The notes beneath the pieces were generated by a model. That model searched no databases. It worked only from the letters and a program-made list of their open reading frames with translations, and had not been told where the DNA came from. This document shows positions 1-64,000 of a stretch of DNA of 64,000 nucleotides, in pieces. A program made the position numbers and the translations under genes. This stretch comes from Magnetococcales bacterium (lineage in GTDB: Bacteria; Pseudomonadota; Magnetococcia; Magnetococcales; UBA8363), in the NCBI GenBank assembly GCA_015228815.1, contig JADGCV010000009.1:1-64000 (forward strand), given 5' to 3'. Position 1 is the first letter of the stretch; the number at the start of each line of letters is the position of its first letter.

Positions 1-103
1 AAAATCAAAAACAAAGTCAAAAACAAAGTCAAAACCCTGGGGGCAATCCCCCAGACCCCTTTTTTCTTTCAATAATTTTGATCTTTGGGGGTACCTGGGC
101 CGT
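1..103. repeat. Right end of a long palindromic repeat (copy R1, cut by window edge)
   Basis: The window opens inside an A-rich stretch (AAAATCAAAAACAAAGTC, partly duplicated) followed by GGGGGCAATCCCCCAG, CCCCTTTTTTCTTTCAATAAT and the end box GGTACCTGGGCCGT. The same order closes the copy at 51365-51754, so this is the right arm of a long version of that element. It lies downstream of the minus-strand flippase gene. Confidence 0.8.
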
Positions 104-125
104 GAAGATGATCGATCATCGATCA

Positions 126-1058
126 TCATCCCCGTTTCAGGACCCATCCGGTCCAGAATCCCATGAGGATGTCGCGCAGGACGTCAAGAATCCGAAACAG
201 GATGACGATCGCAAGCGCCGCATCCATCCCCACGACCGGCTCCAGACAGTAGACCAGAACCCCTTCGCGGATTCCGATTCCACCGGGGACGAAAAGGACG
301 AAAAAACCGGCGAGGATGGCGGCGGGAGTCGCGGTCAGGGCAGTGATGACGAGTGTGGACGAAAGAGGAACTCCGGTGGCCATGGCAATGGCGAGCAGCA
401 GCAAGCCGCTCAGGAACCACTGGCCGAGGGCAAACAGGGACAATCCGAAAAACCTCCAGGAACACAGATGCCCCGATCCCTGTTCGACGAGGAGGAATCC
501 TTTTTTCAAGGGTCCCCTGGCCCATGGTTTTGGATGGACCATCCCCTTCCGAAGGACAGGGCAGAGGACGAACCCGGTCACCACCAGAAGGGGGAGAAGC
601 CAGGCAAGGTGTCCCTGGAAGGGACCGGCCACCGCCAGCAGCAGGCCCGAAAGAAGGATGGCCAGTTGTTCAAGGGCCGTGGCGGTGGTGACCGCGGCGG
701 GAGTCCACCCCAGACGGCGGGCATGAAGACCGCGTCCAACCAGCCCCCACAGTTTTCCGGGGATGTATTTGGCCACGAGAAGGATGCCGACATGGGCCAG
801 GGCCAGACGATGGTCGAGGGGGTGGGGGATCATGGTCTGCAGGGCGCGTCGCCAGAGGAGGGCGGACCAGACGACCTGGAGGACTTCGAGCAGCAGGATC
901 GGAAGGAGAAGTTCGGGACGGTCCAGGGAAAGAGAATGATCGTCTCCGAGCGAAATCATTTTGAGGATCGCACCGCCGAGACCGATGACCAGGAACCCAT
1001 GAACGAGAATCGAACGCCAGGGAAGGGGGGGAAAAATGGATTCCTCGGGTTCGGACAT
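126..1058 (-). CDS. Flippase-like integral membrane protein (lysylphosphatidylglycerol synthase TM family)
   Basis: A 310-residue protein made almost entirely of hydrophobic helices, with a late PGGIGIREGVL motif. That motif is typical of the LPG_synthase_TM / UPF0104 family of flippase-like membrane proteins, which move lipids or act in envelope glycoconjugate assembly. The first ATG of the open frame (1148) would overlap the upstream epimerase gene, so I start at the ATG at 1058 (MSEPEESIF), 17 bases after the epimerase stop. It is the last gene of an apparent minus-strand operon (peptidase, epimerase, this gene) and is followed by repeat R1. Pairing with a UDP-GlcNAc epimerase suggests polysaccharide or glycolipid metabolism; the substrate cannot be read from sequence. 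Confidence 0.75.
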   Translation of the reverse strand: MSEPEESIFPPLPWRSILVHGFLVIGLGGAILKMISLGDDHSLSLDRPELLLPILLLEVLQVVWSALLWRRALQTMIPHPLDHRLALAHVGILLVAKYIPGKLWGLVGRGLHARRLGWTPAAVTTATALEQLAILLSGLLLAVAGPFQGHLAWLLPLLVVTGFVLCPVLRKGMVHPKPWARGPLKKGFLLVEQGSGHLCSWRFFGLSLFALGQWFLSGLLLLAIAMATGVPLSSTLVITALTATPAAILAGFFVLFVPGGIGIREGVLVYCLEPVVGMDAALAIVILFRILDVLRDILMGFWTGWVLKRG

Positions 1059-1075
1059 GGACGGGGGCGTCGGGA

Positions 1076-2164
1076 TCACAACAGCGTCGCCAGGTGATCG
1101 ACGATGATGCGGCTTGGCGATACCTCGGGCAAGGGCCGGGGATGCCATTGGCGATCGTGGTGCCGGTCCACGAAGGCATCGATGACGTTGGGATCGAGGT
1201 CGGCGATGATGGTCCCCTGATCCAAACCTTCGTGCCGTTCGGTCGCCTGGCGCAGCAGCAGACAGGGGAGTCCCAGGTAGGCCGCTTCTTCCTGGTTGCT
1301 GCCGCCGTCGGTCATGAGGAAGCGGGCGCGGCGCAATCGTTGGATGAAAGAGATGTAATCGGTCCGTTCCATCAGTGTCACGTTGCGATTGGTTTCGAGT
1401 CGGGACAGCCAGGGGGTGGATCGAAGTTTGGCGCGGGTGGCGGGATGGAGGACGAAATAAAGCTCGATCCGTCGGGAAACCCGTTCGATGGTTTCCATGA
1501 TGAAGCGGAAGCGGTGGCGGCTGGACAGATTCTCGAAGCGGTGGACCGAAACGACGGCAAAATTTTGTGAATTGGTTTTACAGGACAACGTGGCGTTTTC
1601 CTGGTTCAAGGCGAGGCGCAGGGTGTCGAGCAGGGTGTTGTGGTGGGTGTCGATGATGGTGTCGTGGCGGCGGGGGGAAAGGTTTTGCACGGCCCAGGAC
1701 CCGGGACAATAGAACACATCGGCGAGGCGGGACACCAGGATGCGGGTTGGTTCCTCGGGGAAGGGATGGAAAAGGTTGAAGGAGCGCAAGCCCGCCTCGA
1801 CATGGGCGACGGGGACCTGGGCCCCCTTGGCCATGATCGCTCCGGCCAGGGTGGACAAGGTATCGCCATGGACCAGAACGATTCGTGGTTTGGGATGCCA
1901 GAGGGTTTTCCTCCGTGAAACGCCGCTCTGCCACAGGAGCTTCCCCAACCATTGCAGAAGCCTGGATTGGGTATTGGCCTCCATGCGCGGGATGAGTTCG
2001 AGATCGGGAGGAGAGAGGGCGAAGCGGTCGAACAGGTCCTGCATGGTTTCGTGGTGTTGTCCGGTGAGGACCAGGTCGTGGGGGAGATGCCGGCGCCTCA
2101 ATTCGAGGAGGATCGGGGCCATTTTGATCAGTTGGGCTTTGGTACCCAGAATGATGCGAATCAT
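1076..2164 (-). CDS. wecB: UDP-N-acetylglucosamine 2-epimerase (non-hydrolysing, WecB-like)
   Basis: A 362-residue protein with the landmarks of non-hydrolysing UDP-GlcNAc 2-epimerases: a nucleotide-sugar fold start (MIRIILGTKAQLIKMAPI), VHGDTLST, the signature HVEAGLRSFN followed by PFPEE, and near the C-terminus DGGSNQEEA and ATERHEG, matching the UDP-binding DSGGxQEE and TTERPEG motifs. The family converts UDP-GlcNAc to UDP-ManNAc for surface polysaccharides in the cytoplasm. PFPEE is followed by PTR rather than the usual INR, so it is a divergent member. It starts 24 bases after the M48 peptidase stop and is followed by the flippase-like gene, consistent with one envelope operon. Confidence 0.85.
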   Translation of the reverse strand: MIRIILGTKAQLIKMAPILLELRRRHLPHDLVLTGQHHETMQDLFDRFALSPPDLELIPRMEANTQSRLLQWLGKLLWQSGVSRRKTLWHPKPRIVLVHGDTLSTLAGAIMAKGAQVPVAHVEAGLRSFNLFHPFPEEPTRILVSRLADVFYCPGSWAVQNLSPRRHDTIIDTHHNTLLDTLRLALNQENATLSCKTNSQNFAVVSVHRFENLSSRHRFRFIMETIERVSRRIELYFVLHPATRAKLRSTPWLSRLETNRNVTLMERTDYISFIQRLRRARFLMTDGGSNQEEAAYLGLPCLLLRQATERHEGLDQGTIIADLDPNVIDAFVDRHHDRQWHPRPLPEVSPSRIIVDHLATLL

Positions 2165-2188
2165 GAGTCGCTCGAAAGAAGATGATCG

Positions 2189-3595
2189 TCAACGCGATGA
2201 GCGTATCTTTTTTTGTTCATCCTCGAACCGTTTCAACTCGGTTCGGGCAATATCGTATTCCTGATCGGCACGGGTGAAATGGTCGAGGGCCGCGCGGTAG
2301 TGAAACAAGGTCATTTTTTCGTCCATCAGCAGGGCGTGATGTCGGGCCATCGCCAAATGGGCCGGACCCAGCCGCTCACGCTGCCCTTCGACCAATCCCA
2401 ATTGATACTGATAGTTCGGCACCATCGGCTTTTCCACCGTCAACCGCCGCAACGATCGTGCCGCCGCGTCGCGTTTTCCCCCCTCCGAGAAACTGACCGC
2501 CAGCCGATAGCGCAAATCGGGATTGTCGGGCTTGAGTTCCAGGGCTTGCAGAAAAACCTCCTCGGCAAGGGCCGGCTTTCCTTCGTCGAGCAACAACAAC
2601 CCCTTTTCTCTCAGAAACCAGGGATCCCGGGGATGGGTGGCAAGAAGGGCATCGATGTCGGCCAGGGCCTTTTTTGTTTCTCCGGCATAACGGTGAACCA
2701 TGGCCAGACCATAACGGGCTGAAATGTCATCGGGCCGCGTCTTCAAGCGGTTTTGCAAGAGCGTTTCCGCCTTGCGTGGATCGGTTTCGCTCGCGGCGAT
2801 CAGAAAAGCCTGAACCCGTCGCAGCGACTCCGGGGCGACGGGGGCGGCGCTGTTCGTGGTGGTACGAACGACGCTCGCCGTTCTTTCGGCGTCCAGGACC
2901 CGTTCGGCGCTCAAGGGATGGGTCAAAAGATAGGGGGCCGGCATGCTCGCCTTGCGCTGTTCCCCGAGAAGATGCCTGAGAAAGATGGCCATGCTCTCGG
3001 GATTGGTACCGGTCTTGGCCAGATAATGAATGGCAAGCCGATCCGCCTGGCTCTCTTTCTCCCGCATGGAATCGAGCATCATCGATTGCGCCGCCGCCGA
3101 ACTGCCAACCATGGCCGCTTCGGTGATCCGGTTGTTGCCCGACGCCACGCCCGCCGCAAGCCCCGCCACGGTGGCCAGAAGCGCCTGAATGGAAACCGAG
3201 CGCATCTCCTTTTGCAGCCGGACATGATGTCCCGCCGCCAGATGGGCCGTCTCATGCGCCATGACGCTGGCAAGCTCCTCGGGAGACTGGCATTGGTCCA
3301 CCAGGCCGCTGTTGAAAACCAGATGGCCGTTGGGCAGGGCCATGGCGTTGATCTGACTGTTGAGGATGATGTGAAACTGCACCGAGTCGGCGGGAAGTCC
3401 CGCGGCCTTGACCAGTGGTTTGCCCAAAGTATCCAGGAGTTCCTCGATTTCCGGACTGTCCAGGACCACGACCGTTTCCTTTCGCTCGGAGGCTTCGGCG
3501 GACGCAAGGAGAAACGAGCCGGCGAAAAAAAGGACCAGAAGTCCAGGCAAGGGACGAAACCGCGAAACAATAGGAAAAAAAGCGGCGACAGACAT
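2189..3595 (-). CDS. M48 family zinc metallopeptidase with C-terminal TPR repeats (BepA/YfgC-like)
   Basis: A 468-residue exported protein. Residues 12-34 form a signal peptide (RFRPLPGLLVLFFAGSFLLA) ending near ASAEA. The M48 zinc motif HETAH is at residues 114-118, with the downstream glutamate in KESQADRLA. The C-terminal half holds several TPR-like units (for example DISARYGLAMVHRYAGETKK). Proteins of this build act in the periplasm on outer-membrane protein and LPS-assembly quality control. The open frame begins at 3631 but the ATG at 3595 places the signal peptide correctly. It is first in the minus-strand operon with the epimerase and flippase-like genes. Confidence 0.88.
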   Translation of the reverse strand: MSVAAFFPIVSRFRPLPGLLVLFFAGSFLLASAEASERKETVVVLDSPEIEELLDTLGKPLVKAAGLPADSVQFHIILNSQINAMALPNGHLVFNSGLVDQCQSPEELASVMAHETAHLAAGHHVRLQKEMRSVSIQALLATVAGLAAGVASGNNRITEAAMVGSSAAAQSMMLDSMREKESQADRLAIHYLAKTGTNPESMAIFLRHLLGEQRKASMPAPYLLTHPLSAERVLDAERTASVVRTTTNSAAPVAPESLRRVQAFLIAASETDPRKAETLLQNRLKTRPDDISARYGLAMVHRYAGETKKALADIDALLATHPRDPWFLREKGLLLLDEGKPALAEEVFLQALELKPDNPDLRYRLAVSFSEGGKRDAAARSLRRLTVEKPMVPNYQYQLGLVEGQRERLGPAHLAMARHHALLMDEKMTLFHYRAALDHFTRADQEYDIARTELKRFEDEQKKIRSSR

Positions 3596-3750
3596 GGGGA
3601 ATACCTTGTGGCAGGTCGTGACGAAGGGCATGGAAAATTCAAGGCATGTTTTTTGCGTTCTTTCTCTCGTTTTTTCCGTTCCCTTTCGATCGCGGCGGCA
3701 GTAAAAGAGGCGCCAGATGGCAACCGGTGAAGATTTTCACCCATCGGCGG

Positions 3751-3803
3751 GGTTTTTGCGAGCATTAATCATGTGGAAGGGATTTTTGCGGGCATTCGTC
3801 ATG
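3751..3803. repeat. Two 23-bp direct repeats, 30-bp period
   Basis: GGTTTTTGCGAGCATTAATC-ATG (3751-3773) and GATTTTTGCGGGCATTCGTC-ATG (3781-3803) match at 19 of 23 positions, spaced three helical turns apart. They lie in the divergent gap between the M48 peptidase and the fliJ-like gene and could be an operator or a decayed start-site duplication. Confidence 0.5.
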
Positions 3804-3862
3804 AAACAGAGGTATCCTTCCATGAACCGGACGGTAGCGAAAATCAAGAGGGACGAGCAATC

Positions 3863-4300
3863 ATGAACCCGAACCGTTTTCGACGTCTGGTCGAACTGCG
3901 ACGGATCCGCGAAGAGACCGCCGCCAATGCCCTGGCACGGGTGATGGCCCGGATCCGGAAGGTCGAGGGGGAGATTGCCGGGCTCGATCGGGAGACGGAA
4001 GAGGAAAAAAGGATGGCCAAGGAAAACCTGGCCTCGGGCTGTCCCCTGTCGCCGAAAATGTACGAGGATTTTTTTCGTGGTCAGATGTGGCGGCGGCGGC
4101 GTATGGAAGAACACAAGGGGCGGTTGTTGCTCGAATCCCAATCGGCCAGGAAAAATTGGCTCGATGCCAGAACCCTGCTGGAACAGGCCGGGAAACTTGC
4201 CCAGAAGGCGGACGCTGTCCAAATCAAGGAAGAGCGGCGCAAGGAAGGCAAGGAATTGGACATGATGGGTGTTCTGGGAGCGTCGCATTCGATTTCGTAA
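3863..4300 (+). CDS. fliJ: FliJ-like flagellar export coiled-coil protein
   Basis: A 145-residue, highly charged, fully helical protein (NRFRRLVELRRIREETAA at the N-terminus) with FliJ length and composition. FliJ is the soluble stalk-like chaperone of the flagellar type III export ATPase. The identification rests on size, the long basic coiled coil, and position directly before a MotE-like gene and a flagellin array; there is no sharp signature motif. The open frame begins at 3773, but I choose the ATG at 3863 because it has a purine-rich AGAGGGA upstream and removes a non-helical extension. No FliI, FliH or other export genes are in the window. Confidence 0.6.
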   Translation: MNPNRFRRLVELRRIREETAANALARVMARIRKVEGEIAGLDRETEEEKRMAKENLASGCPLSPKMYEDFFRGQMWRRRRMEEHKGRLLLESQSARKNWLDARTLLEQAGKLAQKADAVQIKEERRKEGKELDMMGVLGASHSIS

Positions 4301-4328
4301 TCGCCAAAGCCAGTGACAGGAGGAATCC

Positions 4329-5069
4329 TTGACGTATCGGAAAAACACGACCAGTCCGGTCATGGCGCGGGGGCTGGAAAGGGGTTGCTCCTTTTGGGGG
4401 AACCGATTGTTGGTGTTTCCTGGATTTCCAGGCTGGGTGCTTTTCCTCTTCCTGTTCGCCGCGCCGGGTTGGACGGCGGATGCGGGCAAGGAGGTTCAGG
4501 CGCCACCCCAACAGGCGGGAGGCAGCGCCGTTGCCGCCGACAAGAAAAGTGGAACGGCCCAGGGGACGGTGCCCCAGGCCTCTTCCGTCGGACACGCCGC
4601 CAGCGCTCCCACGGCAAAAAAGGGGGATGAGGCCAAAATTCCCGCCAAAATTCCCCAAGACCCGCTTCATCTGCTGGACCTCCTGGAAAAACGGCGTCTG
4701 CTCCTGGAGGAACAGACACGACGCATGGAGGTGCGCGAAGGGGATCTCAAGCGCCTCGAGGAAAAACTGGCCGGTCGCATCGAAGCCCTGGAAAAACTTC
4801 GCGATGCCATCCGTGGTGACCTGGAACGCGAAAAACAGTTCGATGACGTCAATATCGCCCGGCTCGGAAAAATCTATACCAGCATGAAACCGGGAGCCGC
4901 CGCCGAAGGACTCAAGACCCTGGACCCCGATACGGCCGTCAAGGTGCTGAAGGTGATGCCCGAAAAGGTGGTGGCCAAAATCCTCAACAAAATGGATCCG
5001 CTCTCGGCGGGCCGTCTGGCCGATGAACTTGGCATGCCTCTGGCCGACAAGAGGCGGCGGGGCGAGTGA
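4329..5069 (+). CDS. MotE-like flagellar protein (MgtE N-terminal domain)
   Basis: A 246-residue protein with a membrane segment or signal at about residues 27-48 (PGWVLFLFLFAAPGW), an Ala/Pro-rich linker, a long coiled coil (LLDLLEKRRLLLEEQ onward) and a C-terminal MgtE_N-type helical domain (MKPGAAAEGL, LDPDTAVKVLKVMPEKV, ILNKMDPLSAGRL). This layout matches MotE, a periplasmic chaperone or scaffold of the alphaproteobacterial flagellar motor. The start is TTG at 4329: a strong AGGAGGA lies five bases upstream, while the first in-frame ATG (4362) has no such site. It follows fliJ by 28 bases and is likely cotranscribed with it. Confidence 0.75.
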   Translation: MTYRKNTTSPVMARGLERGCSFWGNRLLVFPGFPGWVLFLFLFAAPGWTADAGKEVQAPPQQAGGSAVAADKKSGTAQGTVPQASSVGHAASAPTAKKGDEAKIPAKIPQDPLHLLDLLEKRRLLLEEQTRRMEVREGDLKRLEEKLAGRIEALEKLRDAIRGDLEREKQFDDVNIARLGKIYTSMKPGAAAEGLKTLDPDTAVKVLKVMPEKVVAKILNKMDPLSAGRLADELGMPLADKRRRGE

Positions 5070-5358
5070 CCCTGCCAAACGCCGCGGATGAAAAAATAAC
5101 GAGACCCTCGAAAAAGATTCAGGAGACCCCCGAATGTTCCGATAAGGTCAGGGTGGGCGGGAATGTATCGCTTCTCCCCACCACCTTGAATCGGATCCTC
5201 AAGTGGCAGAAAAAAAGGTTCAGGAACGAACCGGAACATCCGATAAAAGGGTAAAGACAACATCGCACCGCTTGCGGTCGAAGTTGGCGCCGGCAGGATG
5301 CCGCGCACAGGGTGCGAAACCAAGGTTTCGCGGTACCTGAAGCAGGAACCTCGGGCTA

Positions 5359-5405
5359 GGGTTGGCCTGAATTTGAACGAACAACCCACCTCCATCCAGG
5401 GACGG
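5359..5405 (+). promoter_or_regulatory. Flagellin-type leader motif (orphan copy)
   Basis: Stem GGGTTG (5359-5364) pairs with CAACCC (5382-5387) across a 17-base loop; eight bases later comes the box CCAGGGACGG (5396-5405), 41 bases before the ATG at 5447. Stem, loop length, spacing and box match the leaders of the five flagellin genes, but no flagellin follows. Confidence 0.6.
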
Positions 5406-5446
5406 GTAATGAAACGGATTCGATCCGTATTCAGGAGGTGACGATC

Positions 5447-5560
5447 ATGTCCGCTTTTTTCCTCTCCCCCGGTCGGTTTCATCCAAGACCATCCCCAGTA
5501 CCACGCCTGTCCCGTCCGTACCATCGGAAACAAACCGACGAGCCGGGATCCAGGAACTGA
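5447..5560 (+). CDS. Possible 37-residue ORF behind an orphan flagellin-type leader
   Basis: ATG at 5447 is preceded at ideal spacing by AGGAGGTGA, the strongest Shine-Dalgarno in the window, and by the flagellin-type leader. The frame (MSAFFLSPGRFHPRPSP...) is rich in Pro, Arg and Ser, shows no flagellin similarity and ends at TGA 5558-5560. It may be a small protein or the shell of a decayed flagellin gene that kept its control region. Codon use does not help in such a short frame. Confidence 0.3.
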   Translation: MSAFFLSPGRFHPRPSPVPRLSRPYHRKQTDEPGSRN

Positions 5561-5819
5561 AATCAATCACATCGTCGCCACTCCAGGTTTCAGCGCGTCG
5601 CCATCGCCTCGCATGGAATCCGGGAGGGGGACCAAACACGATCATGATGTCGCGTTTTTCCATGTCTTGATGGTCGATCCCGAGATCGAACTGTCCAGGA
5701 AAGGGGTGATTGCATGATCAATCTAAAAAATTGATTAAACGTCAGGAAAAATAATCTTCTGCATTGCGATACGGCCAGCGTCCTTTGGATTGGGGTGCGG
5801 CAGGAATGATGACGGGTTG

Positions 5820-5860
5820 GGGCCAACCTGAGAAGAACGGCTCAAAAAGACCAGGGAAGG
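5820..5860 (+). promoter_or_regulatory. Leader motif of flagellin 1
   Basis: GGGCC (5820-5824) can pair with GGCTC (5839-5843) using one G-U pair; the 14-base loop ends in GAAC. The box CCAGGGAAGG (5851-5860) follows after seven bases and lies 40 bases before the flagellin ATG. Confidence 0.6.
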
Positions 5861-5900
5861 TTAATCAGAGGTCATTGATCACACTCAAGGAGGAATTTCC

Positions 5901-6749
5901 ATGGCTCTTTCCATCAACACCAATATGGCGGCATTGAACGCCCAACGTCAGCTCAACAAATCGACCGGCAGTCTGGGCAAGACGTTCGAGCGGCTTTCGT
6001 CGGGACTGAGGATCAATCGTGCGGCGGACGATGCGGCGGGATTGTCGATTTCGACGCGGATGACGGCCCAGATTCGCGGGACGAGTCAGGCGATGCGGAA
6101 TGCCAACGATGCGATTTCCGCGGTTCAGGTTGCCGATGGCGCCCTGGAGGAGACCACCAACGCCTTGCAGCGGATTCGCGAACTGGCGGTTCAGGGGGCC
6201 AATGATACGGTGATCGCGGGGGACCGGGAAGATATACAACTGGAGATCAGTCAGTTGGTTTATGAGGTACAACGGATTTCATCGCAGACAGAGTTCAACA
6301 ATCAGAGAATTGTCAACGGATCGTTTGCCACCAAAAAGTTTCATGTGGGGCCTGATGGCGGCCAGACGATTCAGGTGACGGTCAATGCGGCGAGCGTCAA
6401 GGCATTGGGGGTCAACTCGACCAATGCCAAACTCTACAGTGCGACGATGACGGCGGCCCAGATGCAATCGATGGCCAATGGTCTGATCGGGCGGGTCGAT
6501 TCGGCGTTGGATTCGGTGTCGGACATCCGCTCCAATCTTGGCGCCTACCAGAACCGGTTCGAAGCGGTGATTGCCAATCTGGGCAGTATTGTCGAGGCGA
6601 CCCAATCGGCGCGGTCGCGCATTCTTGATGCCGACATCGCCAGCGAAACGGCCAATCTGACCCGCAACGCCATTCTGCAACAGGCGGGAACGGCGATCCT
6701 GGCCCAGGCCAATCAACAACCGCAGATCGCCCTGCAATTGTTGGGTTGA
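5901..6749 (+). CDS. Flagellin 1 (type A)
   Basis: A 282-residue flagellin with conserved N-terminal ([49 protein letters not shown]) and C-terminal ([29 protein letters not shown]) D0/D1 helices. The centre is short and of type [24 protein letters not shown], then VNAASVKALGVNS, shared with flagellin 4. Secreted by the flagellar type III system and polymerised into the filament. AAGGAGG is well placed before the ATG. First of four canonical paralogues spaced about 1 kb apart, all in the same orientation. Confidence 0.97.
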   Translation: MALSINTNMAALNAQRQLNKSTGSLGKTFERLSSGLRINRAADDAAGLSISTRMTAQIRGTSQAMRNANDAISAVQVADGALEETTNALQRIRELAVQGANDTVIAGDREDIQLEISQLVYEVQRISSQTEFNNQRIVNGSFATKKFHVGPDGGQTIQVTVNAASVKALGVNSTNAKLYSATMTAAQMQSMANGLIGRVDSALDSVSDIRSNLGAYQNRFEAVIANLGSIVEATQSARSRILDADIASETANLTRNAILQQAGTAILAQANQQPQIALQLLG

Positions 6750-6798
6750 AGCGAAGGGAGATTCGTTCTCCCTCGGGTGAATGAAAGAAATCGAGGGG

Positions 6799-6845
6799 TT
6801 GGACCAGCCCCGGCTAATGAATGGTCCAAGCCTATCCACGGACGG
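6799..6845 (+). promoter_or_regulatory. Leader motif of flagellin 2
   Basis: A perfect seven-base stem TTGGACC (6799-6805) / GGTCCAA (6823-6829) with a 17-base loop ending TGAAT, then six bases and the variant box CCACGGACGG (6836-6845), 49 bases before the ATG. Confidence 0.65.
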
Positions 6846-6894
6846 ACGCGAAATGCGCGGCTGAAATTCAGGGCTGCATTCAAGGAGAAGTATC

Positions 6895-7734
6895 ATGGCA
6901 CTTTCGATCAATACCAATCTGGCCTCCATCAATGCCAATCGCCAACTGGGCAAATCGACGCTGGCTCTGGGAAAGACTTTTGAACGGCTTTCGTCGGGAT
7001 TGAGGATCAATCGTGCGGCGGACGATGCGGCGGGGTTGTCGATTTCGACCCGGATGACGGCCCAGTTGCGTGGTACCCAACAGGCGGTGCGCAATTCCAA
7101 CGATGCCATTTCATTGATCCAGGTTGCCGAAGGGGCGCTGGACGAAACGACCAACGCCTTGCAGCGGATTCGCGAACTGGCGGTCCAGGCGGCCAACGAT
7201 ACCCTCGTGGCCAGCGACCGTGCGGACCTTCAGGATGAGGTCAATCAACTGTTGTCGGAAATCGACCGCATTTCCATCGATACCGAGTTCAACAATCAGA
7301 AGTTGCTGAGTGGTGGTTATGAGACGGCGAAAAAGTTTCATGTCGGCCCCGATGGGGGACAGACCATTGCGGTCTCCATCATGCGCGCCACGACCACATC
7401 CCTGATCAGCGCCGCGGCGGCGGGCGCCGGCAGGGTGCTGATTTCCACCCAGACCCAGGCCAACCTTGTCATTGGCCGGATCGACAGCGCCCTGGATTCG
7501 GTTTCCGACATCCGTTCCAAGCTTGGCGCCTTCCAGAACCGGTTCGAGGCGGTGATCGCCAACTTGAGTTCCATCGCCGAGGGGACCGCTTCGGCCCGTT
7601 CACGGATTCTGGATGCCGACATCGCCGCCGAAACCGCTAATTTGACGCGGAATGCGATTCTGCAACAGGCGGGAACGGCGATTTTGGCCCAGGCCAACCA
7701 ACAACCTCAGATCGCCCTGCAACTTCTGGGTTGA
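6895..7734 (+). CDS. Flagellin 2 (type B)
   Basis: A 279-residue flagellin with the same D0/D1 ends as flagellin 1 but a type-B centre: [38 protein letters not shown] and [18 protein letters not shown], shared with flagellin 3. AAGGAG lies eight bases before the ATG. A 73-base run (7439-7511) is identical to flagellin 3 (8389-8461), pointing to recent gene conversion between these neighbours. Likely a structural filament subunit with its own leader. Confidence 0.97.
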
Positions 7735-7757
7735 GGATGACGAGGGGGGGAGGGTTT

Positions 7758-7800
7758 GGACCGGCCCTCGCAAATGAACGGTTCTGATTGCCAGGGAAGG
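7758..7800 (+). promoter_or_regulatory. Leader motif of flagellin 3
   Basis: GGACC (7758-7762) pairs with GGTTC (7780-7784) using one G-U pair across a 17-base loop ending TGAAC; six bases later CCAGGGAAGG (7791-7800), 44 bases before the ATG at 7845. Confidence 0.6.
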
Positions 7801-7844
7801 CAATGATCAATGGAATCATCGATTCCTCACTCATGGAGATTATG

Positions 7845-8684
7845 ATGGCACTCGCAATCAACACCAACATGGCTTCGATCAACGCCCAACGCCAACTGCA
7901 GAAATCGACCACCACTCTGGGCAAGACGTTTGAACGGCTTTCATCGGGATTGCGCATCAACCGTGCCGCGGATGACGCCGCGGGACTGTCCATCGGCACC
8001 CGGATGACGGCCCAGATGCGTGGCACCAATCAGGCGATCCGCAATGCCAACGATGCGATTTCCCTGGTTCAGGTGGCCGAGGGGGCGCTGGATGAAACCA
8101 CCAATGCCCTGCAACGGATCCGGGAACTGGCGGTTCAGTCGGCCAACGATACCCTGGTGGCCAGCGATCGGTCCGATTTGCAGGACGAGGTCAATCAACT
8201 GATGTCGGAAATCGATCGCATCGCCATCGATACCGAGTTCAACAATCAGAAACTTCTGAGCGGTGGGTATGAGACGGCGAAAAAGTTTCATGTCGGTCCC
8301 GACGGTGGCCAAACCATTGCGGTGTCGATCATGCGCGCCACGACCACATCCCTGATCAGTGCCGCAGCGGCAGGCGCCGGCAGGGTGTTGATTTCCACCC
8401 AGACCCAGGCCAACCTTGTCATTGGCCGGATCGACAGCGCCCTGGATTCGGTTTCCGACATTCGTGCCAAACTGGGTTCGTTCCAGAATCGTTTCGAAGC
8501 GGTGATCGCCAATCTGGGGAGCATCGTCGAGGGAACTTCCGCCGCCCGGTCGCGCATCATGGATGCCGACATTGCTTCCGAGACCGCCAATCTGACGCGG
8601 AATGCGATTCTGCAACAGGCGGGGACGGCGATCTTGGCCCAGGCCAATCAACAACCCCAGATTGCACTGCAATTGTTGGGTTGA
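7845..8684 (+). CDS. Flagellin 3 (type B)
   Basis: A 279-residue flagellin starting [15 protein letters not shown]. The open frame reaches back to 7788, but GGAG at 7835-7838 and paralogue alignment fix the start at 7845. The centre is type B ([25 protein letters not shown]), nearly identical to flagellin 2. The C-terminal end carries the standard [19 protein letters not shown] helix and QIALQLLG terminus. Flagellar filament subunit; third of the array. Confidence 0.97.
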
Positions 8685-8830
8685 TCGCGGCCCTTCCCCC
8701 GGCAGCGTCCATACCGGTGTCGGCGCGGCATTGAATGTCCGACCGGCGCCGGGTGGACCGGCAACATGATGGCCCGGTTCAAAGGGTTCGTGGATGCCAG
8801 GGGCGGCGTTGCCCGATCGACGAGGGTATG

Positions 8831-8875
8831 AGGCCGGCCCGCGTCAAAAAGAACGGCTTTGTTTTCCAGGGAAGG
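8831..8875 (+). promoter_or_regulatory. Leader motif of flagellin 4
   Basis: AGGCCG (8831-8836) pairs with CGGCTT (8854-8859), one G-U, across a 17-base loop ending GAA; six bases later CCAGGGAAGG (8866-8875), 45 bases before the ATG at 8921. The stem bases differ from those of flagellin 2 at paired positions, as compensatory change would give. Confidence 0.65.
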
Positions 8876-8920
8876 TGAATTCAATCGGGGATCATGAGGA
8901 TCCCTTACAGGAGCATGGCA

Positions 8921-9769
8921 ATGGCACTTGCAATCAATACCAACATGGCTTCCATTGGCGCCCAGAGACAACTGCAAAAATCGACCAGCGCCTTGGGCAA
9001 GACCTTCGAACGGCTTTCTTCGGGTCTGCGTATCAATCGGGCCGCCGACGATGCGGCGGGGATGTCCATCGGCACCCGAATGACGGCGCAGATTCGTGGC
9101 ACCACCCAGGCGATCCGCAATTCCAATGATGCGATCTCAGTGGTCCAGGTGGCCGAGGGGGCGTTGGAGGAGACCACCAATGCGTTGCAGCGGATTCGCG
9201 AGTTGGCGGTCCAGGGGGCCAACGATACCCTGATCGCCGGCGATCGCGAAGATCTGCAACAGGAAATCACGCAGCTGGTGTATGAGGTGCAGAGAATTTC
9301 GTCTCAGACCGAATTCAACAATCAACGGGTCGTCAATGGTTCGTTTGCCGCCAAGAAGTTTCATGTCGGTCCCGATGGCGCCCAGACGATTCAGGTGACG
9401 GTCAATGCCGCGAGCGTCAAGGCGCTCGGGGTCAACTCGACCAACGCCAGACTTTACAGCACCACGGCGACGGCGGCTCAGATGCAATCAATGGCCAATG
9501 GCCTGATCGGACGGGTCGATTCGGCACTGGATTCGGTTTCCGACATCCGCTCCAATCTTGGTTCCTACCAGAACCGGTTCGAGGCGGTCATCGCCAATCT
9601 CAGCAGCATTGTCGAAGCGACCCAATCGGCCCGGTCACGCATCATGGATGCCGACATCGCCACGGAAACCGCCAATCTGACGCGCAATGCAATCTTGCAG
9701 CAGGCGGGAACCGCGATCTTGGCCCAGGCCAATCAGCAACCCCAGATCGCCTTGCAGTTGTTGGGATAA
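8921..9769 (+). CDS. Flagellin 4 (type A)
   Basis: A 282-residue flagellin beginning [23 protein letters not shown] (8909-8913) is seven bases from the ATG at 8921 but only one from that at 8915, so 8921 is chosen. Its centre matches flagellin 1 (EFNNQRVVNGSFAAKK, VTVNAASVKALGVNSTNA), giving an A-B-B-A order over the four canonical genes. Conserved D0/D1 ends indicate a normal filament subunit. Confidence 0.97.
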   Translation: MALAINTNMASIGAQRQLQKSTSALGKTFERLSSGLRINRAADDAAGMSIGTRMTAQIRGTTQAIRNSNDAISVVQVAEGALEETTNALQRIRELAVQGANDTLIAGDREDLQQEITQLVYEVQRISSQTEFNNQRVVNGSFAAKKFHVGPDGAQTIQVTVNAASVKALGVNSTNARLYSTTATAAQMQSMANGLIGRVDSALDSVSDIRSNLGSYQNRFEAVIANLSSIVEATQSARSRIMDADIATETANLTRNAILQQAGTAILAQANQQPQIALQLLG

Positions 9770-9801
9770 GGGGCTGATCGGTTACCTTGACCAATGGGGC
9801 A

Positions 9802-9847
9802 GAGCTGACCCCGAACGAATGACAGGCTCACCTCCAGCCAGGGATGG
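9802..9847 (+). promoter_or_regulatory. Leader motif of divergent flagellin 5
   Basis: GAGCTG (9802-9807) pairs with CAGGCTC (9823-9829) if one G bulges; loop of 15 bases. After eight bases comes CCAGGGATGG (9838-9847), 45 bases before the ATG at 9893. The leader is kept although the protein it precedes has diverged strongly. Confidence 0.55.
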
Positions 9848-9892
9848 AACGTAGCGAACAAAAGGGAGATTCGCTTCCGGGAGGGTAGGATC

Positions 9893-10717
9893 ATGGTACT
9901 TGCGATTCATCGAAGCATTCCAGCCATGAATACCCAACGCAATGTTTTACGCATGTCCAGAGAGAAGGATGGGGTTGCATCACGGGTATCTTCAGGACTG
10001 GAACTCAAAAGGACGGTTGATGATCTTCAAGGGGTGTCGATTGGGATCGGGATGACGGCCCGTATTCGAGGCATCAACCAAACGATGCGCAATGTCAACG
10101 AGGCGGTTTCGCTGGTACAGGTTGCCCAGACGGCAATCGATGAAACGGCAACGGCATTGCAGACCATACGTGCGTTGGCGATTCAAGCCGCCAACGACAC
10201 CATGACCACCGATGAACGGTGGAATCTTCAGCATGGTGTACGACAATTGCTTGAGGAAATCGACCGTATCGCCCGGGAATCGGCGGACGAAGGTTTGGAA
10301 AGGGAACAGGTTGGATTGTTGCCGGTCACGGGTGATGGGAAGGATGGCGATGGGGAGATTCTCCAGGCCATCAAGGAGGCGATGGCCTCTTCGTTGTTGC
10401 GGATGGGACAGGCCATTCGTCAATCGACCCGGGACCGGGAGTATCCGGTGGTCAGCCACATCGACAAAATGTTGGATCTGGCGACCGACATCAGTACACG
10501 ATTGGATGGGTATCAGGACCAGGTCAACGAACTGATCGCCCATCTGGAGGAAGACAAGGCGAGCCGAGTGACGAATTTGGCGCACGATGGAGAAAAAAAC
10601 GAGTCGCGATGGACGGTTGAAGCGGTTCGGGATGCACTCATCGAGAATGCCGACGCGGCGATCCAGACTCAGGCCAATCAGGGTCCGAAACTGGTCCTTG
10701 AATTGTTGGACGGGTAG
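9893..10717 (+). CDS. Flagellin 5, strongly divergent flagellin-like protein
   Basis: A 274-residue protein that keeps the flagellin plan but has lost most invariant residues. The N-terminus LAIHRSIPAMNTQRNV parallels SINTNMAALNAQRQL, LELKRTVDDLQG replaces [28 protein letters not shown] parallels the D1 helix, and the end NQGPKLVLELLDG parallels [12 protein letters not shown]. The TEFNNQ and FHVGPDG centre is replaced by charged sequence with no similarity to the paralogues. It has its own leader and GGGAGG before the ATG, so it appears maintained. It could be a minor filament component, a hook-filament adaptor or a regulator; it could also be decaying. Confidence 0.8.
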   Translation: MVLAIHRSIPAMNTQRNVLRMSREKDGVASRVSSGLELKRTVDDLQGVSIGIGMTARIRGINQTMRNVNEAVSLVQVAQTAIDETATALQTIRALAIQAANDTMTTDERWNLQHGVRQLLEEIDRIARESADEGLEREQVGLLPVTGDGKDGDGEILQAIKEAMASSLLRMGQAIRQSTRDREYPVVSHIDKMLDLATDISTRLDGYQDQVNELIAHLEEDKASRVTNLAHDGEKNESRWTVEAVRDALIENADAAIQTQANQGPKLVLELLDG

Positions 10718-10743
10718 AAAAAAAGAGCCGACAACGGCCCAAT

Positions 10744-10780
10744 GGCGGCCTCTCCGATCTTCGGATCGCGAGGGGCCGCC
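10744..10780 (+). promoter_or_regulatory. Intercistronic hairpin with UUCG loop before flaG
   Basis: GGCGGCC (10744-10750) pairs with GGCCGCC (10774-10780) around an inner CGATC-TTCG-GATCG hairpin, a classical stable cUUCGg tetraloop. No U-run follows, so it is more likely a processing or stabilising hairpin than a terminator. It sits between flagellin 5 and flaG, just before the flaG ribosome site. Confidence 0.55.
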
Positions 10781-10796
10781 CGACAAGGAGAAATTC

Positions 10797-11183
10797 ATGG
10801 AGAGCAACAATGATACAGTCGTCAGGACGGAGAGAGAGAAGGTCGCTTCGATCATGAAACCCGTGGCGGGAAAGCTTCATCCGGGGATCGATCGGGGTGG
10901 TGGCTTCGATGCCGAGTTGGTTCGGGCGGAGGCCAGGGTGGAAAACAGGCTTTCGGTGGTGGAAAAGGATAATCTCAAGGGATTGGCCGATGAAATCACC
11001 CAGGCCTTGTCGGGGTTCAAGTCCTTGCGTCTGAGCATGGACCGGGAATTGAACCAGGTGGTGGTCCGGGTGATGGACGTCCGCAGCAATCATGTCCTGC
11101 GCCAGATCCCCGGGGAGCGGATGGTGGATCTGGTGAAACAAATGCGCGACCTGGAGGGGGTATTGTTGAAGGCGACCGCGTAA
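10797..11183 (+). CDS. flaG: FlaG family flagellar protein
   Basis: A 128-residue protein whose C-terminal half carries FlaG landmarks: LRLSMDRELNQVVVRVMD, then LRQIPGERMVDLVKQMRDLEG. FlaG proteins are small flagellin-linked factors that affect filament length. The longer upstream frame is a shadow; AAGGAG (10785-10790) is six bases before the ATG at 10797. It closes the flagellin array, as is common in bacteria, and is followed by a hairpin. Confidence 0.88.
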   Translation: MESNNDTVVRTEREKVASIMKPVAGKLHPGIDRGGGFDAELVRAEARVENRLSVVEKDNLKGLADEITQALSGFKSLRLSMDRELNQVVVRVMDVRSNHVLRQIPGERMVDLVKQMRDLEGVLLKATA

Positions 11184-11195
11184 AACCGGTGTGGC

Positions 11196-11224
11196 GCCGC
11201 CCGGATCGCAAGATTCCGGGCGGC
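11196..11224 (+). terminator. Hairpin after flaG
   Basis: GCCGCCCGGA (11196-11205) pairs with TCCGGGCGGC (11215-11224), a ten-base perfect stem, followed by only a weak T tract (ACTGTTTATGG). Probably the end of the flagellin-flaG transcription unit. Confidence 0.6.
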
Positions 11225-11267
11225 ACTGTTTATGGTGCTTTCAGCCAGGTTCAACGGTTCCTTGGGC

Positions 11268-11410
11268 AAACCTTCGGACCTTTTGTTTTAATTTTAGGTG
11301 TCTCGTCAAAACTTTAAATAATTTCATCCAAATTCTCGGACCTCTTGCTTGAGCCTTCAGCCCCTCCGTTCAAACCTTCGGGCCCCTTGTCCACACCTTC
11401 AGGCCCCCTA
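11268..11410. repeat. Degenerate 18-bp repeats in a gene-free gap
   Basis: The gap between flaG and uup (11184-11502) contains AAACCTTCGGACCTTTTG (11268-11285), AAATTCTCGGACCTCTTG (11330-11347), AAACCTTCGGGCCCCTTG (11372-11389) and ACACCTTCAGGCCCCCTA (11393-11410), with a partial unit GAGCCTTCAGCCCCTCC at 11351-11367. Unit spacing is irregular, so this is not a CRISPR array. I see nothing coding in the gap. Confidence 0.6.
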
Positions 11411-11502
11411 TCGATCATGAAAAGCCTGCAATCGGGATGTCCTTTTCTTTATGGCTTGTGATAACATGCCGGCGTTTCCTACCCACTTGTGACTGAAATC
11501 CC

Positions 11503-13323
11503 ATGGCCTGGATCAAAGCGAACGACCTGCACTTGAGTCTTGGAGGCGCTCCATTGTTGGATGGGGTCGATTTTTCGATCGAGGCGGGAGATCGGGTTTG
11601 TCTGATGGGCCGCAATGGGGTGGGAAAGAGTACCCTTCTGCGCCTTCTGGCTGGCGAACTCCTTCCCGACGGCGGTCGGATCTTGTTCGAGCCGGGGAGT
11701 CGGATCCGTTATTTGCCTCAGGAGGTTCCTTCCGGGTTGTCGGGAACGGTTTGGGACATCGTGGCCTCGGGGCTGGTTGCGTCGCAGGGAGAACACCTGG
11801 GAGCGGCTGATGGGTCGTTCGGGGAATGGAACGCCCCGGTACAGGTCGAGACCACCCTTTCACGGTTGGGCCTGGCGGGGGAAGAGCGGTTCATGGAGCT
11901 TTCGGGAGGGTTGAAGCGGCGGGTGCTTCTTGCCCGGGCCCTGGTGACTGCTCCCGATGTCCTGCTGCTCGACGAGCCGACCAACCACCTGGACATCGAG
12001 GCGATTGCCGGATTGGAAAAGCTGTTTGCCGGTTTTCATGGTTGCCTGGTGTTCGTTACCCACGACCGCATGTTCGCCGACACGGTGGCGACACGAATTT
12101 TCGAATTGGACCGAGGCATTCTGACCGACTGGCCTGGAAACCACGCCGAATATCTGCGCCGCCGTGAACTGCGATGGCAGGAGGAGGCGGAACGGATGGC
12201 CCGGTTCGACAAGAAATTGCAACGCGAGGAGGCGTGGATCCGCCAGGGAGTCAAGGCCCGCGGGACGCGCAACATGGGTCGGGTCCGGGCGCTGGAACGA
12301 TTGCGCGAGATGCGGCGGCAGCGTCGGGAACGGATGGGATCGGTACGGATGCGCATCGAGGAGGCGGAACAATCGGGAAAACGGGTCATCGAGGCGGAAC
12401 GGATTTCCTATCGCTGGAAGGACGTGCCCATCATCGACGATTTTTCGACCATCATTCAACGTGGCGATCGCGTTGGGATCATCGGTCCCAACGGTTGTGG
12501 CAAAAGTACCCTGCTCAATCTGCTCATGGGGCTTCTGATGCCGGCGACGGGGTGTGTCCGTCAGGGGACGCGGTTGGAAGTGGCCTATTTCGATCAGATG
12601 CGCGCTGCCCTCGACGAGGAACGATCGGTTGCCGACAATGTGGCCAACGGTCGGCAACAGGTCGAATATGGTGGCCGCAGTCGCCACATCATCGGCTATC
12701 TGGAGGAATTTCTTTTTTCTCCCGACCGTGCCCGAATGCCGGTCAAGGCGCTTTCGGGAGGGGAGCGCAATCGTCTGTTGCTGGCGCGGCTGTTTCTGCA
12801 ACCTGCCAACCTTCTGGTCATGGACGAACCGACCAATGACCTGGATGTGGAGACCCTGGAACTGCTCGAAGAGGTTGTGGGCGGGTTTGCCGGAACCCTG
12901 ATTCTGGTATCGCACGATCGCGCTTTTCTCAACAATGTCGTGACCTCGATCCTGGTTTTCGAAGGGGAGGGGAAAATCGGCGAATACGTGGGTGGTTATG
13001 ATGATTGGCTGGCCCAGCGTTCGCCGCCCCAAGTGGCGGAGGCCAGGGAGAAGCCGGCGGAAAAAAAACGCAAACCGGTGGAAGTGAACCGGATACGGCG
13101 AAAAAACATGGCCGAGCGCAAGGAACTGGCGGAAATTCCGGGACGGATCGAAACTCTGGAACAGGAACTGGCTCTTGTGCAGACGACCATGGCCGATCCC
13201 GCCTTCTACAGGAAGTCCCAGGGGAGGGAGGTCAACGATCTGCGCCAGCAGGAACAGCGGCTTGAACAATCCCTGGCCGAATTGTTTCAACGATGGGAAG
13301 CCTTGGAGGCCATTCCCGATTGA
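11503..13323 (+). CDS. uup: ABC-F ATPase Uup
   Basis: A 606-residue soluble tandem ABC protein. Domain 1: Walker A GRNGVGKST, signature LSGGLKRRVLLARAL, Walker B VLLLDEPTNHLD. Domain 2: GPNGCGKST, LSGGERNRLLLARL, LLVMDEPTNDLD. Between them is the charged ABC-F linker, and the last ~90 residues form a Lys/Glu-rich coiled coil (RKNMAERKELAEIPG), the Uup-type C-terminal domain. ABC-F proteins act at the ribosome, and Uup is also linked to transposon excision and DNA structures. No transmembrane segments. Its end lies 20 bases before the srkA start. Confidence 0.92.
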   Translation: MAWIKANDLHLSLGGAPLLDGVDFSIEAGDRVCLMGRNGVGKSTLLRLLAGELLPDGGRILFEPGSRIRYLPQEVPSGLSGTVWDIVASGLVASQGEHLGAADGSFGEWNAPVQVETTLSRLGLAGEERFMELSGGLKRRVLLARALVTAPDVLLLDEPTNHLDIEAIAGLEKLFAGFHGCLVFVTHDRMFADTVATRIFELDRGILTDWPGNHAEYLRRRELRWQEEAERMARFDKKLQREEAWIRQGVKARGTRNMGRVRALERLREMRRQRRERMGSVRMRIEEAEQSGKRVIEAERISYRWKDVPIIDDFSTIIQRGDRVGIIGPNGCGKSTLLNLLMGLLMPATGCVRQGTRLEVAYFDQMRAALDEERSVADNVANGRQQVEYGGRSRHIIGYLEEFLFSPDRARMPVKALSGGERNRLLLARLFLQPANLLVMDEPTNDLDVETLELLEEVVGGFAGTLILVSHDRAFLNNVVTSILVFEGEGKIGEYVGGYDDWLAQRSPPQVAEAREKPAEKKRKPVEVNRIRRKNMAERKELAEIPGRIETLEQELALVQTTMADPAFYRKSQGREVNDLRQQEQRLEQSLAELFQRWEALEAIPD

Positions 13324-13343
13324 ACGACGAGGGAGTCCGGGAG

Positions 13344-14339
13344 ATGAACGAGGATGCGCGGGAAGTTCCCTACAACGATTTGCGGCCCGATCTGATTCTG
13401 GATGCGGTCGAATCGGCGGGTTGGCGTTGTGACGGCCATTTGTTGGTGCTCAACAGCTATGAAAACCGGGTCTACCAGATTGGACTGGAAGATCATCCGC
13501 CCGTCGTGGTCAAGTTCTACCGTCCCGGGCGCTGGTCGGACGCGGCGATCATCGAGGAGCATCGGTTTTCCCGGGAACTGGCCGATCTGGAAATCGATGC
13601 CGTTGCCCCGTTTGCGGTCGGAGAAAGGACTTTGCACGAATATCGTGGTTTTCGTTTTGCGGTCTATCCGCGGCGTGGCGGACGGACGCCCGATCTGGAA
13701 AACCCGGATATTCTGGAACGGCTCGGGCGGTTTCTTGGGCGCATGCATGCCGCCGCGTCGGTGTGTTCCTTCGACCATCGGCCCGGTCTTGACGCCCGGT
13801 CTTTTGGTCTTGAACCTGGCCGTTATCTGATCGAGAGTGGTTGGGTCCCTTCCGCTTATTCCCAGGACTATCGGGAGGTTCTTGAGCGGTTATTGTTTCT
13901 GATCGATGCCGGGTTCGACCGGGCGGCGCCATGGCGTCCGATCCGTCTGCATGGTGATTGCCATGGTGGCAACATGTTATGGACCGATACCGGTCCCTGT
14001 TTTGTCGATTTCGATGATGCCCGCATGGGACCGGCGATCCAGGATTTGTGGATGTGTCTTTCGGGAGGTCGGGAGGAGCGGACGTTGCAACTGCAATCGC
14101 TTCTTTCCGGATATCGGCAGTTCCATGATTTTCAACCGCGGCAATTGCATCTGGTGGAACCGTTGCGTACCCTCAGGATGATCCACCATACCGCGTGGAT
14201 TGCGCGTCGTTGGCACGATCCTGCCTTTCCCTTGGCTTTTCCGTGGTTTGCCGAAGGGAGGTTCTGGGAGAATCATCTGTTGGCGCTGGGGGAGCAGATT
14301 CCACTGATGGAAGAACCGCCCCTGGAGGTGATGCAATAA
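13344..14339 (+). CDS. srkA: Stress response serine/threonine kinase SrkA (YihE/RdoA)
   Basis: A 331-residue protein of the aminoglycoside-phosphotransferase-like fold with the catalytic loop LHGDCHGGNMLW and the metal motif VDFDDARMGP. Early residues VLNSYENRVYQIG and VVKFYRPGRW match the nucleotide loop and lysine region of SrkA. Length agrees with E. coli SrkA (about 328). The kinase is linked to protection from stress-induced death. The open frame overlaps uup if started at 13293; the ATG at 13344 follows a GGGAG-type site. Repeat R2 follows immediately. Confidence 0.9.
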   Translation: MNEDAREVPYNDLRPDLILDAVESAGWRCDGHLLVLNSYENRVYQIGLEDHPPVVVKFYRPGRWSDAAIIEEHRFSRELADLEIDAVAPFAVGERTLHEYRGFRFAVYPRRGGRTPDLENPDILERLGRFLGRMHAAASVCSFDHRPGLDARSFGLEPGRYLIESGWVPSAYSQDYREVLERLLFLIDAGFDRAAPWRPIRLHGDCHGGNMLWTDTGPCFVDFDDARMGPAIQDLWMCLSGGREERTLQLQSLLSGYRQFHDFQPRQLHLVEPLRTLRMIHHTAWIARRWHDPAFPLAFPWFAEGRFWENHLLALGEQIPLMEEPPLEVMQ

Positions 14340-14341
14340 AA

Positions 14342-14408
14342 ATTATTGAAAGAAAAAAGGGGGCTTAAGGGATTGCCCCCAGACCCCTTTTTTCTTTCAA
14401 TAATTTTT
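14342..14408. repeat. Palindromic repeat core (copy R2)
   Basis: ATTATTGAAAGAAAAAAGGG, then GGGATTGCCCCC, then CCCCTTTTTTCTTTCAATAA form one large hairpin between srkA and aat. The outer arms seen in other copies are missing on the left; on the right the end-arm string AATCCTTGGCCCTG reappears at 14421-14434, inside the aat start region. Confidence 0.85.
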
Positions 14409-14416
14409 TCCCGAGA

Positions 14417-15130
14417 TTGCAATCCTTGGCCCTGTTTCTCCTTTCGGACGATCCCCGATTTCCCAGCGCCGACCTCGCCGAGGGCAACGGTCTTTTGGCC
14501 GTCGGCGGCGATTTGACTCCCCGACGTCTCCTCGCCGCCTATCGGGGCGGCATTTTCCCCTGGTTTTCCGAGGGTGATCCCCTGCTGTGGTGGAGCCCCG
14601 ATCCCCGTCTGGTCCTGAAACCGGAATGGTTGCACATTCCGCGCTCGCTCGCGAAAACCATCAGACGCAAAACATTTGCAATCACCTTCGACCACGCTTT
14701 CGGAGAAGTCATCACCGCATGCGCCAAGATCCGAAGATCGGGAGAATCGGGAACCTGGATCACCCGCGAAATGATCGACGCCTATCTGGCCCTGCACCGG
14801 TTGGGACATGCCCACTCGGTGGAGGCATGGACCGGAACCGGTGCATCGCGGACTCTGGCGGGAGGACTCTACGGCATCGTCCAGGGCGGATGTTTTTTTG
14901 GTGAATCCATGTTTCACCGTGTTCCCGACGCCTCCAAGGTGGCCTTCGTGACCCTGGTGCATCACCTTGCCGCCCAGGGGTTTACGCTGATTGATTGTCA
15001 GATGACGACCGATCATCTTCTGCGTTTCGGCGCCCGGGAAATCGCGCGCGCGCTTTTTTTGAAGATGTTGCGGGAAACACGGCACGATTCCATGCCCCCC
15101 GGTCCCTGGCATTCTTTTTCCAGACCTTGA
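14417..15130 (+). CDS. aat: Leucyl/phenylalanyl-tRNA-protein transferase
   Basis: A 237-residue Aat protein: NGLLAVGGDLTPRRLLAAY, GIFPWFSEGDPLLWWSPDPR, TWITREMIDAYLALHRLGHA, GGLYGIVQGGCFFGESMF and LIDCQMTTDHLLRFGA are all family signatures. Aat attaches Leu or Phe to N-terminal Arg/Lys of proteins, marking them for ClpAP under the N-end rule. There is no ATG at the right place: TTG at 14417, TTG at 14426 or CTG at 14432 are the only candidates that keep the family N-terminus, and no clear ribosome site precedes them. The first codons coincide with the repeat arm AATCCTTGGCCCTG, so the start may have been remodelled by repeat R2. Confidence 0.88.
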   Translation: MQSLALFLLSDDPRFPSADLAEGNGLLAVGGDLTPRRLLAAYRGGIFPWFSEGDPLLWWSPDPRLVLKPEWLHIPRSLAKTIRRKTFAITFDHAFGEVITACAKIRRSGESGTWITREMIDAYLALHRLGHAHSVEAWTGTGASRTLAGGLYGIVQGGCFFGESMFHRVPDASKVAFVTLVHHLAAQGFTLIDCQMTTDHLLRFGAREIARALFLKMLRETRHDSMPPGPWHSFSRP

Positions 15131-15268
15131 TCTTGTCTTTACTGTTGTTGGCCGCCAGACGACGAAAACATCTCCTTGCCGAACAATTCATCGCAGAATC
15201 ATGGCTTGTCTTTTGCATTGATCCCTCTTCGATAGCGCCTTGCCCAACCTCCTTTTCGAGGTGGATCA

Positions 15269-17779
15269 ATGACGATTGGGGAAAAAATCATGATGCCTGT
15301 AGCGTCCCAGGGACACTTTACGACACCCCTTCCATGGAAGGATCGTTACCGCGGCGCCGTCATCCTTGGGACGGTTCTGGGAGGGATGTTGATGACCTCC
15401 TGTCAAACGACCGACATCAAGGCCTCGAAAAACCATTTTCTCCGCCCGACCGATCCCCCGGTCCATATTGCCGCGGGAAGCGACCTGGTCCCGGAGGTGG
15501 TGGCGGAAATGAAAAACGGCGCCGATGACGGGCGGCGTGACGAGGTGTACACGATCACGGTTACCGAAATGCCGGTGCGCGATCTTCTTTTTGCCCTGGC
15601 GCGGGATGCGAACAAGAACATCGATGTCTATCCGGGCATTACCGGTCGGGTCACCCTGAGCGCCATCGATCAAACCCTGCCGCAAATTCTCGACCGCGTG
15701 GCCAAGCAGGTGGGAATTCGTTATGAAATCGATGGCGAGACCGTCATTGTCTCTCCCGATCGTCCATACCTCAAGATCTATCAGGTGGACTACATCAATG
15801 TTTTGCGCGATGCGGTGAGTTCCAACAAGGTTTCGACTCAGGTCTCCACGACCTCCCTGAGTTCCGCCGATCTGACCGGAACGGATGCCAATCAATCCTC
15901 GACCAACCTTTCGACGTCATCGACCAACCGATTCTGGCGCACGCTGACGCTGAACGTTCAGACCATCCTCAACAGCGACCGGACCGGAAGTCTCGACACC
16001 GGCGCTGCCGCCGGGCAATCGGGGGGGGGTACGGAAGGCGAAATCATTCTCCCCGGAGGGGCGACCTCGAAAGTGATTCCAGCCGCGGGGGTCGGGGATA
16101 CCATCGGCGGGGTGATACCGCCGACGGGAGCGGCCACGGATGAAACGGCGACGGGAACCGAGGCGGAAGGGACGGGCATCGTCGCCATCAATCCCGAGGC
16201 GGGATTGATCTCGGTCTATGCCTCCTCGACGCAACATGAACGGATCCAGAAGTATCTGGACACGGTTCTGGACAACGTCCATCGTCAGGTGTTGATCGAA
16301 TCGACGGTGGTCGAGGTCGAACTGAGCGATGGTTTTCAGGAGGGGGTGGACTGGAACAAAGTGTTCAACCAGGCAGCGGGCATGACGGTCAGCGGCGCGT
16401 TTTCCACCATGAATCCGCTCGACGAACCCCTGGATTTCTTCACCATCCAGCACGACGGCGATACCGGTTCCAACGGGACGATCAGCGTCGCTCTGAAGGT
16501 GTTGGAAACCTTCGGCAACACCAAGGTGCTCTCCTCGCCCAAGATCATGGCCCTCAACAATCAATCGGCGCTGCTGAAAGTGGTCAAGAACGAGGTATTT
16601 TTCACCCTGGAATCGAGTGTCAACAACAGTTCCACCAACACCAGCACGACCGGTACCGCCGCGACCGCGCAGATTCCGGTGTTCAACACCAAGGTGCATA
16701 CGGTGCCGGTGGGCCTGATCATGTCGGTCACGCCGCAGATTTCCAACAACGACATCGTCAGTCTCAATGTCCGACCGACCATTTCCCGGATCTACGACTG
16801 GAAAAAAGATCCCAACCCCGCCCTGAAAAGGAATACCCTGACGACCGGCCTGGAGGAGGATGTCGAGAGCAAGATTCCGCTGATCGAGGTCAAGGAGATG
16901 GAAACCTTGATGCGGATTCATTCGGGACAGGTGGCGGTGATGGGTGGATTGATGCAGGATGTGACGGCGGAGGATTCCAACGGCCTGCCGGTTTTGGGAC
17001 GGATGCCGGGATTGGGATTTCTTTTTGGCAATCAGGCCCGGCTGTCGAAGAAATCGGAGTTGGTGATTTTTCTCAGGCCGGTGGTGATGAGTCAGGGCAA
17101 ACCGCGCGACATGACGGCGCGTGATCCCAGGCGGACCCGTCCGGTACTGGCGCAACCGGTCGTCAAACCGCCACAAAAACAGGACCAGAAACCAGCCGCG
17201 CCCGCCAAGGATTCCCCCCTGCCGGAACAGGGAGGGACCCCGGAGAAGGGCAATGGGACGGAGGAACCCGCCGCCCCGCCACCGGCGGCCCCCACGGGTG
17301 AAACCCCGGCGGCGGCATTGGCTCCGGGCGAATCCTATCTTGATTTCACGATGCCGGGTGGCATGGGGGGCGGTGTCCCGCCGCAACCTTCCGCCCCGAC
17401 CGCCATGAATGCTGCCACCACCCACATTGCCCCGACCCCGGCGCAACCGGCCCTTCCTCCGGAGATGGAGGAGGATCCCATGCTTCCCATGGACAATGGC
17501 GAGCGTCATCATGGAGACGGTCCGGAGATGGGACGGAGTTCGGCTCGGAGCGGGGTCTTTCTGGAACTGGGCTCGTTCCGGCAACAGGCGCTCGCCGACA
17601 ATGTTCAATCCCAGGTGAAGGCGATCGGTTTGCCGATCCATCGGGAACAGGCGATCGTGGCGGGAACCGCCTATCAGCGGGTCCGGTCCGGCCCCTACGG
17701 CAGCCGTCAGGAGGCGGATCACGCCCGCAACCGTATCGCCAGCGTGACCGGGATCCAGGCCCGACTGGCGACCAATTGA
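15269..17779 (+). CDS. Lipoprotein secretin (MshL/PilQ-type) with C-terminal SPOR domain
   Basis: An 836-residue outer-membrane channel protein. A lipobox LMTSC puts the lipidated Cys at residue 45. An STN-like N-domain follows (LFALARDANKNIDVYPG, about 105-180), then a Ser/Thr-rich MshL-like stretch, the secretin core (about 330-605, IMALNNQSALLKVVKN, IHSGQVAVMGGLMQD), a Pro/Ala linker, and a SPOR domain at about 750-832 (VFLELGSFRQQALADN, YQRVRSGPYGSRQEA). Secretins form exit pores for type IV pili or type II secretion; SPOR domains bind denuded septal peptidoglycan. GAGGTGG precedes the ATG. No pilus or secretion partners flank it. Confidence 0.88.
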   Translation: MTIGEKIMMPVASQGHFTTPLPWKDRYRGAVILGTVLGGMLMTSCQTTDIKASKNHFLRPTDPPVHIAAGSDLVPEVVAEMKNGADDGRRDEVYTITVTEMPVRDLLFALARDANKNIDVYPGITGRVTLSAIDQTLPQILDRVAKQVGIRYEIDGETVIVSPDRPYLKIYQVDYINVLRDAVSSNKVSTQVSTTSLSSADLTGTDANQSSTNLSTSSTNRFWRTLTLNVQTILNSDRTGSLDTGAAAGQSGGGTEGEIILPGGATSKVIPAAGVGDTIGGVIPPTGAATDETATGTEAEGTGIVAINPEAGLISVYASSTQHERIQKYLDTVLDNVHRQVLIESTVVEVELSDGFQEGVDWNKVFNQAAGMTVSGAFSTMNPLDEPLDFFTIQHDGDTGSNGTISVALKVLETFGNTKVLSSPKIMALNNQSALLKVVKNEVFFTLESSVNNSSTNTSTTGTAATAQIPVFNTKVHTVPVGLIMSVTPQISNNDIVSLNVRPTISRIYDWKKDPNPALKRNTLTTGLEEDVESKIPLIEVKEMETLMRIHSGQVAVMGGLMQDVTAEDSNGLPVLGRMPGLGFLFGNQARLSKKSELVIFLRPVVMSQGKPRDMTARDPRRTRPVLAQPVVKPPQKQDQKPAAPAKDSPLPEQGGTPEKGNGTEEPAAPPPAAPTGETPAAALAPGESYLDFTMPGGMGGGVPPQPSAPTAMNAATTHIAPTPAQPALPPEMEEDPMLPMDNGERHHGDGPEMGRSSARSGVFLELGSFRQQALADNVQSQVKAIGLPIHREQAIVAGTAYQRVRSGPYGSRQEADHARNRIASVTGIQARLATN

Positions 17780-17792
17780 ACCATTGCCAAAA

Positions 17793-17819
17793 CCGATCCG
17801 GGAGCACTTCCCGGATCGG
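17793..17819 (+). terminator. Rho-independent-type terminator after the secretin
   Basis: CCGATCCGGGA (17793-17803) pairs with TCCCGGATCGG (17809-17819), an 11-base perfect stem with a five-base loop, followed by CTCCTTTCGT. Placed 14 bases after the secretin stop. Confidence 0.75.
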
Positions 17820-17921
17820 CTCCTTTCGTAACTTTCCTGCCAACGGTCTTGGACCGCCATGGATCCGCGAACGCGATCACCCTGGTTTCGTTCCACCCGG
17901 ACCGTCTTTAAGAGTTTATCC

Positions 17922-17993
17922 TTGACAATTGGTGCCCCTGGTTACGATTCTTTACTGAATAATCGTCGTATTTTCAGGACATTCTGGTATAAT
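17922..17993 (+). promoter_or_regulatory. Candidate promoters of the giant FecR/cadherin gene
   Basis: Two overlapping options in the 296-base gap: TTGACA (17922-17927) with TACGAT (17943-17948) at a short 15-base spacing, and an extended -10 TGGTATAAT (17985-17993) with a perfect TATAAT but poor -35. The second would start transcription about 75 bases before the ATG at 18076. Confidence 0.45.
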
Positions 17994-18075
17994 GGGTACC
18001 AAATCGGGGCAGAACCGGACCGGGTAGTGACGCCCGGACTCCGGCGTTTCTCCTGTACGCCAAAGGTGGCCGGCA

Positions 18076-21000
18076 ATGTTTAAATTATTGCAAAACAAAT
18101 GGCTTGTCGCAATTCTCATCATCCTTGGCATCACCGTGGCGGGGGCCTTTTTGTTGATGGTTCCCCAGACTGCGATGGAGCGCAAGGGGATCGCCCTGGA
18201 CCGCGACAAGCTTCCGGCGCGACAAAAACAGGCGGACACCGGAAAGAAGGAACCACCGGTGCAGGTGGAGGCCGCCAAACGGGAACCGGTGGGTGGGGTG
18301 ACCCAGCTCAAGGGGCTGGCTTTTGCCGAATTCGAAAAGGTCAAACGGGTCCTCGAAGAAGGGAGCCCGGTCTTCCAGGGCGACCGGATCGTCACCGGGA
18401 GCAAGGCGCGCCTGATCCTCAAGATGAAGGATGATGCGGTCATCGCCCTGGGCGAGGACAGCGAGTTTCTTGTTCAGCACTATACCTTCAAGGTCCGTCC
18501 CGACAATACGGTCGGCGAGGAGGATGGCAACAAGGGCCAGGTGGAACTGACCCGGGGTCTGGCCAAGTTCACCTCGGGGCGGCTGGGGCAGATGAAGAAC
18601 AAACCGTTCCACCTGGTGACGCCGGTGGCGACGATGGGGGTTCGCGGCACCCAGGGGTTCATCCGGTTGAACGGCAGCGGTGCCGACATGGCCATCGAGG
18701 TCGTCTCCCTGAAGGACGAGGTCCTTGTATGGATGGAGGAGCCTGCGAAAAAATTAAGTTCCTCTTCAGGAGAGATCCACTTTTTGACCGCCCTGATCGG
18801 CGAAGCGTTTGCCGCGGATCTTGGCCGGGAGCCGGCGACGGTCAAGACGAATCAGATGTTGTCGGGATCGCCGACCTCCCCCCCCGTGATTACCGATGCC
18901 CCCAAGGAAAAATTGAGTGATGCCCACACGAGTACCGCGGTGAAAAAGCTGCCGGAAGGGGCCCGGAAGGACCTGGCCCAGAAAGCGGCCCAATCCCTGG
19001 TGGACAAGGGGGCGGCGGCCAATGTCGAAGAGGCGGCCAAACTCCTGGAACAAACGCCCCAGGCCCTGGAACAATTGGTCGAAGAGGCGGAAGAACACCT
19101 CATGGAGGAGACCCGGGCCGATGTGGAAAAACAATTGGAAAAAGACGAAAAGCTGAAAGAGATCGATGCGGACCTCAAGAAGGCCGAGGAGGGTGGTGAC
19201 ACGGCAAAGCTCACTGAATTGAACGAAAAGAAACAGGCATTGCTTGCCGACTCCCATCCCATCGACACGGTCATCGATGGGGTCGATCAAAAGAAATCGG
19301 CGGACGGGGCGATCGAAAAGGTGATTCCCAAGGTTGAAAGTTTTGCCGAGGAGGTGACCAAGGCGGTCGCAGAAGGAAAAAACCTTCAGGAAGCGCTCGA
19401 AGGGAAGGCACAAAACTATCGGGAAGATGTCAAGAGCAAGGCCAAGGCGCTGGGCATCGAGGATTACGAAGGGGCAAAACGGACTGGAGAGAAAATACGG
19501 GAAGAGGTCAAGGACCAGATTCCGGGACAGCCTGCTCCGGGTGAAAAAACGTTATCGCCCCTGGGGACGCAACCCCTGCCGGGAGAAACGCGACCTTCTT
19601 CTGCGGCAACGGATGTAGAGGGAACGGTCTCCGGGACTTCGGAAGGGGCTTCGACCGATGCAGCCGCCAAGGATGCGGGTGGGACAGCAGCGGAAGGGAC
19701 CAAGGATGCCGCCAAGGGGAGCACCACCGCCACCGATGCGAAAGCCGGAAGTGCTGTACGGGATCCCAACAGTGTTTTTGCAGACACCGCCCGAACCGCC
19801 GCCACCCCGACCACAACCACGACGGGAACGACGTCATCCACCACGTCCGATTCGAACAAGACGACTTTTTCTCCCACTCCTATTTCCTTCAACAAACCAC
19901 CGGTCATGGCGGCCCAGACGTTTTCGGTGGACGAAAACAAACCCCTCAACACGATCGTCGGAACCCTGGCGGCGACCGACCCCAATACAGGCAATGTCCT
20001 GAGTTTCACCCTGACACCGACGGACGTGTTCACGGTGGATGCCGCAACCGGGGTGATCACCACGGTGGCACCCCTCGATTATGAAAAAACCGCCTCCTAC
20101 ACCCTGACCGCCACGGTGACCGACAACGTTCCCGACAATACCAAGGACAAGAAGATCACCACCATCACTGCGGCGATTACGATCAATGTAAAAAATATCA
20201 ATGAGACTCCGACAATCGTCGCTCCAGGGACGCTGCTTGTCGATGAGGATGGAACGCTCAAGGTGTCGGGCATCACCGTTGCCGATCCCGACACCCTCGT
20301 TGCCGTGACGACGGGGGTGGAACCGGGGGATTTGTCGGTAAAACTTGAAGTAGTCCATGGACTTATCACCCTGACCGATACCTCTGGAGTCACAATCGTC
20401 GCCTCTGGGGCCAATAATTTAACAATGAAAGGAAAGCTTCCTTCCCTGAATAATGCTCTAGGAAAACTCACCTATACACCAAAGAAGGACTATAACGGAA
20501 GTGATGTTCTGTATGTGGATGTTGATGACCTTGGAACTCAAGGCAGTGGGACAGCGAAGTCCACATCCACCCAGATAGCAATTACTGTGCAACCAATCAA
20601 TGATGAGCCAAAGTTTAACAATGCCGATCTAAAATTTACCGTCGATGAAAACATGCCGGTGGGAACACAGGTTGGTAATAATATTTTCGCCTCCGACGTT
20701 GAGCTTGATACTATTACCTATTCCATCACCAAAGGCAATTTGGGCAATGCCTTTGCCATCGAACCAGACACAGGCAAAATCACCGTAGCAGCTAAGATCG
20801 ATTTTGAAGTCAATCCGATCTATACTCTGGAAATAGTAGCAAAAGATGCCGGTTTAGCATCACAACAGACAGGTGCCATTCCCGCCAAGGTGGTAATCGA
20901 AGTCAATAATGTCAACGAACCGCCCCGCTTCAAGGATCTTCCCAACGCCATCGGCGCCCTGGAGGACACGATCAAGGCGTTATCCGAGATCCAGATCGAC

Positions 21001-24000
21001 GATCCCGACCTGACCGCATCCAGTACCGAAACTTTGAAACTGACCCTTTCCGTCGAACACGGGACCCTTTCGACCCGTTCCGACCACAGCCTGGCGGAAA
21101 AGACCCTGACCCTGACCAATACTCTGGCCAATTTGCGCAAGGAATTGGAACGGTTGAACTATCGGGGCGAGAACAACTATGCCGGGGTCGATACCCTGAC
21201 CCTGAAACTGGATGACCAGGGCAACATTGGTTCCGGAACGACGATTCCCGCCACCGGGACCGTGGCCATTTCCATCGTTGGAGTCAATGATGTCCCCACG
21301 ATCACCCCGATCACCGATGTGATCATCGACGAGGACAAATCGAAATCATTTTCCTTCCAGGTGGCCGACCTGGACACCCCTGCCAGTGATCTTCTGGTCA
21401 GCGTTGCGTCGTCCAACACCGACCTGTTTCCCACGGCCAATCTGGTCCTGTCGGGGACCAGTACCGATCGGACCCTGACGGCGACGCCGGCGCTCAACCG
21501 TTTTGGCGACGCGGTCATCACCTTGACCGTTTCCGACAAGAACGATGCCACCCAGACGAAGACCTCAAGTTTCAAGGTGACGGTGCGGGCGGTGGCGGAC
21601 AAGCCGGTGATTACCGCGGCCACGACCAGCGAGGATGTGCAAACCACCTCGGGACTGGTACTGGCCCGCGCCGGGGTCGATGGCGACGAGGTGACCCATT
21701 TTCAGATCAAGAACATTGTCAACGGAGCGGTCTACAAAAAGGATGGGGTGACGATTGTCAATGAAGGCGAGTTCATCACCGTCGCGGAGGGAACCGCGGG
21801 ATTGAAATTCACCCCTGGGACGAATCTTTATACCGTCAGCGGCAGCGTTGTCTTTGGATTCGATGTATTTGGCGCCACGGCGGCGGCGGATACGAACGTT
21901 GGTCCCGAAAAAGCGACCGCGACCATTGCGGTCACCAGCGTCAACGATGCGCCGGTGATCACCAAACCGGCCAACGCGACCGTCCTTGAGGACACAGCGC
22001 TTGTCATTACCGGTTTGAGCGTTGCCGATGTCGATGCGGGAACCGCTTCCCTGCAAGTGGTTCTGTCGGCTCTGGACGGTACCGTGACCCTGGCCAAGAC
22101 CGATGGCATCTCCATCGAATCGGGGACCAACGACAGCGCAGCGATCACCTTTTCCGGTCCCGTGACCGCCATCAACGGGGCGTTGTCGGGGATGAGCTAT
22201 CGGGGGGACACCTCTTTTTCCGGCAGCGACACACTGACCCTCAAAGTGAATGACCAGGGCAATACCGGCGCGGTCACCACCCCCCTGACCGATGAAAAAA
22301 CGGTGACGATCACCGTGACGGCGGTCAACGATGCGCCGGTGATCACCCGGGGAATCACGACATCCCAGACCTATACCGAAGGCGACGCGGTGGGCAACAA
22401 CACGGCCATGGTCATTGATGAGGCCATCGTGATCGAGGATGTCGATGATGCCGACCTGAGCGGCGCCACCCTCACCATTGCCACGGGGAAAGATGGAACC
22501 AAGGATCAACTCGATGTCACCGCCACCGAGACGATCGCCAAGAGTTGGAATGCGACCACGGGCGTTCTGACGTTGACCGGCAGTGCGACGGTCGCCGATT
22601 ACCAGGCGCTTCTGCGCCAGGTGACCTTTACTTCGACGAGCGACGATCCAAAAGCGGGAACCCGGACGGTAACGATCAAGGTCAACGATGGTGATCTTGA
22701 CAGTGCCTTGGCCAGTTATTCCATTGTCGTCGTTGCCGTCAACGATGCCCCCTCCATGACCGCCGGCAGCACGCTTAACTATACCGAGAACGATGCCGCG
22801 ACCGTCGTCGAATCCTCGTTGACCGTCACCGACCTGGACAATGCCTCCCTGACGGGAGCGAGCGCCACCATTTCGAGCGGCTATCAGAACGACACCAGCG
22901 ACAGCGACACCCTGGCTTTCGCGGACAGTGGTGGTATCACCGGTTCCTGGGACGCCACGACCGGGGTCCTGACCTTGACGGGCAGCGCCACCAAGGAAGC
23001 CTATGCCGCGGCCTTGAAAACGGTCACCTTTGTCCACACGGGGGACAACCCCACCACCGATAACCGAACCATCTCCTTTGTCGTCAGCGACGGCAGCGCC
23101 TCTTCGACGGCGGTCACAAGTACCGTGGCGATGACCGCGGTCAACGATGTTCCGGTGGTGACCGCCACGGCGAGCATTTCGGTCAACGAGGGAATCGATG
23201 CGGTGCAGAACACCGCCATGGTGATCGACGGTTCGATCACCGTGAAAGATGCGGAAAGCGACACCATCACTGCCGCGACGATCACCATCGGCACCAATTA
23301 TGTCAACGATGAGGATGTCCTGATCTTCCCTGCCACCCTGGGCAACATCCAGGCAGACACGACGAACGGCAGCGATAGCGGCTACAGCGGTTGGAATGCG
23401 ACCTCGGGCACCCTGAAACTGACCGGTTCCGGGACCGTTGCCGAATACCAGGCCGCCTTGCGGACCATCAAATACCACAACCTGGACAGCGATATTCCCA
23501 CCGCCTCGACCCGCGGCATTTCCTTCCAGGTTACCGATACCGGACAAAGCCTTGCCGCCACCGCCCAGGTAACGATGGTTCCCCAGAACGATTCACCCAC
23601 TCTGGTCCAGGGATCGGCACTCCTTCCGAGCTACACCGAAGACAGCCCCACCAGCAAGCATGCCGAGCTTATCGATAACGGCATCGTCCTGGCCGATGTC
23701 GATGACACCAACATTGAAGGGGCGACGGTGACGATCTCCGCCACCTATGACAGTGGCAAGGATCTTCTTGCCTTCGACAGCGCCTTCACCAGCAGCACCA
23801 TTACCGGCACGTTCAACGCGACCACAGGCGTGTTTACCCTGGCGGGATCCGACACCGTAGCCAATTATCAAACCGCGTTGCGGGCAGTCACTTATGCCAA
23901 TTCGAGCGATCATCCCACCGCCGGATCGCGGACGATTACCTTTGCGATTTCCGATGGTTCTCTTTCCAGCAACAGCACGAGCGTCACTTTTGATGCCACC

Positions 24001-26460
24001 GCCGTCAACGACGCGCCGATCGTGGTTTCAGGTGGAACACGGGCCTATACCGAAAATGATGCCGCAACCCCTATCGATACCGCCATTACCGTATCCGATC
24101 ATGAAGGGGATGGTCTGACCGGAGCCACGGTGAAAATCACCGGCAATTATGACAGCGATGAAGATGTTTTGGCCTTTGCCACCATCGGTTCGATTTCCGG
24201 CTCCTGGAATGCGATCGACGGTACCTTGACCTTGAGCGGTTCGGGTACGACCAGTGAATACCAGGCGGCGTTGCGCACGGTGACCTATATCAATTATTCC
24301 GGCAGCGCCACCAACGACAATCCGACCGCCGGCAATCGGACGGTTTCCTTTGCCGTGACTGAGACAACGCCTACCGTGAATGGCACTTCGGCTTTGACGA
24401 GCACCGCCGCTACGGCTACCGTCACCGTCGTTGCCGTCAACGACCCTCCCGTTCTGACTGCCCCGACCAGCACGGATCCATTCACAGAGGACAGTACTTC
24501 TTTTGTTCTCATCGACAAGAACAACCAGTTTATCATCATTGACGCGGAATCGAATCAGATACAGGGGGCGACGATCGCCATTTCCGGCATTCCCACAACG
24601 ACAGGGGATGGTCCTGCCGACGAATTGCAATTTACGACCCAGAATGGCATTACCGGAACCTGGAATGGTGGAACCAAGACACTGACTTTGTCGGGAACAG
24701 CCTCCCTGGGAGACTATCAGACGGCCCTTCGTTCGGTTACCTATTACAACAACAGCCAGGATCCGGGTCAGGGAATCCGGACCCTGACCTGGACCGTGAC
24801 CGATGCGGGAGGTGGCAGCGCCACGAGCATTTCAAAAACAAGCTCCCTGACAGTCAATGCAGTCAATGGGGTGCCACAGTTGTCCGGTGGAAGTGCTTCA
24901 CCTTTGATCTTTACCGAAAACGCTGCTGCAACAGTCATTGATACCGGTGTCACCGTCACCGACGAGGAAAACAACAAGATCTATGGCGCTACGATCACGA
25001 TCAGCACCAATTTCCATGCCACTGATGTCGGAGGCAATACGGAAGATACCCTTTCCTATACTGGCAATGGTACCAATATCAATGCAGGAGTTTGGAATTC
25101 AACAACAGGGGTATTGACTCTGAGCACTACTACCGGCCAAACCGCTACCCTGGCCGATTACATGGCCGCCTTCGATAATGTCAAGTATGTCAACAGCAGT
25201 AATGCGCCACACGCCGGAGTTGATAACAAGCGCACCGTTACCTGGAGCGTTACGGACTCCGAAGGAGCGACAAGTTCAGTTGGGACGACAAGTCAAATCC
25301 AAATAACAGCGGTCAATGATGCCCCCACCGACATCCAGATCAGCAACAATGGCCTCTATGCAGCGTCGCCCGTCGGTACCGTCATCGGTTCTCTGACCGT
25401 CACCGACCCCGATCTTTCCACCGACACCTATACCTTTTCCTTGACAAGCGGTACGACCGAGTTTTCCCTGGCCAATGGCAAGGATACCTCCATTTATACC
25501 TCGGGCAATCTGACGGTCAATCTGGCCACACTCAGCACCACGGGAGGCAATGGCAGCGGCGTCTACACCGTAAGTGTGCAAGTAACCGACAGTGGTGGAT
25601 TAACCCTTTCTACTCCAAAAACCCTGAACATCACCGTCACATCGGCTCCGTTCGATAGCGGCAACATGACCCCAGTCGGCGACGCCACCGCGGTCGCCAC
25701 GATTGTTTCCACTGCCAAGACCCTGTTCAATACCGTAGTGACCAATCTCGTTGGAACAACGCCAACAAGCGTCAGTCTGACCAACGACAACCTGCGCACC
25801 ATGATCCTGGCCAAGCTCAACCAGCAGTTGACCGGAAGCACTTCGGGCCTGGAACATATCGGGCAGATCATCGACAGGATGGGGGTCTCGGTCACATCCG
25901 ACCCAAAAATCGAGGTCACCATGCGCATCAAGGCATTGAGTACCATTCATTCCCGCCTTCCGGCCTCGGTGCAGACAAGTTTCTGGGGCCTTGTGGATAC
26001 CATCACCCCGTATGGCGGGAGCTATACGTTTGACATGAAACTGACCGTCGTTCCGGTCGTCAGCGGTACGACGATCACCTACAACAACTCCAGTTCCAAA
26101 CTGGAAATCCTTCATCTGAAAATGCTGCCGGATGTTTTATCGCCCACGGTTCCCTATTCCATTGCCCTGGATACACTGGTTTCCAGTTACAACAGCGTCC
26201 TGACCAATCTGAAAACTGATGGAACCCTGGCTTTTTTCCTTGGAGGGGGCGTTCCCCGGCATATCGTCGAGGCCGCCGTTGGCAGCGTTACGGGTGACAC
26301 GGAATACAATGCGATGAAGGCTCAAGGGGTTTGGACGACCGCAACAGGCAATTCAACATCGGCGCCCAATTCTTCTTCGGGGGTACGTCTGGACTATTTC
26401 CTGCCGGGCAACATCAGTGGCATCACCTTCAACACGGGAAACATTACCTTGTCTCCGTAA
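18076..26460 (+). CDS. Giant membrane-anchored FecR-domain / cadherin-like repeat protein
   Basis: A 2794-residue protein. An uncleaved N-terminal helix (WLVAILIILGITVAGAFLLM, residues 9-28) is followed by a FecR domain at about 73-205 (GDRIVTGSKARLILKMKDDA, VATMGVRGTQGFIRL), a Glu/Lys-rich helical region (about 285-480), a Thr/Ala/Pro linker, and about 14 cadherin-like or VCBS-like units from about residue 605 to 2520 with joints of the type AVNDAP or VNEPP. At least seven later units share YTEN, a DxLAF strand, W(N/D)ATTG and LTLTGS. The last 270 residues are a unique non-repetitive domain. Such proteins are surface adhesins or matrix scaffolds; FecR domains may sense or bind envelope sugars. 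No RTX nonapeptides or type I secretion genes are seen nearby. Confidence 0.85.
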   Translation: MFKLLQNKWLVAILIILGITVAGAFLLMVPQTAMERKGIALDRDKLPARQKQADTGKKEPPVQVEAAKREPVGGVTQLKGLAFAEFEKVKRVLEEGSPVFQGDRIVTGSKARLILKMKDDAVIALGEDSEFLVQHYTFKVRPDNTVGEEDGNKGQVELTRGLAKFTSGRLGQMKNKPFHLVTPVATMGVRGTQGFIRLNGSGADMAIEVVSLKDEVLVWMEEPAKKLSSSSGEIHFLTALIGEAFAADLGREPATVKTNQMLSGSPTSPPVITDAPKEKLSDAHTSTAVKKLPEGARKDLAQKAAQSLVDKGAAANVEEAAKLLEQTPQALEQLVEEAEEHLMEETRADVEKQLEKDEKLKEIDADLKKAEEGGDTAKLTELNEKKQALLADSHPIDTVIDGVDQKKSADGAIEKVIPKVESFAEEVTKAVAEGKNLQEALEGKAQNYREDVKSKAKALGIEDYEGAKRTGEKIREEVKDQIPGQPAPGEKTLSPLGTQPLPGETRPSSAATDVEGTVSGTSEGASTDAAAKDAGGTAAEGTKDAAKGSTTATDAKAGSAVRDPNSVFADTARTAATPTTTTTGTTSSTTSDSNKTTFSPTPISFNKPPVMAAQTFSVDENKPLNTIVGTLAATDPNTGNVLSFTLTPTDVFTVDAATGVITTVAPLDYEKTASYTLTATVTDNVPDNTKDKKITTITAAITINVKNINETPTIVAPGTLLVDEDGTLKVSGITVADPDTLVAVTTGVEPGDLSVKLEVVHGLITLTDTSGVTIVASGANNLTMKGKLPSLNNALGKLTYTPKKDYNGSDVLYVDVDDLGTQGSGTAKSTSTQIAITVQPINDEPKFNNADLKFTVDENMPVGTQVGNNIFASDVELDTITYSITKGNLGNAFAIEPDTGKITVAAKIDFEVNPIYTLEIVAKDAGLASQQTGAIPAKVVIEVNNVNEPPRFKDLPNAIGALEDTIKALSEIQIDDPDLTASSTETLKLTLSVEHGTLSTRSDHSLAEKTLTLTNTLANLRKELERLNYRGENNYAGVDTLTLKLDDQGNIGSGTTIPATGTVAISIVGVNDVPTITPITDVIIDEDKSKSFSFQVADLDTPASDLLVSVASSNTDLFPTANLVLSGTSTDRTLTATPALNRFGDAVITLTVSDKNDATQTKTSSFKVTVRAVADKPVITAATTSEDVQTTSGLVLARAGVDGDEVTHFQIKNIVNGAVYKKDGVTIVNEGEFITVAEGTAGLKFTPGTNLYTVSGSVVFGFDVFGATAAADTNVGPEKATATIAVTSVNDAPVITKPANATVLEDTALVITGLSVADVDAGTASLQVVLSALDGTVTLAKTDGISIESGTNDSAAITFSGPVTAINGALSGMSYRGDTSFSGSDTLTLKVNDQGNTGAVTTPLTDEKTVTITVTAVNDAPVITRGITTSQTYTEGDAVGNNTAMVIDEAIVIEDVDDADLSGATLTIATGKDGTKDQLDVTATETIAKSWNATTGVLTLTGSATVADYQALLRQVTFTSTSDDPKAGTRTVTIKVNDGDLDSALASYSIVVVAVNDAPSMTAGSTLNYTENDAATVVESSLTVTDLDNASLTGASATISSGYQNDTSDSDTLAFADSGGITGSWDATTGVLTLTGSATKEAYAAALKTVTFVHTGDNPTTDNRTISFVVSDGSASSTAVTSTVAMTAVNDVPVVTATASISVNEGIDAVQNTAMVIDGSITVKDAESDTITAATITIGTNYVNDEDVLIFPATLGNIQADTTNGSDSGYSGWNATSGTLKLTGSGTVAEYQAALRTIKYHNLDSDIPTASTRGISFQVTDTGQSLAATAQVTMVPQNDSPTLVQGSALLPSYTEDSPTSKHAELIDNGIVLADVDDTNIEGATVTISATYDSGKDLLAFDSAFTSSTITGTFNATTGVFTLAGSDTVANYQTALRAVTYANSSDHPTAGSRTITFAISDGSLSSNSTSVTFDATAVNDAPIVVSGGTRAYTENDAATPIDTAITVSDHEGDGLTGATVKITGNYDSDEDVLAFATIGSISGSWNAIDGTLTLSGSGTTSEYQAALRTVTYINYSGSATNDNPTAGNRTVSFAVTETTPTVNGTSALTSTAATATVTVVAVNDPPVLTAPTSTDPFTEDSTSFVLIDKNNQFIIIDAESNQIQGATIAISGIPTTTGDGPADELQFTTQNGITGTWNGGTKTLTLSGTASLGDYQTALRSVTYYNNSQDPGQGIRTLTWTVTDAGGGSATSISKTSSLTVNAVNGVPQLSGGSASPLIFTENAAATVIDTGVTVTDEENNKIYGATITISTNFHATDVGGNTEDTLSYTGNGTNINAGVWNSTTGVLTLSTTTGQTATLADYMAAFDNVKYVNSSNAPHAGVDNKRTVTWSVTDSEGATSSVGTTSQIQITAVNDAPTDIQISNNGLYAASPVGTVIGSLTVTDPDLSTDTYTFSLTSGTTEFSLANGKDTSIYTSGNLTVNLATLSTTGGNGSGVYTVSVQVTDSGGLTLSTPKTLNITVTSAPFDSGNMTPVGDATAVATIVSTAKTLFNTVVTNLVGTTPTSVSLTNDNLRTMILAKLNQQLTGSTSGLEHIGQIIDRMGVSVTSDPKIEVTMRIKALSTIHSRLPASVQTSFWGLVDTITPYGGSYTFDMKLTVVPVVSGTTITYNNSSSKLEILHLKMLPDVLSPTVPYSIALDTLVSSYNSVLTNLKTDGTLAFFLGGGVPRHIVEAAVGSVTGDTEYNAMKAQGVWTTATGNSTSAPNSSSGVRLDYFLPGNISGITFNTGNITLSP

Positions 26461-26643
26461 GTGTGTATTGTGGTTTTTTTTCAGTTTGCCGTAACGAAGA
26501 AAACAGCGAATGGCGGGTGCTGTTCCGCCTCGGGTGGAATTCGACAAGTGCCTTTTTTTGATAAACTGGATACATTGCCATCAAATGGAGGAACTGATCA
26601 TGGGTACGATGAAAAGTGTCCAAGTTATTTTTGCCAGACTCCT

Positions 26644-27264
26644 TTAGATCGGCTCCACCATTCTCCTGGCCGCTTCCATAAGAAAGCCTGATCTTGTCAT
26701 GCCTATTTCCCGGGCAGTCACATCGATGCGTTGCAATAGAGTTTCTGCCATGGAAACGTTGACCGTTACCCATTTTGCCGGTACATCCACGCGCACCAAG
26801 GCCCGCAACACCTCATCGATTTCTCGGTCATGCCCAATTGCGCTCAACAGTGATGGGGCAGGGATATCTTCGCCATCTTTTACCATGGCTCCAATATGCA
26901 TCGCCAACGCTTTCTCCGCATTGAGCAGCGCTTCGTCCAACGAATCTCCGCCAGACACACATCCTGGCAAGTCCGGGAAAAAACTCCCAAATCCAACTTC
27001 TCCGGCATCGTTTTCCCCTCGTTCGACGATGACGGGGTAATGTCTCACATCCATTGGATTCTCTTGGCGTATTTTTAAACCGCTTTGCCGTTCGATGGAT
27101 TTGATTGTCCCTATCGGAATGATTTTTCTGGGATGTGGAACCGTAACTTTACCTGCTCTTCCTGGATGAACAAACTGATGGTGACTCCCAGAAATATCCG
27201 ATAGCACCCAGCCGGCAACCTTCAACGCATCAATAATTTCCCGGCTGGATAAAGTATTCCCCAT
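26644..27264 (-). CDS. HicA-HicB fusion: single-chain toxin-antitoxin protein
   Basis: A 206-residue protein joining two normally separate proteins. Residues 1-66 are a HicA mRNA interferase (SSREIIDALKVAGW, GSHHQF with the catalytic His at 28 or 29, VPHPRKIIPIGTIKSI). Residues 71-206 are HicB: MDVRHYPVIVE, FPDLPGCVSGGDSLDEAL and a C-terminal ribbon-helix-helix (REIGMTRSGFLMEAARRM). No stop codon separates them; an internal ATG at residue 71, with AAGAG upstream, could still give free HicB. The frame extends to 27375, but the ATG at 27264 follows GGGGA and matches the HicA start. It sits next to tRNA-Lys, a common landing site. Confidence 0.8.
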   Translation of the reverse strand: MGNTLSSREIIDALKVAGWVLSDISGSHHQFVHPGRAGKVTVPHPRKIIPIGTIKSIERQSGLKIRQENPMDVRHYPVIVERGENDAGEVGFGSFFPDLPGCVSGGDSLDEALLNAEKALAMHIGAMVKDGEDIPAPSLLSAIGHDREIDEVLRALVRVDVPAKWVTVNVSMAETLLQRIDVTAREIGMTRSGFLMEAARRMVEPI

Positions 27265-27450
27265 GTTATCCCCGATCTCGATTCCGGTGAATGGCCATTG
27301 TTGTCCAATAGTCTGCACGTTGGGCGCACCCGCCTGCACCCCGGTGATGATGTAATTCACGTCAGCTACGGCCATGCATCATCCTGCATCCCCGCGCAAT
27401 CCAGGAAAGAAAGACGATTATTAAAATGATCGCAGGTGTTTTGTTATTTT

Positions 27451-27526
<76 letters not shown>

Positions 27527-27912
27527 AAGGATGGGGTAATGCGAAGAAGCCGGTGTGGTGTGGATTGGTGACCTGCGCGATTGTGGTTCCCGCCCATCGG
27601 CGCCTGCTGCCAGGATTATCGGGTGATGGAGGATTCAAGTCAAGTGGCAAATTGGATATCGTGGTTTTCCCTGAACGCATGACGATGAAGTCGTCCCATG
27701 GATGTTAAATTAATACATTTATATATAATATTATGGAAAATTTCATCGATCAAGTGACACATCATCATGGATGATTTCTGGGAACTGTTCATTGCGTTAT
27801 TGATCGAACCATTTGAAAGTTCATGAAATTTACATTAAAATTTGGCGGAAATTGAATTTAATCAGAATTATATGTATAATATAGTCAATTGCAAAATAAT
27901 TTCCAATCGGTC
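27527..27912. other. AT-rich intergenic region between tRNA-Lys and the diguanylate cyclase
   Basis: This 386-base gap is clearly AT-rich against its surroundings (runs such as TTTATATATAATATTATGG near 27720-27740). It holds one convincing promoter at its right end. I see no gene, terminator or insertion-sequence end. Confidence 0.5.
27852..27880 (+). promoter_or_regulatory. Sigma-70-type promoter of the CZB-GGDEF gene
   Basis: TTGAAT (27852-27857), 17 bases, TATAAT (27875-27880). The predicted transcript start near 27887 makes the TTG at 27889 an unlikely start codon and favours the ATG at 27913. Confidence 0.6.
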
Positions 27913-28899
27913 ATGGTGCGATTGCAGGAATGTCCTGGTTCCCGGGATGTGATCTATGGGATGATCCATCGAAATCATTTGGAGTCGGCAATGCTGGATG
28001 GTATCGATCTGACCGTTGTTGAATCCCGGTCCTTGATGCATCGTATCGAGGTGGCCATGGTCAGTCATGAGGAGTGGCTGGCCAGGTTGTACCGCGTTCT
28101 CATCTGCGGCGGATCCCTGGGCGAGGAGTATACCGCCAGTGATGCCCATGATCGGTGCAAATTCGGGCAATGGTTGCGCAAGATGTGTCAATACAACCCC
28201 AAGCTCGAATCCTTCCCCCTGGTCGTGGATATTGCATTCCTTCACCGACGGATGCATGAAGCGGTCCAGGATCTGCTGCGTTACCACGCCTCCCCCAATA
28301 TGGATCGGGACATTCTGGCGCGCATGTATGACGAGGTCATCGCAAAAAAAATGGCGTTTCGCTGGCTGGTGGCGGCTTTGGATCACCTGATCTGCTACCA
28401 GATTCTCCATACCGACCCCCTGACCAATACCCTGGGTCGTGAAAAACTTCTCGCCACCCTCAACAGGGAAATCGCCGATGTCGCCAAAAACCCGCAGCGC
28501 GAATCCCTGATCGCCATGGTCGATATCGATTATTTCAAAAAAATAAACGATACCTACGGCCATCTTGCCGGCGACCGTGTCCTGATCGAAGTGACGCGAT
28601 TCATCAAGGCCAACCTGCGACCGACCGATCTTGTTTTTCGTTACGGTGGCGAGGAATTTGTCCTTTTTCTTTCCAATACCTCTCTTTCCAGGGCTGGGAA
28701 TCTGCTCGATCGCCTGCGGCAACGGCTTTCCAGTTACGAGATTTCCACGACCCCGCTCTCCTTTCCCCTGACCATTACTGCCTCCTTTGGCGTTACCCGC
28801 CTGACCCCCCATGAATCGGTTCAGGATCAACTTGAACGCGCCGATGGCGCCATGTACCAGGCCAAAAAACAGGGACGTAACTGCGTCGTCGTCGTTTGA
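27913..28899 (+). CDS. CZB-domain diguanylate cyclase (DgcZ/YdeH-like)
   Basis: A 328-residue soluble enzyme. The N-terminal half holds a chemoreceptor zinc-binding (CZB) domain (HEEWLARLYRVL, then DAHDRCKFGQWL with the His and Cys zinc ligands). The C-terminal half is a GGDEF domain: TDPLTNTLGREKLL, DIDYFKKINDTYGHLAGD and the active-site signature YGGEEF. It is predicted to make cyclic di-GMP, with activity set by zinc as in E. coli DgcZ. The frame can begin at TTG 27889, but the promoter position favours ATG 27913; the ATG at 27961 is also possible. No I-site RxxD is obvious just before GGEEF. Confidence 0.85.
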   Translation: MVRLQECPGSRDVIYGMIHRNHLESAMLDGIDLTVVESRSLMHRIEVAMVSHEEWLARLYRVLICGGSLGEEYTASDAHDRCKFGQWLRKMCQYNPKLESFPLVVDIAFLHRRMHEAVQDLLRYHASPNMDRDILARMYDEVIAKKMAFRWLVAALDHLICYQILHTDPLTNTLGREKLLATLNREIADVAKNPQRESLIAMVDIDYFKKINDTYGHLAGDRVLIEVTRFIKANLRPTDLVFRYGGEEFVLFLSNTSLSRAGNLLDRLRQRLSSYEISTTPLSFPLTITASFGVTRLTPHESVQDQLERADGAMYQAKKQGRNCVVVV

Positions 28900-28917
28900 T
28901 GCCACCTCCCATCCATA

Positions 28918-29042
28918 CTGCCCAGGTACCTCCCCGGTTTGGGACTATTGAAAGAAAAAAGGGGTCTGGGGGCAATCCCCCAAACCCCCAGACCCCTTTT
29001 TTCTTTCAATAATCCTTGGCCCTGGGGGTACTTGGGCCGTTA
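28918..29042. repeat. Palindromic repeat with both arms (copy R3)
   Basis: The most complete short copy. Left arm ACTGCCCAGGTACCTCCCC, core ATTGAAAGAAAAAAGGGG, centre TCTGGGGGCAATCCCCCA, mirror core CCCCTTTTTTCTTTCAATAA, and right arm AATCCTTGGCCCTG then GGTACTTGGGCCGT. Arms and cores form one long inverted repeat. Lies between the diguanylate cyclase and GNAT genes. Confidence 0.85.
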
Positions 29043-29179
29043 CGAATATTCCATTCATTTTTAACTTGCAGATATTCAGTTGGTCTGCCATTATTAAAAG
29101 CGTCGAGGATCGCCTATATGGTCCTATATTGAATCATTGAATCGCATCATATCATCAATCGTGATCATTGGAAAAAAAC

Positions 29180-29692
29180 ATGGCGCAACCATCCGGAAAA
29201 CTGACCATGAAGGGAGGATTGTCGCTGCGTTTCGCCGGGGCGGGTGACGAACATTTTTTGCTGGACATGTTCAAGGCGGCGCGTCCCTGGCTGGCCATGG
29301 CTTCTTCCGATGCCGACCTGGTGCAACACCTCTACGAGGAACAAAAACGGATCACCCGCATCGGCAACGAGACGGTTTATCCCGAACATCTGGACTTCAT
29401 CATCGAAAAACTGGGCCAGGATGTCGGGCACATGGTGGTCGATCTTTCCTCCGACCATTGGCGTCTGAGCCAACTGGAAATCCATCCCCAGGGGCAAGGA
29501 AAGGGGATCGGCTCCGATGCCGTCTTGAGCATCATGTCGGCGGCGGGAAATGCCCGGGTGCCGCTGACCGTCGCCACTCCTGTGGTGCTGTCACGGGTTG
29601 TCGGGTTCTATCGAAAATTGGGTTTCGCGGTGCGTGCCCTGGTTCCACCCATGGTGGAATTGATCTGGATTCCACAATCCATGCGGAAGTAA
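29180..29692 (+). CDS. GNAT family N-acetyltransferase
   Basis: A 170-residue protein with a GNAT fold: LRFAGAGDEHFLLDMFKAAR at the start, the strand and acetyl-CoA loop LSQLEIHPQGQGKGIGSDA (Q/R-x-x-G-x-G/A type) and the final VVGFYRKLGFAVRA. Substrate unknown. The ATG at 29180 is chosen over TTG 29168. It faces the phage-tail-collar cluster across a shared hairpin; GNAT genes of this kind often accompany microcystin-dependent-protein (MdpB) style collar genes, which is family knowledge rather than proof here. Confidence 0.8.
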   Translation: MAQPSGKLTMKGGLSLRFAGAGDEHFLLDMFKAARPWLAMASSDADLVQHLYEEQKRITRIGNETVYPEHLDFIIEKLGQDVGHMVVDLSSDHWRLSQLEIHPQGQGKGIGSDAVLSIMSAAGNARVPLTVATPVVLSRVVGFYRKLGFAVRALVPPMVELIWIPQSMRK

Positions 29693-29819
29693 TCAACAGA
29701 CGATTGCGGTGATCGAATCCCTGAGGGGTCTTCCTTTTGAAAATCAAGAGGGATGATGCTTCGGAGGAACAAAGTGAATCAAGGAAATGAATACTTCGGA
29801 GCCCGGTTCCAGGTGCAAA

Positions 29820-29844
29820 CCGGGAAGGGAAAATCCCTTCCCGG
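29820..29844. terminator. Bidirectional hairpin between convergent genes
   Basis: CCGGGAAGGGA (29820-29830) pairs perfectly with TCCCTTCCCGG (29834-29844) with a three-base loop. It lies between the GNAT gene (+) and the repeat protein gene (-), with ATTTGTGG on one side and TTTGCACC on the other. Confidence 0.6.
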
Positions 29845-29876
29845 ATTTGTGGGAAACAGTTATTTGAAAATAACCA

Positions 29877-30833
29877 TCAGATAAGATTGTACTGCATTGT
29901 TTGAATCGTATTGGTGCTGGTATTGTCGGTCCAACCGAGGCTGAGCGCCGTGGAAACGGCACCGCTTGTCGGATCGGTGACCTGAATGGTATTGATCGAT
30001 GGCCCACCGACCATGCCATTGGTGATGCTGATCGGGGTGATGCCACCGTTGAATCTCCAGACACCATCCAAACCCATCGTGATCGTACTCAGACACAATC
30101 CCTTTTGGCTGTCGTTCCAGGCAACATATCCATTTTTCAGATCGGGCATGAGTGTCAGGCTCGGCCCGTAGAGACTTGACGCCCCGGAAAGGGTGACGGC
30201 AGAGGAAATATTAAAATTGAATCCTCCCTGCGGATCATAGGCCATCTTCAAGGTGCCGTCGGTGTTGGTCCAGAGAAGGATATTGGACAAGCCACACGCT
30301 TCGATGACCGGGCTTCCCTTGCAGGAAGCGGAAAGTGCGGTGATCGTCGATGGGGTGCCGGAACCCGGGGTGCAAGGGATCGCCGCCCAGGAGATCGATT
30401 GTGTCTTCCCATCTTGCCAGGCAACAACATAATACAATTGGCCGCCGATGAGTTTAAGATCGGCGCTCGGCCCCCCGGTCGGTTGCGATCCGGTGATGGA
30501 GCTTTCGAGACTGGTGTTGAATTGCCATGATCCGGAACTGCTTTGGTTGATTTGAACATAACGCAACACACTGTCTGACCAGAAGATCATTCCCTGATTG
30601 TCCGCAGGGCCCAGAACAAGCGCGGGAGGAAAGTTGCTGGTTCGGCTGGTGGCGTAGACAGCATTGGAAAATACAAGCGTGCTGGAAACAGCAAAATTGA
30701 CCCAGGTATAGCCACTGGCACCAATCCAGGACATGAAGTTGCTGCCCCCATTCTGGATCTGAAAGCAGGGACTGGTGCTTCCGCGTTGTCCGGCAGAGAC
30801 CTGAGGATTGGGGCCGGGAGTGGTTGAACTCAT
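29877..30833 (-). CDS. Unknown protein with beta-propeller-like repeats
   Basis: A 318-residue protein of small polar residues with repeated blocks of beta-strand character: FMSWIGASGYTWVNF, GMIFWSDSVLRYVQINQ, LYYVVAWQDGKTQSISW, NILLWTNTDGTLKMAYD, GYVAWNDSQKGLCLS and SLGWTDNTSTNTIQ. The recurring aromatic-Trp-x-(D/N) strand pattern about every 45-50 residues suggests a six- or seven-bladed propeller or lectin-like fold. No signal peptide is seen. AAGGA lies seven bases before the ATG at 30833. It is last in a minus-strand cluster after a collar-domain protein and a DUF6916-like protein, so a role in the same particle or secreted structure is likely. I do not recognise the family. Confidence 0.6.
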   Translation of the reverse strand: MSSTTPGPNPQVSAGQRGSTSPCFQIQNGGSNFMSWIGASGYTWVNFAVSSTLVFSNAVYATSRTSNFPPALVLGPADNQGMIFWSDSVLRYVQINQSSSGSWQFNTSLESSITGSQPTGGPSADLKLIGGQLYYVVAWQDGKTQSISWAAIPCTPGSGTPSTITALSASCKGSPVIEACGLSNILLWTNTDGTLKMAYDPQGGFNFNISSAVTLSGASSLYGPSLTLMPDLKNGYVAWNDSQKGLCLSTITMGLDGVWRFNGGITPISITNGMVGGPSINTIQVTDPTSGAVSTALSLGWTDNTSTNTIQTMQYNLI

Positions 30834-30916
30834 GATCGATTCCTTACTTGGGGGTCCTTGAAAACGGTCCATTTCAGACGAGCGTGGCATCGACCGTCCT
30901 TATCGCGTATGCCGAA

Positions 30917-31237
30917 CTAATTGAAATGAACCTGAAAAGCCGCCTCCTTGGTGTCATCCACATGTCCTGGATGAATCCGTACAACATGGACCGGACCGAT
31001 ACGATCATTCGAATCCAAGGTCAGGGTGTAGTGTCCCGATTCGAAGGCACAAGGACCCGAAACCAGAAGATTGACCGTGAAACCTTCCCGTGGGGAATGG
31101 GGTTTGGTCGCCTTGGGTTTGGCAATGACCGAACGAATCGTGGCCGTCATTGTATTCCCTCCCGCATCTTCCAAAATGATTTCCTTGCCGTTCCTGGGAG
31201 CGAAATGGGTGCTTTGGATGGTTTCCAGTCTGGACAT
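30917..31237 (-). CDS. Small DUF6916-like protein of the tail-collar cluster
   Basis: A 106-residue protein (MSRLETIQSTHFAPRNGKEI). Its pattern, LETIxxxxFxPxxG at the start, a central FTVNLLVSGP strand, GHYTLTLD and a terminal AAFQVHFN, resembles the short DUF6916 family found beside MdpB-type collar proteins. GAGGAGA precedes the ATG at 31237. Function unknown. Confidence 0.6.
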   Translation of the reverse strand: MSRLETIQSTHFAPRNGKEIILEDAGGNTMTATIRSVIAKPKATKPHSPREGFTVNLLVSGPCAFESGHYTLTLDSNDRIGPVHVVRIHPGHVDDTKEAAFQVHFN

Positions 31238-31309
31238 GCCGGGTCTCCTCAATAGGGTATTTTGTACGAGTTATGCCTGAGTCGCGTGATGTTTCGGCCT
31301 TAACATCTT

Positions 31310-32026
31310 TCAATCAGGCACCGGATAATATCCCTGAAGGGCAATGATAAAATTGATCGTCAAATAAGGAGGGAGGGTGGGAAATGCGCTCGGATTGGCG
31401 CTGCCTCCTCCCGGGCCCACCGTTACGGCACCATTGGTCATGGTGCTGATGGTGGTGGAAAGGGCCGGCATGGCGGGTTGATAGGTGGATGTATCGACAA
31501 CGACGTTGGTTCCCTGGAGCGTCGCCTTGTTGGTTGGATCCACCGCCGTCGTGGTGACGGGACCGTTGGATGGGGTGGTAACGCCCGTCAGATTATAAGT
31601 TTTGCCGGCGACCGGATCGACCGCTCCGGGGCTTCCGGGGACGATGTCGGTCGTCGCCTTGGCGGTAATGGCCCCCTTTTGTGGTGTTGCCGGAAAATTG
31701 ATGGTTTGTGAACTCATGGTCGGCTGAAACGTGGCGCTGTGGGTATGAAGCGGCAAGTAGGATGCCGTGATCGTTGTTGCAGTGTTTCCTGCGGAAAGGC
31801 CAAGTTGCCGGAAATAGAATGCCTGGGTATCTACGCCGAATGGGCTTTTTCCCTTGAGGTTCGGCAAGCCAAAAGTATTCTTGCCATCGCCACCATAAAA
31901 TGTGCCAAGCAATGAAAACAATGCATTGTATTGACTGACGTTAAGGATCACTCCATCGCACAGGTGGAAGCCCGATGGAATTCTATTTGTAGGCCATGGA
32001 AGAATTGTACTCATATAACTATCCAT
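31310..32026 (-). CDS. Phage tail collar domain protein (MdpB-like)
   Basis: A 238-residue protein with a phage tail-collar domain at the N-terminus: PSGFHLCDG, LFSLLGTFYGGDGKNTFGLP, NLKGKSPFG and LPLHTHSATF are the family's classical motifs. The middle is low-complexity Thr/Pro/Ala and the end YLTINFIIALQGYYP is the usual collar C-terminus. Such stand-alone collar genes, called microcystin-dependent proteins in databases, occur outside prophages. AAGGAG lies seven bases before the ATG. It leads a minus-strand cluster of three genes, with no capsid, sheath or baseplate genes around it. Confidence 0.88.
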   Translation of the reverse strand: MDSYMSTILPWPTNRIPSGFHLCDGVILNVSQYNALFSLLGTFYGGDGKNTFGLPNLKGKSPFGVDTQAFYFRQLGLSAGNTATTITASYLPLHTHSATFQPTMSSQTINFPATPQKGAITAKATTDIVPGSPGAVDPVAGKTYNLTGVTTPSNGPVTTTAVDPTNKATLQGTNVVVDTSTYQPAMPALSTTISTMTNGAVTVGPGGGSANPSAFPTLPPYLTINFIIALQGYYPVPD

Positions 32027-32254
32027 TGCTGTTCTCCTTTGCGATCGATGTTTTCAATGAATCGTTTGTCTCGGGCTGACTTTGTGGATACTCGATGTCT
32101 TAAGACGCAATATCGGAACAATAAATATGTTAACTAATTATGAAATCTGATCATGGTTATCACATGAACGCCATGTGTTTGTCAACGGAAATTATTCATT
32201 GATGGGACCAAAATTTATATATAAATATCATATTTTCATTAAAAATCATATATC
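32027..32254. other. AT-rich gap upstream of the tail-collar gene
   Basis: The space between the collar gene start and the kor terminator is AT-rich (for example AAATTTATATATAAATATCA near 32210). Promoters for the minus-strand collar cluster are expected here, but I cannot single one out. No gene is visible. Confidence 0.4.
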
Positions 32255-32290
32255 TGAAAAAGAAAAAGCCCGAGGAGGAACCTCGGGCTT
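32255..32290 (-). terminator. Rho-independent terminator of korAB
   Basis: On the minus strand AAGCCCGAGG (from 32290 down to 32281) pairs with CCTCGGGCTT (32275-32266), closely followed by the T-rich run TTTCTTTTTC. It lies about 60 bases after the korB stop. Confidence 0.85.
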
Positions 32291-32350
32291 GAGGGGTTTA
32301 TCGGTGTAGAGGCCTGAGAGGTGAATCCCTCGAAAAATTTGCAGAGGGAA

Positions 32351-33229
32351 TCAGGGACGGTACAGATCGATGATTCGGTTGACGTCATAATCGGCGTGAC
32401 CGCCGACCCGTTGTACAATCGCTTCCATCCGCTCGTCCAGGGTGGGTCGTTCCACCTTGTAGAGCAGTCCCATGGGGGCCTGACCGCGGCTGCTGGCGTG
32501 GGCCAGGGCCATGGCGGCGCCGAGGTCGGTTACATCGTGTTCCGGTGGGATTGGTTGGACCATTTCACGGTAGGATTCCACCGTGTCCAGGTTGTTGAAG
32601 GAGGGGCATTGCGAATAAATGTTGATGTAGGCGAAGCCGCGATGTTCCAGCCCTCCCTTGATCAGGTCGGCGCACACCGATGGTTTTCCGGCGAAGCCTT
32701 GGGCCACATAGGTGGCGCCATAGGTCAACATGTACAACAGCGGGTTCATGGGGACCTCGGGGCCGCCATAGGGGGTGGTATAGGCTTTCATTTCGGGACG
32801 TGAGGTCGGGGAGTACTGTCCCTTGGTCAGGCCATAGATGCCGTTGTCGAACAGGACGTAGGTCAGATTGCTGTTTTTGCGCGCCATGTGCGGCATGTGA
32901 CCGCCGCCGATGGAAAAACCGTCGCCGTCGCCGCCCATCACCATGACCGTGAGGTCGGGACGGGCCAGTTGTGCTCCTGTCGCGACCGGGCCGGCCCGTC
33001 CGTGCAGCGTGTGCATTTTGTAGGAGTGCAAAAAATAGGGGGTTCGTGACGAACAGCCGATCCCGGAAATGCAGATCAGTTGACTTGGATCGACACCGGC
33101 CCCCGCGAGGGCGCGATAGATGGCGTTGAGAATGCCGTAATGGCCGCATCCGGGACACCAGACAACCGGAACCTCCGATTTGTAATCGGCGGGCTTCAGG
33201 TCGATTTTGTTGTATGTTCCACAGAACAT
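32351..33229 (-). CDS. korB: 2-oxoglutarate:ferredoxin oxidoreductase, beta subunit
   Basis: A 292-residue thiamine-diphosphate subunit: WCPGCGHYGILNAI with the cluster-type cysteines, ISGIGCSSRTPYF, HGRAGPVATGA, the TPP motif GGDGDGFSIGGGH, then LFDNGIYGLTKGQYSPTS. It converts 2-oxoacyl-CoA chemistry with reduced ferredoxin, either in the oxidative TCA cycle or, reversed, for CO2 fixation. The open frame reaches 33385 but AGGAGAT and family alignment place the start at 33229. Its start overlaps the korA end by 34 bases. Confidence 0.9.
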   Translation of the reverse strand: MFCGTYNKIDLKPADYKSEVPVVWCPGCGHYGILNAIYRALAGAGVDPSQLICISGIGCSSRTPYFLHSYKMHTLHGRAGPVATGAQLARPDLTVMVMGGDGDGFSIGGGHMPHMARKNSNLTYVLFDNGIYGLTKGQYSPTSRPEMKAYTTPYGGPEVPMNPLLYMLTYGATYVAQGFAGKPSVCADLIKGGLEHRGFAYINIYSQCPSFNNLDTVESYREMVQPIPPEHDVTDLGAAMALAHASSRGQAPMGLLYKVERPTLDERMEAIVQRVGGHADYDVNRIIDLYRP

Positions 33230-34941
33230 GAAAGGATCTCCTTTGCTTTTTTCATTATTTGATTCGGAGTGAATGGAATGCCGCCGCAAATGGTGAACGA
33301 AATCGGGTGGATCGATGTTTCGGCGCGGATGAAGTGGGCGAGTTGTCCCTGAAAATTGACCTCCGGTACCAGAATCTTGTGACACTGGCGGGCAAACTCT
33401 TCATAGTGCCGCACCGGCATGGGATACATCAGTTTGGGATAGAATCCCTTGACGCGAATCCCCTCCCGGCGCATCCGGGCCACTGCCTCGCGCACGACGC
33501 CGATGGTGCTGCCCCAGGCGATGATCCCCAGGTCTGCCGTGCCGTCGCCATCGATCTCGGTCGGTTTGACATGATCGACCACCGTGCGCAGTTTGCCGAA
33601 CCGTTTGCGGTGCATTGCCTCATGGTTGGCGGCGGAATAATTGGGCGCTCCCGTCGGGCCGTGTTCCAGACCGGTGGCCACATGCATTGCTGCCGGGGTT
33701 CCCGGATCGGCCATTGGCGAGATGCCGTCTTCGGTTTGCCGGTAACGTTGGTATTCCCCCTGGCCATCCCAGCGTTTGCGTTCGATCCGGCGGATGGCGT
33801 CCGGATTGGGGGCGGGGACGGTTTGCGTCGAGAAGGCGAGCGATCCATCCGACAGCAGAATCACTGGACATTGATAATGTTCCGCCAGGTTCAGGGCTTC
33901 CACCGTCAAATGGATGCAGTCGTTGACATCTTCCACCGACAACACGATGCGTGGCGCGTCGCCGTGACTGCCGTGAATGGCCAGAAACAGGTCCGATTGT
34001 TCGTGTTTGGTCGGCATGCCTGTCGCTGGTCCGCCCCGTTGCACATCGACGATGAGCACCGGGGTTTCGCTCATCGAGGCCATCCCCAGCATTTCACTCA
34101 TCAACGCCAATCCTGGTCCCGAGGTTGCCGTCATTGCCCTCTTGCCGGCGTAGGAGGCGCCAAGGACCTGGGAGATGGAGGCGATTTCATCTTCTGCCTG
34201 GATCAGGACGCCATCCATCTTTGGTATATGGGTGGCGACAAACTTGGCGATTTCGGTGGCGGGGGTGATCGGATAGGCGGAAAAAAACTTGAGTCCTCCG
34301 AGTATCGCCCCCAATCCCACTCCGGCGTTGCCCGAAATGATCAGGACATCCCTGGGGGCCACGGGTGGATCGATGCGCCAGGGATCGTTCTTGTTCAATC
34401 CATCGACCAGGGCCTTTCCCCGGGAAAAGGCTTTCAGGTTGAATTCGAGGGCCTCTTTGCCCTTGGATTCGAACTTGTCGGTCAATACTGTGATCAGGGT
34501 TTTTTCGTCGATGTCGAACAGAACCGACAACGCCCCGAGTGCCACCATGTTTTTCGATCGGTAGGACTTGAGGCTTCGGGCTGTTTGCGACATGGGTATG
34601 GGGTAGGCGTGGACGCCTGGTGGAATATCCGGAGTGAAGCCGCCTTCGCCGGCATCGTAGACCAGGACGGTTCCTGCAACCAGGAGATGTCGGTTGATGG
34701 TGTAGGCTTCTTCGTTGAAGGTACACAGGATGTCGAAGGAATCTCCCGGATTGAATACGGCTTCCCGCGAGGTGCGCACCTGGTACATGGCGTATCCACC
34801 CTTGATTTCCGCCGGGAATGTCTTGAAGGTATAGACCTCTTGCCCGACCCGGGCGCAGGCTGCGGCTATGAAATCGCCCGTGGAGATGACGCCTTCTCCA
34901 CCTTGTCCGGCGATTCTGATGACAAGATCTTTCTTTTCCAT
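33196..34941 (-). CDS. korA: 2-oxoglutarate:ferredoxin oxidoreductase, alpha subunit (gamma-alpha fusion)
   Basis: A 581-residue protein. The N-terminal third is the gamma domain (IRIAGQGGEGVISTGDFIA), the rest the alpha domain (SGNAGVGLGAILGGLKFFSA, YPITPATEIAKF, TSGPGLALMSEMLGMA, VDVQRGGPATGMPTKHEQSD). Together with korB it forms the two-subunit enzyme seen in bacteria using the reductive TCA cycle and in some aerobes. AAGGAG precedes the ATG at 34941; the longer frame to 35064 is not needed. Translational coupling with korB is likely from the overlap. Confidence 0.9.
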   Translation of the reverse strand: MEKKDLVIRIAGQGGEGVISTGDFIAAACARVGQEVYTFKTFPAEIKGGYAMYQVRTSREAVFNPGDSFDILCTFNEEAYTINRHLLVAGTVLVYDAGEGGFTPDIPPGVHAYPIPMSQTARSLKSYRSKNMVALGALSVLFDIDEKTLITVLTDKFESKGKEALEFNLKAFSRGKALVDGLNKNDPWRIDPPVAPRDVLIISGNAGVGLGAILGGLKFFSAYPITPATEIAKFVATHIPKMDGVLIQAEDEIASISQVLGASYAGKRAMTATSGPGLALMSEMLGMASMSETPVLIVDVQRGGPATGMPTKHEQSDLFLAIHGSHGDAPRIVLSVEDVNDCIHLTVEALNLAEHYQCPVILLSDGSLAFSTQTVPAPNPDAIRRIERKRWDGQGEYQRYRQTEDGISPMADPGTPAAMHVATGLEHGPTGAPNYSAANHEAMHRKRFGKLRTVVDHVKPTEIDGDGTADLGIIAWGSTIGVVREAVARMRREGIRVKGFYPKLMYPMPVRHYEEFARQCHKILVPEVNFQGQLAHFIRAETSIHPISFTICGGIPFTPNQIMKKAKEILSCSVEHTTKST

Positions 34942-35535
34942 GTGCAGCACTCCTTTGTCATCCGCAGTGATTCCGATGCGACTGTCTCCCGACGACACCC
35001 ATGGCGACCGAGACTCCCGCGATTCCCTTCTTGAAGAACAAGATCGGGGCCAGATTGGAAACATCGTTCTTTTTTATATAACAAATTGAAAAAAATGAAA
35101 AAAAATATAGGCAGCCCTCCATTGCCAGCGACGATGTACAATCGCGGAAATCAAAAAAGCCCGATAATCAGGCATTTGCGATGACTTTTCAGGCACCGTG
35201 AAAATTTCGAGGGCAGGAAGGATGGTAACCATTCGGATTCCGCCCCGTATTCAAAATTATTGAAAGAAAAAAGGGGTCTGGGGGCAATCCCTTAAGACCC
35301 CTTTTTTCTTTCAATAATTCCCAACCAGGGAGGAGTACCTGGGCCGTTACAGGATTTTCTCCCGCGACGCCCCTGCCGGTTTGGTATCCATTCTGCCTAT
35401 GAAACATTGAAGGATCTGATTGTTTCCGGTTGTGCCGCCCGTTCGGATCAATAAACAGGCAAACGCCGAAATCCAACGGTACGATCGGGAAAACAATGCC
35501 CAATCAATAAGCACTCTGATCAAAGGATGCGCACC
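34942..35535. other. Divergent intergenic region between korA and the ATP-grasp gene
   Basis: About 590 bases. The korA side holds an AT-rich tract (TTTTTTATATAACAAATTG, about 35070-35090) that could carry the korA promoter. The middle holds repeat R4, and the right side leads to the ATP-grasp gene. No coding gene is visible. Confidence 0.45.
35253..35352. repeat. Palindromic repeat (copy R4)
   Basis: Core ATTATTGAAAGAAAAAAGGGG, centre GGGGGCAATCCCTTAA, mirror CCCCTTTTTTCTTTCAATAATT, then the right arm ending AGTACCTGGGCCGTTAC. The left arm is not recognisable. It lies between two divergent genes, where a pure terminator role makes little sense. Confidence 0.85.
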
Positions 35536-37017
35536 ATGTTGGCCATCGCAAACTCCAGCGTTTCTCAAACCAGCCTGTATCGGGCTCCAGGGGTCCACGA
35601 CGAACTCGTGACAGGCGCCACCGGCGGACGCAACAATGCCGAATACCGTCTGTTATCGTATCTGGAACAGCTCGGGCAGAAGGAATTGAGCCGACGCCAG
35701 GGAGTAGCGGAAATGGCCATCGTCAACTTCGGCATCACCTTCACCATCTATTCGGAAGGAGAGAACATCGATCGCGCCTGGCCGTTCGACATCATTCCCC
35801 GATGCATGGCCGAAACGGAATGGCGCCGTCTGGAATCAGGCCTGATTCAAAGGACACAGGCGCTCAACGCCTTCATCGACGATCTCTACAATGGACAGAA
35901 GATCATCAAGGATGGCCGTTTTCCCGGCGAAGTGGTGCTCAAATCGCGCAACTGGCGTCCGGAACTCTCCGGCATGGCCCCCAAGTATGGCGTCTGGGCG
36001 CACATCTGCGGCAGCGACCTGCTGCGGGACAAGGATGGGGTGATGTATGTCCTGGAGGACAACCTCAGAGTCCCTTCCGGCGTCTCCTACATGCTGGAAA
36101 ACCGGATGCTTACCAAACGGATTCTTCCGGAACTCTTCTATGACCAGAGAATCCTTCCGGTCGATGATTATCCGAGCCAACTTTACGAGATGCTGGCCTC
36201 GTTGTCGCCACGCTCGGGCGACAAGGCGCGGGTGGTGGTGCTGACGCCAGGTATTTTCAATTCCGCCTATTTCGAGCATGCCTATCTGGCACAACAGATG
36301 GGGGTCGATCTGGTCGAGGCGCGAGACCTGATCGTGGACGAGGAGGATACGGTCCACATGAAGACGATTCATGGACTGAAGCGGGTCGATGTGATCTACC
36401 GCAGGATCGATGATGATTTTCTCGATCCGGAGGCGTTTCGCCATGATTCAATGCTTGGTGTCCCTGGTTTGATCCGTGCCTGGAGGCGGGGACGGGTGGG
36501 CCTGGCGAATGCTCCGGGGACGGGCGTGGCGGACGACAAGGTGGTCTACAGCTACATGCCCGAGATCATCCGCTATTACCTCGACCAGGATCCCATCATT
36601 CCCAATGTTCCGACCTGGCGCTGCCACATCCCCGAAGAACGCCAACACGTATTGGCCAATCTGGACAAGCTGGTCGTCAAACCGGCCAACGAATCGGGCG
36701 GGTATGGCATGCTCATGGGACCCCATGCCGCGAAAGAGGAACGGGAAAAGTTTGTCGGTCTCATACAGGCCAATCCGCGCAACTACATTGGCCAGCAGAC
36801 ACTGACCCCTTCCACCGTCCCCACCCTGGTCGATGGACGGATCGAGCCCAGGCATGTCGATCTCAGGCCGTTCATCCTGAGCGGAAAACAGACCTGGGTC
36901 ACTGCCGGCGGTCTCACCCGCGTCGCCCTGCGACGCGGATCCTACGTCGTCAATTCGTCGCAGGGGGGGGGGAGCAAGGATACCTGGGTCATCGCCGATC
37001 ATGACGGGGGAAAATGA
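35536..37017 (+). CDS. Circularly permuted ATP-grasp ligase (COG2308/DUF404-407 type)
   Basis: A 493-residue enzyme with an intact circularly permuted ATP-grasp site. The metal motif comes early (LEDNLRVPSG, E174 and N176), the nucleotide lysine later (LVVKPANESGGYG, K382), then HVDLRPF (D442) and the closing QGGGSKDTWVI. ATP-grasp enzymes join a carboxylate to an amine or similar nucleophile; this family is predicted to be a peptide or amide ligase with unknown substrate. ATG 35536 has AAAGGA eight bases upstream, better than ATG 35527. The stop overlaps the next ATG, so it is coupled to the alpha-E gene. Confidence 0.88.
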   Translation: MLAIANSSVSQTSLYRAPGVHDELVTGATGGRNNAEYRLLSYLEQLGQKELSRRQGVAEMAIVNFGITFTIYSEGENIDRAWPFDIIPRCMAETEWRRLESGLIQRTQALNAFIDDLYNGQKIIKDGRFPGEVVLKSRNWRPELSGMAPKYGVWAHICGSDLLRDKDGVMYVLEDNLRVPSGVSYMLENRMLTKRILPELFYDQRILPVDDYPSQLYEMLASLSPRSGDKARVVVLTPGIFNSAYFEHAYLAQQMGVDLVEARDLIVDEEDTVHMKTIHGLKRVDVIYRRIDDDFLDPEAFRHDSMLGVPGLIRAWRRGRVGLANAPGTGVADDKVVYSYMPEIIRYYLDQDPIIPNVPTWRCHIPEERQHVLANLDKLVVKPANESGGYGMLMGPHAAKEEREKFVGLIQANPRNYIGQQTLTPSTVPTLVDGRIEPRHVDLRPFILSGKQTWVTAGGLTRVALRRGSYVVNSSQGGGSKDTWVIADHDGGK

Positions 37018-38096
37018 TGCTTTCGCGCGTCGCCGAAAATATATACTGGATGGCCCGGTATCTGGAGCGGGTCGAGGATACGGCACGTCTGGTGGTCGCA
37101 ACCCATCATGCCATGCTCGACATGGCGCCGGTCAATCATGTACAACCGATGAACTGGGAACAGTTGCTCGCCATCACCGGCAGCCGGGAGGAGTTTTTCA
37201 AGCACAACAGCCAGGCCGGGGAACAGGAAATCACCAACTTTCTCATCCGTGACGATGACTATCCGGGCTCGATCCTCCGGGCGCTCCATTTTTCCCGGGA
37301 AAACATGCGTACCACCCGGGAATTGTTTCCACGGGAAGGCTGGGAATTTCTCAATCGTTTGTTTTTGAATACGAAAACTGCCTGTCAACAGGATATACAG
37401 GCTGCGGGGCGGCTTGAATTTCTCGAACAGGTCATCGCCGAATGCCTTCGGATCACCGGCCTGCTCGATTCGTCGATGGTTCGCGATGAAACCTTCAGCA
37501 TGTTTCGCCTGGGGCGGTATCTGGAGCGGGCAGACATGGTGACCCGGATCCTCGACGTGCGTGGCGCCTTGATGCTTTCCCGCCAGGAGGATGTCGATCG
37601 CCCGTTGCGCAATGCCCTGTGGTTGACGGTGCTTAAATCGTTGTCGGGGGACCAGATGTACCGGCGTCGGGTCCGTCCGCGTGTCCGGGGAGCGGATGTC
37701 CTGGCGTTTTTGCTCAAGGATCAGGCTTTTCCCCGCGCGTTTCGTTATGGGGTGAGCGGCGTGGCGCAATGTCTGGAGTTCATCGGCGGCGCCCACCTGG
37801 CCCAGGGGATCATCGCCCGGATCGAGGACCAGCTTTATCTGGCCGACATCACCCGGCTGGCGGACAATACCGGTTTGCACGATTTTCTCGACCGCCTGCA
37901 AATCCTGCTGGGGGAACTTCATGCCACCATCAGCCGGACCTATTTCAATCAGGTGGTGGAACTCCCGTCCGTCGGCCACGCCGATCCATCGCCCGCCGGG
38001 GGGGGATCGTCGAGGGGAAGGACATCGACCGCGACGCTCAACCGGTGTTCCCGGCCTCCGGTGACGACCCCCTTCACAGGTGGCACGTCGGCATAG
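37014..38096 (+). CDS. Alpha-E domain protein (DUF403/COG2307)
   Basis: A 360-residue, all-helical protein: MLSRVAENIYWMARYLERVE at the start, LFPREGWEFLNRLF, FRLGRYLERADMVTRILDVR in the middle, HATISRTYFNQ near the end. Alpha-E proteins always travel with circularly permuted ATP-grasp ligases and are thought to be partners or carriers; their activity is unknown. Its first codon overlaps the ATP-grasp stop. The last ~48 codons overlap the 3' end of the convergent transglutaminase gene and are rich in Pro, Ser and Arg, unlike the rest, so the stop may have been lost and replaced downstream. Confidence 0.85.
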   Translation: MMLSRVAENIYWMARYLERVEDTARLVVATHHAMLDMAPVNHVQPMNWEQLLAITGSREEFFKHNSQAGEQEITNFLIRDDDYPGSILRALHFSRENMRTTRELFPREGWEFLNRLFLNTKTACQQDIQAAGRLEFLEQVIAECLRITGLLDSSMVRDETFSMFRLGRYLERADMVTRILDVRGALMLSRQEDVDRPLRNALWLTVLKSLSGDQMYRRRVRPRVRGADVLAFLLKDQAFPRAFRYGVSGVAQCLEFIGGAHLAQGIIARIEDQLYLADITRLADNTGLHDFLDRLQILLGELHATISRTYFNQVVELPSVGHADPSPAGGGSSRGRTSTATLNRCSRPPVTTPFTGGTSA

Positions 38097-38884
38097 TCCC
38101 GGCCCACCGCCAGAACGATGTGTCGTTGTCCCGCCACCATGGCGTTGGTGGGATCGAAACCAAACCAGCCACTTCCCGGGAGGAACAGTTCAAACCAGGC
38201 ATGGGAGGCATCGGTTCCCAGAAGCCGGGTTCCTCCCGGAGGGGGCTGGGTTTCAAGGTAGCCGCTGACGTATCGGGCGGCCAGCCCCAGCGAGCGCAGC
38301 ACGCCGATGGCCACATGGGCGAAATCCTGACAGACCCCCGCCCTTTGCCTGAGTACCTGGGTCAGGGGGGTGGTGACCGAAGTGGCACCGGGGGCGTAGG
38401 AAAAGGAGTCATGAATGTGCCGGGTCAGGTGGTGGACCGCATCGAGAACGGGACGGCCAGGAGTGAAAATGTCCCAGGCCAGACGTGACAGCTCCGGATG
38501 CGGACCGACCAGGGGTGAGGGGAGGGTGAAAAAAACATTGCGTCGCGACTCCAGGCTTGCCTGGGGACTCCGGATCCATTGGCCAAGTTCTTCCCACGAA
38601 TGTGAAAATCCAGGCCATTGCAGCATCTCGGGCTGACGGAGAACCTCGCTGTTGGCGGTGATCTCCAGGGTTGCGTGGGGACGGTGAATTTCAAAATAAT
38701 GGATCCAGTTGCCGAAAAAATCGCGAAAGGAACGGATCAGATTCGGCTCGGGGCGCAGGCGAAGATCGAATTGCAGGCAGCGCTGATCTTCCCGTTCCAC
38801 CGGTTGCAGTTGCACCCGGTTGTGGCACACGGTCACCGTTTCGGGATAGTGGTAGCAGGTGGTGTGGCGGACATGGTAACGCAC
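37949..38884 (-). CDS. Transglutaminase-like cysteine peptidase (COG1305)
   Basis: A 311-residue protein with a beta-rich N-terminal domain (YHVRHTTCYHYPETVTVCHN) and a transglutaminase core. The catalytic triad is C185 (RAGVCQDFAH), H228 (DASHAWFE) and D244 (FGFDPTN). Proteins of this group cleave or form isopeptide and amide bonds. It starts 15 bases after the stop of the ATP-grasp/alpha-E fusion gene and is likely cotranscribed with it. Its last 148 bases overlap the convergent alpha-E gene. Confidence 0.88.
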   Translation of the reverse strand: MRYHVRHTTCYHYPETVTVCHNRVQLQPVEREDQRCLQFDLRLRPEPNLIRSFRDFFGNWIHYFEIHRPHATLEITANSEVLRQPEMLQWPGFSHSWEELGQWIRSPQASLESRRNVFFTLPSPLVGPHPELSRLAWDIFTPGRPVLDAVHHLTRHIHDSFSYAPGATSVTTPLTQVLRQRAGVCQDFAHVAIGVLRSLGLAARYVSGYLETQPPPGGTRLLGTDASHAWFELFLPGSGWFGFDPTNAMVAGQRHIVLAVGRDYADVPPVKGVVTGGREHRLSVAVDVLPLDDPPPAGDGSAWPTDGSSTT

Positions 38885-38899
38885 GAGGATCCTTTAGGT

Positions 38900-41518
38900 T
38901 CAGACGGTAAAAAGGTGATGGGGAGTTTCGGCATGGCGAAAATAACTGTTGCTGGCGGTTTCGGAAAAAAGCGGCAACAGATTGCGGATGCGTTCGGTCA
39001 ATTTCATCAACTCCTCGCGGCGTCCGCTTTCGGGGTCGATCCGCGCCAGGACGGCGGCATCGGCCAGACGGATGGCGGCAAGGCTTTCGAAGACGGTCCG
39101 TCCCAGGTAGGTGCGGTAGAGGGTCTGCCCCGGAGACCGGGGGGCCTGACGGGCATGTTTTTCCATCAGCGTCAGTTGGAACACCAGGGACCGGGGATCG
39201 GTGTCGTCCTGAAGCAGTTTCGCCAGAACCGGTTCCACCTCCAGTCGGGTCTGAAAATGGAGGCGAAAACTTTCAAGACCGTCGTTGAGGGCGAGCAGAC
39301 GTTCGAGCATCGCCATTTCGTCGGCCCGGGGCGCGGCTCTTCCCAGGCATGTTTCCAGAAGCCACGCCAGAAACATCGCCCGTTCCAGACGCCGTCCCAG
39401 GTCGAGAAAAATCCAGCCAAGGTCGCGATTCATGTTTTCCCAGGTCAATCCGGCAAACGCCGTCAACCCCTGCAACAGCGGGCCCAGATCCCAGAGAAGG
39501 TGGTTGATGTCCTCGCCCCGTTGCCGTTGCCACCGTCCCAGGTGGGTGCTGACATTGTCCAGGATCCACCATGTATCCGAGGAAAGGCGGTCGCGCAGGG
39601 AAAAACTGGCCTGGATCAACGCCTGCAACGAATAGGCGAGCGATCCGGTTCGCGATGGATCGAGCAGGACCGAACGCAATTCCTGTTCGGGATCGACCTT
39701 TTGCGCCTGGGAGTCCGTGGCGGCGAAACCGGGATAGGTGGCAGTGACATGGGTCAGGGTGATCAGCAGCCGTTCGCGGCAGTATTGCCGTTGGCGGCGA
39801 CCGAGTCCAATCTCTTCTTCTTCGCGCAGGGTGGTCGCTTCGCGGAACAGGCGGATGACGCTTTCGGCCCGTTCGGCGTACCGTCCGATCCAGAACAGAT
39901 TTTCCGCCACCCGGCTGGGAAGGCCGACGGGGGGGGCTGAATCATGCGACGGGGTGGAGACGATCTGTTCCGGGACCGGTTGTCCCTTGCCGCCGACGAC
40001 CCAGACATCCTTGGTCGAGCCTCCCTGGGCGGGGGAAAAGGAACGTTCCCGGGGATTGGCGGCTTCCATCGCTCCATCCTCGGTGGGGGCGACCCGGGCC
40101 AGTCCACCCGGCATGACCAGCGAACTGGTGCCGTCATGATGGAGAAACGCCCGCAACAACAGATGACGCCGGCACATCCCCTGGGCATCGATTCCCGGGA
40201 CCACCGAGGGATGGATCAGGGACCGGGCGATGAAGCGACCGGGATGGGCCTCGATCCTCTGGCGCAGGGATTCATCGGCGGGCAGGCCGTTGAGGGGCAG
40301 CGACAATTCGGGTTTCAGCGGGAGGATCGCCCAGGGAAACGGGGTGTGATTCCAGGAGGAAAGGATATGGTTGCGGGCCGTTTCATCCCCCAGCCACCAG
40401 GTTTCGGGGTTTTCCAGATGCAGGTCCTCGCCGAGAAGAAAGCGGGCCAATGCCGGAAGATAGGGTTGCAACCCCAGGTTTTCCAGGAGGCCGCTCCCCA
40501 GGGGGTTGGCCATGACGGTGTGCCCTTCGCGTTGGACCTGGGTAAGGCCCACGACTCCCAGGAGGGAATCGCCGCGCAGTTCGAGCGGATCGCACCATTC
40601 CTCATCGACGCGGCGCAGGACGACATCGACCGGAACGAGGCCGTTGAGGGTTTTCAGGTACAGACGTCCGCCGCGGACGGTCATGTCGTTTCCCTGGGCA
40701 AGGGTCAGCCCCATGGCATGGGCGAGGAAGGTGTGTTCGTAGTGGGTTTCGTTGGCGGGTCCGGGGGTCATGAGGACGATGTGGGCATTTTGCGCCGCCC
40801 GGGGGGTCAGGCGGGTCAGTCCGTTGCGCAGGGCACGATAGAAGGGTTGCAGGGGGGCGATCGCGCCGAAGACGGAACGGGCCGGATACAGACGGTTGGT
40901 CAGACGACGGTTTTGCAGGACGTAACCATGACCGGAGGGGGCCTGGGTCCGGTCGGAGACGACCTGGAAGCGGCCATCGGCCAGTCGGACCAGATCGGCG
41001 GCATGGATGGGAAGGTTGAGTTTGCGCGCCGCGCCGTTCCAGAGGGGAAACAGAAAACCTTCATTGCCGAAGATCAGGTCCGGGGGAAGGATTCCCTCGC
41101 CGATCACCCGTTGCAGGCCATACAGGTCGCGCAACAGAAGGGTCAGGAGATGATGGCGTTGGATCATGCCCCGTTCCAGGCGTTGCCAGTCGGCATGATC
41201 GAGGATCAGGGGGACGGGATCGAACGGCCAGGAGCGCCTCTGGTTCGACCCGGCGGTGGGGGCCGTGCCTGTCCCAGGGGTGGCGACCGAATAGACCGCG
41301 CCCGATTCCCGGAGTTGATGCCGCGCCTCATCCCAGAGTCGTCCCGGTCGTTCGGGACCGCCGGCATACAGATGATCCAGGTAGGCGCGCCAATGGCTTC
41401 GCGGTTCCGCCGGTTGGGCGAAGGCTTCGTCGTAGGCGACCGGACCGGGTATGAAAAATGTCACGTCGCGGGAACTCCCCGGCTTGGGTTCAAGGTCAAC
41501 ATGACCTGGAGATGGCAT
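38900..41518 (-). CDS. Fusion of a degenerate circularly permuted ATP-grasp with an alpha-E domain
   Basis: An 872-residue protein. Residues 1 to about 540 align with the ATP-grasp protein encoded at 35536 (SWPFDPVPLILDHADWQRLE, VDVVLRRVDEEWCDP, GGSTKDVWVV), and about 545-872 with the alpha-E protein (LPSRVAENLFWIGRYAERAE). The ATP-grasp active site is altered: LEDN becomes VSDR (188-190), KPANESGGYG becomes LKPELSLPLNG, and HVDLRPF becomes HLLLRAF. Metal ligands and the nucleotide loop appear lost, so this half is probably not an active ligase and may be a structural or regulatory partner. The ATG at 41518 lacks a clear ribosome site. Confidence 0.85.
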   Translation of the reverse strand: MPSPGHVDLEPKPGSSRDVTFFIPGPVAYDEAFAQPAEPRSHWRAYLDHLYAGGPERPGRLWDEARHQLRESGAVYSVATPGTGTAPTAGSNQRRSWPFDPVPLILDHADWQRLERGMIQRHHLLTLLLRDLYGLQRVIGEGILPPDLIFGNEGFLFPLWNGAARKLNLPIHAADLVRLADGRFQVVSDRTQAPSGHGYVLQNRRLTNRLYPARSVFGAIAPLQPFYRALRNGLTRLTPRAAQNAHIVLMTPGPANETHYEHTFLAHAMGLTLAQGNDMTVRGGRLYLKTLNGLVPVDVVLRRVDEEWCDPLELRGDSLLGVVGLTQVQREGHTVMANPLGSGLLENLGLQPYLPALARFLLGEDLHLENPETWWLGDETARNHILSSWNHTPFPWAILPLKPELSLPLNGLPADESLRQRIEAHPGRFIARSLIHPSVVPGIDAQGMCRRHLLLRAFLHHDGTSSLVMPGGLARVAPTEDGAMEAANPRERSFSPAQGGSTKDVWVVGGKGQPVPEQIVSTPSHDSAPPVGLPSRVAENLFWIGRYAERAESVIRLFREATTLREEEEIGLGRRQRQYCRERLLITLTHVTATYPGFAATDSQAQKVDPEQELRSVLLDPSRTGSLAYSLQALIQASFSLRDRLSSDTWWILDNVSTHLGRWQRQRGEDINHLLWDLGPLLQGLTAFAGLTWENMNRDLGWIFLDLGRRLERAMFLAWLLETCLGRAAPRADEMAMLERLLALNDGLESFRLHFQTRLEVEPVLAKLLQDDTDPRSLVFQLTLMEKHARQAPRSPGQTLYRTYLGRTVFESLAAIRLADAAVLARIDPESGRREELMKLTERIRNLLPLFSETASNSYFRHAETPHHLFTV

Positions 41519-41848
41519 CCCCCAGTCCGTGCCGGGGGGATATGAAGTCGGAGTCGAAGTCTTTGGGGCGATCCTCCGTCATTCCCTGCCATGGCGGGAG
41601 CCCCTTTTTGCTTTCAATGATTTATTTTTTCCAAGACCCTGGAATGCTTGCAAGAGTTTTGCCTTTTCGGGACAGGTTCCCGCGAAAAAGGCGCGAGACC
41701 TGAAAATATCAAGGCGTTGTCTTGGATTTTGCCATCGGGAGGGGCGTTTTGCCCGGTTTTCCAGGTTTGGGATCGCCCTTGCGATCCCATTCTGGTCAGG
41801 GTCGGATCTGTTGTCGCTGTCAACAAGGATAAAAAAAGGAAAATTTCC
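41519..41848. other. Divergent region between the fusion gene and anbu
   Basis: About 330 bases. It contains a repeat remnant (41577-41628: GTCATTCCCTGCCATGGCGG, then AGCCCCTTTTTGCTTTCAAT) related to the one at 58463. AAGGATAAAAAAAGGA near 41829 supplies the anbu ribosome site. Promoters for both directions are expected here but none is clear. Confidence 0.45.
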
Positions 41849-42622
41849 ATGACGTACTGTGTCGGCATCTTGTTGGACGAAGGAATCGTCCTGGCTTCGG
41901 ATTCCCGTACCAATGCCGGAGTCGATCATATTGCCTGTTATGCCAAGACCCATTCCTTCACCTGGGAGGGGAAGCGGCACATGGCGCTTTTGTCCTCGGG
42001 CAATCTGGCGACCACGCAGGCGGTGATCAGCCGGTTGCAACGGGAGATCCAACTTGCCGAGGACAACGCCCCCTCTCTGGCCAATGTCGGCAACCTGGAG
42101 GAGGCGGCGCACCATGTGGGACGCACCAGCATTGCCATTCAGGAACAATACAGCAGCAAGGCCCACGCCGAGGCCCGATTCGATGCTACCTTCATTCTCG
42201 GAGGTCAGATTGCCGGGCAGCCGCCACAAATGTTTCTCATCTATCCCGAGGGCAATCCCATCACACCGCCCCCCTACGGACCGTTTCTTCAGATTGGCGA
42301 GACAAAGTATGGCAAACCGATTCTCGACCGGATCATCGTGCCCACCCTGTCGCTGGAAAATGCTGCCCGCTGTGCCCTGGTTTCGATGGATTCGGCGATG
42401 CGTTCCAATCTTTCGGTGGGGCCGCCGCTGGATCTTCTGATCTATCGCCGTGACCGGATCGACGGGGGGATCCATACCCGGTTCGAAACGAATACCCCCT
42501 ATCTGGGGGCGCTGCGCAAGAGTTGGAACAACGGCCTGAAACGGTTGTTTCAGCGGTTGCCCGAGTTTACCTGGGAAACAGCCACCCGCAATGCCGCTGA
42601 ACGATCGGGAGATGCCTCATGA
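41849..42622 (+). CDS. Anbu: proteasome-like NTN peptidase
   Basis: A 257-residue protein of the 20S proteasome / HslV superfamily. The start MTYCVGILLDEGIVLASDSR places Thr2 to become the N-terminal nucleophile after Met removal, and SDSRTNAGVD is the Anbu signature. Anbu forms open ring assemblies rather than a classical barrel and is found with ATP-grasp, alpha-E and transglutaminase genes. AAGGA precedes the ATG at 41849; an upstream extension of the frame would bury the nucleophile and is rejected. The stop overlaps the transglutaminase-DUF2126 start by four bases (ATGA). Confidence 0.88.
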   Translation: MTYCVGILLDEGIVLASDSRTNAGVDHIACYAKTHSFTWEGKRHMALLSSGNLATTQAVISRLQREIQLAEDNAPSLANVGNLEEAAHHVGRTSIAIQEQYSSKAHAEARFDATFILGGQIAGQPPQMFLIYPEGNPITPPPYGPFLQIGETKYGKPILDRIIVPTLSLENAARCALVSMDSAMRSNLSVGPPLDLLIYRRDRIDGGIHTRFETNTPYLGALRKSWNNGLKRLFQRLPEFTWETATRNAAERSGDAS

Positions 42623-45600
42623 GCCTTCGCGTTGCCGTACATCACCATACCCATTATCGTTACGATCGCCTGATCGCCCTGTCGCCGCACGTATTTCGTT
42701 TGCGACCGGCGCCGCATTGCCGTACCCCGATCGAATCCTTTTCCCTGTCCATTCAGCCGAAGGAACATTTCATCAATTGGCACCAGGATCCGTTCGGCAA
42801 TCACATCGCCCGTCTGGTGTTCCCGGAACGGTGCCGGGAACTGGTGATCGATGTGGAATTGATCGTTCGCATGGTGACCATCAATCCGTTCGATTTTTTT
42901 CTCGAAGAGTATGCCCGGGAGGTTCCGTTCGCTTATGAAGAGGGGTTGCTGCGGGAATTGGCCCCCTATCTGGTCCTCGATGATTCGGGGCCGCTTCTGG
43001 AGGAATGGGTGGCGGGGTTCGAATGGAAGAAGGAGGAGGGGACGACCATCGATTTTCTGGTGAAGGTCAATCGTCGGTTGTGGCGGGAGATCGGATATAC
43101 CATCCGCCTGGAGGCGGGGGTGCAGAAGGTCGAGGATACGTTGAAGAAAAAGACGGGATCGTGTCGTGACAGCGCCTGGCTTTTGGTGCAGATCATGCGA
43201 CGTCTGGGATTGGCGGCCCGTTTTGTTTCGGGGTATCTGATCCAGTTGACGGCGGATGAAAAATCCCTGGATGGCCCCTCGGGGCCGGAAAAGGATTTTA
43301 CCGATCTGCATGCCTGGTGCGAGGTTTTTGTCCCCGGAGCGGGATGGGTGGGATTGGATCCGACCTCGGGGTTGTTCGCCGGGGAGGGGCACATTCCCCT
43401 GGCCTGCACGCCGCACTTTGAGAGCGCCGCGCCGGTGAGCGGTCTGACCGATCCGTGCAAGGTTCAATTCCGGTTCAAAAATTCGGTGCGCCGCATCGCC
43501 GAGACGCCCCGTACCACCAAACCCTACACCGAAAATCAATGGCGTGCCATCGACGCGCTCGGGCTCAAGGTTGATACGATACTCAAGGAAGAGGGAATTG
43601 CCCTGTCCATGGGTGGTGAACCGACCTTCGTCTCCATCGACGACATGGATGGGGCGGAGTGGACCATCGCCGCGGACGGCGCTCACAAGAGGGATCGGGC
43701 CCAGGACCTTTTACAACGGTTGCGCAACCGGTTCGCTCCGGGGGGGGTGCTCCATTTCGGCCAGGGAAAATGGTATCCGGGAGAGGAGTTGCCTCGATGG
43801 CGTTATGGTTGTTTTTTCCGCGCCGACGGGATTCCCTTGTGGCAACGTCCTCTGCTGCCGATGGCGGGGACCCCGGGGATGGATACCGACCGTGGATTTC
43901 ATTTCCTGAAGATTGTGGCGGGGAACCTGGGAGGGATCGAACGATTCATCCAACCGGCGTATGAGGATCCCTTTTACCATTTGTGGCAGGAAGGAAACCT
44001 TCCCGTGGATGTCGATCCGCTGAAGTCGAATCTGAAGGATCCGCTGGAACGGCGGCGATTGTCGCGGTTGTTGGATCGTGATCCCGGGGCACCGGCGGGT
44101 TATGTTCTTCCTCTGGATCACGATGCGGCGACGGGCCATTGGGTCAGTGGTCCGTGGCGTTTTCGTCGCAAGGCTTTGTATCTGGTTCCTGGAGATTCAC
44201 CTTTGGGATTGCGTCTTCCTCTGGGATCCCTGGAATCGGCCCCCGATCTGCCGTATGAGCCTGATCTGGACTCCTGTCCGTTTGCCCCGCTAAACCCTTT
44301 GCCGGAGGGATTTGTCGCGAAGCCGTGGTTGCTGGGGTTTGTCCGGACGGCCCTTGGGGTAGAGGTTCGGGAAGGACGGTTGCATCTGTTTCTCCCGCCC
44401 ATGGCGCGTCTCGAAGGTTTTCTGGAGTTGATCGCCGCCATCGAGGCAACCGCCGCGGTGACTGGAATCGATCCTGTTCTGGAAGGGTATGCTCCTCCGG
44501 AGGATGTCCGGCTGCATCGTTTTTTCGTCACTCCCGATCCGGGAGTGATCGAGGTCAACATTCATCCGTCGCGTTCCTGGGCGTCTCTCAGGGAAAAGAC
44601 GGTTGGTTTGTATGAAGAGGCGCGGCTGGCGCGGCTTGGAACCGAGAAATTTCTTGTCGATGGCCGGCATACGGGGACCGGCGGCGGCAACCATATCACC
44701 GTCGGTGGCCCGACGGCGGCGGAAAGTCCACTGTTGTCACGGCCCGATCTTCTGGCAAGCCTCATCACCTGGTGGCAACACCATCCGGCCCTGTCCTATT
44801 TGTTTTCCGGCCTGTTCATCGGTCCGACCAGTCAGGCGCCGCGGGTGGATGAGGCGCGCAACGACAGCCTGCACGAACTGGAAATCGCGCTCGGGCAGAT
44901 TCCCGAGGGACCGGTGACCCAACCATGGTTGGCCGATCGGCTGTTGCGGCATATTCTGGTCGATCTGACCGGCAACACGCATCGGGCCGAATTTTGCATC
45001 GATAAACTTTATTCTCCCGACAGTCCCTCCGGGCGCCAGGGGCTGTTGGAACTGCGTGCGTTCGAGATGCCGCCGCATCCACATATGAGTCTGGTCCAGG
45101 CGTTGCTGTTGCGCATCTTCATCGCCTGGTTCTGGCGTCAACCCTATCGCCGACCGGTGATTCGCTGGGGCACGGCCCTTCATGATCAATTCATGCTGCC
45201 ATTTTTTGTCGAGTCGGACATGCGGCAGGTGGTTGACGAAGTCCAACGGGCTGGTTTTCCGTTCGATTTCGATTGGCTGCTCCCCTTTTTCACCTTTCGT
45301 TTTCCGGTGCTTGGCGAGGTCACGGCAGGGGGGATCGTTTTGGAGATCCGGCAGGGACTCGAACCCTGGCATGTCCTTGGCGAGGAGACCACCAGCACGG
45401 GGACGGCGCGTTTTGTCGATTCCGCGGTGGAGCGGTTGCAGGTCCGGGTTTCCGGATTGATTTCCGAGCGGCATGCGGTGACCTGCAACGGGTATCGTTT
45501 GCCATTACGTTCGACGGGGGTGGGTGGGGAGTTTGTCGCCGGGGTTCGATTCAAGGCGTGGCAACCGCCATCGGGGCTGCATCCCCTGATGCCGGTCCAT

Positions 45601-45918
45601 TCTCCTCTGGTGTTCGATGTCATCGATCTGTGGAACCAGCGTTCGATCGGTGGTTGTACCTATCATGTCGCCCATCCTGGAGGGCGCAGTTACGACACCT
45701 TTCCCATCAACGGCCTGGAGGCGGAATCACGGCGGTTCAGTCGTTTCTGGGATCATGGCCATTCCATGGGTACGTGGCAACCCGCGGCGATTCCGCCCGC
45801 CGGAGGGCGTTTTGTTCCGGAGGGGAGTGGACAGCCAGTATTGCGCGATGATCCCCGGACGGTGACTCGGGAGCTGGTGACGACCCTTGATTTGCGAAGG
45901 GTTTTTTCAGTGGCATGA
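42619..45918 (+). CDS. Transglutaminase-DUF2126 giant protein
   Basis: A 1099-residue protein. The first ~290 residues repeat the beta-domain plus transglutaminase layout of the smaller neighbour (HHHTHYRYDRLIALSPH; Cys in GSCRDSAWLL, His in DLHAWCEVF, Asp in GLDPTSG). The remaining ~800 residues are DUF2126 (EGIALSMGGEPTFVSIDDMD, DRGFHFLKIVAGN, VEVNIHPSRSW, GTGGGNHITVGG), a glutamine-synthetase-like domain predicted to be an amide ligase. One chain may thus both make and break an amide bond. Coupled to anbu by start/stop overlap. Confidence 0.9.
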   Translation: MSLRVAVHHHTHYRYDRLIALSPHVFRLRPAPHCRTPIESFSLSIQPKEHFINWHQDPFGNHIARLVFPERCRELVIDVELIVRMVTINPFDFFLEEYAREVPFAYEEGLLRELAPYLVLDDSGPLLEEWVAGFEWKKEEGTTIDFLVKVNRRLWREIGYTIRLEAGVQKVEDTLKKKTGSCRDSAWLLVQIMRRLGLAARFVSGYLIQLTADEKSLDGPSGPEKDFTDLHAWCEVFVPGAGWVGLDPTSGLFAGEGHIPLACTPHFESAAPVSGLTDPCKVQFRFKNSVRRIAETPRTTKPYTENQWRAIDALGLKVDTILKEEGIALSMGGEPTFVSIDDMDGAEWTIAADGAHKRDRAQDLLQRLRNRFAPGGVLHFGQGKWYPGEELPRWRYGCFFRADGIPLWQRPLLPMAGTPGMDTDRGFHFLKIVAGNLGGIERFIQPAYEDPFYHLWQEGNLPVDVDPLKSNLKDPLERRRLSRLLDRDPGAPAGYVLPLDHDAATGHWVSGPWRFRRKALYLVPGDSPLGLRLPLGSLESAPDLPYEPDLDSCPFAPLNPLPEGFVAKPWLLGFVRTALGVEVREGRLHLFLPPMARLEGFLELIAAIEATAAVTGIDPVLEGYAPPEDVRLHRFFVTPDPGVIEVNIHPSRSWASLREKTVGLYEEARLARLGTEKFLVDGRHTGTGGGNHITVGGPTAAESPLLSRPDLLASLITWWQHHPALSYLFSGLFIGPTSQAPRVDEARNDSLHELEIALGQIPEGPVTQPWLADRLLRHILVDLTGNTHRAEFCIDKLYSPDSPSGRQGLLELRAFEMPPHPHMSLVQALLLRIFIAWFWRQPYRRPVIRWGTALHDQFMLPFFVESDMRQVVDEVQRAGFPFDFDWLLPFFTFRFPVLGEVTAGGIVLEIRQGLEPWHVLGEETTSTGTARFVDSAVERLQVRVSGLISERHAVTCNGYRLPLRSTGVGGEFVAGVRFKAWQPPSGLHPLMPVHSPLVFDVIDLWNQRSIGGCTYHVAHPGGRSYDTFPINGLEAESRRFSRFWDHGHSMGTWQPAAIPPAGGRFVPEGSGQPVLRDDPRTVTRELVTTLDLRRVFSVA

Positions 45919-45929
45919 TGATTATTGTG

Positions 45930-46001
45930 GGTCCAGGGGCGAAGCCCCTGGTGGGGTCCAGGGGCGAAGCCCTTGGTGGGGTTCGGGGCGAAGCCCCGGA
46001 A
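45930..46001. repeat. Three tandem hairpin units (GGGGCGAAGCCCC)
   Basis: GGTCCAGGGGCGAAGCCCCT, GGTCCAGGGGCGAAGCCCTT and GGTTCGGGGCGAAGCCCCGG are adjacent ~25-base units, each a GC hairpin with a GAA loop. They begin 12 bases after the DUF2126 gene and probably act as terminator or mRNA end-protection. Confidence 0.75.
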
Positions 46002-46121
46002 AGTTTTGTTCATCAAGATAAATTGTAATTTGTTTTCCCGTTATTTTTCCGCGATTCGGGCAATTCATCCGGGTTTCCCCCGAGTAAACATATGTCCCTT
46101 ATTCCAAACAGGACTGAAACC

Positions 46122-47240
46122 ATGAAACTGCGCGAAATCCACCTTAAGGGATACAAATCGATCGATGGGGAGGACGGTCAAATCATTCCGCTTGGTGATG
46201 TGACGGTACTGCTTGGTGCCAACGGTTCCGGTAAAAGCAATCTGGTTTCTTTTTTCAAGATGCTGAACTTCATGACGACCGGAGCGCTTCAGCAGTATGT
46301 CGGCAAACAGGGGGCCAGCCGTCTCCTGTTCCATGGGCCAAAGCAAACGGAATCCGTTTCATTCAAACTCGGTTTTGAATTGGATTCCGCCAATGATACC
46401 TATGAAGTGAAATTGTCGCACGGGATGCCGGATCGGTTATTCATCAGCGGCGAGAAGATTACGTACCACAAAAAAAGTCCCCCGATGCCGTATCCGCAGG
46501 AATACTATCTTGATGCGGGAAGTTCGGAATCGCAATTACGCAACGATGACAGAATGACCAGCAAAGTTCTTTACCAACTGTTGTCCGGCATTCGTGCCTA
46601 TCAGTTTCACGACACTTCAGACACGGCCAAGATCAAAGATCGAGGCTATGTCGATGATGCCAGATATCTTCGCAGCGATGCGGGAAACCTGGCGGCATTT
46701 TTGAAGATGCTGAAAGACCATGCCGATTATAAGAAATACTATGAGCGGATTGTCCGGCATATCCAGAGGGTGATGCCACAGTTCGGCGATTTCGACCTGG
46801 ACCCTGTTCCTGGTGCCAAGGACTATGTTCGATTGAACTGGAAAGACCGTTCCAGCCATGAGTATCTTTTTGACCCTGGCCAGATATCCGATGGATCTTT
46901 GCGGTTTATGGCCATGGCGACGTTGTTGCTTCAGCCGCCGGGACTTTTACCCAGGTTTATAGTCCTGGATGAACCTGAATTGGGGCTGCATCCGGCTGCC
47001 ATTGCCGCATTGGCTGGGATGGTTCGCGCTGCCGCGCAAAAGACCCAGATACTGCTGGCAACACAGTCCGCCCGTTTGGTGGATGAATTCTCTCCGGAGA
47101 ATCTGGTGATCGTCGAAAGAGATGACGAAAAGCGGTGTTCGATATTCAAGAAACTTGATTCCGAATTGCTCAAAGAGTGGCTTGACCGCTACAGTCTTTC
47201 CGAATTGTGGGAGAAAAATGTTCTGGGAGGTCAGCCATGA
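46122..47240 (+). CDS. AAA/ABC-type ATPase of a two-gene ATPase-TOPRIM module
   Basis: A 372-residue SMC/OLD-like ATPase: IHLKGYKS at the start, Walker A LLGANGSGKSN (residues 31-39), signature QISDGSLRFMA and Walker B FIVLDEPELGLHP, then ILLATQSARLVDEF. Insertions between the Walker motifs are helical. It has no TOPRIM domain of its own; that is supplied by the next gene, whose ATG overlaps its stop. This arrangement matches split OLD-type systems such as PARIS (AriA-AriB). AGGA before ATG 46122 and the usual family start favour this over ATG 46092. Confidence 0.8.
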   Translation: MKLREIHLKGYKSIDGEDGQIIPLGDVTVLLGANGSGKSNLVSFFKMLNFMTTGALQQYVGKQGASRLLFHGPKQTESVSFKLGFELDSANDTYEVKLSHGMPDRLFISGEKITYHKKSPPMPYPQEYYLDAGSSESQLRNDDRMTSKVLYQLLSGIRAYQFHDTSDTAKIKDRGYVDDARYLRSDAGNLAAFLKMLKDHADYKKYYERIVRHIQRVMPQFGDFDLDPVPGAKDYVRLNWKDRSSHEYLFDPGQISDGSLRFMAMATLLLQPPGLLPRFIVLDEPELGLHPAAIAALAGMVRAAAQKTQILLATQSARLVDEFSPENLVIVERDDEKRCSIFKKLDSELLKEWLDRYSLSELWEKNVLGGQP

Positions 47241-47920
47241 TTCGCCTGCACATGACCGCCGAGGGGCAAACGGAACAGGCTTTCGTCAAGCGCGTACTCA
47301 TGCCGCATTTGGCCTGTTTCAATGTTTTTGTCGATGCCCGCTGTGTTTTGACCAGCAAGGATCATCGTGCCAGCAAGGAGTATCGTGGAGGGATGACGAC
47401 CTATACAAAGGCTCGGAACGACATCCAGAATTGGATGAAAGAGGACTCAGCCCAAGAATGTCGTTTCACGACCATGTTTGATCTTTGCCGCCTACCCAAC
47501 GATTTTCCGGGGTATGGGCAGTCTGATGGAATGGAGCCCTATAAACGAGTATCCGCACTGGAGGCGGATCTGGCGAAGGATATTAATTGTTCTAGATTTA
47601 TTCCTTATATCCAACTGCATGAATTCGAGGCTTTGATTCTGGCCAATCCCAAGTGTTTGGATTGGGAATATATGGAACACAACGGCCCGATCAATAAACT
47701 GATTAAAGATGTGGGGAGCAAGAATCCTGAACTGATCAATGGCGGGCTGACTACAGCTCCATCACAACGAATTCTTGCGCAGATCCCGGAGTACGACAAG
47801 GTTGGCGCCGGCCCCGTGGTAGCAGAAAAGATCGGACTTCCAACACTCCGCCAAAAGTGCCAACATTTCAATGATTGGCTTATCGGTTTGGAGCGACTTG
47901 CTGGTTTTCCAAATGGATGA
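47237..47920 (+). CDS. DUF4276 protein, TOPRIM-like partner of the ATPase
   Basis: A 227-residue protein. MTAEGQTEQAFVKRVL carries the glutamate (E9) expected in TOPRIM motif I; TTMFDLCRLPNDFPG holds an acidic motif at D82, and YIQLHEFEALILANP a conserved HEFE block. This pattern is that of DUF4276. I infer a nuclease-type effector controlled by the ATPase. GGAGG lies six bases before the ATG at 47237, which overlaps the ATPase stop. Whether it acts in phage defence here is not shown. Confidence 0.75.
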   Translation: MIRLHMTAEGQTEQAFVKRVLMPHLACFNVFVDARCVLTSKDHRASKEYRGGMTTYTKARNDIQNWMKEDSAQECRFTTMFDLCRLPNDFPGYGQSDGMEPYKRVSALEADLAKDINCSRFIPYIQLHEFEALILANPKCLDWEYMEHNGPINKLIKDVGSKNPELINGGLTTAPSQRILAQIPEYDKVGAGPVVAEKIGLPTLRQKCQHFNDWLIGLERLAGFPNG

Positions 47921-48087
47921 CTGCATGTCTCAGGGACGGGATGTGAGCGGTGACCAGGATTGCGTCCCACGGTTTCCTTTTTCCTCAACGATTTTCTTCA
48001 TCGTCTGGACTTTGGGATGGTAATGCTGTAGCCTTGATTCACTCCGTGCAAAATGTGAAAATCCATCGCCACGATCTGGAACGTCTC

Positions 48088-48546
48088 ATGAATCCCGAAG
48101 AGGTTAAATTCATCGAAATCCTTCTGGTCGAGGACAGTCCGGGAGATGTCGAACTGACCCGCGAGGCCCTTGCCGACAGCAAGATGCTCAATTGCCTCAA
48201 CGTGGTCGAGGACGGCGAGGAAGCGATGGCCTATCTGCGGCAACAGGGGCGGTATGCCCATGCCAAACGTCCCGACGTGGTTCTGTTGGATCTCAACCTG
48301 CCGCGCAAGGATGGCCGGGAGGTTCTCGAAGAAATCAAGGCCGATCCCGAACTCAAGGCGATCCCCGTCGTCATCCTGACCACCTCGCAGGCGGATGAGG
48401 ACATCTTGCGCACCTACCGCCTCCATGCCAATTGCTACATCACCAAACCGGTCGATATCAACCAGTTTTTCGCCGTCGTCAAATCGGTGGAAAACTTTTG
48501 GTTTTCGGTCGTCAAACTTCCCCCCCAGAACCATCATGTTTCCTGA
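48088..48546 (+). CDS. CheY-like response regulator (Rcp1-type) of the kai cluster
   Basis: A 152-residue stand-alone receiver: [17 protein letters not shown] (E15, D16), phospho-acceptor D68 in [14 protein letters not shown]99 in VVILTTSQ and K120 in [13 protein letters not shown]. Sequence style ([20 protein letters not shown]) is that of the Rcp1 group that pairs with phytochrome-like kinases. No kinase is in the window. The frame reaches 47950 but family alignment sets the start at 48088. Its stop overlaps the start of the next receiver gene. Confidence 0.85.
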
Positions 48547-49447
48547 ATCGCCCCATTCGGGCAGAATATCGACCACCAAGGTGCCCCTGTCGAATGGAGT
48601 GTCACCTGTCCGCGGGCTGCTGGTTGAAGACGATGTCGGCTTTGCCGGGCTTCTTGAAGAATGGTTGAACGATCTTGACCATCGTTCTTCCCCCATGGCT
48701 CCCTTCCATCTTACCCTGACCCGGGTCGATAATCTGTCCATGGCCCTCCAGGCGTTGGCGATGGACCCGTTCGACATCCTGTTGGTCGATCTCAATCTGC
48801 CCGATTCGGTCGGATTGGAGACTTTCGAACGAATCTGCGGCCCCGCCTGCAATCATCCGGTGATCGTCCTGTCGGGCCTGGACGACGAATCGCTGGCGAT
48901 CCAGGCGGTACGCTCCGGCGCCCAGGACTATCTGGTCAAGAATACCCTTGACGGCAATCTGCTGTTCCGCTCCGTCCGTCACGCCCTGGAGCGTCACGCC
49001 CTGAATCAGGCCCTGGAGCGGGTTCGGGAAGAGGATCGGCGGCAACGGGAACAGGGGTCTCTGGAGCGTCTTTCGGAACGCAACATCAGCCGGATCACCT
49101 CGCAAATGCTGGGGATCGTCGAACTGAAAAGGGGCTATCCCGAGATTTTTTCACGCATGGTGTTGCGATTGGGCACTCTGGTGGAAAAACAATTGCAGAT
49201 GCGGACCCACAAGATTCATTACAACATTTCCGACGAACTCAAGGAGATCGCCGCGGAGATGGGGTTCCTGCGCTGCGGTCCGCGCGACGTGGTGGATGTC
49301 TACATGGCGACGATGGAACTGCGGGAAAATCCGGAAAACCAGCTCCGCAACGAGGCGATGCACGAGGAATGCCGCTATCTGGCATTCGAACTGATGGGCC
49401 GCCTGGTCGCCTTCTACCGCCCCTACGCCCTTGGAGGGGAAGGGTGA
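48536..49447 (+). CDS. Receiver protein with helical C-terminal domain: candidate KaiA3-type clock protein
   Basis: A 303-residue protein. Residues 24-145 are a receiver with intact acidic pocket ([10 protein letters not shown]31-D33), D85 ([12 protein letters not shown]), S113 and K135. Residues 150-180 are a charged helix, and 180-300 an all-helical domain without a familiar output motif. Part of it ([14 protein letters not shown], then [19 protein letters not shown]) can be lined up by eye with the end of the cyanobacterial KaiA C-domain (EIIEIHMELIDEF, YRLTLIDILAHLCEAYR). Receiver plus KaiA-like C-domain is the KaiA3 architecture described in Synechocystis. The gene directly precedes kaiB and kaiC. 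The domain match is weak, so this is a hypothesis. Confidence 0.6.
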
Positions 49448-49511
49448 GCAACCATGGTCCCACCCGGGATCTTTCACCGGCCATCGGGTCCGGATGCAAG
49501 GAAAACCGATC

Positions 49512-49805
49512 ATGAGCGTCCACGAAAAATATCTTCTCAAGCTCTACATCACCGGTCACACCCCCCGGTCGGAACGGGCCATCAAGAATCTGCGCCGTAT
49601 CTGCGAACACGATCTCGCGGGCCGCTATGAAACGCGGGTCATCGACATCCTGGAACAACCGCAACTGGCGGAAGACGAAAAGATTCTGGCCACGCCAACC
49701 CTGATCAAGGCGTTGCCCCCGCCGCTGCGTCGCATCATCGGCGACCTTTCCGACACCGACCGGGTCCTGCTGGGACTGGATCTGCTTCCGGTCGAAGTGC
49801 GCTGA
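49512..49805 (+). CDS. kaiB: Circadian clock protein KaiB
   Basis: A 97-residue Kai[20 protein letters not shown], then [39 protein letters not shown] and VLLGLDLL closely follow cyanobacterial KaiB ([24 protein letters not shown]). KaiB is the fold-switching protein that binds the KaiC CI ring and, in cyanobacteria, sequesters KaiA. AAGGA lies upstream of ATG 49512. It is 64 bases after the candidate KaiA3 gene and 31 before kaiC. Confidence 0.95.
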
Positions 49806-49836
49806 CCGCCATTCGCATGCCAAGGGATAGACACTG

Positions 49837-51354
49837 ATGGTTACGGAAAATTCCAGAATTCCCGTTGAAAAATTGAGTACCGGGATCGAAGGTTTCGATC
49901 TGATCTCTCAAGGAGGGCTGCCCAAAGGGCGAACGACGCTGATCACCGGAACCGCCGGAAGCGCCAAGACCGTCTTCGCCGCCCAGTTTCTCGCCGAGGG
50001 GATCCGCAAGGAACATGAACCGGGGGTATTTGTCACCTTCGAGGAACATCCTGCCGAAATCCGGAAAAACCTTCTTTCCATGAACTGGCCGATCCAGGAA
50101 TGGGAGGAACAAAACCTGTGGCGCTTCGTGGACGCCTCGCTGCAACCGGAGCAGGAAACCATCGAGGCGGGAGAATTCGATCTGGGGGCGCTTCTGGTCC
50201 GGATCGAACATGCGGTTCGTTCCATCGACGCCCAGAGGATTTCCATCGATTCCCTGGGGGCGGTGTTCACCCTGTTCAACAACTCTTCCCTGGTCCGGTC
50301 GGAACTTCGCAGGCTCAGTGCCGCGCTCAAGGCGATGGGGGTGACCGCCGTGATGACCTCGGAACGGACCCAGGAATTCGGCGAAATCGCCCGTTTCGGC
50401 GTCGAGGAGTTCGTCGCGGACAACGTCATCATCCTGCGTAATGTCCTGGAGGGGGAGAAACGGCGCCGCACCATCGAGATTCTTAAATTCCGCGGCACCA
50501 CCCATCAGAAAGGGGAGTACCCCTTCACCGTCCTCCCCGATCAGGGGATCATCATCATCCCGCTGTCGGCCATCGAACTCAAACAGCGCTCTTCCGAGAT
50601 GCGGGTTTCCTCGGGTAACCCGGAAATGGACCGGATGTGTGGTGGAGGTTTGTTCCGTGACTCCCTGATTCTGGTCTCGGGGGCCACCGGCTGCGGCAAA
50701 ACCTTGATGACGGCGGAATTCATCGGCGGTGTTGCCAACAAAGGGGAAAAGTGTCTTCTGTTCGCCTATGAAGAAAGTCGTGAACAGTTGTTGCGCAATG
50801 CCAGTGGCTGGGGTTACGACTTTGAGGTTCTGGAACGCAGCAATCAACTTCGGGTCGTTTGTGCCTATCCCGAAAGTGCGGGACTTGAAGATCATCTGAT
50901 CGCCATCAAGAGGGAAATCGATCAATTCAAACCTGATCGTGTCGCGGTGGACAGTGTTTCGGCTCTGGAACGAATCGGCAGCAATCGTGGCTTCAGGGAG
51001 TTCATGATTTCCCTTGCCTCTTTCGTCAAACACCGGGAAATCCCCGGTTTGTTTACCGCCACCACCGCCACCCTCATGGGGGGTCCATCGGTCACCGAAT
51101 CGCATTTTTCTTCCATCACCGATACCATCATCCTGCTGCGCTATGTTGAAATGCTCGGCGAAATGCGTCGTGGCGTGACCGTTCTTAAAATGCGTGGTTC
51201 GATGCATGAAAAGGAAATCCGCGAATTCACCATCGACAACAAGGGAATGCACATCGGCAAACCTTTTCGCAACATTGTGGGTATCCTGACTGGAAAACCG
51301 GAATACCTCAATCTGGAAAGTGCCGACCGGCTGGCGGGAATGTTCAAGGATTGA
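49837..51354 (+). CDS. kaiC: Circadian clock ATPase KaiC
   Basis: A 505-residue double-RecA protein. CI: Walker A GTAGSAKT (38-45) and catalytic pair E69-E70 (TFEEHP). CII: Walker A GATGCGKT (282-289) and E312-E313 (FAYEESREQLLRNA). The CII phosphosite motif ESHFSSITDT gives Ser425-Ser426 where S. elongatus KaiC has Ser-Thr, so it belongs with the Ser-Ser class. The A-loop region (VGILTGKPEYLNL) is present but the tail after it is shorter than in cyanobacterial KaiC, where KaiA binds. AAGGGA precedes the ATG. The operon ends in repeat R5. Confidence 0.96.
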   Translation: MVTENSRIPVEKLSTGIEGFDLISQGGLPKGRTTLITGTAGSAKTVFAAQFLAEGIRKEHEPGVFVTFEEHPAEIRKNLLSMNWPIQEWEEQNLWRFVDASLQPEQETIEAGEFDLGALLVRIEHAVRSIDAQRISIDSLGAVFTLFNNSSLVRSELRRLSAALKAMGVTAVMTSERTQEFGEIARFGVEEFVADNVIILRNVLEGEKRRRTIEILKFRGTTHQKGEYPFTVLPDQGIIIIPLSAIELKQRSSEMRVSSGNPEMDRMCGGGLFRDSLILVSGATGCGKTLMTAEFIGGVANKGEKCLLFAYEESREQLLRNASGWGYDFEVLERSNQLRVVCAYPESAGLEDHLIAIKREIDQFKPDRVAVDSVSALERIGSNRGFREFMISLASFVKHREIPGLFTATTATLMGGPSVTESHFSSITDTIILLRYVEMLGEMRRGVTVLKMRGSMHEKEIREFTIDNKGMHIGKPFRNIVGILTGKPEYLNLESADRLAGMFKD

Positions 51355-51364
51355 GCGGGGACAA

Positions 51365-51754
51365 GGAACGGCCCAGATATCCCCTCCCCCCAGGGCCAAG
51401 GATTATTGAAAGAAAAAAGGGGGCTTAAGGGATTGCCCCCAGGGTTTTGACTTTGTTTTTGATTTTGTTTTTCCACGCGCCCTTTCACCCGAAGCAAGAT
51501 TCCCGCATGATTTTTGCGGGAGTCTTGCGTAGGCGCGCGCCTTGGTCCCGATCTTTTCGCGGTTTTTGCGAAAAGATCGGGACGCATTGCAAGTTTTCAT
51601 GCAGTGCGTTTGCCCTTCTTCGCAAAAATCGCTTTGCTTCGGGTGAAATGGCGCGTGAAAAAAAAGTCAAAAACAAAACCTTGGGGACAATCCCTTAAGC
51701 CCCCTTTTTTCTTTCAATAATCCAGAACCGGGGAGGGGATACCTGGGCCGTTAC
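51365..51754. repeat. Long palindromic element (copy R5), MITE-like
   Basis: About 390 bases bounded by inverted arms: ACGGCCCAGATATCCCC on the left and GGGGATACCTGGGCCGT on the right, each followed inward by the ATTGAAAGAAAAAAGGGG core. The interior is itself a nested inverted repeat (CCCTTTCACCCGAAGCAAG versus TTGCTTCGGGTGAAA, and CCCGATCTTTTCGC versus GCGAAAAGATCGGG). It fills the whole gap between kaiC and polA. No transposase is encoded. Confidence 0.85.
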
Positions 51755-51756
51755 CT

Positions 51757-54516
51757 TCAGTGGGCTTCCCCCCAGTTGCGACCGGAGCCGATCTCCACCT
51801 TGAGCGGTACCGAAAGTTGCATGGCCGATTCCATCGAAGATCGAACCACGTCCCGGACCTGTTCCAGTTCGGGCAGTGGCGTTTCAAGCACCAGTTCGTC
51901 GTGAACCTGAAGAATCATCCGGCTTTGCAATCCTTCATTTGCAAGACGATGATGCAACTTGATCATGGCCAATTTGATCAGATCGGCGGCGGAACCCTGG
52001 ATCGGGGCATTGATGGCGGTCCGCTCCGCCACCTCGCGCAGATTGCGGTTGGGATGATTGATGTCGCGAATCAGGCAACGTCGTCCTCCCAGGGTTGTGA
52101 CATGGCCCAGACGACGGGCCGCGTCGATCGAACGTTCCATGAATTCGCGCACCCCCTGGTAACGTTTGAAATAAACTTCCATGTAACGGGCCGCTTCGAA
52201 ATTGGAAATCTCCAGCCGTTTGGCCAGGCCGTAGGGACTCATGCCATAGATCAAACCAAAATTGATCGTCTTGGCCATGCGCCGTTCGACGGGACCATCG
52301 GCATTGAACAATTCCCGGGCGGTGGCGCTGTGAATGTCCTGATCGGCGGCGAATGCCTCTCTGAGGCGGGGGACCTCGGCCAGATGGGCCAGAAGACGCA
52401 ACTCCACCTGGGAATAATCGGCGGAAAGGAGGCAAAAGCCGGGTGGGGCGATGAATGCCTGGCGGATGGCGCGGCCATCGGCGGAACGAATCGGAATGTT
52501 TTGCAGATTGGGTTCCGAGGAGGACAACCGTCCCGTCAGGGTGACCGCCTGGTTGAAGCTGGTATGCAGCCGTCCCGTGACCGGATGGACCAGTTGCCGG
52601 AGATTGTCGGTATAGGTCGATTGCAGCTTGGTCAGTGAACGGTATTCCAGGACCTTGTCCGCCAGGGGATGTCCCTGTTCGGCCAGTTTGGTCAATACCG
52701 TCACGTCGGTCGAAAAGCCGGTCTTTGTTTTTTTTCCCCCTTTCAGTCCCATTCTGTTGAATAAAATCTCTCCCAACTGTTGCGTGGAATTGACATTGAA
52801 CCGTTGGCCTGCCTGTCGTTGAATTTCTTCGGACAGGGCGGCACAACGTTGTCCCAGGTCCGTTCCCATTTTTTCCAGGACGTTGACATCGATCAAAACG
52901 CCCCGGTGTTCCATATCGCCCAGGACCGGGATCAATGGTTCCTCGACCGCGGCGTAGAGATGCCAGACCTCCTCCCATTGCCGCAATGGCCCTTCCATTT
53001 TCCGCGCCGCTTCCCAGGCGACCTCGGCATCCTCGCAGGCATAAGGACCTGCCTTGTCGAGCGACACCTGGTCGAAGGTGACCTGGTTTCGCCCCGTTCC
53101 CGCAACTTCCTTGAAGGTGATCGTGGTACGTCCCAATTCTTCGAGGGCGATGGTGTCCAGATTGTGGCGCCGGTTGGAACCATGGAGCAGGTGGGAAAAA
53201 ATCATGGCATCCTTGAAGAAACCGCGAAGGTGGATGCCGTATTTTTTCAGCAGGACGTATTCATACTTGATGTTCTGGCCGATCTTGATCGTGCCTGGAT
53301 CCTCGAACAGGGGTTTGAGGCGTTCGAGGATCCGGTCACGGTCCAACTGGCCGGCGGGGGCCGCTTCGGGACGGTGACCTACCGGAAGATACCAGCCCCG
53401 TCCATCGCCCCAGGAAAACGAAAGCCCAACCAGTTCCGCCTGTACCGGATCGGTGCTGGTGGTTTCGGTATCCATCGAAAACTCGGATTGTCGTTCCAGG
53501 TGACGGACGAATGTTTCAAAGTCATCCATGGACATGATCAGCTGATAATCGAGGGAGGACGGGGGCGGCTCCGGTGGGATTGGGACGGTGTCGGCGGCGC
53601 CCGGCACGGGGGTGGATGGAGTGGTGGCGGAATCGGGAAAGGACGTCTTCAGTTTTCGCGCCAGGGAGGTGAATTCCATTCGGGTATGAAACGCCAGCAA
53701 CCGTTCCCGGTCCACCGGTCGGCGGCGAAGGGTGGAAAGATCGACCTCCAGGGGGACATCGACCTTGATGGTCACAAGGTCCAGGGCCTGCCGCGCCAAA
53801 TGTTGTCCGGCAATCAGATTTTCACGGCGCTGTTTTTGGGGAATTTCCATGACCCGGGCGAACAGGGCATCGAGACTGCCGAAGGTTTGCAACAGCTGGG
53901 CCGCGGTCTTGATGCCGATCTTGGGGATTCCTTCGATGTTGTCGGAGGTGTCGCCAACCAGGGCCATCGCCTGGGTCAGCAGGGAAACCGGAACCCCCCA
54001 GAGTTCCTCGACCTCCCTGGGACCGATCCAGCGATCCTTGGCGGTATCGAAAATTTTTGTTTGTGGCGAAATCAATTGCATCAGGTCCTTGTCGCCCGAG
54101 ACAATCACCACCTCCAACCCCGCCGCTTCTCCTTTCCGGGCCAGGGTTCCCAGAAGATCGTCCGCCTCGAACCCCGGGAGGGTGAAGGATGGAATGTTGC
54201 AGGCGGCGACCATTTCGTGAATCGGTTCGATCTGGCAGGCCAGGTCCTCGGGCATCGAGTGTCGGTTGGCCTTGTAGCTGGGGGACAGTTCATGGCGAAA
54301 AGTGGGACCTTTGGCGTCGAAGGCGACGGCAAGATAGTCGGGCCGATGGTCCTCCAGCACCTTGGCGAGCATCTGGTGGAAGCCGAAAATGGCGTTGGTG
54401 GGAAATCCGTCGCGGCGGGCCAGATTGCGAATGCCGTGGAAGGCACGGTGGATGTACCCATTGCCGTCGATCAGAAAGAGCCTTTGAGGAGACGGGAACT
54501 GCGAAGGAGCGTCCAT
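51757..54516 (-). CDS. polA: DNA polymerase I
   Basis: A 919-residue PolA with all three domains: 5'-3' exonuclease (LIDGNGYIHRAFHG, GFEADDLLGTLAR, GDTSDNIEGIPKIG), an intact-looking 3'-5' exonuclease (EFSMDTETTSTDPVQAELVG, ACEDAEVAWEAA) and polymerase motifs A (LLSADYSQVELRLLAHL), B (RRMAKTINFGLIYGMSPYG) and C (LQVHDELVLE). It removes RNA primers and fills repair gaps. The stop lies two bases beyond repeat R5, so the element has reached the gene's very end without cutting it. Confidence 0.97.
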   Translation of the reverse strand: MDAPSQFPSPQRLFLIDGNGYIHRAFHGIRNLARRDGFPTNAIFGFHQMLAKVLEDHRPDYLAVAFDAKGPTFRHELSPSYKANRHSMPEDLACQIEPIHEMVAACNIPSFTLPGFEADDLLGTLARKGEAAGLEVVIVSGDKDLMQLISPQTKIFDTAKDRWIGPREVEELWGVPVSLLTQAMALVGDTSDNIEGIPKIGIKTAAQLLQTFGSLDALFARVMEIPQKQRRENLIAGQHLARQALDLVTIKVDVPLEVDLSTLRRRPVDRERLLAFHTRMEFTSLARKLKTSFPDSATTPSTPVPGAADTVPIPPEPPPSSLDYQLIMSMDDFETFVRHLERQSEFSMDTETTSTDPVQAELVGLSFSWGDGRGWYLPVGHRPEAAPAGQLDRDRILERLKPLFEDPGTIKIGQNIKYEYVLLKKYGIHLRGFFKDAMIFSHLLHGSNRRHNLDTIALEELGRTTITFKEVAGTGRNQVTFDQVSLDKAGPYACEDAEVAWEAARKMEGPLRQWEEVWHLYAAVEEPLIPVLGDMEHRGVLIDVNVLEKMGTDLGQRCAALSEEIQRQAGQRFNVNSTQQLGEILFNRMGLKGGKKTKTGFSTDVTVLTKLAEQGHPLADKVLEYRSLTKLQSTYTDNLRQLVHPVTGRLHTSFNQAVTLTGRLSSSEPNLQNIPIRSADGRAIRQAFIAPPGFCLLSADYSQVELRLLAHLAEVPRLREAFAADQDIHSATARELFNADGPVERRMAKTINFGLIYGMSPYGLAKRLEISNFEAARYMEVYFKRYQGVREFMERSIDAARRLGHVTTLGGRRCLIRDINHPNRNLREVAERTAINAPIQGSAADLIKLAMIKLHHRLANEGLQSRMILQVHDELVLETPLPELEQVRDVVRSSMESAMQLSVPLKVEIGSGRNWGEAH

Positions 54517-54626
54517 GGTGTCCTTGGGAGAATGTGGATTGTTGGCTCAAGGTGCTGCACAACACGGCATGGCGGAATCTTCAATCCGCTTTTTCCGAGT
54601 GCTACCGAACCGGGGACAATTTTTTA

Positions 54627-54736
54627 TGATCACCGCGAAATCGATCGATGATCCATTCAACGGCGTCACTTCTGAAAAAAATGTGTGTCCATTTTGCCAG
54701 AGGCCTTATCCTTCGGTTGAATCGCAACGGGCGTAA
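54627..54736 (+). CDS. Possible 35-residue CxxC protein
   Basis: ATG 54627 has GGGGA about nine bases upstream and opens a short frame, MITAKSIDDPFNG..., containing CPFCQRPYPS, a zinc-knuckle-like CPxC. It lies in the gap before polA and overlaps the end of apaH on the other strand. The CPFC motif is the only positive sign; it may be chance. Confidence 0.2.
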
Positions 54737-55572
54737 CAGGGACATGGAATCCCTGTGATTGGAAAAGCGGGATCGTCCAGGCGGATGGCCGTCAGATGGC
54801 CGCCATAGACACAACCGGAATCCAATCCTTTCGAATGGTCATGCAGCGCAAGACCGATGGCAGCCCAATGACCATAGACCACCGTTTCTCCCGCTTCCCA
54901 ATAACGGACCCGATACCAGGGTTGAATGGAAAAACCATCAGGTGGCGGGGCATAGGGGTCGATCATGCCAGCTTTGCGCGCCTCTTCCGGCCAAACCGGT
55001 CGGCCATCCCGGGCCGTCAGGCGGATGCGCGTGAAGATCGATAAGGTATCCCGGTTCTTGTGCCATTCCTCTCTGCCGCATGACTTGATTGGCGGATGTC
55101 GCGTCAATGGGGCGAAAAAATCAATGCGCCGTTCCAGTTGGTCCATCATCCGGGTCACCCGATCGGCATGGACCATTGCCTCGGACAACGACCATAAAGG
55201 GGACAAACCTGCGTGAACCACATGACATCCTGTATCGCTGTCATGAATGATCAACGGAAAACGAGCCATCCAATCGAGCAGAAGTTCACAGTCCGGCGCT
55301 CCACGAAACGTTTTTTGCCAGGGTTCCATCCAGGTGGATCCCTTTGATGCGAACAGCTTTAAAATATTGACCTCATGGTTGCCCATCACGACCTGGGCCG
55401 ATGCGCCCAGGCCATGCACAAAGCGCAGACATTCCAACGATTCCGGTCCACGGTTGACCAGATCGCCGACAAACAGCAGCCGGTCCTGCCCGGGCGAGAA
55501 CGACAGGACCTCAAGCAATTGCCGCAGCGAGGCCAGACACCCATGGACATCACCGATCGCATAGACCGCCAT
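54706..55572 (-). CDS. apaH: Diadenosine tetraphosphatase (symmetrical), ApaH
   Basis: A 288-residue PPP-family phosphoesterase: GDVHG, GDLVNRGPES and MGNHEVN are the metal-binding motifs, and VVYGHWA the late His motif. ApaH splits Ap4A into two ADP and removes NpnN caps from RNA. The first 33 codons and upstream leader are duplicated at 57064-57162. The intact gene still has its ribosome site AAAGGAA but is now parted from its former operon partner, the CYTH gene, by an inserted segment. Confidence 0.95.
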   Translation of the reverse strand: MAVYAIGDVHGCLASLRQLLEVLSFSPGQDRLLFVGDLVNRGPESLECLRFVHGLGASAQVVMGNHEVNILKLFASKGSTWMEPWQKTFRGAPDCELLLDWMARFPLIIHDSDTGCHVVHAGLSPLWSLSEAMVHADRVTRMMDQLERRIDFFAPLTRHPPIKSCGREEWHKNRDTLSIFTRIRLTARDGRPVWPEEARKAGMIDPYAPPPDGFSIQPWYRVRYWEAGETVVYGHWAAIGLALHDHSKGLDSGCVYGGHLTAIRLDDPAFPITGIPCPCYARCDSTEG

Positions 55573-55752
55573 GGTTTATTTCCTTTCCCAGCGGCAAAAG
55601 GGGTGAATTGTGAGGTTGGCGTTGAAATAACGCGGGTCGCTTGAAATTTCCGCGCCAAGCCAGGGCGGAAAGGGAAAAACCTGGTCGGTGGCATTCAATT
55701 CGATTTCGGCAAGGACCAGACCCTGATTTTCTCCGGCGAATTCATCCACAAC
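55474..55752. repeat. 279-bp direct repeat, left copy
   Basis: Identical to 57064-57342 except at two positions (55687 G for A, 55723 C for T by alignment). It spans the first 33 codons of apaH, the three-base spacer and the last ~60 codons of the CYTH gene. The offset is 1590 bases throughout. Confidence 0.95.
55576..55752 (-). pseudogene. 3' fragment of the CYTH gene
   Basis: The frame VDEFAGENQGLVLAEIE... to FCRWERK is the C-terminal third of the CYTH protein encoded intact at 57166-57639. It is cut at 55752 and joined to unrelated sequence. Left over from the duplication that split the CYTH-apaH operon. Confidence 0.88.
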
Positions 55753-55773
55753 TCCGCTGAATGTCAACACGCC

Positions 55774-56559
55774 CTAAAACAAACTGCGTTGCTCATTCTG
55801 ATCTAATCTTAATACACCGATCAGGAGCCATGTTTTTGGATAGTGGGAGTGGGTCCCCATTACAAAGGCCATTCCTTTTTCTGGGTATTCTTCCCCAAAT
55901 GTTCGCTTAAGATTCGTGAGTGCTTTTTCTTCCCCATAATTTCTTCTCCAATTATAAAAAGTTGCCGACGTCTCCCAATCCAAACATTGGTGGTCATGTG
56001 ACCGACCACGGGTAGTGTACTGGTAATAAAACTCATAGGGGCAGGGCTCTAATGCCTTTTTTTCCTCCGTGAAACCAGACAGATCAAGCTCAAATTGTCT
56101 GACTGCGCTTTCGTAAGCAGTCTGTTCAGATTTAATCTGTTCCTGTGTTTTCTTTGTCCACGAAAATACTGGATTTTCTGGACGAATCAATGCCAAGGAT
56201 TGTTGCCTTTCTTCCGCTTCACTGGTCGTGGCCAACAGGAGCGGTTGTAAAAAGGATGCCCGATGTTGTGGTTTCATTTCTTTTTCTGGACGAACAGTTT
56301 CCTCGTTGATACGCCGGCTCTCAGCCCTATTGTCCTTTCGTGGAACTTGCCACTCATATGAAACCCATTGCCAACGTTTAAATTTTTTCTCATCCTGCAT
56401 GAAACGGAACCGGACTGGATACTGCCTGCGCCAGATTTTTTCCTCTGTGACACCGGCGCAACACACAAGTTCACTGTGACGTTTGCCCAAATGCGGCAGT
56501 GCTTTGGCAAGGATCAAAACCCGTTCGGTTCCGGATTTCTGAATGTTTTCCATTGGCAT
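55774..56559 (-). CDS. Unknown partner protein of DUF488
   Basis: A 261-residue cytoplasmic protein (from ATG 56559; an upstream TTG at 56571 is possible). ERVLILAKALPHLGKRHSE is followed by LVCCAGVTEEKIWRRQYPVR, FRFMQDEKKFKRWQWVSYEW, a charged middle and EPCPYEFYYQYTTRGRSHDH near residue 190. The start pattern (VLxLAKTLPHPSxKYxETVCCAGV) is, from memory, shared by unnamed proteins encoded beside DUF488 genes; I assign no activity. It overlaps the DUF488 gene end by about 89 bases, so the pair is translationally linked. Its codon use is more AT-rich than the flanking genes, in keeping with foreign origin. Confidence 0.6.
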   Translation of the reverse strand: MPMENIQKSGTERVLILAKALPHLGKRHSELVCCAGVTEEKIWRRQYPVRFRFMQDEKKFKRWQWVSYEWQVPRKDNRAESRRINEETVRPEKEMKPQHRASFLQPLLLATTSEAEERQQSLALIRPENPVFSWTKKTQEQIKSEQTAYESAVRQFELDLSGFTEEKKALEPCPYEFYYQYTTRGRSHDHQCLDWETSATFYNWRRNYGEEKALTNLKRTFGEEYPEKGMAFVMGTHSHYPKTWLLIGVLRLDQNEQRSLF

Positions 56560-57013
56560 TACGATTTTCAACTCCGATATTCTTCACAACCAAGTTCCAT
56601 CCTTCCTTTAATTTAGCAGCAACAACGGAGCGATGACAAGACCTTGGATCTCTTTCATAGCAGAGCAGGCAACTTGTAGCGTCAGATGCGAGGGCTGCTG
56701 CCCTATTCAAGTCATGGAGCGCTACCGTGGATGCCATGTGATGCAGGAAAATTTCCCTGAACAGGTCCATTTTGCCTGTGCGAGCCGCTTCCCTGCCCTC
56801 TTTTGGGTCTCCGAGTCCACGCAAATGCACGTACCGGATACCATGTTCAAGAAGCGAATCGGTGAGCACTTTTTTGGAAAATCCTTTTCGCCTTGAAATC
56901 GGTACCTCGCGAACATCGATAAGGCAGGCAATGTGTTTTGCCTTTAAGGTGAAAATAAAATCTTCCTGGTTTGCTCCTTCATATCCGATCGTGAATATCT
57001 GATTTACAGACAT
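56471..57013 (-). CDS. DUF488 family protein
   Basis: A 180-residue protein: IFTIGYEGANQEDFI, LIDVREVPISRRKGFSKKVL, YVHLRGLGDPKEGREA and the late CYERDPRSCHRSVVA are the DUF488 hallmarks, including the two cysteines and His of CxERDPxxCHR. The function of the family is not settled. The ATG at 57013 fits the family start; ATG 57037 is also open. It is the first of two cargo genes between the 279-bp repeats and overlaps the second gene. Confidence 0.85.
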   Translation of the reverse strand: MSVNQIFTIGYEGANQEDFIFTLKAKHIACLIDVREVPISRRKGFSKKVLTDSLLEHGIRYVHLRGLGDPKEGREAARTGKMDLFREIFLHHMASTVALHDLNRAAALASDATSCLLCYERDPRSCHRSVVAAKLKEGWNLVVKNIGVENRNANGKHSEIRNRTGFDPCQSTAAFGQTSQ

Positions 57014-57063
57014 GGATTGTTCTACCTTTAATTGCATGGATTACAATAGAAATTATCGGGGCC

Positions 57064-57162
57064 CAGCAGCCGGTCCTGCCCGGGCGAGAACGACAGGACC
57101 TCAAGCAATTGCCGCAGCGAGGCCAGACACCCATGGACATCACCGATCGCATAGACCGCCAT
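57064..57162 (-). pseudogene. 5' fragment of apaH (33 codons)
   Basis: [20 protein letters not shown] and on to RLL, identical to the intact apaH at 55572 downward, then cut at 57064 and joined to foreign sequence. It still carries the apaH ribosome site three bases after the CYTH stop. Confidence 0.88.
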
Positions 57163-57342
57163 GGTTTATTTCCTTTCCCAGCGGCAAAAGGGGTGAATTG
57201 TGAGGTTGGCGTTGAAATAACGCGGGTCGCTTGAAATTTCCGCGCCAAGCCAGGGCGGAAAGGGAAAAACCTGGTCGATGGCATTCAATTCGATTTCGGC
57301 AAGGACCAGACCTTGATTTTCTCCGGCGAATTCATCCACAAC
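57064..57342. repeat. 279-bp direct repeat, right copy
   Basis: Matches 55474-55752 with two mismatches. This copy is joined to the intact CYTH gene; the left copy is joined to the intact apaH gene. Between them lie 1311 bases (55753-57063) with the DUF488 gene pair. Confidence 0.95.
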
Positions 57343-57639
57343 CCAGAGCATCCCTTCGTGGACAAGAGTAAATCGCTGTTTTTCAATCAATGGTCTGAAA
57401 CAAAGACGACCCAGCATGTCCAGCGCGTCGTCATGGGGGATGGCATATTCAAATTCATGCTTGCGGTTGTCCCTGGTGCGTCCCTTGATGGTCAAGGTTC
57501 CCCGTTCACCCGCGATACGGACGCGGACCACCCGGTCCTTGTCGGTGGAGAGGAATCCTTGAATGACCCGGATCGAAGTGGCTCCGTCGCGCCATTCATC
57601 CCCGGTTACCAGAAAACGACGTTCGATTTCAATGGCCAT
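57166..57639 (-). CDS. CYTH domain phosphohydrolase (triphosphate tunnel metalloenzyme)
   Basis: A 157-residue single-domain CYTH protein. EIERRFLV gives the ExExK/R metal motif, followed by RVRIAGERGTLTIKGRT, RKHEFEYAIP, IEKQRFTL, VDEFAGENQGLVLAEIEL and PRYFNANL, matching the eight-strand tunnel of acidic and basic residues. Such enzymes cleave inorganic triphosphate or related polyphosphates. It lies directly after the guanylate-kinase-like gene and, before the insertion, directly before apaH, making a nucleotide-phosphate clean-up operon. Confidence 0.9.
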   Translation of the reverse strand: MAIEIERRFLVTGDEWRDGATSIRVIQGFLSTDKDRVVRVRIAGERGTLTIKGRTRDNRKHEFEYAIPHDDALDMLGRLCFRPLIEKQRFTLVHEGMLWVVDEFAGENQGLVLAEIELNAIDQVFPFPPWLGAEISSDPRYFNANLTIHPFCRWERK

Positions 57640-57657
57640 CGCCTGGGTTTCCTGGAA

Positions 57658-58404
57658 TCATGGCAGTAAATCATGGGGCCATGGACCATCTTCCTCGATC
57701 GATTCATTTCCGGCGACCAGTGCCGCAAACGAGAGAAGGTTTTTGCGGGCACTGCCCAGGGGATAGTGGAAGGCATCCCAGTTGTCGCCGTCGCCCGAAT
57801 CGTAGGAGACGAGAATATGTCGGAATTTCCAGGCTTCCCGCAGTTCCAGGTAGGCGCTGACGGTGCCGTGCTCGATGTCTTCCAGGTCCTTGAGGGACAA
57901 ATATTTCTTGCGGCTCGCGGTCCGTCGCAGCAGTTTTCGCCGTTGCACTTCCCGAACGAATCCGTTCAAATCGACCCGACGCTCGGAAGCGCGCAGAAAC
58001 AGGATTTCTTCCCGTGACAGGGGCGACAGAAAAATGGGAATGTGCGGAAATTGGTTGAGAATCCCTTCATCCCACAGTTTGGCCGGGACAAAGGGATTGC
58101 CTTCATAATAGGGAATGTCACCCGCGTCGAGAATTTCCTGGATCTGTTTGATTTCCAATGCCTGAAGATGACCTCGGACGTCGGCGACCACATATCCGTC
58201 CTTGAAGCGCATCGCCTCGAGTTCCATGCGGGATCGAAAGTGATAATCGACGCCGTCGTCTTCCCCAGGATTGGGACTGCGATCGTTGAAAAGAACCAAA
58301 CGTCTGAATCGCGCTGCTGTTTCGGGATAGAACCGGCGGAAGGCGGCAAACAGAGGCCGTTTACCTACACAACCGGGTCCTGCCAAAATGACCATTTTAC
58401 TCAT
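57658..58404 (-). CDS. Guanylate-kinase-like protein with altered P-loop
   Basis: A 248-residue protein. VILAGPGCVGKRPLF sits where guanylate kinases have GPSGVGKST; here the Ser/Thr after GK is Arg. VDYHFRSRMELEAM and YYEGNPFVPAKLWDEG parallel the guanylate-kinase FxFxSxxxFxxxI and GxxYGT regions, and LFLRASERRVD is lid-like. Loss of the P-loop hydroxyl suggests changed or lost phosphoryl transfer. Function unknown; upstream of CYTH on the same strand. Confidence 0.6.
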   Translation of the reverse strand: MSKMVILAGPGCVGKRPLFAAFRRFYPETAARFRRLVLFNDRSPNPGEDDGVDYHFRSRMELEAMRFKDGYVVADVRGHLQALEIKQIQEILDAGDIPYYEGNPFVPAKLWDEGILNQFPHIPIFLSPLSREEILFLRASERRVDLNGFVREVQRRKLLRRTASRKKYLSLKDLEDIEHGTVSAYLELREAWKFRHILVSYDSGDGDNWDAFHYPLGSARKNLLSFAALVAGNESIEEDGPWPHDLLP

Positions 58405-58462
58405 GATGCGCTCCTGTCGGGGCGGAGGATTCGGGGTATCTTGTATCGAAAAAACAAACTAT

Positions 58463-58531
58463 TGACAAAGAAAAAAGGGGTTCCCGCTTTCGCGGGAATG
58501 ACAGGGAATTGCCCCCAGGGCTTTTGATGTT
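58463..58531. repeat. Chimeric repeat (TTCCCGC...GCGGGAATGAC type)
   Basis: AAAGAAAAAAGGGGTTCCCG, then CTTTCGCGGGAATGACAGG and GAATTGCCCCCAGGGC. The first part is the core of the R family, the middle a widespread TTCCCGCTTTCGCGGGAA hairpin. A reversed, weaker copy is at 41577-41628. Lies between the guanylate-kinase-like and CBS genes. Confidence 0.65.
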
Positions 58532-58637
58532 GACTTGTATATTTCCCGGAAGGGGTTCGGGGATGCAATCCCCAAGATTGTTATTTTGACGTTCTGCCTG
58601 AGTGGCATCATGTTCGTCCGTGTGCGGAAATGATCGC

Positions 58638-59099
58638 TTACGAGTCCGCGATCCCCAGTTCCTTCTGGAAAATGGCTTTGTGAATGTCGCCCAGGCTGAT
58701 GATCCCGGCAAGAATGTCCCCTTTTTCGACCACGGGGATGCGGCGGATTTTGTGCAGGGCCATCTGGGTCGCCGCCTTCATGATGGGGTCCTCGGGGGAG
58801 GCGGAAAAAACACGCGAGGTCATCAGCGCTCCGACCGTCTTGTTCAAAACCGCATGGTAGGATTTTTCCATCCCTTCAAAATCGCGGGCGCGGATCGGAT
58901 CGTGGAGGAATTCGGAATAACTGGGGAGCAGGGCGTTGAGAATGTCCTTTTCGGAGATGACCCCGAGGAGATGATTTCCCTCATCGATCACCGGCAGACC
59001 GCTGATCCTGTTGGTGCAAATGATGTTGGCCACATCGCGGATGGTATCATCCTTCTTGACGGTACGAATGTTGCGGGTCATGACATCCTTGACAAGCAT
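58638..59099 (-). CDS. Two-CBS-domain protein
   Basis: A 153-residue protein made of two CBS motifs: MLVKDVMTRNIRTVKKDDTI, ANIICTNRISGLPVIDEGNH, LLGVISEKDIL for the first; VGALMTSRVFSASPEDPIMK, KIRRIPVVEKGDILAGIISL for the second. Stand-alone CBS pairs bind adenine nucleotides and regulate partners. ACTCC (GGAGT on the coding strand) lies just upstream of the ATG. Confidence 0.9.
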   Translation of the reverse strand: MLVKDVMTRNIRTVKKDDTIRDVANIICTNRISGLPVIDEGNHLLGVISEKDILNALLPSYSEFLHDPIRARDFEGMEKSYHAVLNKTVGALMTSRVFSASPEDPIMKAATQMALHKIRRIPVVEKGDILAGIISLGDIHKAIFQKELGIADS

Positions 59100-59280
59100 G
59101 GAAGTACTCCTTCGGTTGACGGTTTATTGGCATTGATTTTCATGGAAATCGGATCGTTCGCTGTCCGATCGATGTCACCCGGCCTTTAAGATGTGGCGGC
59201 GTGCCGGACCGAAAGGGGATATGTCTTCCAGGGCCACCTCCACGTCCACCAGGGATGGAGTGTACGCAAAAAGAAAATTT

Positions 59281-59748
59281 TCAAAAAGGGTTGAATGTGT
59301 CCAACGTTCTTGTTTGTCGTTCCATGACCACCGCATCCTCCGGTCCAACGAGATCGGGATAGTAGCCCTTCCGTATGCCAATTTCCTGAAACCCAAGGCG
59401 TGCATAAAGATTTCTTGCGGGGTGGTTGGAAGATCGCACTTCGAGGATCAGTGCCCGGGCCTTGGATTGGCGGGCATGTTCGACCAGTTCGGACAGCAAC
59501 GACCGGGCGATGCCCTGGCCGCGGGCGTCGGGGTCCACCTTGATGGCCAGAAGATGCCATTCATCGTGAAAGCGGCGGGCGATCATGAAGGCCAGCAGTT
59601 CCATTCGGTCATTCAACACCACCCGGTTGAATGAGTTCAGGCGCAATTCCTCGCGAAACATGGAATCGGTCCAAGGGCGCGGGTTGGCGATCTGGTCGAG
59701 TCGGGTCACCGCCGCAAGATCCGTTTCCACCATGGACCTGAAAATCAT
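59281..59748 (-). CDS. rimI: Ribosomal protein S18 alanine N-acetyltransferase
   Basis: A 155-residue GNAT enzyme with RimI features: NPRPWTDSMFREEL, IKVDPDARGQGIARSLLSEL (acetyl-CoA loop RGQGIA), LEVRSSNHPARNLYARLGF and the end GIRKGYYP. It acetylates the N-terminus of ribosomal protein S18. It follows tsaB by 12 bases; tsaB-rimI pairing is common. Roughly 180 bases between it and the CBS gene show no gene. Confidence 0.92.
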   Translation of the reverse strand: MIFRSMVETDLAAVTRLDQIANPRPWTDSMFREELRLNSFNRVVLNDRMELLAFMIARRFHDEWHLLAIKVDPDARGQGIARSLLSELVEHARQSKARALILEVRSSNHPARNLYARLGFQEIGIRKGYYPDLVGPEDAVVMERQTRTLDTFNPF

Positions 59749-59760
59749 GCGGTTGGTTCC

Positions 59761-60462
59761 TTAGTGATTCATGACCGCCTGGGGCGGGCGGAGGTAAAGG
59801 GGTTCGAGTTCAAGCGAACCGGGGTAGCGGGTTGGGCAGGCGTGGTGCAGACCACGGCAACCAAGGAGTCCGGGACCGGGCTGAACAAAAGGGGTCTCCG
59901 GCATCAGAAAACGGGGTCCCAGGGCGGCCTGAAGGGGGATGCGACATCCATCGAGGCCGGGACCGCAGCAGAAAACTGGTTCATCGAAAAAGGTGGCCGC
60001 CAGCAAGGATGGGACCAGGGCCTCGATCGACCCCATGGCCGGGGGAAGGACGCAATCGAGTCGATCGCCATCACGACGATACAGGGCATGAAAAAGTAAT
60101 GAACCCCCGGCATCCTTCAAAGACAGCACCAACCCGTGCGTCAACCCGGTCGCGGTCGCGGCCAGTTCCAGGGTGGAGATGCCAGCGATGGGCAGAGAAT
60201 GGACCAGGGCGATCCCCTTGGCCAGACCCAGGGCGATCCGCAAACCGGTAAACGAGCCGGGACCCAGGGTGACGGCGAGAAGTCCTAAGTCGGCGAAGGA
60301 GCATCCGTGCCGTTCGAGAAGGGTGGCCACCTCGGTCGGGAGGGTGACCCCGAAACCGGATCCTTCGGCAAATCGGACCTCTTCGACAATCCGGTCCTCT
60401 TCCAGGAGGGCGACGCCTCCTTCGGGACCCGAACCATCGACGGCCAGGGTGCGTTCGCGCAT
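59761..60462 (-). CDS. tsaB: tRNA threonylcarbamoyladenosine biosynthesis protein TsaB
   Basis: A 233-residue ASKHA-fold protein: TLAVDGSGPEGGVALLEEDR, LLAVTLGPGSFTGLRIALGL (the TsaB signature GPGSFTGLR), AKGIALVHSLPIAGISTLEL. TsaB dimerises with TsaD to make t6A at tRNA position 37. The frame reaches 60570, overlapping the upstream gene; the ATG at 60462 gives the family N-terminus and leaves a 25-base gap. Confidence 0.92.
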   Translation of the reverse strand: MRERTLAVDGSGPEGGVALLEEDRIVEEVRFAEGSGFGVTLPTEVATLLERHGCSFADLGLLAVTLGPGSFTGLRIALGLAKGIALVHSLPIAGISTLELAATATGLTHGLVLSLKDAGGSLLFHALYRRDGDRLDCVLPPAMGSIEALVPSLLAATFFDEPVFCCGPGLDGCRIPLQAALGPRFLMPETPFVQPGPGLLGCRGLHHACPTRYPGSLELEPLYLRPPQAVMNH

Positions 60463-60487
60463 GAATCGGATCCCCGTCGGAAAAGCC

Positions 60488-61189
60488 TTACTGGGCACCG
60501 CCAACCGGCCTGGGAACGTGGTGGCCCATTTTTTCCATGGCGAAGAGGATGATTGCCACGGCATTTTCATCGGAGACCTTGTCGGTATTGACGACCAGGT
60601 CGGAATATCTGAGATTGTTCGGGAACTGTTTATAAAAATCTCTCAGGAATTCGGCGCGTTCCCGGGTCCTGTCGGCGATGATCCGTTTGGCCTCGTCGAT
60701 GGTGACGTTTTCCCGTTTGGAAACCCTTTTGGCGCATGGTTCCAGGGAGCCTTCGATGCGGACCCGGAATACATTGGGCCTGTTGGCCAGGATCAGATGG
60801 GCGCCGCGACCGAGGATGACGCCACCGGTGCTGGCGATGGCATAGACGGTTTGCGTCAGGCGGCGATGGTACTCCGCCTTGGAAAAACTTCCCTTGAGGA
60901 TCAGGTCGCTGATCCAGTGTTCCAGGATGCTGGGATAGCGCTCATCCATCAGGTCCATGAGGTGTTTGTCGGTCTTGGCCTCCTTGATGATGTCGTCCAC
61001 CATCGAATAGCCGTAGCATGGAATTCCCAGTTGTTGGGCCAGGAGTTCCGCAATGTGCCCACCCCCGGCCCCGACATCTCGGGAGACGGTGACGACGGGA
61101 CATTTTTTTTCGTTGTCACATTCCTTGACACGGTTTTTGTCGAAGATGACCGAACGTGTCAAGCCACTGATTGCGACGATTCCGCTCAT
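60488..61189 (-). CDS. Cytidylate-kinase-like family protein
   Basis: A 233-residue protein of the AAK33/CLK family: VTVSRDVGAGGGHIAELLAQ is a Gly-rich nucleotide loop, GGVILGRGAHLILANRP and RVRIEGSLEPCAKRV follow the family, and RTRERAEFLRDFY the lid. Related to cytidylate kinase, substrate unproven. GGGAG is seven bases from the ATG at 61189 and only one from ATG 61195, so 61189 is chosen. First of a unit with tsaB and rimI. Confidence 0.78.
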   Translation of the reverse strand: MSGIVAISGLTRSVIFDKNRVKECDNEKKCPVVTVSRDVGAGGGHIAELLAQQLGIPCYGYSMVDDIIKEAKTDKHLMDLMDERYPSILEHWISDLILKGSFSKAEYHRRLTQTVYAIASTGGVILGRGAHLILANRPNVFRVRIEGSLEPCAKRVSKRENVTIDEAKRIIADRTRERAEFLRDFYKQFPNNLRYSDLVVNTDKVSDENAVAIILFAMEKMGHHVPRPVGGAQ

Positions 61190-61409
61190 CGTCATGCTCC
61201 CGAAAAAAAGGTGTTTTTTATTTTTATCCGGTTGCCTTGTTACCTTCCCATACTACCAATGATGGATCCGTGTGGTCAATTTGTAACCGGAGAACAAAAA
61301 AATTAAATATAAACGACTCTTGTATGGAAAGGAGCCGATAAACTCCGGCGGGATGGCCGTGTTTTTCAGGCATCGGGAAGATCCGGGCTGCGGGAAGGAG
61401 TGTCAGCTG

Positions 61410-63341
61410 TCATGAGAAGAAACGGCGGACCGCCTCCCGGTCGCGGGTCAGAGGGGATGGCGGGAGTCCGTCGAGGAAGCGGCGACCGTACCATTTGTCA
61501 ACCATGCGCCGGTCGAGGACTGTGAGAACTCCCCGGTCTCCGCGGCGTCTGAGGAGTCGGCCCAATCCCTGTTTCAGGGTCAGGATCGCCTTGGGGATGT
61601 AGAGTTCCTTGAAGGGGTTGACCGACTGCGATTCAAGCCAGCGGCTTTTGGCGGCGATCAGGGGATCGCCCGGCGATGCGAAGGGGAGGCGGTCGATCAC
61701 CACCATGGACAGCGATTCTCCGGGGACATCGACCCCTTCCCAGAAACTGGCCAATCCCAACAAGACCGAGGCGACATCCGCCACGAAACGGCGCAACAGG
61801 ACCCCATTGGGCTGGGTTCCCTGGACCAGAAGGGGAAAACGGGTGCGTCCGCGGATTCCCTCGTACACGAGGTCCAGCATGCGCTGCGAGGTGAAAAGGA
61901 CCATGGCCCGTCCCCCCGAAAGTTCGAGCAGTTGCAGAATTTCCTCGATGGCGGTGGCGGGAAAGCGGTCATGGGTGGGTTCGGGGATTTCTCTGGGGAC
62001 GTAGAGAAGGGTTCGATGGGCATGATCGAACGGGGAATCGAGGCGTTTGGCGATCATTTCCGCGGCTTCCAGGCCCAGTTGTCGGGCGAAGAAGTGAAAT
62101 CCTTCGGCGCCTGGGCCGGTGGCGAGGGTCGCCGAGGTGAAGACATGACAGTCGGCGGCGGGGAACAAAAGTTCGCGCAGGGTGGGACCCGTTTCGAGGG
62201 GGGATGCGGAAATGGAAACGAAATGTCCCCGGGTTTCGAACCATTGGACCCGTCCCGGATCTTGCAGCACCCGGATTCGTCCCGACATCTCAAGCAGTTC
62301 CGCCGCGCGTCGCCTGCACGGGCCAAGACTGGTCGCCCGGGGGAGAAGGGGTTCGAGAACGTCCATCAGTCGATGCAGCGCCGCTTCCAGGGCAACCATC
62401 GCCCGTCCGGGGGTCTGGTTCATGGCCTCGGGGGGCAGACCGCCGCGGCTGTTTTCCTCCGGGAAGGCGCGCCTGAGCTCGATTGCCGCCTGTTTCAGGG
62501 TTTCGATGGCGGTATTCATTTCCTCGTCCGATACCCCCGCCACGGTCGTTTGTTCGTTCAGATCGCGCAGGAGTTCCTGAATCTGGCCGTTGGAGATTTC
62601 CCATCCGAAAAAGCGGGTGACGATGTCGGGGATGCGATGGGCCTCATCGAAAACGATGACATCGGCCTTGGGAAGGATTTCGCCGAAGCCCCCTTCCTTG
62701 ACCGCCAGGTCGGCAAAGAACAGAAAATGATTGACCACGACCAGTTCCGCTTCCATCGCTTTCTGCCGGGCATGGGCCAGAAAACAATCCTTGGCGTAAA
62801 GGCAGTTGCGTCCGGGACAGACGAGGGTGTCGGCGTGGAGTTGATTCCACAGATCGGGATCGTGTGGTCCTTCGTGGCAATCGTCGCGATCGCCACTGGT
62901 GGTCTGTTTCAGCCAGCGGTCGATGCCTCCCAGGGCGAACCGTTTTTCCGGGGGGAGGCTGAACGCGGACAGATGCATCTGTTGGTGGCGAAAGTGACAC
63001 AGATAATTGGCCCGTCCCTTGAGAACAGCCACCTTGAAGGGGCGTGACAGAAGTTGGCGGACAAGTTCGATGTCCTTGCCCACAATCTGGTCCTGCAACG
63101 CCCGGGTGGCGGTCGAGACGATGACCTTGCGGCCCAGGTGCAACAGCGGCAGCAGATAGGCGAGGGTTTTGCCGGTACCGGTTCCCGCCTCCACCAGGAG
63201 GGGTTTTTTCAGAGACGCCGCTTCCAGGACCAGGGAGGCCATTTCCTCCTGGGCGGGACGCGGTTCGTAGCCTGTGATTTTTTGCGCCAGGCGACTTTCA
63301 GGACCGAAAAGCCGATCGATCTGGTTTCGTGGATCCAACAT
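61410..63341 (-). CDS. ATP-dependent DNA helicase, DinG/YoaA type with Fe-S cluster
   Basis: A 643-residue XPD-like superfamily 2 helicase: Q-like motif YEPRPAQEEMA, Walker A VEAGTGTGKTLAYLLP, motif Ia STATRALQDQ, Fe-S cysteines in ANYLCHF and CPGRNCLYAKDCF, DEAH box VIVFDEAH, and motif VI LKQGLGRLLRRRGDRG. DinG-family helicases unwind R-loops and forked DNA; YoaA works with polymerase III chi. GGAGA precedes ATG 63341, better than the earlier ATGs in the frame. Confidence 0.92.
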   Translation of the reverse strand: MLDPRNQIDRLFGPESRLAQKITGYEPRPAQEEMASLVLEAASLKKPLLVEAGTGTGKTLAYLLPLLHLGRKVIVSTATRALQDQIVGKDIELVRQLLSRPFKVAVLKGRANYLCHFRHQQMHLSAFSLPPEKRFALGGIDRWLKQTTSGDRDDCHEGPHDPDLWNQLHADTLVCPGRNCLYAKDCFLAHARQKAMEAELVVVNHFLFFADLAVKEGGFGEILPKADVIVFDEAHRIPDIVTRFFGWEISNGQIQELLRDLNEQTTVAGVSDEEMNTAIETLKQAAIELRRAFPEENSRGGLPPEAMNQTPGRAMVALEAALHRLMDVLEPLLPRATSLGPCRRRAAELLEMSGRIRVLQDPGRVQWFETRGHFVSISASPLETGPTLRELLFPAADCHVFTSATLATGPGAEGFHFFARQLGLEAAEMIAKRLDSPFDHAHRTLLYVPREIPEPTHDRFPATAIEEILQLLELSGGRAMVLFTSQRMLDLVYEGIRGRTRFPLLVQGTQPNGVLLRRFVADVASVLLGLASFWEGVDVPGESLSMVVIDRLPFASPGDPLIAAKSRWLESQSVNPFKELYIPKAILTLKQGLGRLLRRRGDRGVLTVLDRRMVDKWYGRRFLDGLPPSPLTRDREAVRRFFS

Positions 63342-63433
63342 GTTTTCTCTCCGGATCATGACCAACGGGGTCGAGGATAACCGATGCCGTTCGGCAGGAC
63401 TCGGGAAAAAGTGGTGGGCGGCGAGGGGACCGG

Positions 63434-64000
63434 TCAGATTTTGGCAAGGCCGGTGCCGCGGAGAATGACGACCCGGTCGGGATGGGGGAGAAACTTTTGG
63501 TTGCGCGGGGGCAGGCCGGGAAAGAAACGGCTGAATCGGGTGGCGACGAGGATGTGATCCCAGGGATCCAGTTCAATGCCGCCAACCGCGACCGTCCGCT
63601 CCTGACGCAGGATAAGGTTGCCCGAGACCTGGGTGACGTGGGCGAGCAATCCCTGAAGTTGCCGGAGGCTGGGCACGACATGGGTCGTCATCAGGTGTTG
63701 GGCGGCCATCTGGGCTTCCTGATGTTCCCGTACCCGGGTGGCGAACCAGTTGAGAAATCCTTGCTCCCGGCGTAACAACGGGACCAGCCGTTCCCGATAG
63801 ATGTCCATGGCCCGGGCGTCATCTTCCTGGGCCAGGGACGATTCGATGGCCTGTCCCGTTTCGAACAATTGTTGATGGACCGGTTGCAGCATGCCAAGGA
63901 GTTCTTCCAGGACCACGTCGGCGCGGGCGGCCCGGCGACCGACCTCTCCGGCGATCAGCCGTCCGGTCCCCAGTCCGAAGGGGTGTTCGTCAAGGTTGAT
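63434..64000 (-). CDS. Partial helical protein, possibly a chemotaxis or sensory domain
   Basis: The C-terminal 188 residues of a protein running off the window; the frame is open to 64000. It begins INLDEHPFGLGTGRLI, which recalls the DxxxCxFGxW stretches of sensory four-helix domains in chemoreceptors, followed by long amphipathic helices (EELLGMLQPVHQQLFETGQA, RREQGFLNWFATRVREHQEA) and a short C-terminal part ending GTGLAKI. No methyl-accepting signalling hairpin is seen in this part. Function not assigned; the missing N-terminus would decide. Confidence 0.5.
   Translation of the reverse strand: MNLDEHPFGLGTGRLIAGEVGRRAARADVVLEELLGMLQPVHQQLFETGQAIESSLAQEDDARAMDIYRERLVPLLRREQGFLNWFATRVREHQEAQMAAQHLMTTHVVPSLRQLQGLLAHVTQVSGNLILRQERTVAVGGIELDPWDHILVATRFSRFFPGLPPRNQKFLPHPDRVVILRGTGLAKI

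What the first reader, a model, noticed from the sequence alone, without database searches (positions are those of the whole stretch)
26644..27264. HicA toxin and HicB antitoxin as one continuous chain
The HicA part runs into HicB with no stop; only four residues (QENP) separate them. A fused toxin-antitoxin would always be made one to one, defeating post-segregational killing unless the chain is cut or HicB is also made from the internal ATG at residue 71. It may have been turned into a stable regulator. A single-base error removing a stop is also possible.
Basis: seen in the sequence. Interest (0 to 1): 0.6.

Follow-up and report, generated by a model that had tools for sequence, protein, structure and literature searches.

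The report
Recently fused HicA-HicB toxin-antitoxin pair
In this Magnetococcales genome an ordinary toxin gene and its antidote gene have run together into one protein because the stop signal between them mutated; close relatives keep the two separate, so it looks like a recent private accident in a stranded gene cassette rather than a new kind of system.

Summary
Window 26644-27264 (- strand) is one uninterrupted 206-residue frame: HicA (PF07927), linker QENP, HicB with a C-terminal ribbon-helix-helix-type region (PF15919). The fusion is private to this genome. The closest homologue (same genus, 93% identical, in a prophage) reads TAG GAG AAC CCA ATG where the window reads CAA GAG AAT CCA ATG, and the next relative (68%) also has TAG. 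Two changes therefore fell in this codon on the window's branch. One removed the stop; the other weakened the hicB ribosome-binding site. A single miscalled base cannot account for both, though no reads could be checked. The cassette sits beside a fragment of a prophage repressor gene and a tRNA-Lys. Among 107 distinct hicAB pairs examined, 3 are fused, with three separate origins. In one of these, a +1 insertion fused genes that are separate in a close relative. The architecture is already described as Class 11 (Gerdes 2024, PMC10865869). Most likely this is a self-neutralised relic: the HicA catalytic histidine and fold are kept, but HicB is tethered one to one and separate HicB production is probably reduced. 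A CapRel-like defence protein is not excluded but has no specific support.

The parts
26644..27264 (-). fused hicA-hicB open reading frame, 206 aa
27076..27246 (-). HicA domain (aa 7-63), PF07927; His28 aligns with catalytic His24 of Burkholderia pseudomallei HicA
27064..27066 (-). CAA codon (Gln67) at the position of the ancestral hicA stop TAG
27061..27065 (-). weakened ribosome-binding site of hicB (AAGAG; TAGGAG in relatives)
27052..27054 (-). internal ATG (Met71), the hicB start codon in split relatives
26668..27039 (-). HicB domain (aa 76-199), PF15919, with RHH-like C-terminal part
26644..27268 (-). cassette shared with G002 (93% nucleotide identity); homology stops at both ends
27315..27372 (-). 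remnant of a phage-type XRE repressor gene, in frame with hicA (open frame from ATG 27375, 243 aa)
27451..27526 (-). tRNA-Lys (CTT), same strand, upstream of the cassette

Best explanation
An ordinary two-gene hicAB cassette (HicB with a C-terminal RHH-type DNA-binding region), of the kind carried by a prophage in the sister genome, lost the hicA stop codon by point mutation in this lineage. It is now read as one HicA-HicB chain. Shown: the stop changed from TAG to CAA on this branch, the hicB ribosome-binding site weakened with it, HicA keeps its catalytic His and (in the model) its fold, and the cassette is stranded beside prophage debris and a tRNA. Inferred: the tethered HicB masks the HicA active site, in cis or in a domain-swapped dimer, so that the chain is non-toxic. 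Because toxin and antidote are then made and removed together, the pair no longer acts as an addiction module. It is probably a drifting relic, perhaps still able to bind DNA as a HicAB complex does.
For: Nearest homologue G002 (93%) and outgroup G033 (68%) both have TAG at the position. Both base changes in the codon are on the window branch. Every other near full-length Magnetococcales homologue except one has at least one stop between the genes. That exception (G005:C219) is a separate +1-insertion fusion; its relative G004, 92% identical over HicB, has two separate genes, and its contig has 329x coverage. 3 of 107 distinct pairs are fused, and the tree needs three separate changes. Homology to G002 ends at the cassette borders, beside an XRE repressor remnant and tRNA-Lys. 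HicA His28 and Gly26 are invariant in 54 sequences. The model's HicA superposes on 6g26 HicA at 0.9-1.2 A. The hicB ribosome-binding site falls from -7.3 to -2.9 kcal/mol.
Against: Both domains are intact and hicA carries mostly silent changes (window branch 6 silent to 3 replacing in hicA, counting the 5' codons), as expected of a gene kept by selection, though these changes may predate the fusion. HicB counts are too few to test (1 silent, 3 replacing). Domain packing is not resolved (pTM 0.53), so cis-masking is inference.
Confidence: 0.68

Rival explanations
1. A working single-chain toxin-antitoxin (Class 11, CapRel-like): HicB holds HicA off in cis and releases it when a phage trigger binds or the chain is cut.
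For: Architecture equals Class 11 of PMC10865869, where a CapRel-like role is proposed. HicA catalytic residues and fold are intact. Replacing changes in hicA are fewer than neutral expectation.
Against: No fused sister: the nearest relatives are split. The fusion is recent, the linker is simply the former stop plus spacer, and the fusions found are unrelated to one another. The cassette lacks the upstream sequence of its relative.
Confidence: 0.13
2. Sequencing or assembly error, or mixed strains, hides a real stop (for example a true TAA read as CAA).
For: The genome is a 96-contig assembly and no reads were available; one miscalled base (T as C) on a TAA stop would give CAA.
Against: Two differences from the relatives' TAG lie in the codon, so an error could explain only one. 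No frame damage elsewhere in the cassette. A separate fusion on a 329x contig shows that such fusions really occur.
Confidence: 0.1
3. Still two products: HicB is also made from the internal ATG 71, giving excess free antitoxin and a functional module.
For: The ATG and a partial ribosome-binding site (AAGAG) remain, at the usual spacing.
Against: The predicted pairing with the ribosome falls from -7.3 to -2.9 kcal/mol, and the stop that would return ribosomes to this start is gone.
Confidence: 0.09

Closest known systems
Class 11 fused HicAB (Gerdes 2024, PMC10865869)
   Same: One gene; HicA domain, then HicB RNase H-like domain, then C-terminal RHH-type region; same order.
   Different: Here the fusion is private to one genome and traceable to point changes from a split pair; published Class 11 sequences were not compared residue by residue (supplement not available).
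Class 4 hicAB operons (HicB with RHH), e.g. Burkholderia pseudomallei HicAB (PDB 6g26, 4c26)
   Same: Domains, gene order, catalytic His, fold; the nearest relatives are of this split kind.
   Different: Stop between the genes lost; hicB ribosome-binding site weakened.
CapRel fused toxin-antitoxin (PMC9712102)
   Same: Toxin and its inhibitor in one chain, proposed analogue for fused HicAB.
   Different: Unrelated toxin domain; CapRel is a demonstrated defence protein, this is not.

Membership tests
HicA toxin (PF07927) | HicA domain above curated cut-off, catalytic His present | tested here: met
   67 bits vs 27; His28 aligns with BpsHicA His24 (Ala in the solved mutant); invariant in 54 rows
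HicB antitoxin (PF15919) | HicB domain above cut-off with C-terminal DNA-binding region | tested here: met
   101 bits vs 27; structure matches 6g26 HicB and 4p7d
Type II toxin-antitoxin module (hicAB, Class 4) | Two separately translated genes | tested here: not met
   Single open frame, stop replaced by CAA
Type II toxin-antitoxin module (hicAB, Class 4) | HicA toxic alone, neutralised by HicB | not testable with these tools
   Needs expression assays
Class 11 fused HicAB | One gene: HicA fused to HicB with C-terminal HTH or RHH | tested here: met
   definition
Class 11 fused HicAB | Fusion maintained as a lineage (my added criterion, not part of the published definition) | tested here: not met
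   Nearest relatives split; three fused rows need three changes on the tree
CapRel-like defence protein | Trigger-released toxin giving phage protection | not testable with these tools
   No experiment possible

The most novel reading that the evidence does not exclude
The chain is a functioning cis-inhibited HicA defence protein caught just after it formed from a split module, showing that single-chain toxin-antitoxin sensors can arise in one or two mutational steps.
Probability: 0.1. Interest if true: 0.55.

Novelty: new member of a known kind. Interest (0 to 1): 0.22.

Why it matters
Fused HicABs have been proposed as CapRel-like defence proteins. Here two of the fused genes can be traced to recent, separate mutations (a stop loss, a one-base insertion) in genomes whose near relatives keep split genes. 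Some database 'fused HicAB' entries may therefore be young accidents or relics, and a fused annotation alone should not be read as a defence system. If the chain is functional, the window and its 93% split relative make a ready natural pair for testing what fusion does.

Tried and rejected
Fusion as a conserved feature of the group: rejected, relatives are split. Single-base error as full explanation: rejected by the two changes in the codon. Integration scar: the tRNA-Lys 3' end occurs only once in the window, so no attachment-site repeat was found there. Viral contigs: protein and junction searches found no relative. G295:C43 first looked like another fusion but its HicA part is degenerate. 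First alignment for structure prediction (A2) was misaligned at the HicB N-terminus and was replaced by A3, whose rows are the split pairs read through their stops. NCBIfam gave no family above cut-off.

Full report
What is there. The - strand of the window carries one open frame, 26644-27264, of 206 aa. Pfam assigns aa 7-63 to HicA_toxin and aa 76-199 to HicB_lk_antitox, both far above cut-off. The only joint is QENP (aa 67-70) before Met71. The frame also runs in phase upstream to an ATG at 27375 through 37 codons, part of which match phage-type XRE repressor genes of relatives (the G002 gene is HTH_3). The start codon actually used is not known.

Where it comes from. The window lies in a 4.2-Mb, 96-contig assembly. 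The named relatives found with the same proteins are Magnetococcales assemblies, and the relatives include a single-contig 4.7-Mb genome of the same order, so I take the organism to be a member of the Magnetococcales (inference). The nearest homologue is G002:C146, same genus, 93% identical. Nucleotide homology covers 26644-27268 and nothing beyond, apart from a short match to the repressor gene. In G002 the pair lies directly downstream of an XRE repressor, with genes resembling phage structural and regulatory genes on the same stretch (reading them as prophage is my judgement). In the window only a fragment of that repressor remains, next to a tRNA-Lys. The cassette has been moved or its surroundings deleted.

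How the fusion arose. Window: CGC CAA GAG AAT CCA ATG. G002: CGC TAG GAG AAC CCA ATG. G033 (68%): CGG TAG GAG ATT CCC ATG. Both changes in the codon fall on the window's branch. The first makes Gln from the stop; the second breaks the AGGAG ribosome-binding site that overlaps the stop (-7.3 to -2.9 kcal/mol). G002's own hicA has an extra base near its start and would need an upstream GTG start, so the relative may be decaying too. In G005:C149 only hicB is left, at 87-89% identity.

How common. Among 107 distinct hicAB pairs taken from relatives and from a scan of the GTDB genome collection, 81 are in frame with one stop between them, 8 have two to four stops, 15 are out of frame, and 3 are fused. 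The sample favours in-frame pairs, because loci were ranked by a full-length match to the fused query, so the 3% is not a population rate. The fused ones are the window, a Magnetococcales contig of 329x coverage (L051 = G005:C219) and an Acidobacteria contig (L116). A tree of 54 pairs needs three separate changes. L051 arose by one inserted base near the end of hicA: its relative G004, 92% identical over HicB, has two separate overlapping genes, and the insertion also scrambles the last helix of HicA. So fusion is an easy and recurrent accident in this family.

Is the toxin part sound. His28 aligns with the position of catalytic His24 of B. pseudomallei HicA (Ala in the solved mutant; role of His24 as reviewed in PMC11594946). 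Gly26 and His28 are invariant in 54 sequences. The AlphaFold2 model has mean pLDDT 88, with a less certain linker (block 61-70, pLDDT 69) and pTM 0.53. Its HicA part superposes on HicA of complex 6g26 at 0.9-1.2 A, its HicB part on 6g26 and 4p7d HicB. Differences from G002 are mostly silent in hicA (dN 0.039, dS 0.60) and hicB (dN 0.016, dS 0.11). The different dS values of the two halves suggest a mosaic history. These counts cover both branches and time before the fusion, so they do not show selection on the fused state.

Mechanism. In known HicAB complexes HicB covers the HicA active site (PMC11594946). With a one-to-one tether and no free-standing toxin, the likeliest result is a chain that neutralises itself. 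Selective loss of antitoxin, the basis of addiction, is no longer possible unless the chain is cut. Whether HicB folds back on its own HicA or on that of a partner in a dimer is not shown. A defence role on the CapRel model (PMC9712102, abstract seen; proposed for fused HicABs in PMC10865869) remains possible.

Known or new. [quoted passage not shown] The window protein meets that architectural definition. What is added here is the origin: at least two fused genes are private and recent. The own genome also holds a normal split hicAB pair, 50% identical, at G000:C23, so HicA-HicB cross-talk in trans is conceivable but untested.

Noticed in passing
26520-26601: Short sequence directly after hicB with copies elsewhere in the same genome (C6 90%, C7 81%) and in G007: a dispersed intergenic repeat of unknown kind.
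   Followed up: partly
L042 (G002:C146) hicA start: One extra base near the hicA start in G002 shifts the usual ATG out of frame; a GTG start would be needed.
   Followed up: partly
L002 (G000:C23:14397-15011): Second, split hicAB pair in the same genome, 50% identical, with two in-frame stops between the genes, next to a GroEL-like gene.
   Followed up: no
18076-26460: 2794-aa protein with FecR domain and many cadherin-like repeats, convergent with the hicAB cassette.
   Followed up: no
28890-32355: Stretch absent at the matching place in G002, where the GGDEF gene (27889-28899) is directly followed by the genes matching 32355 onward.
   Followed up: no
28917-29040: Large inverted repeat, two 56-nt arms 82% complementary, 12 nt apart, just after the GGDEF gene.
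   Followed up: no
L150 3999-4409 (G005:C149): Orphan hicB, 87-89% identical to the window's, with no hicA upstream.
   Followed up: partly
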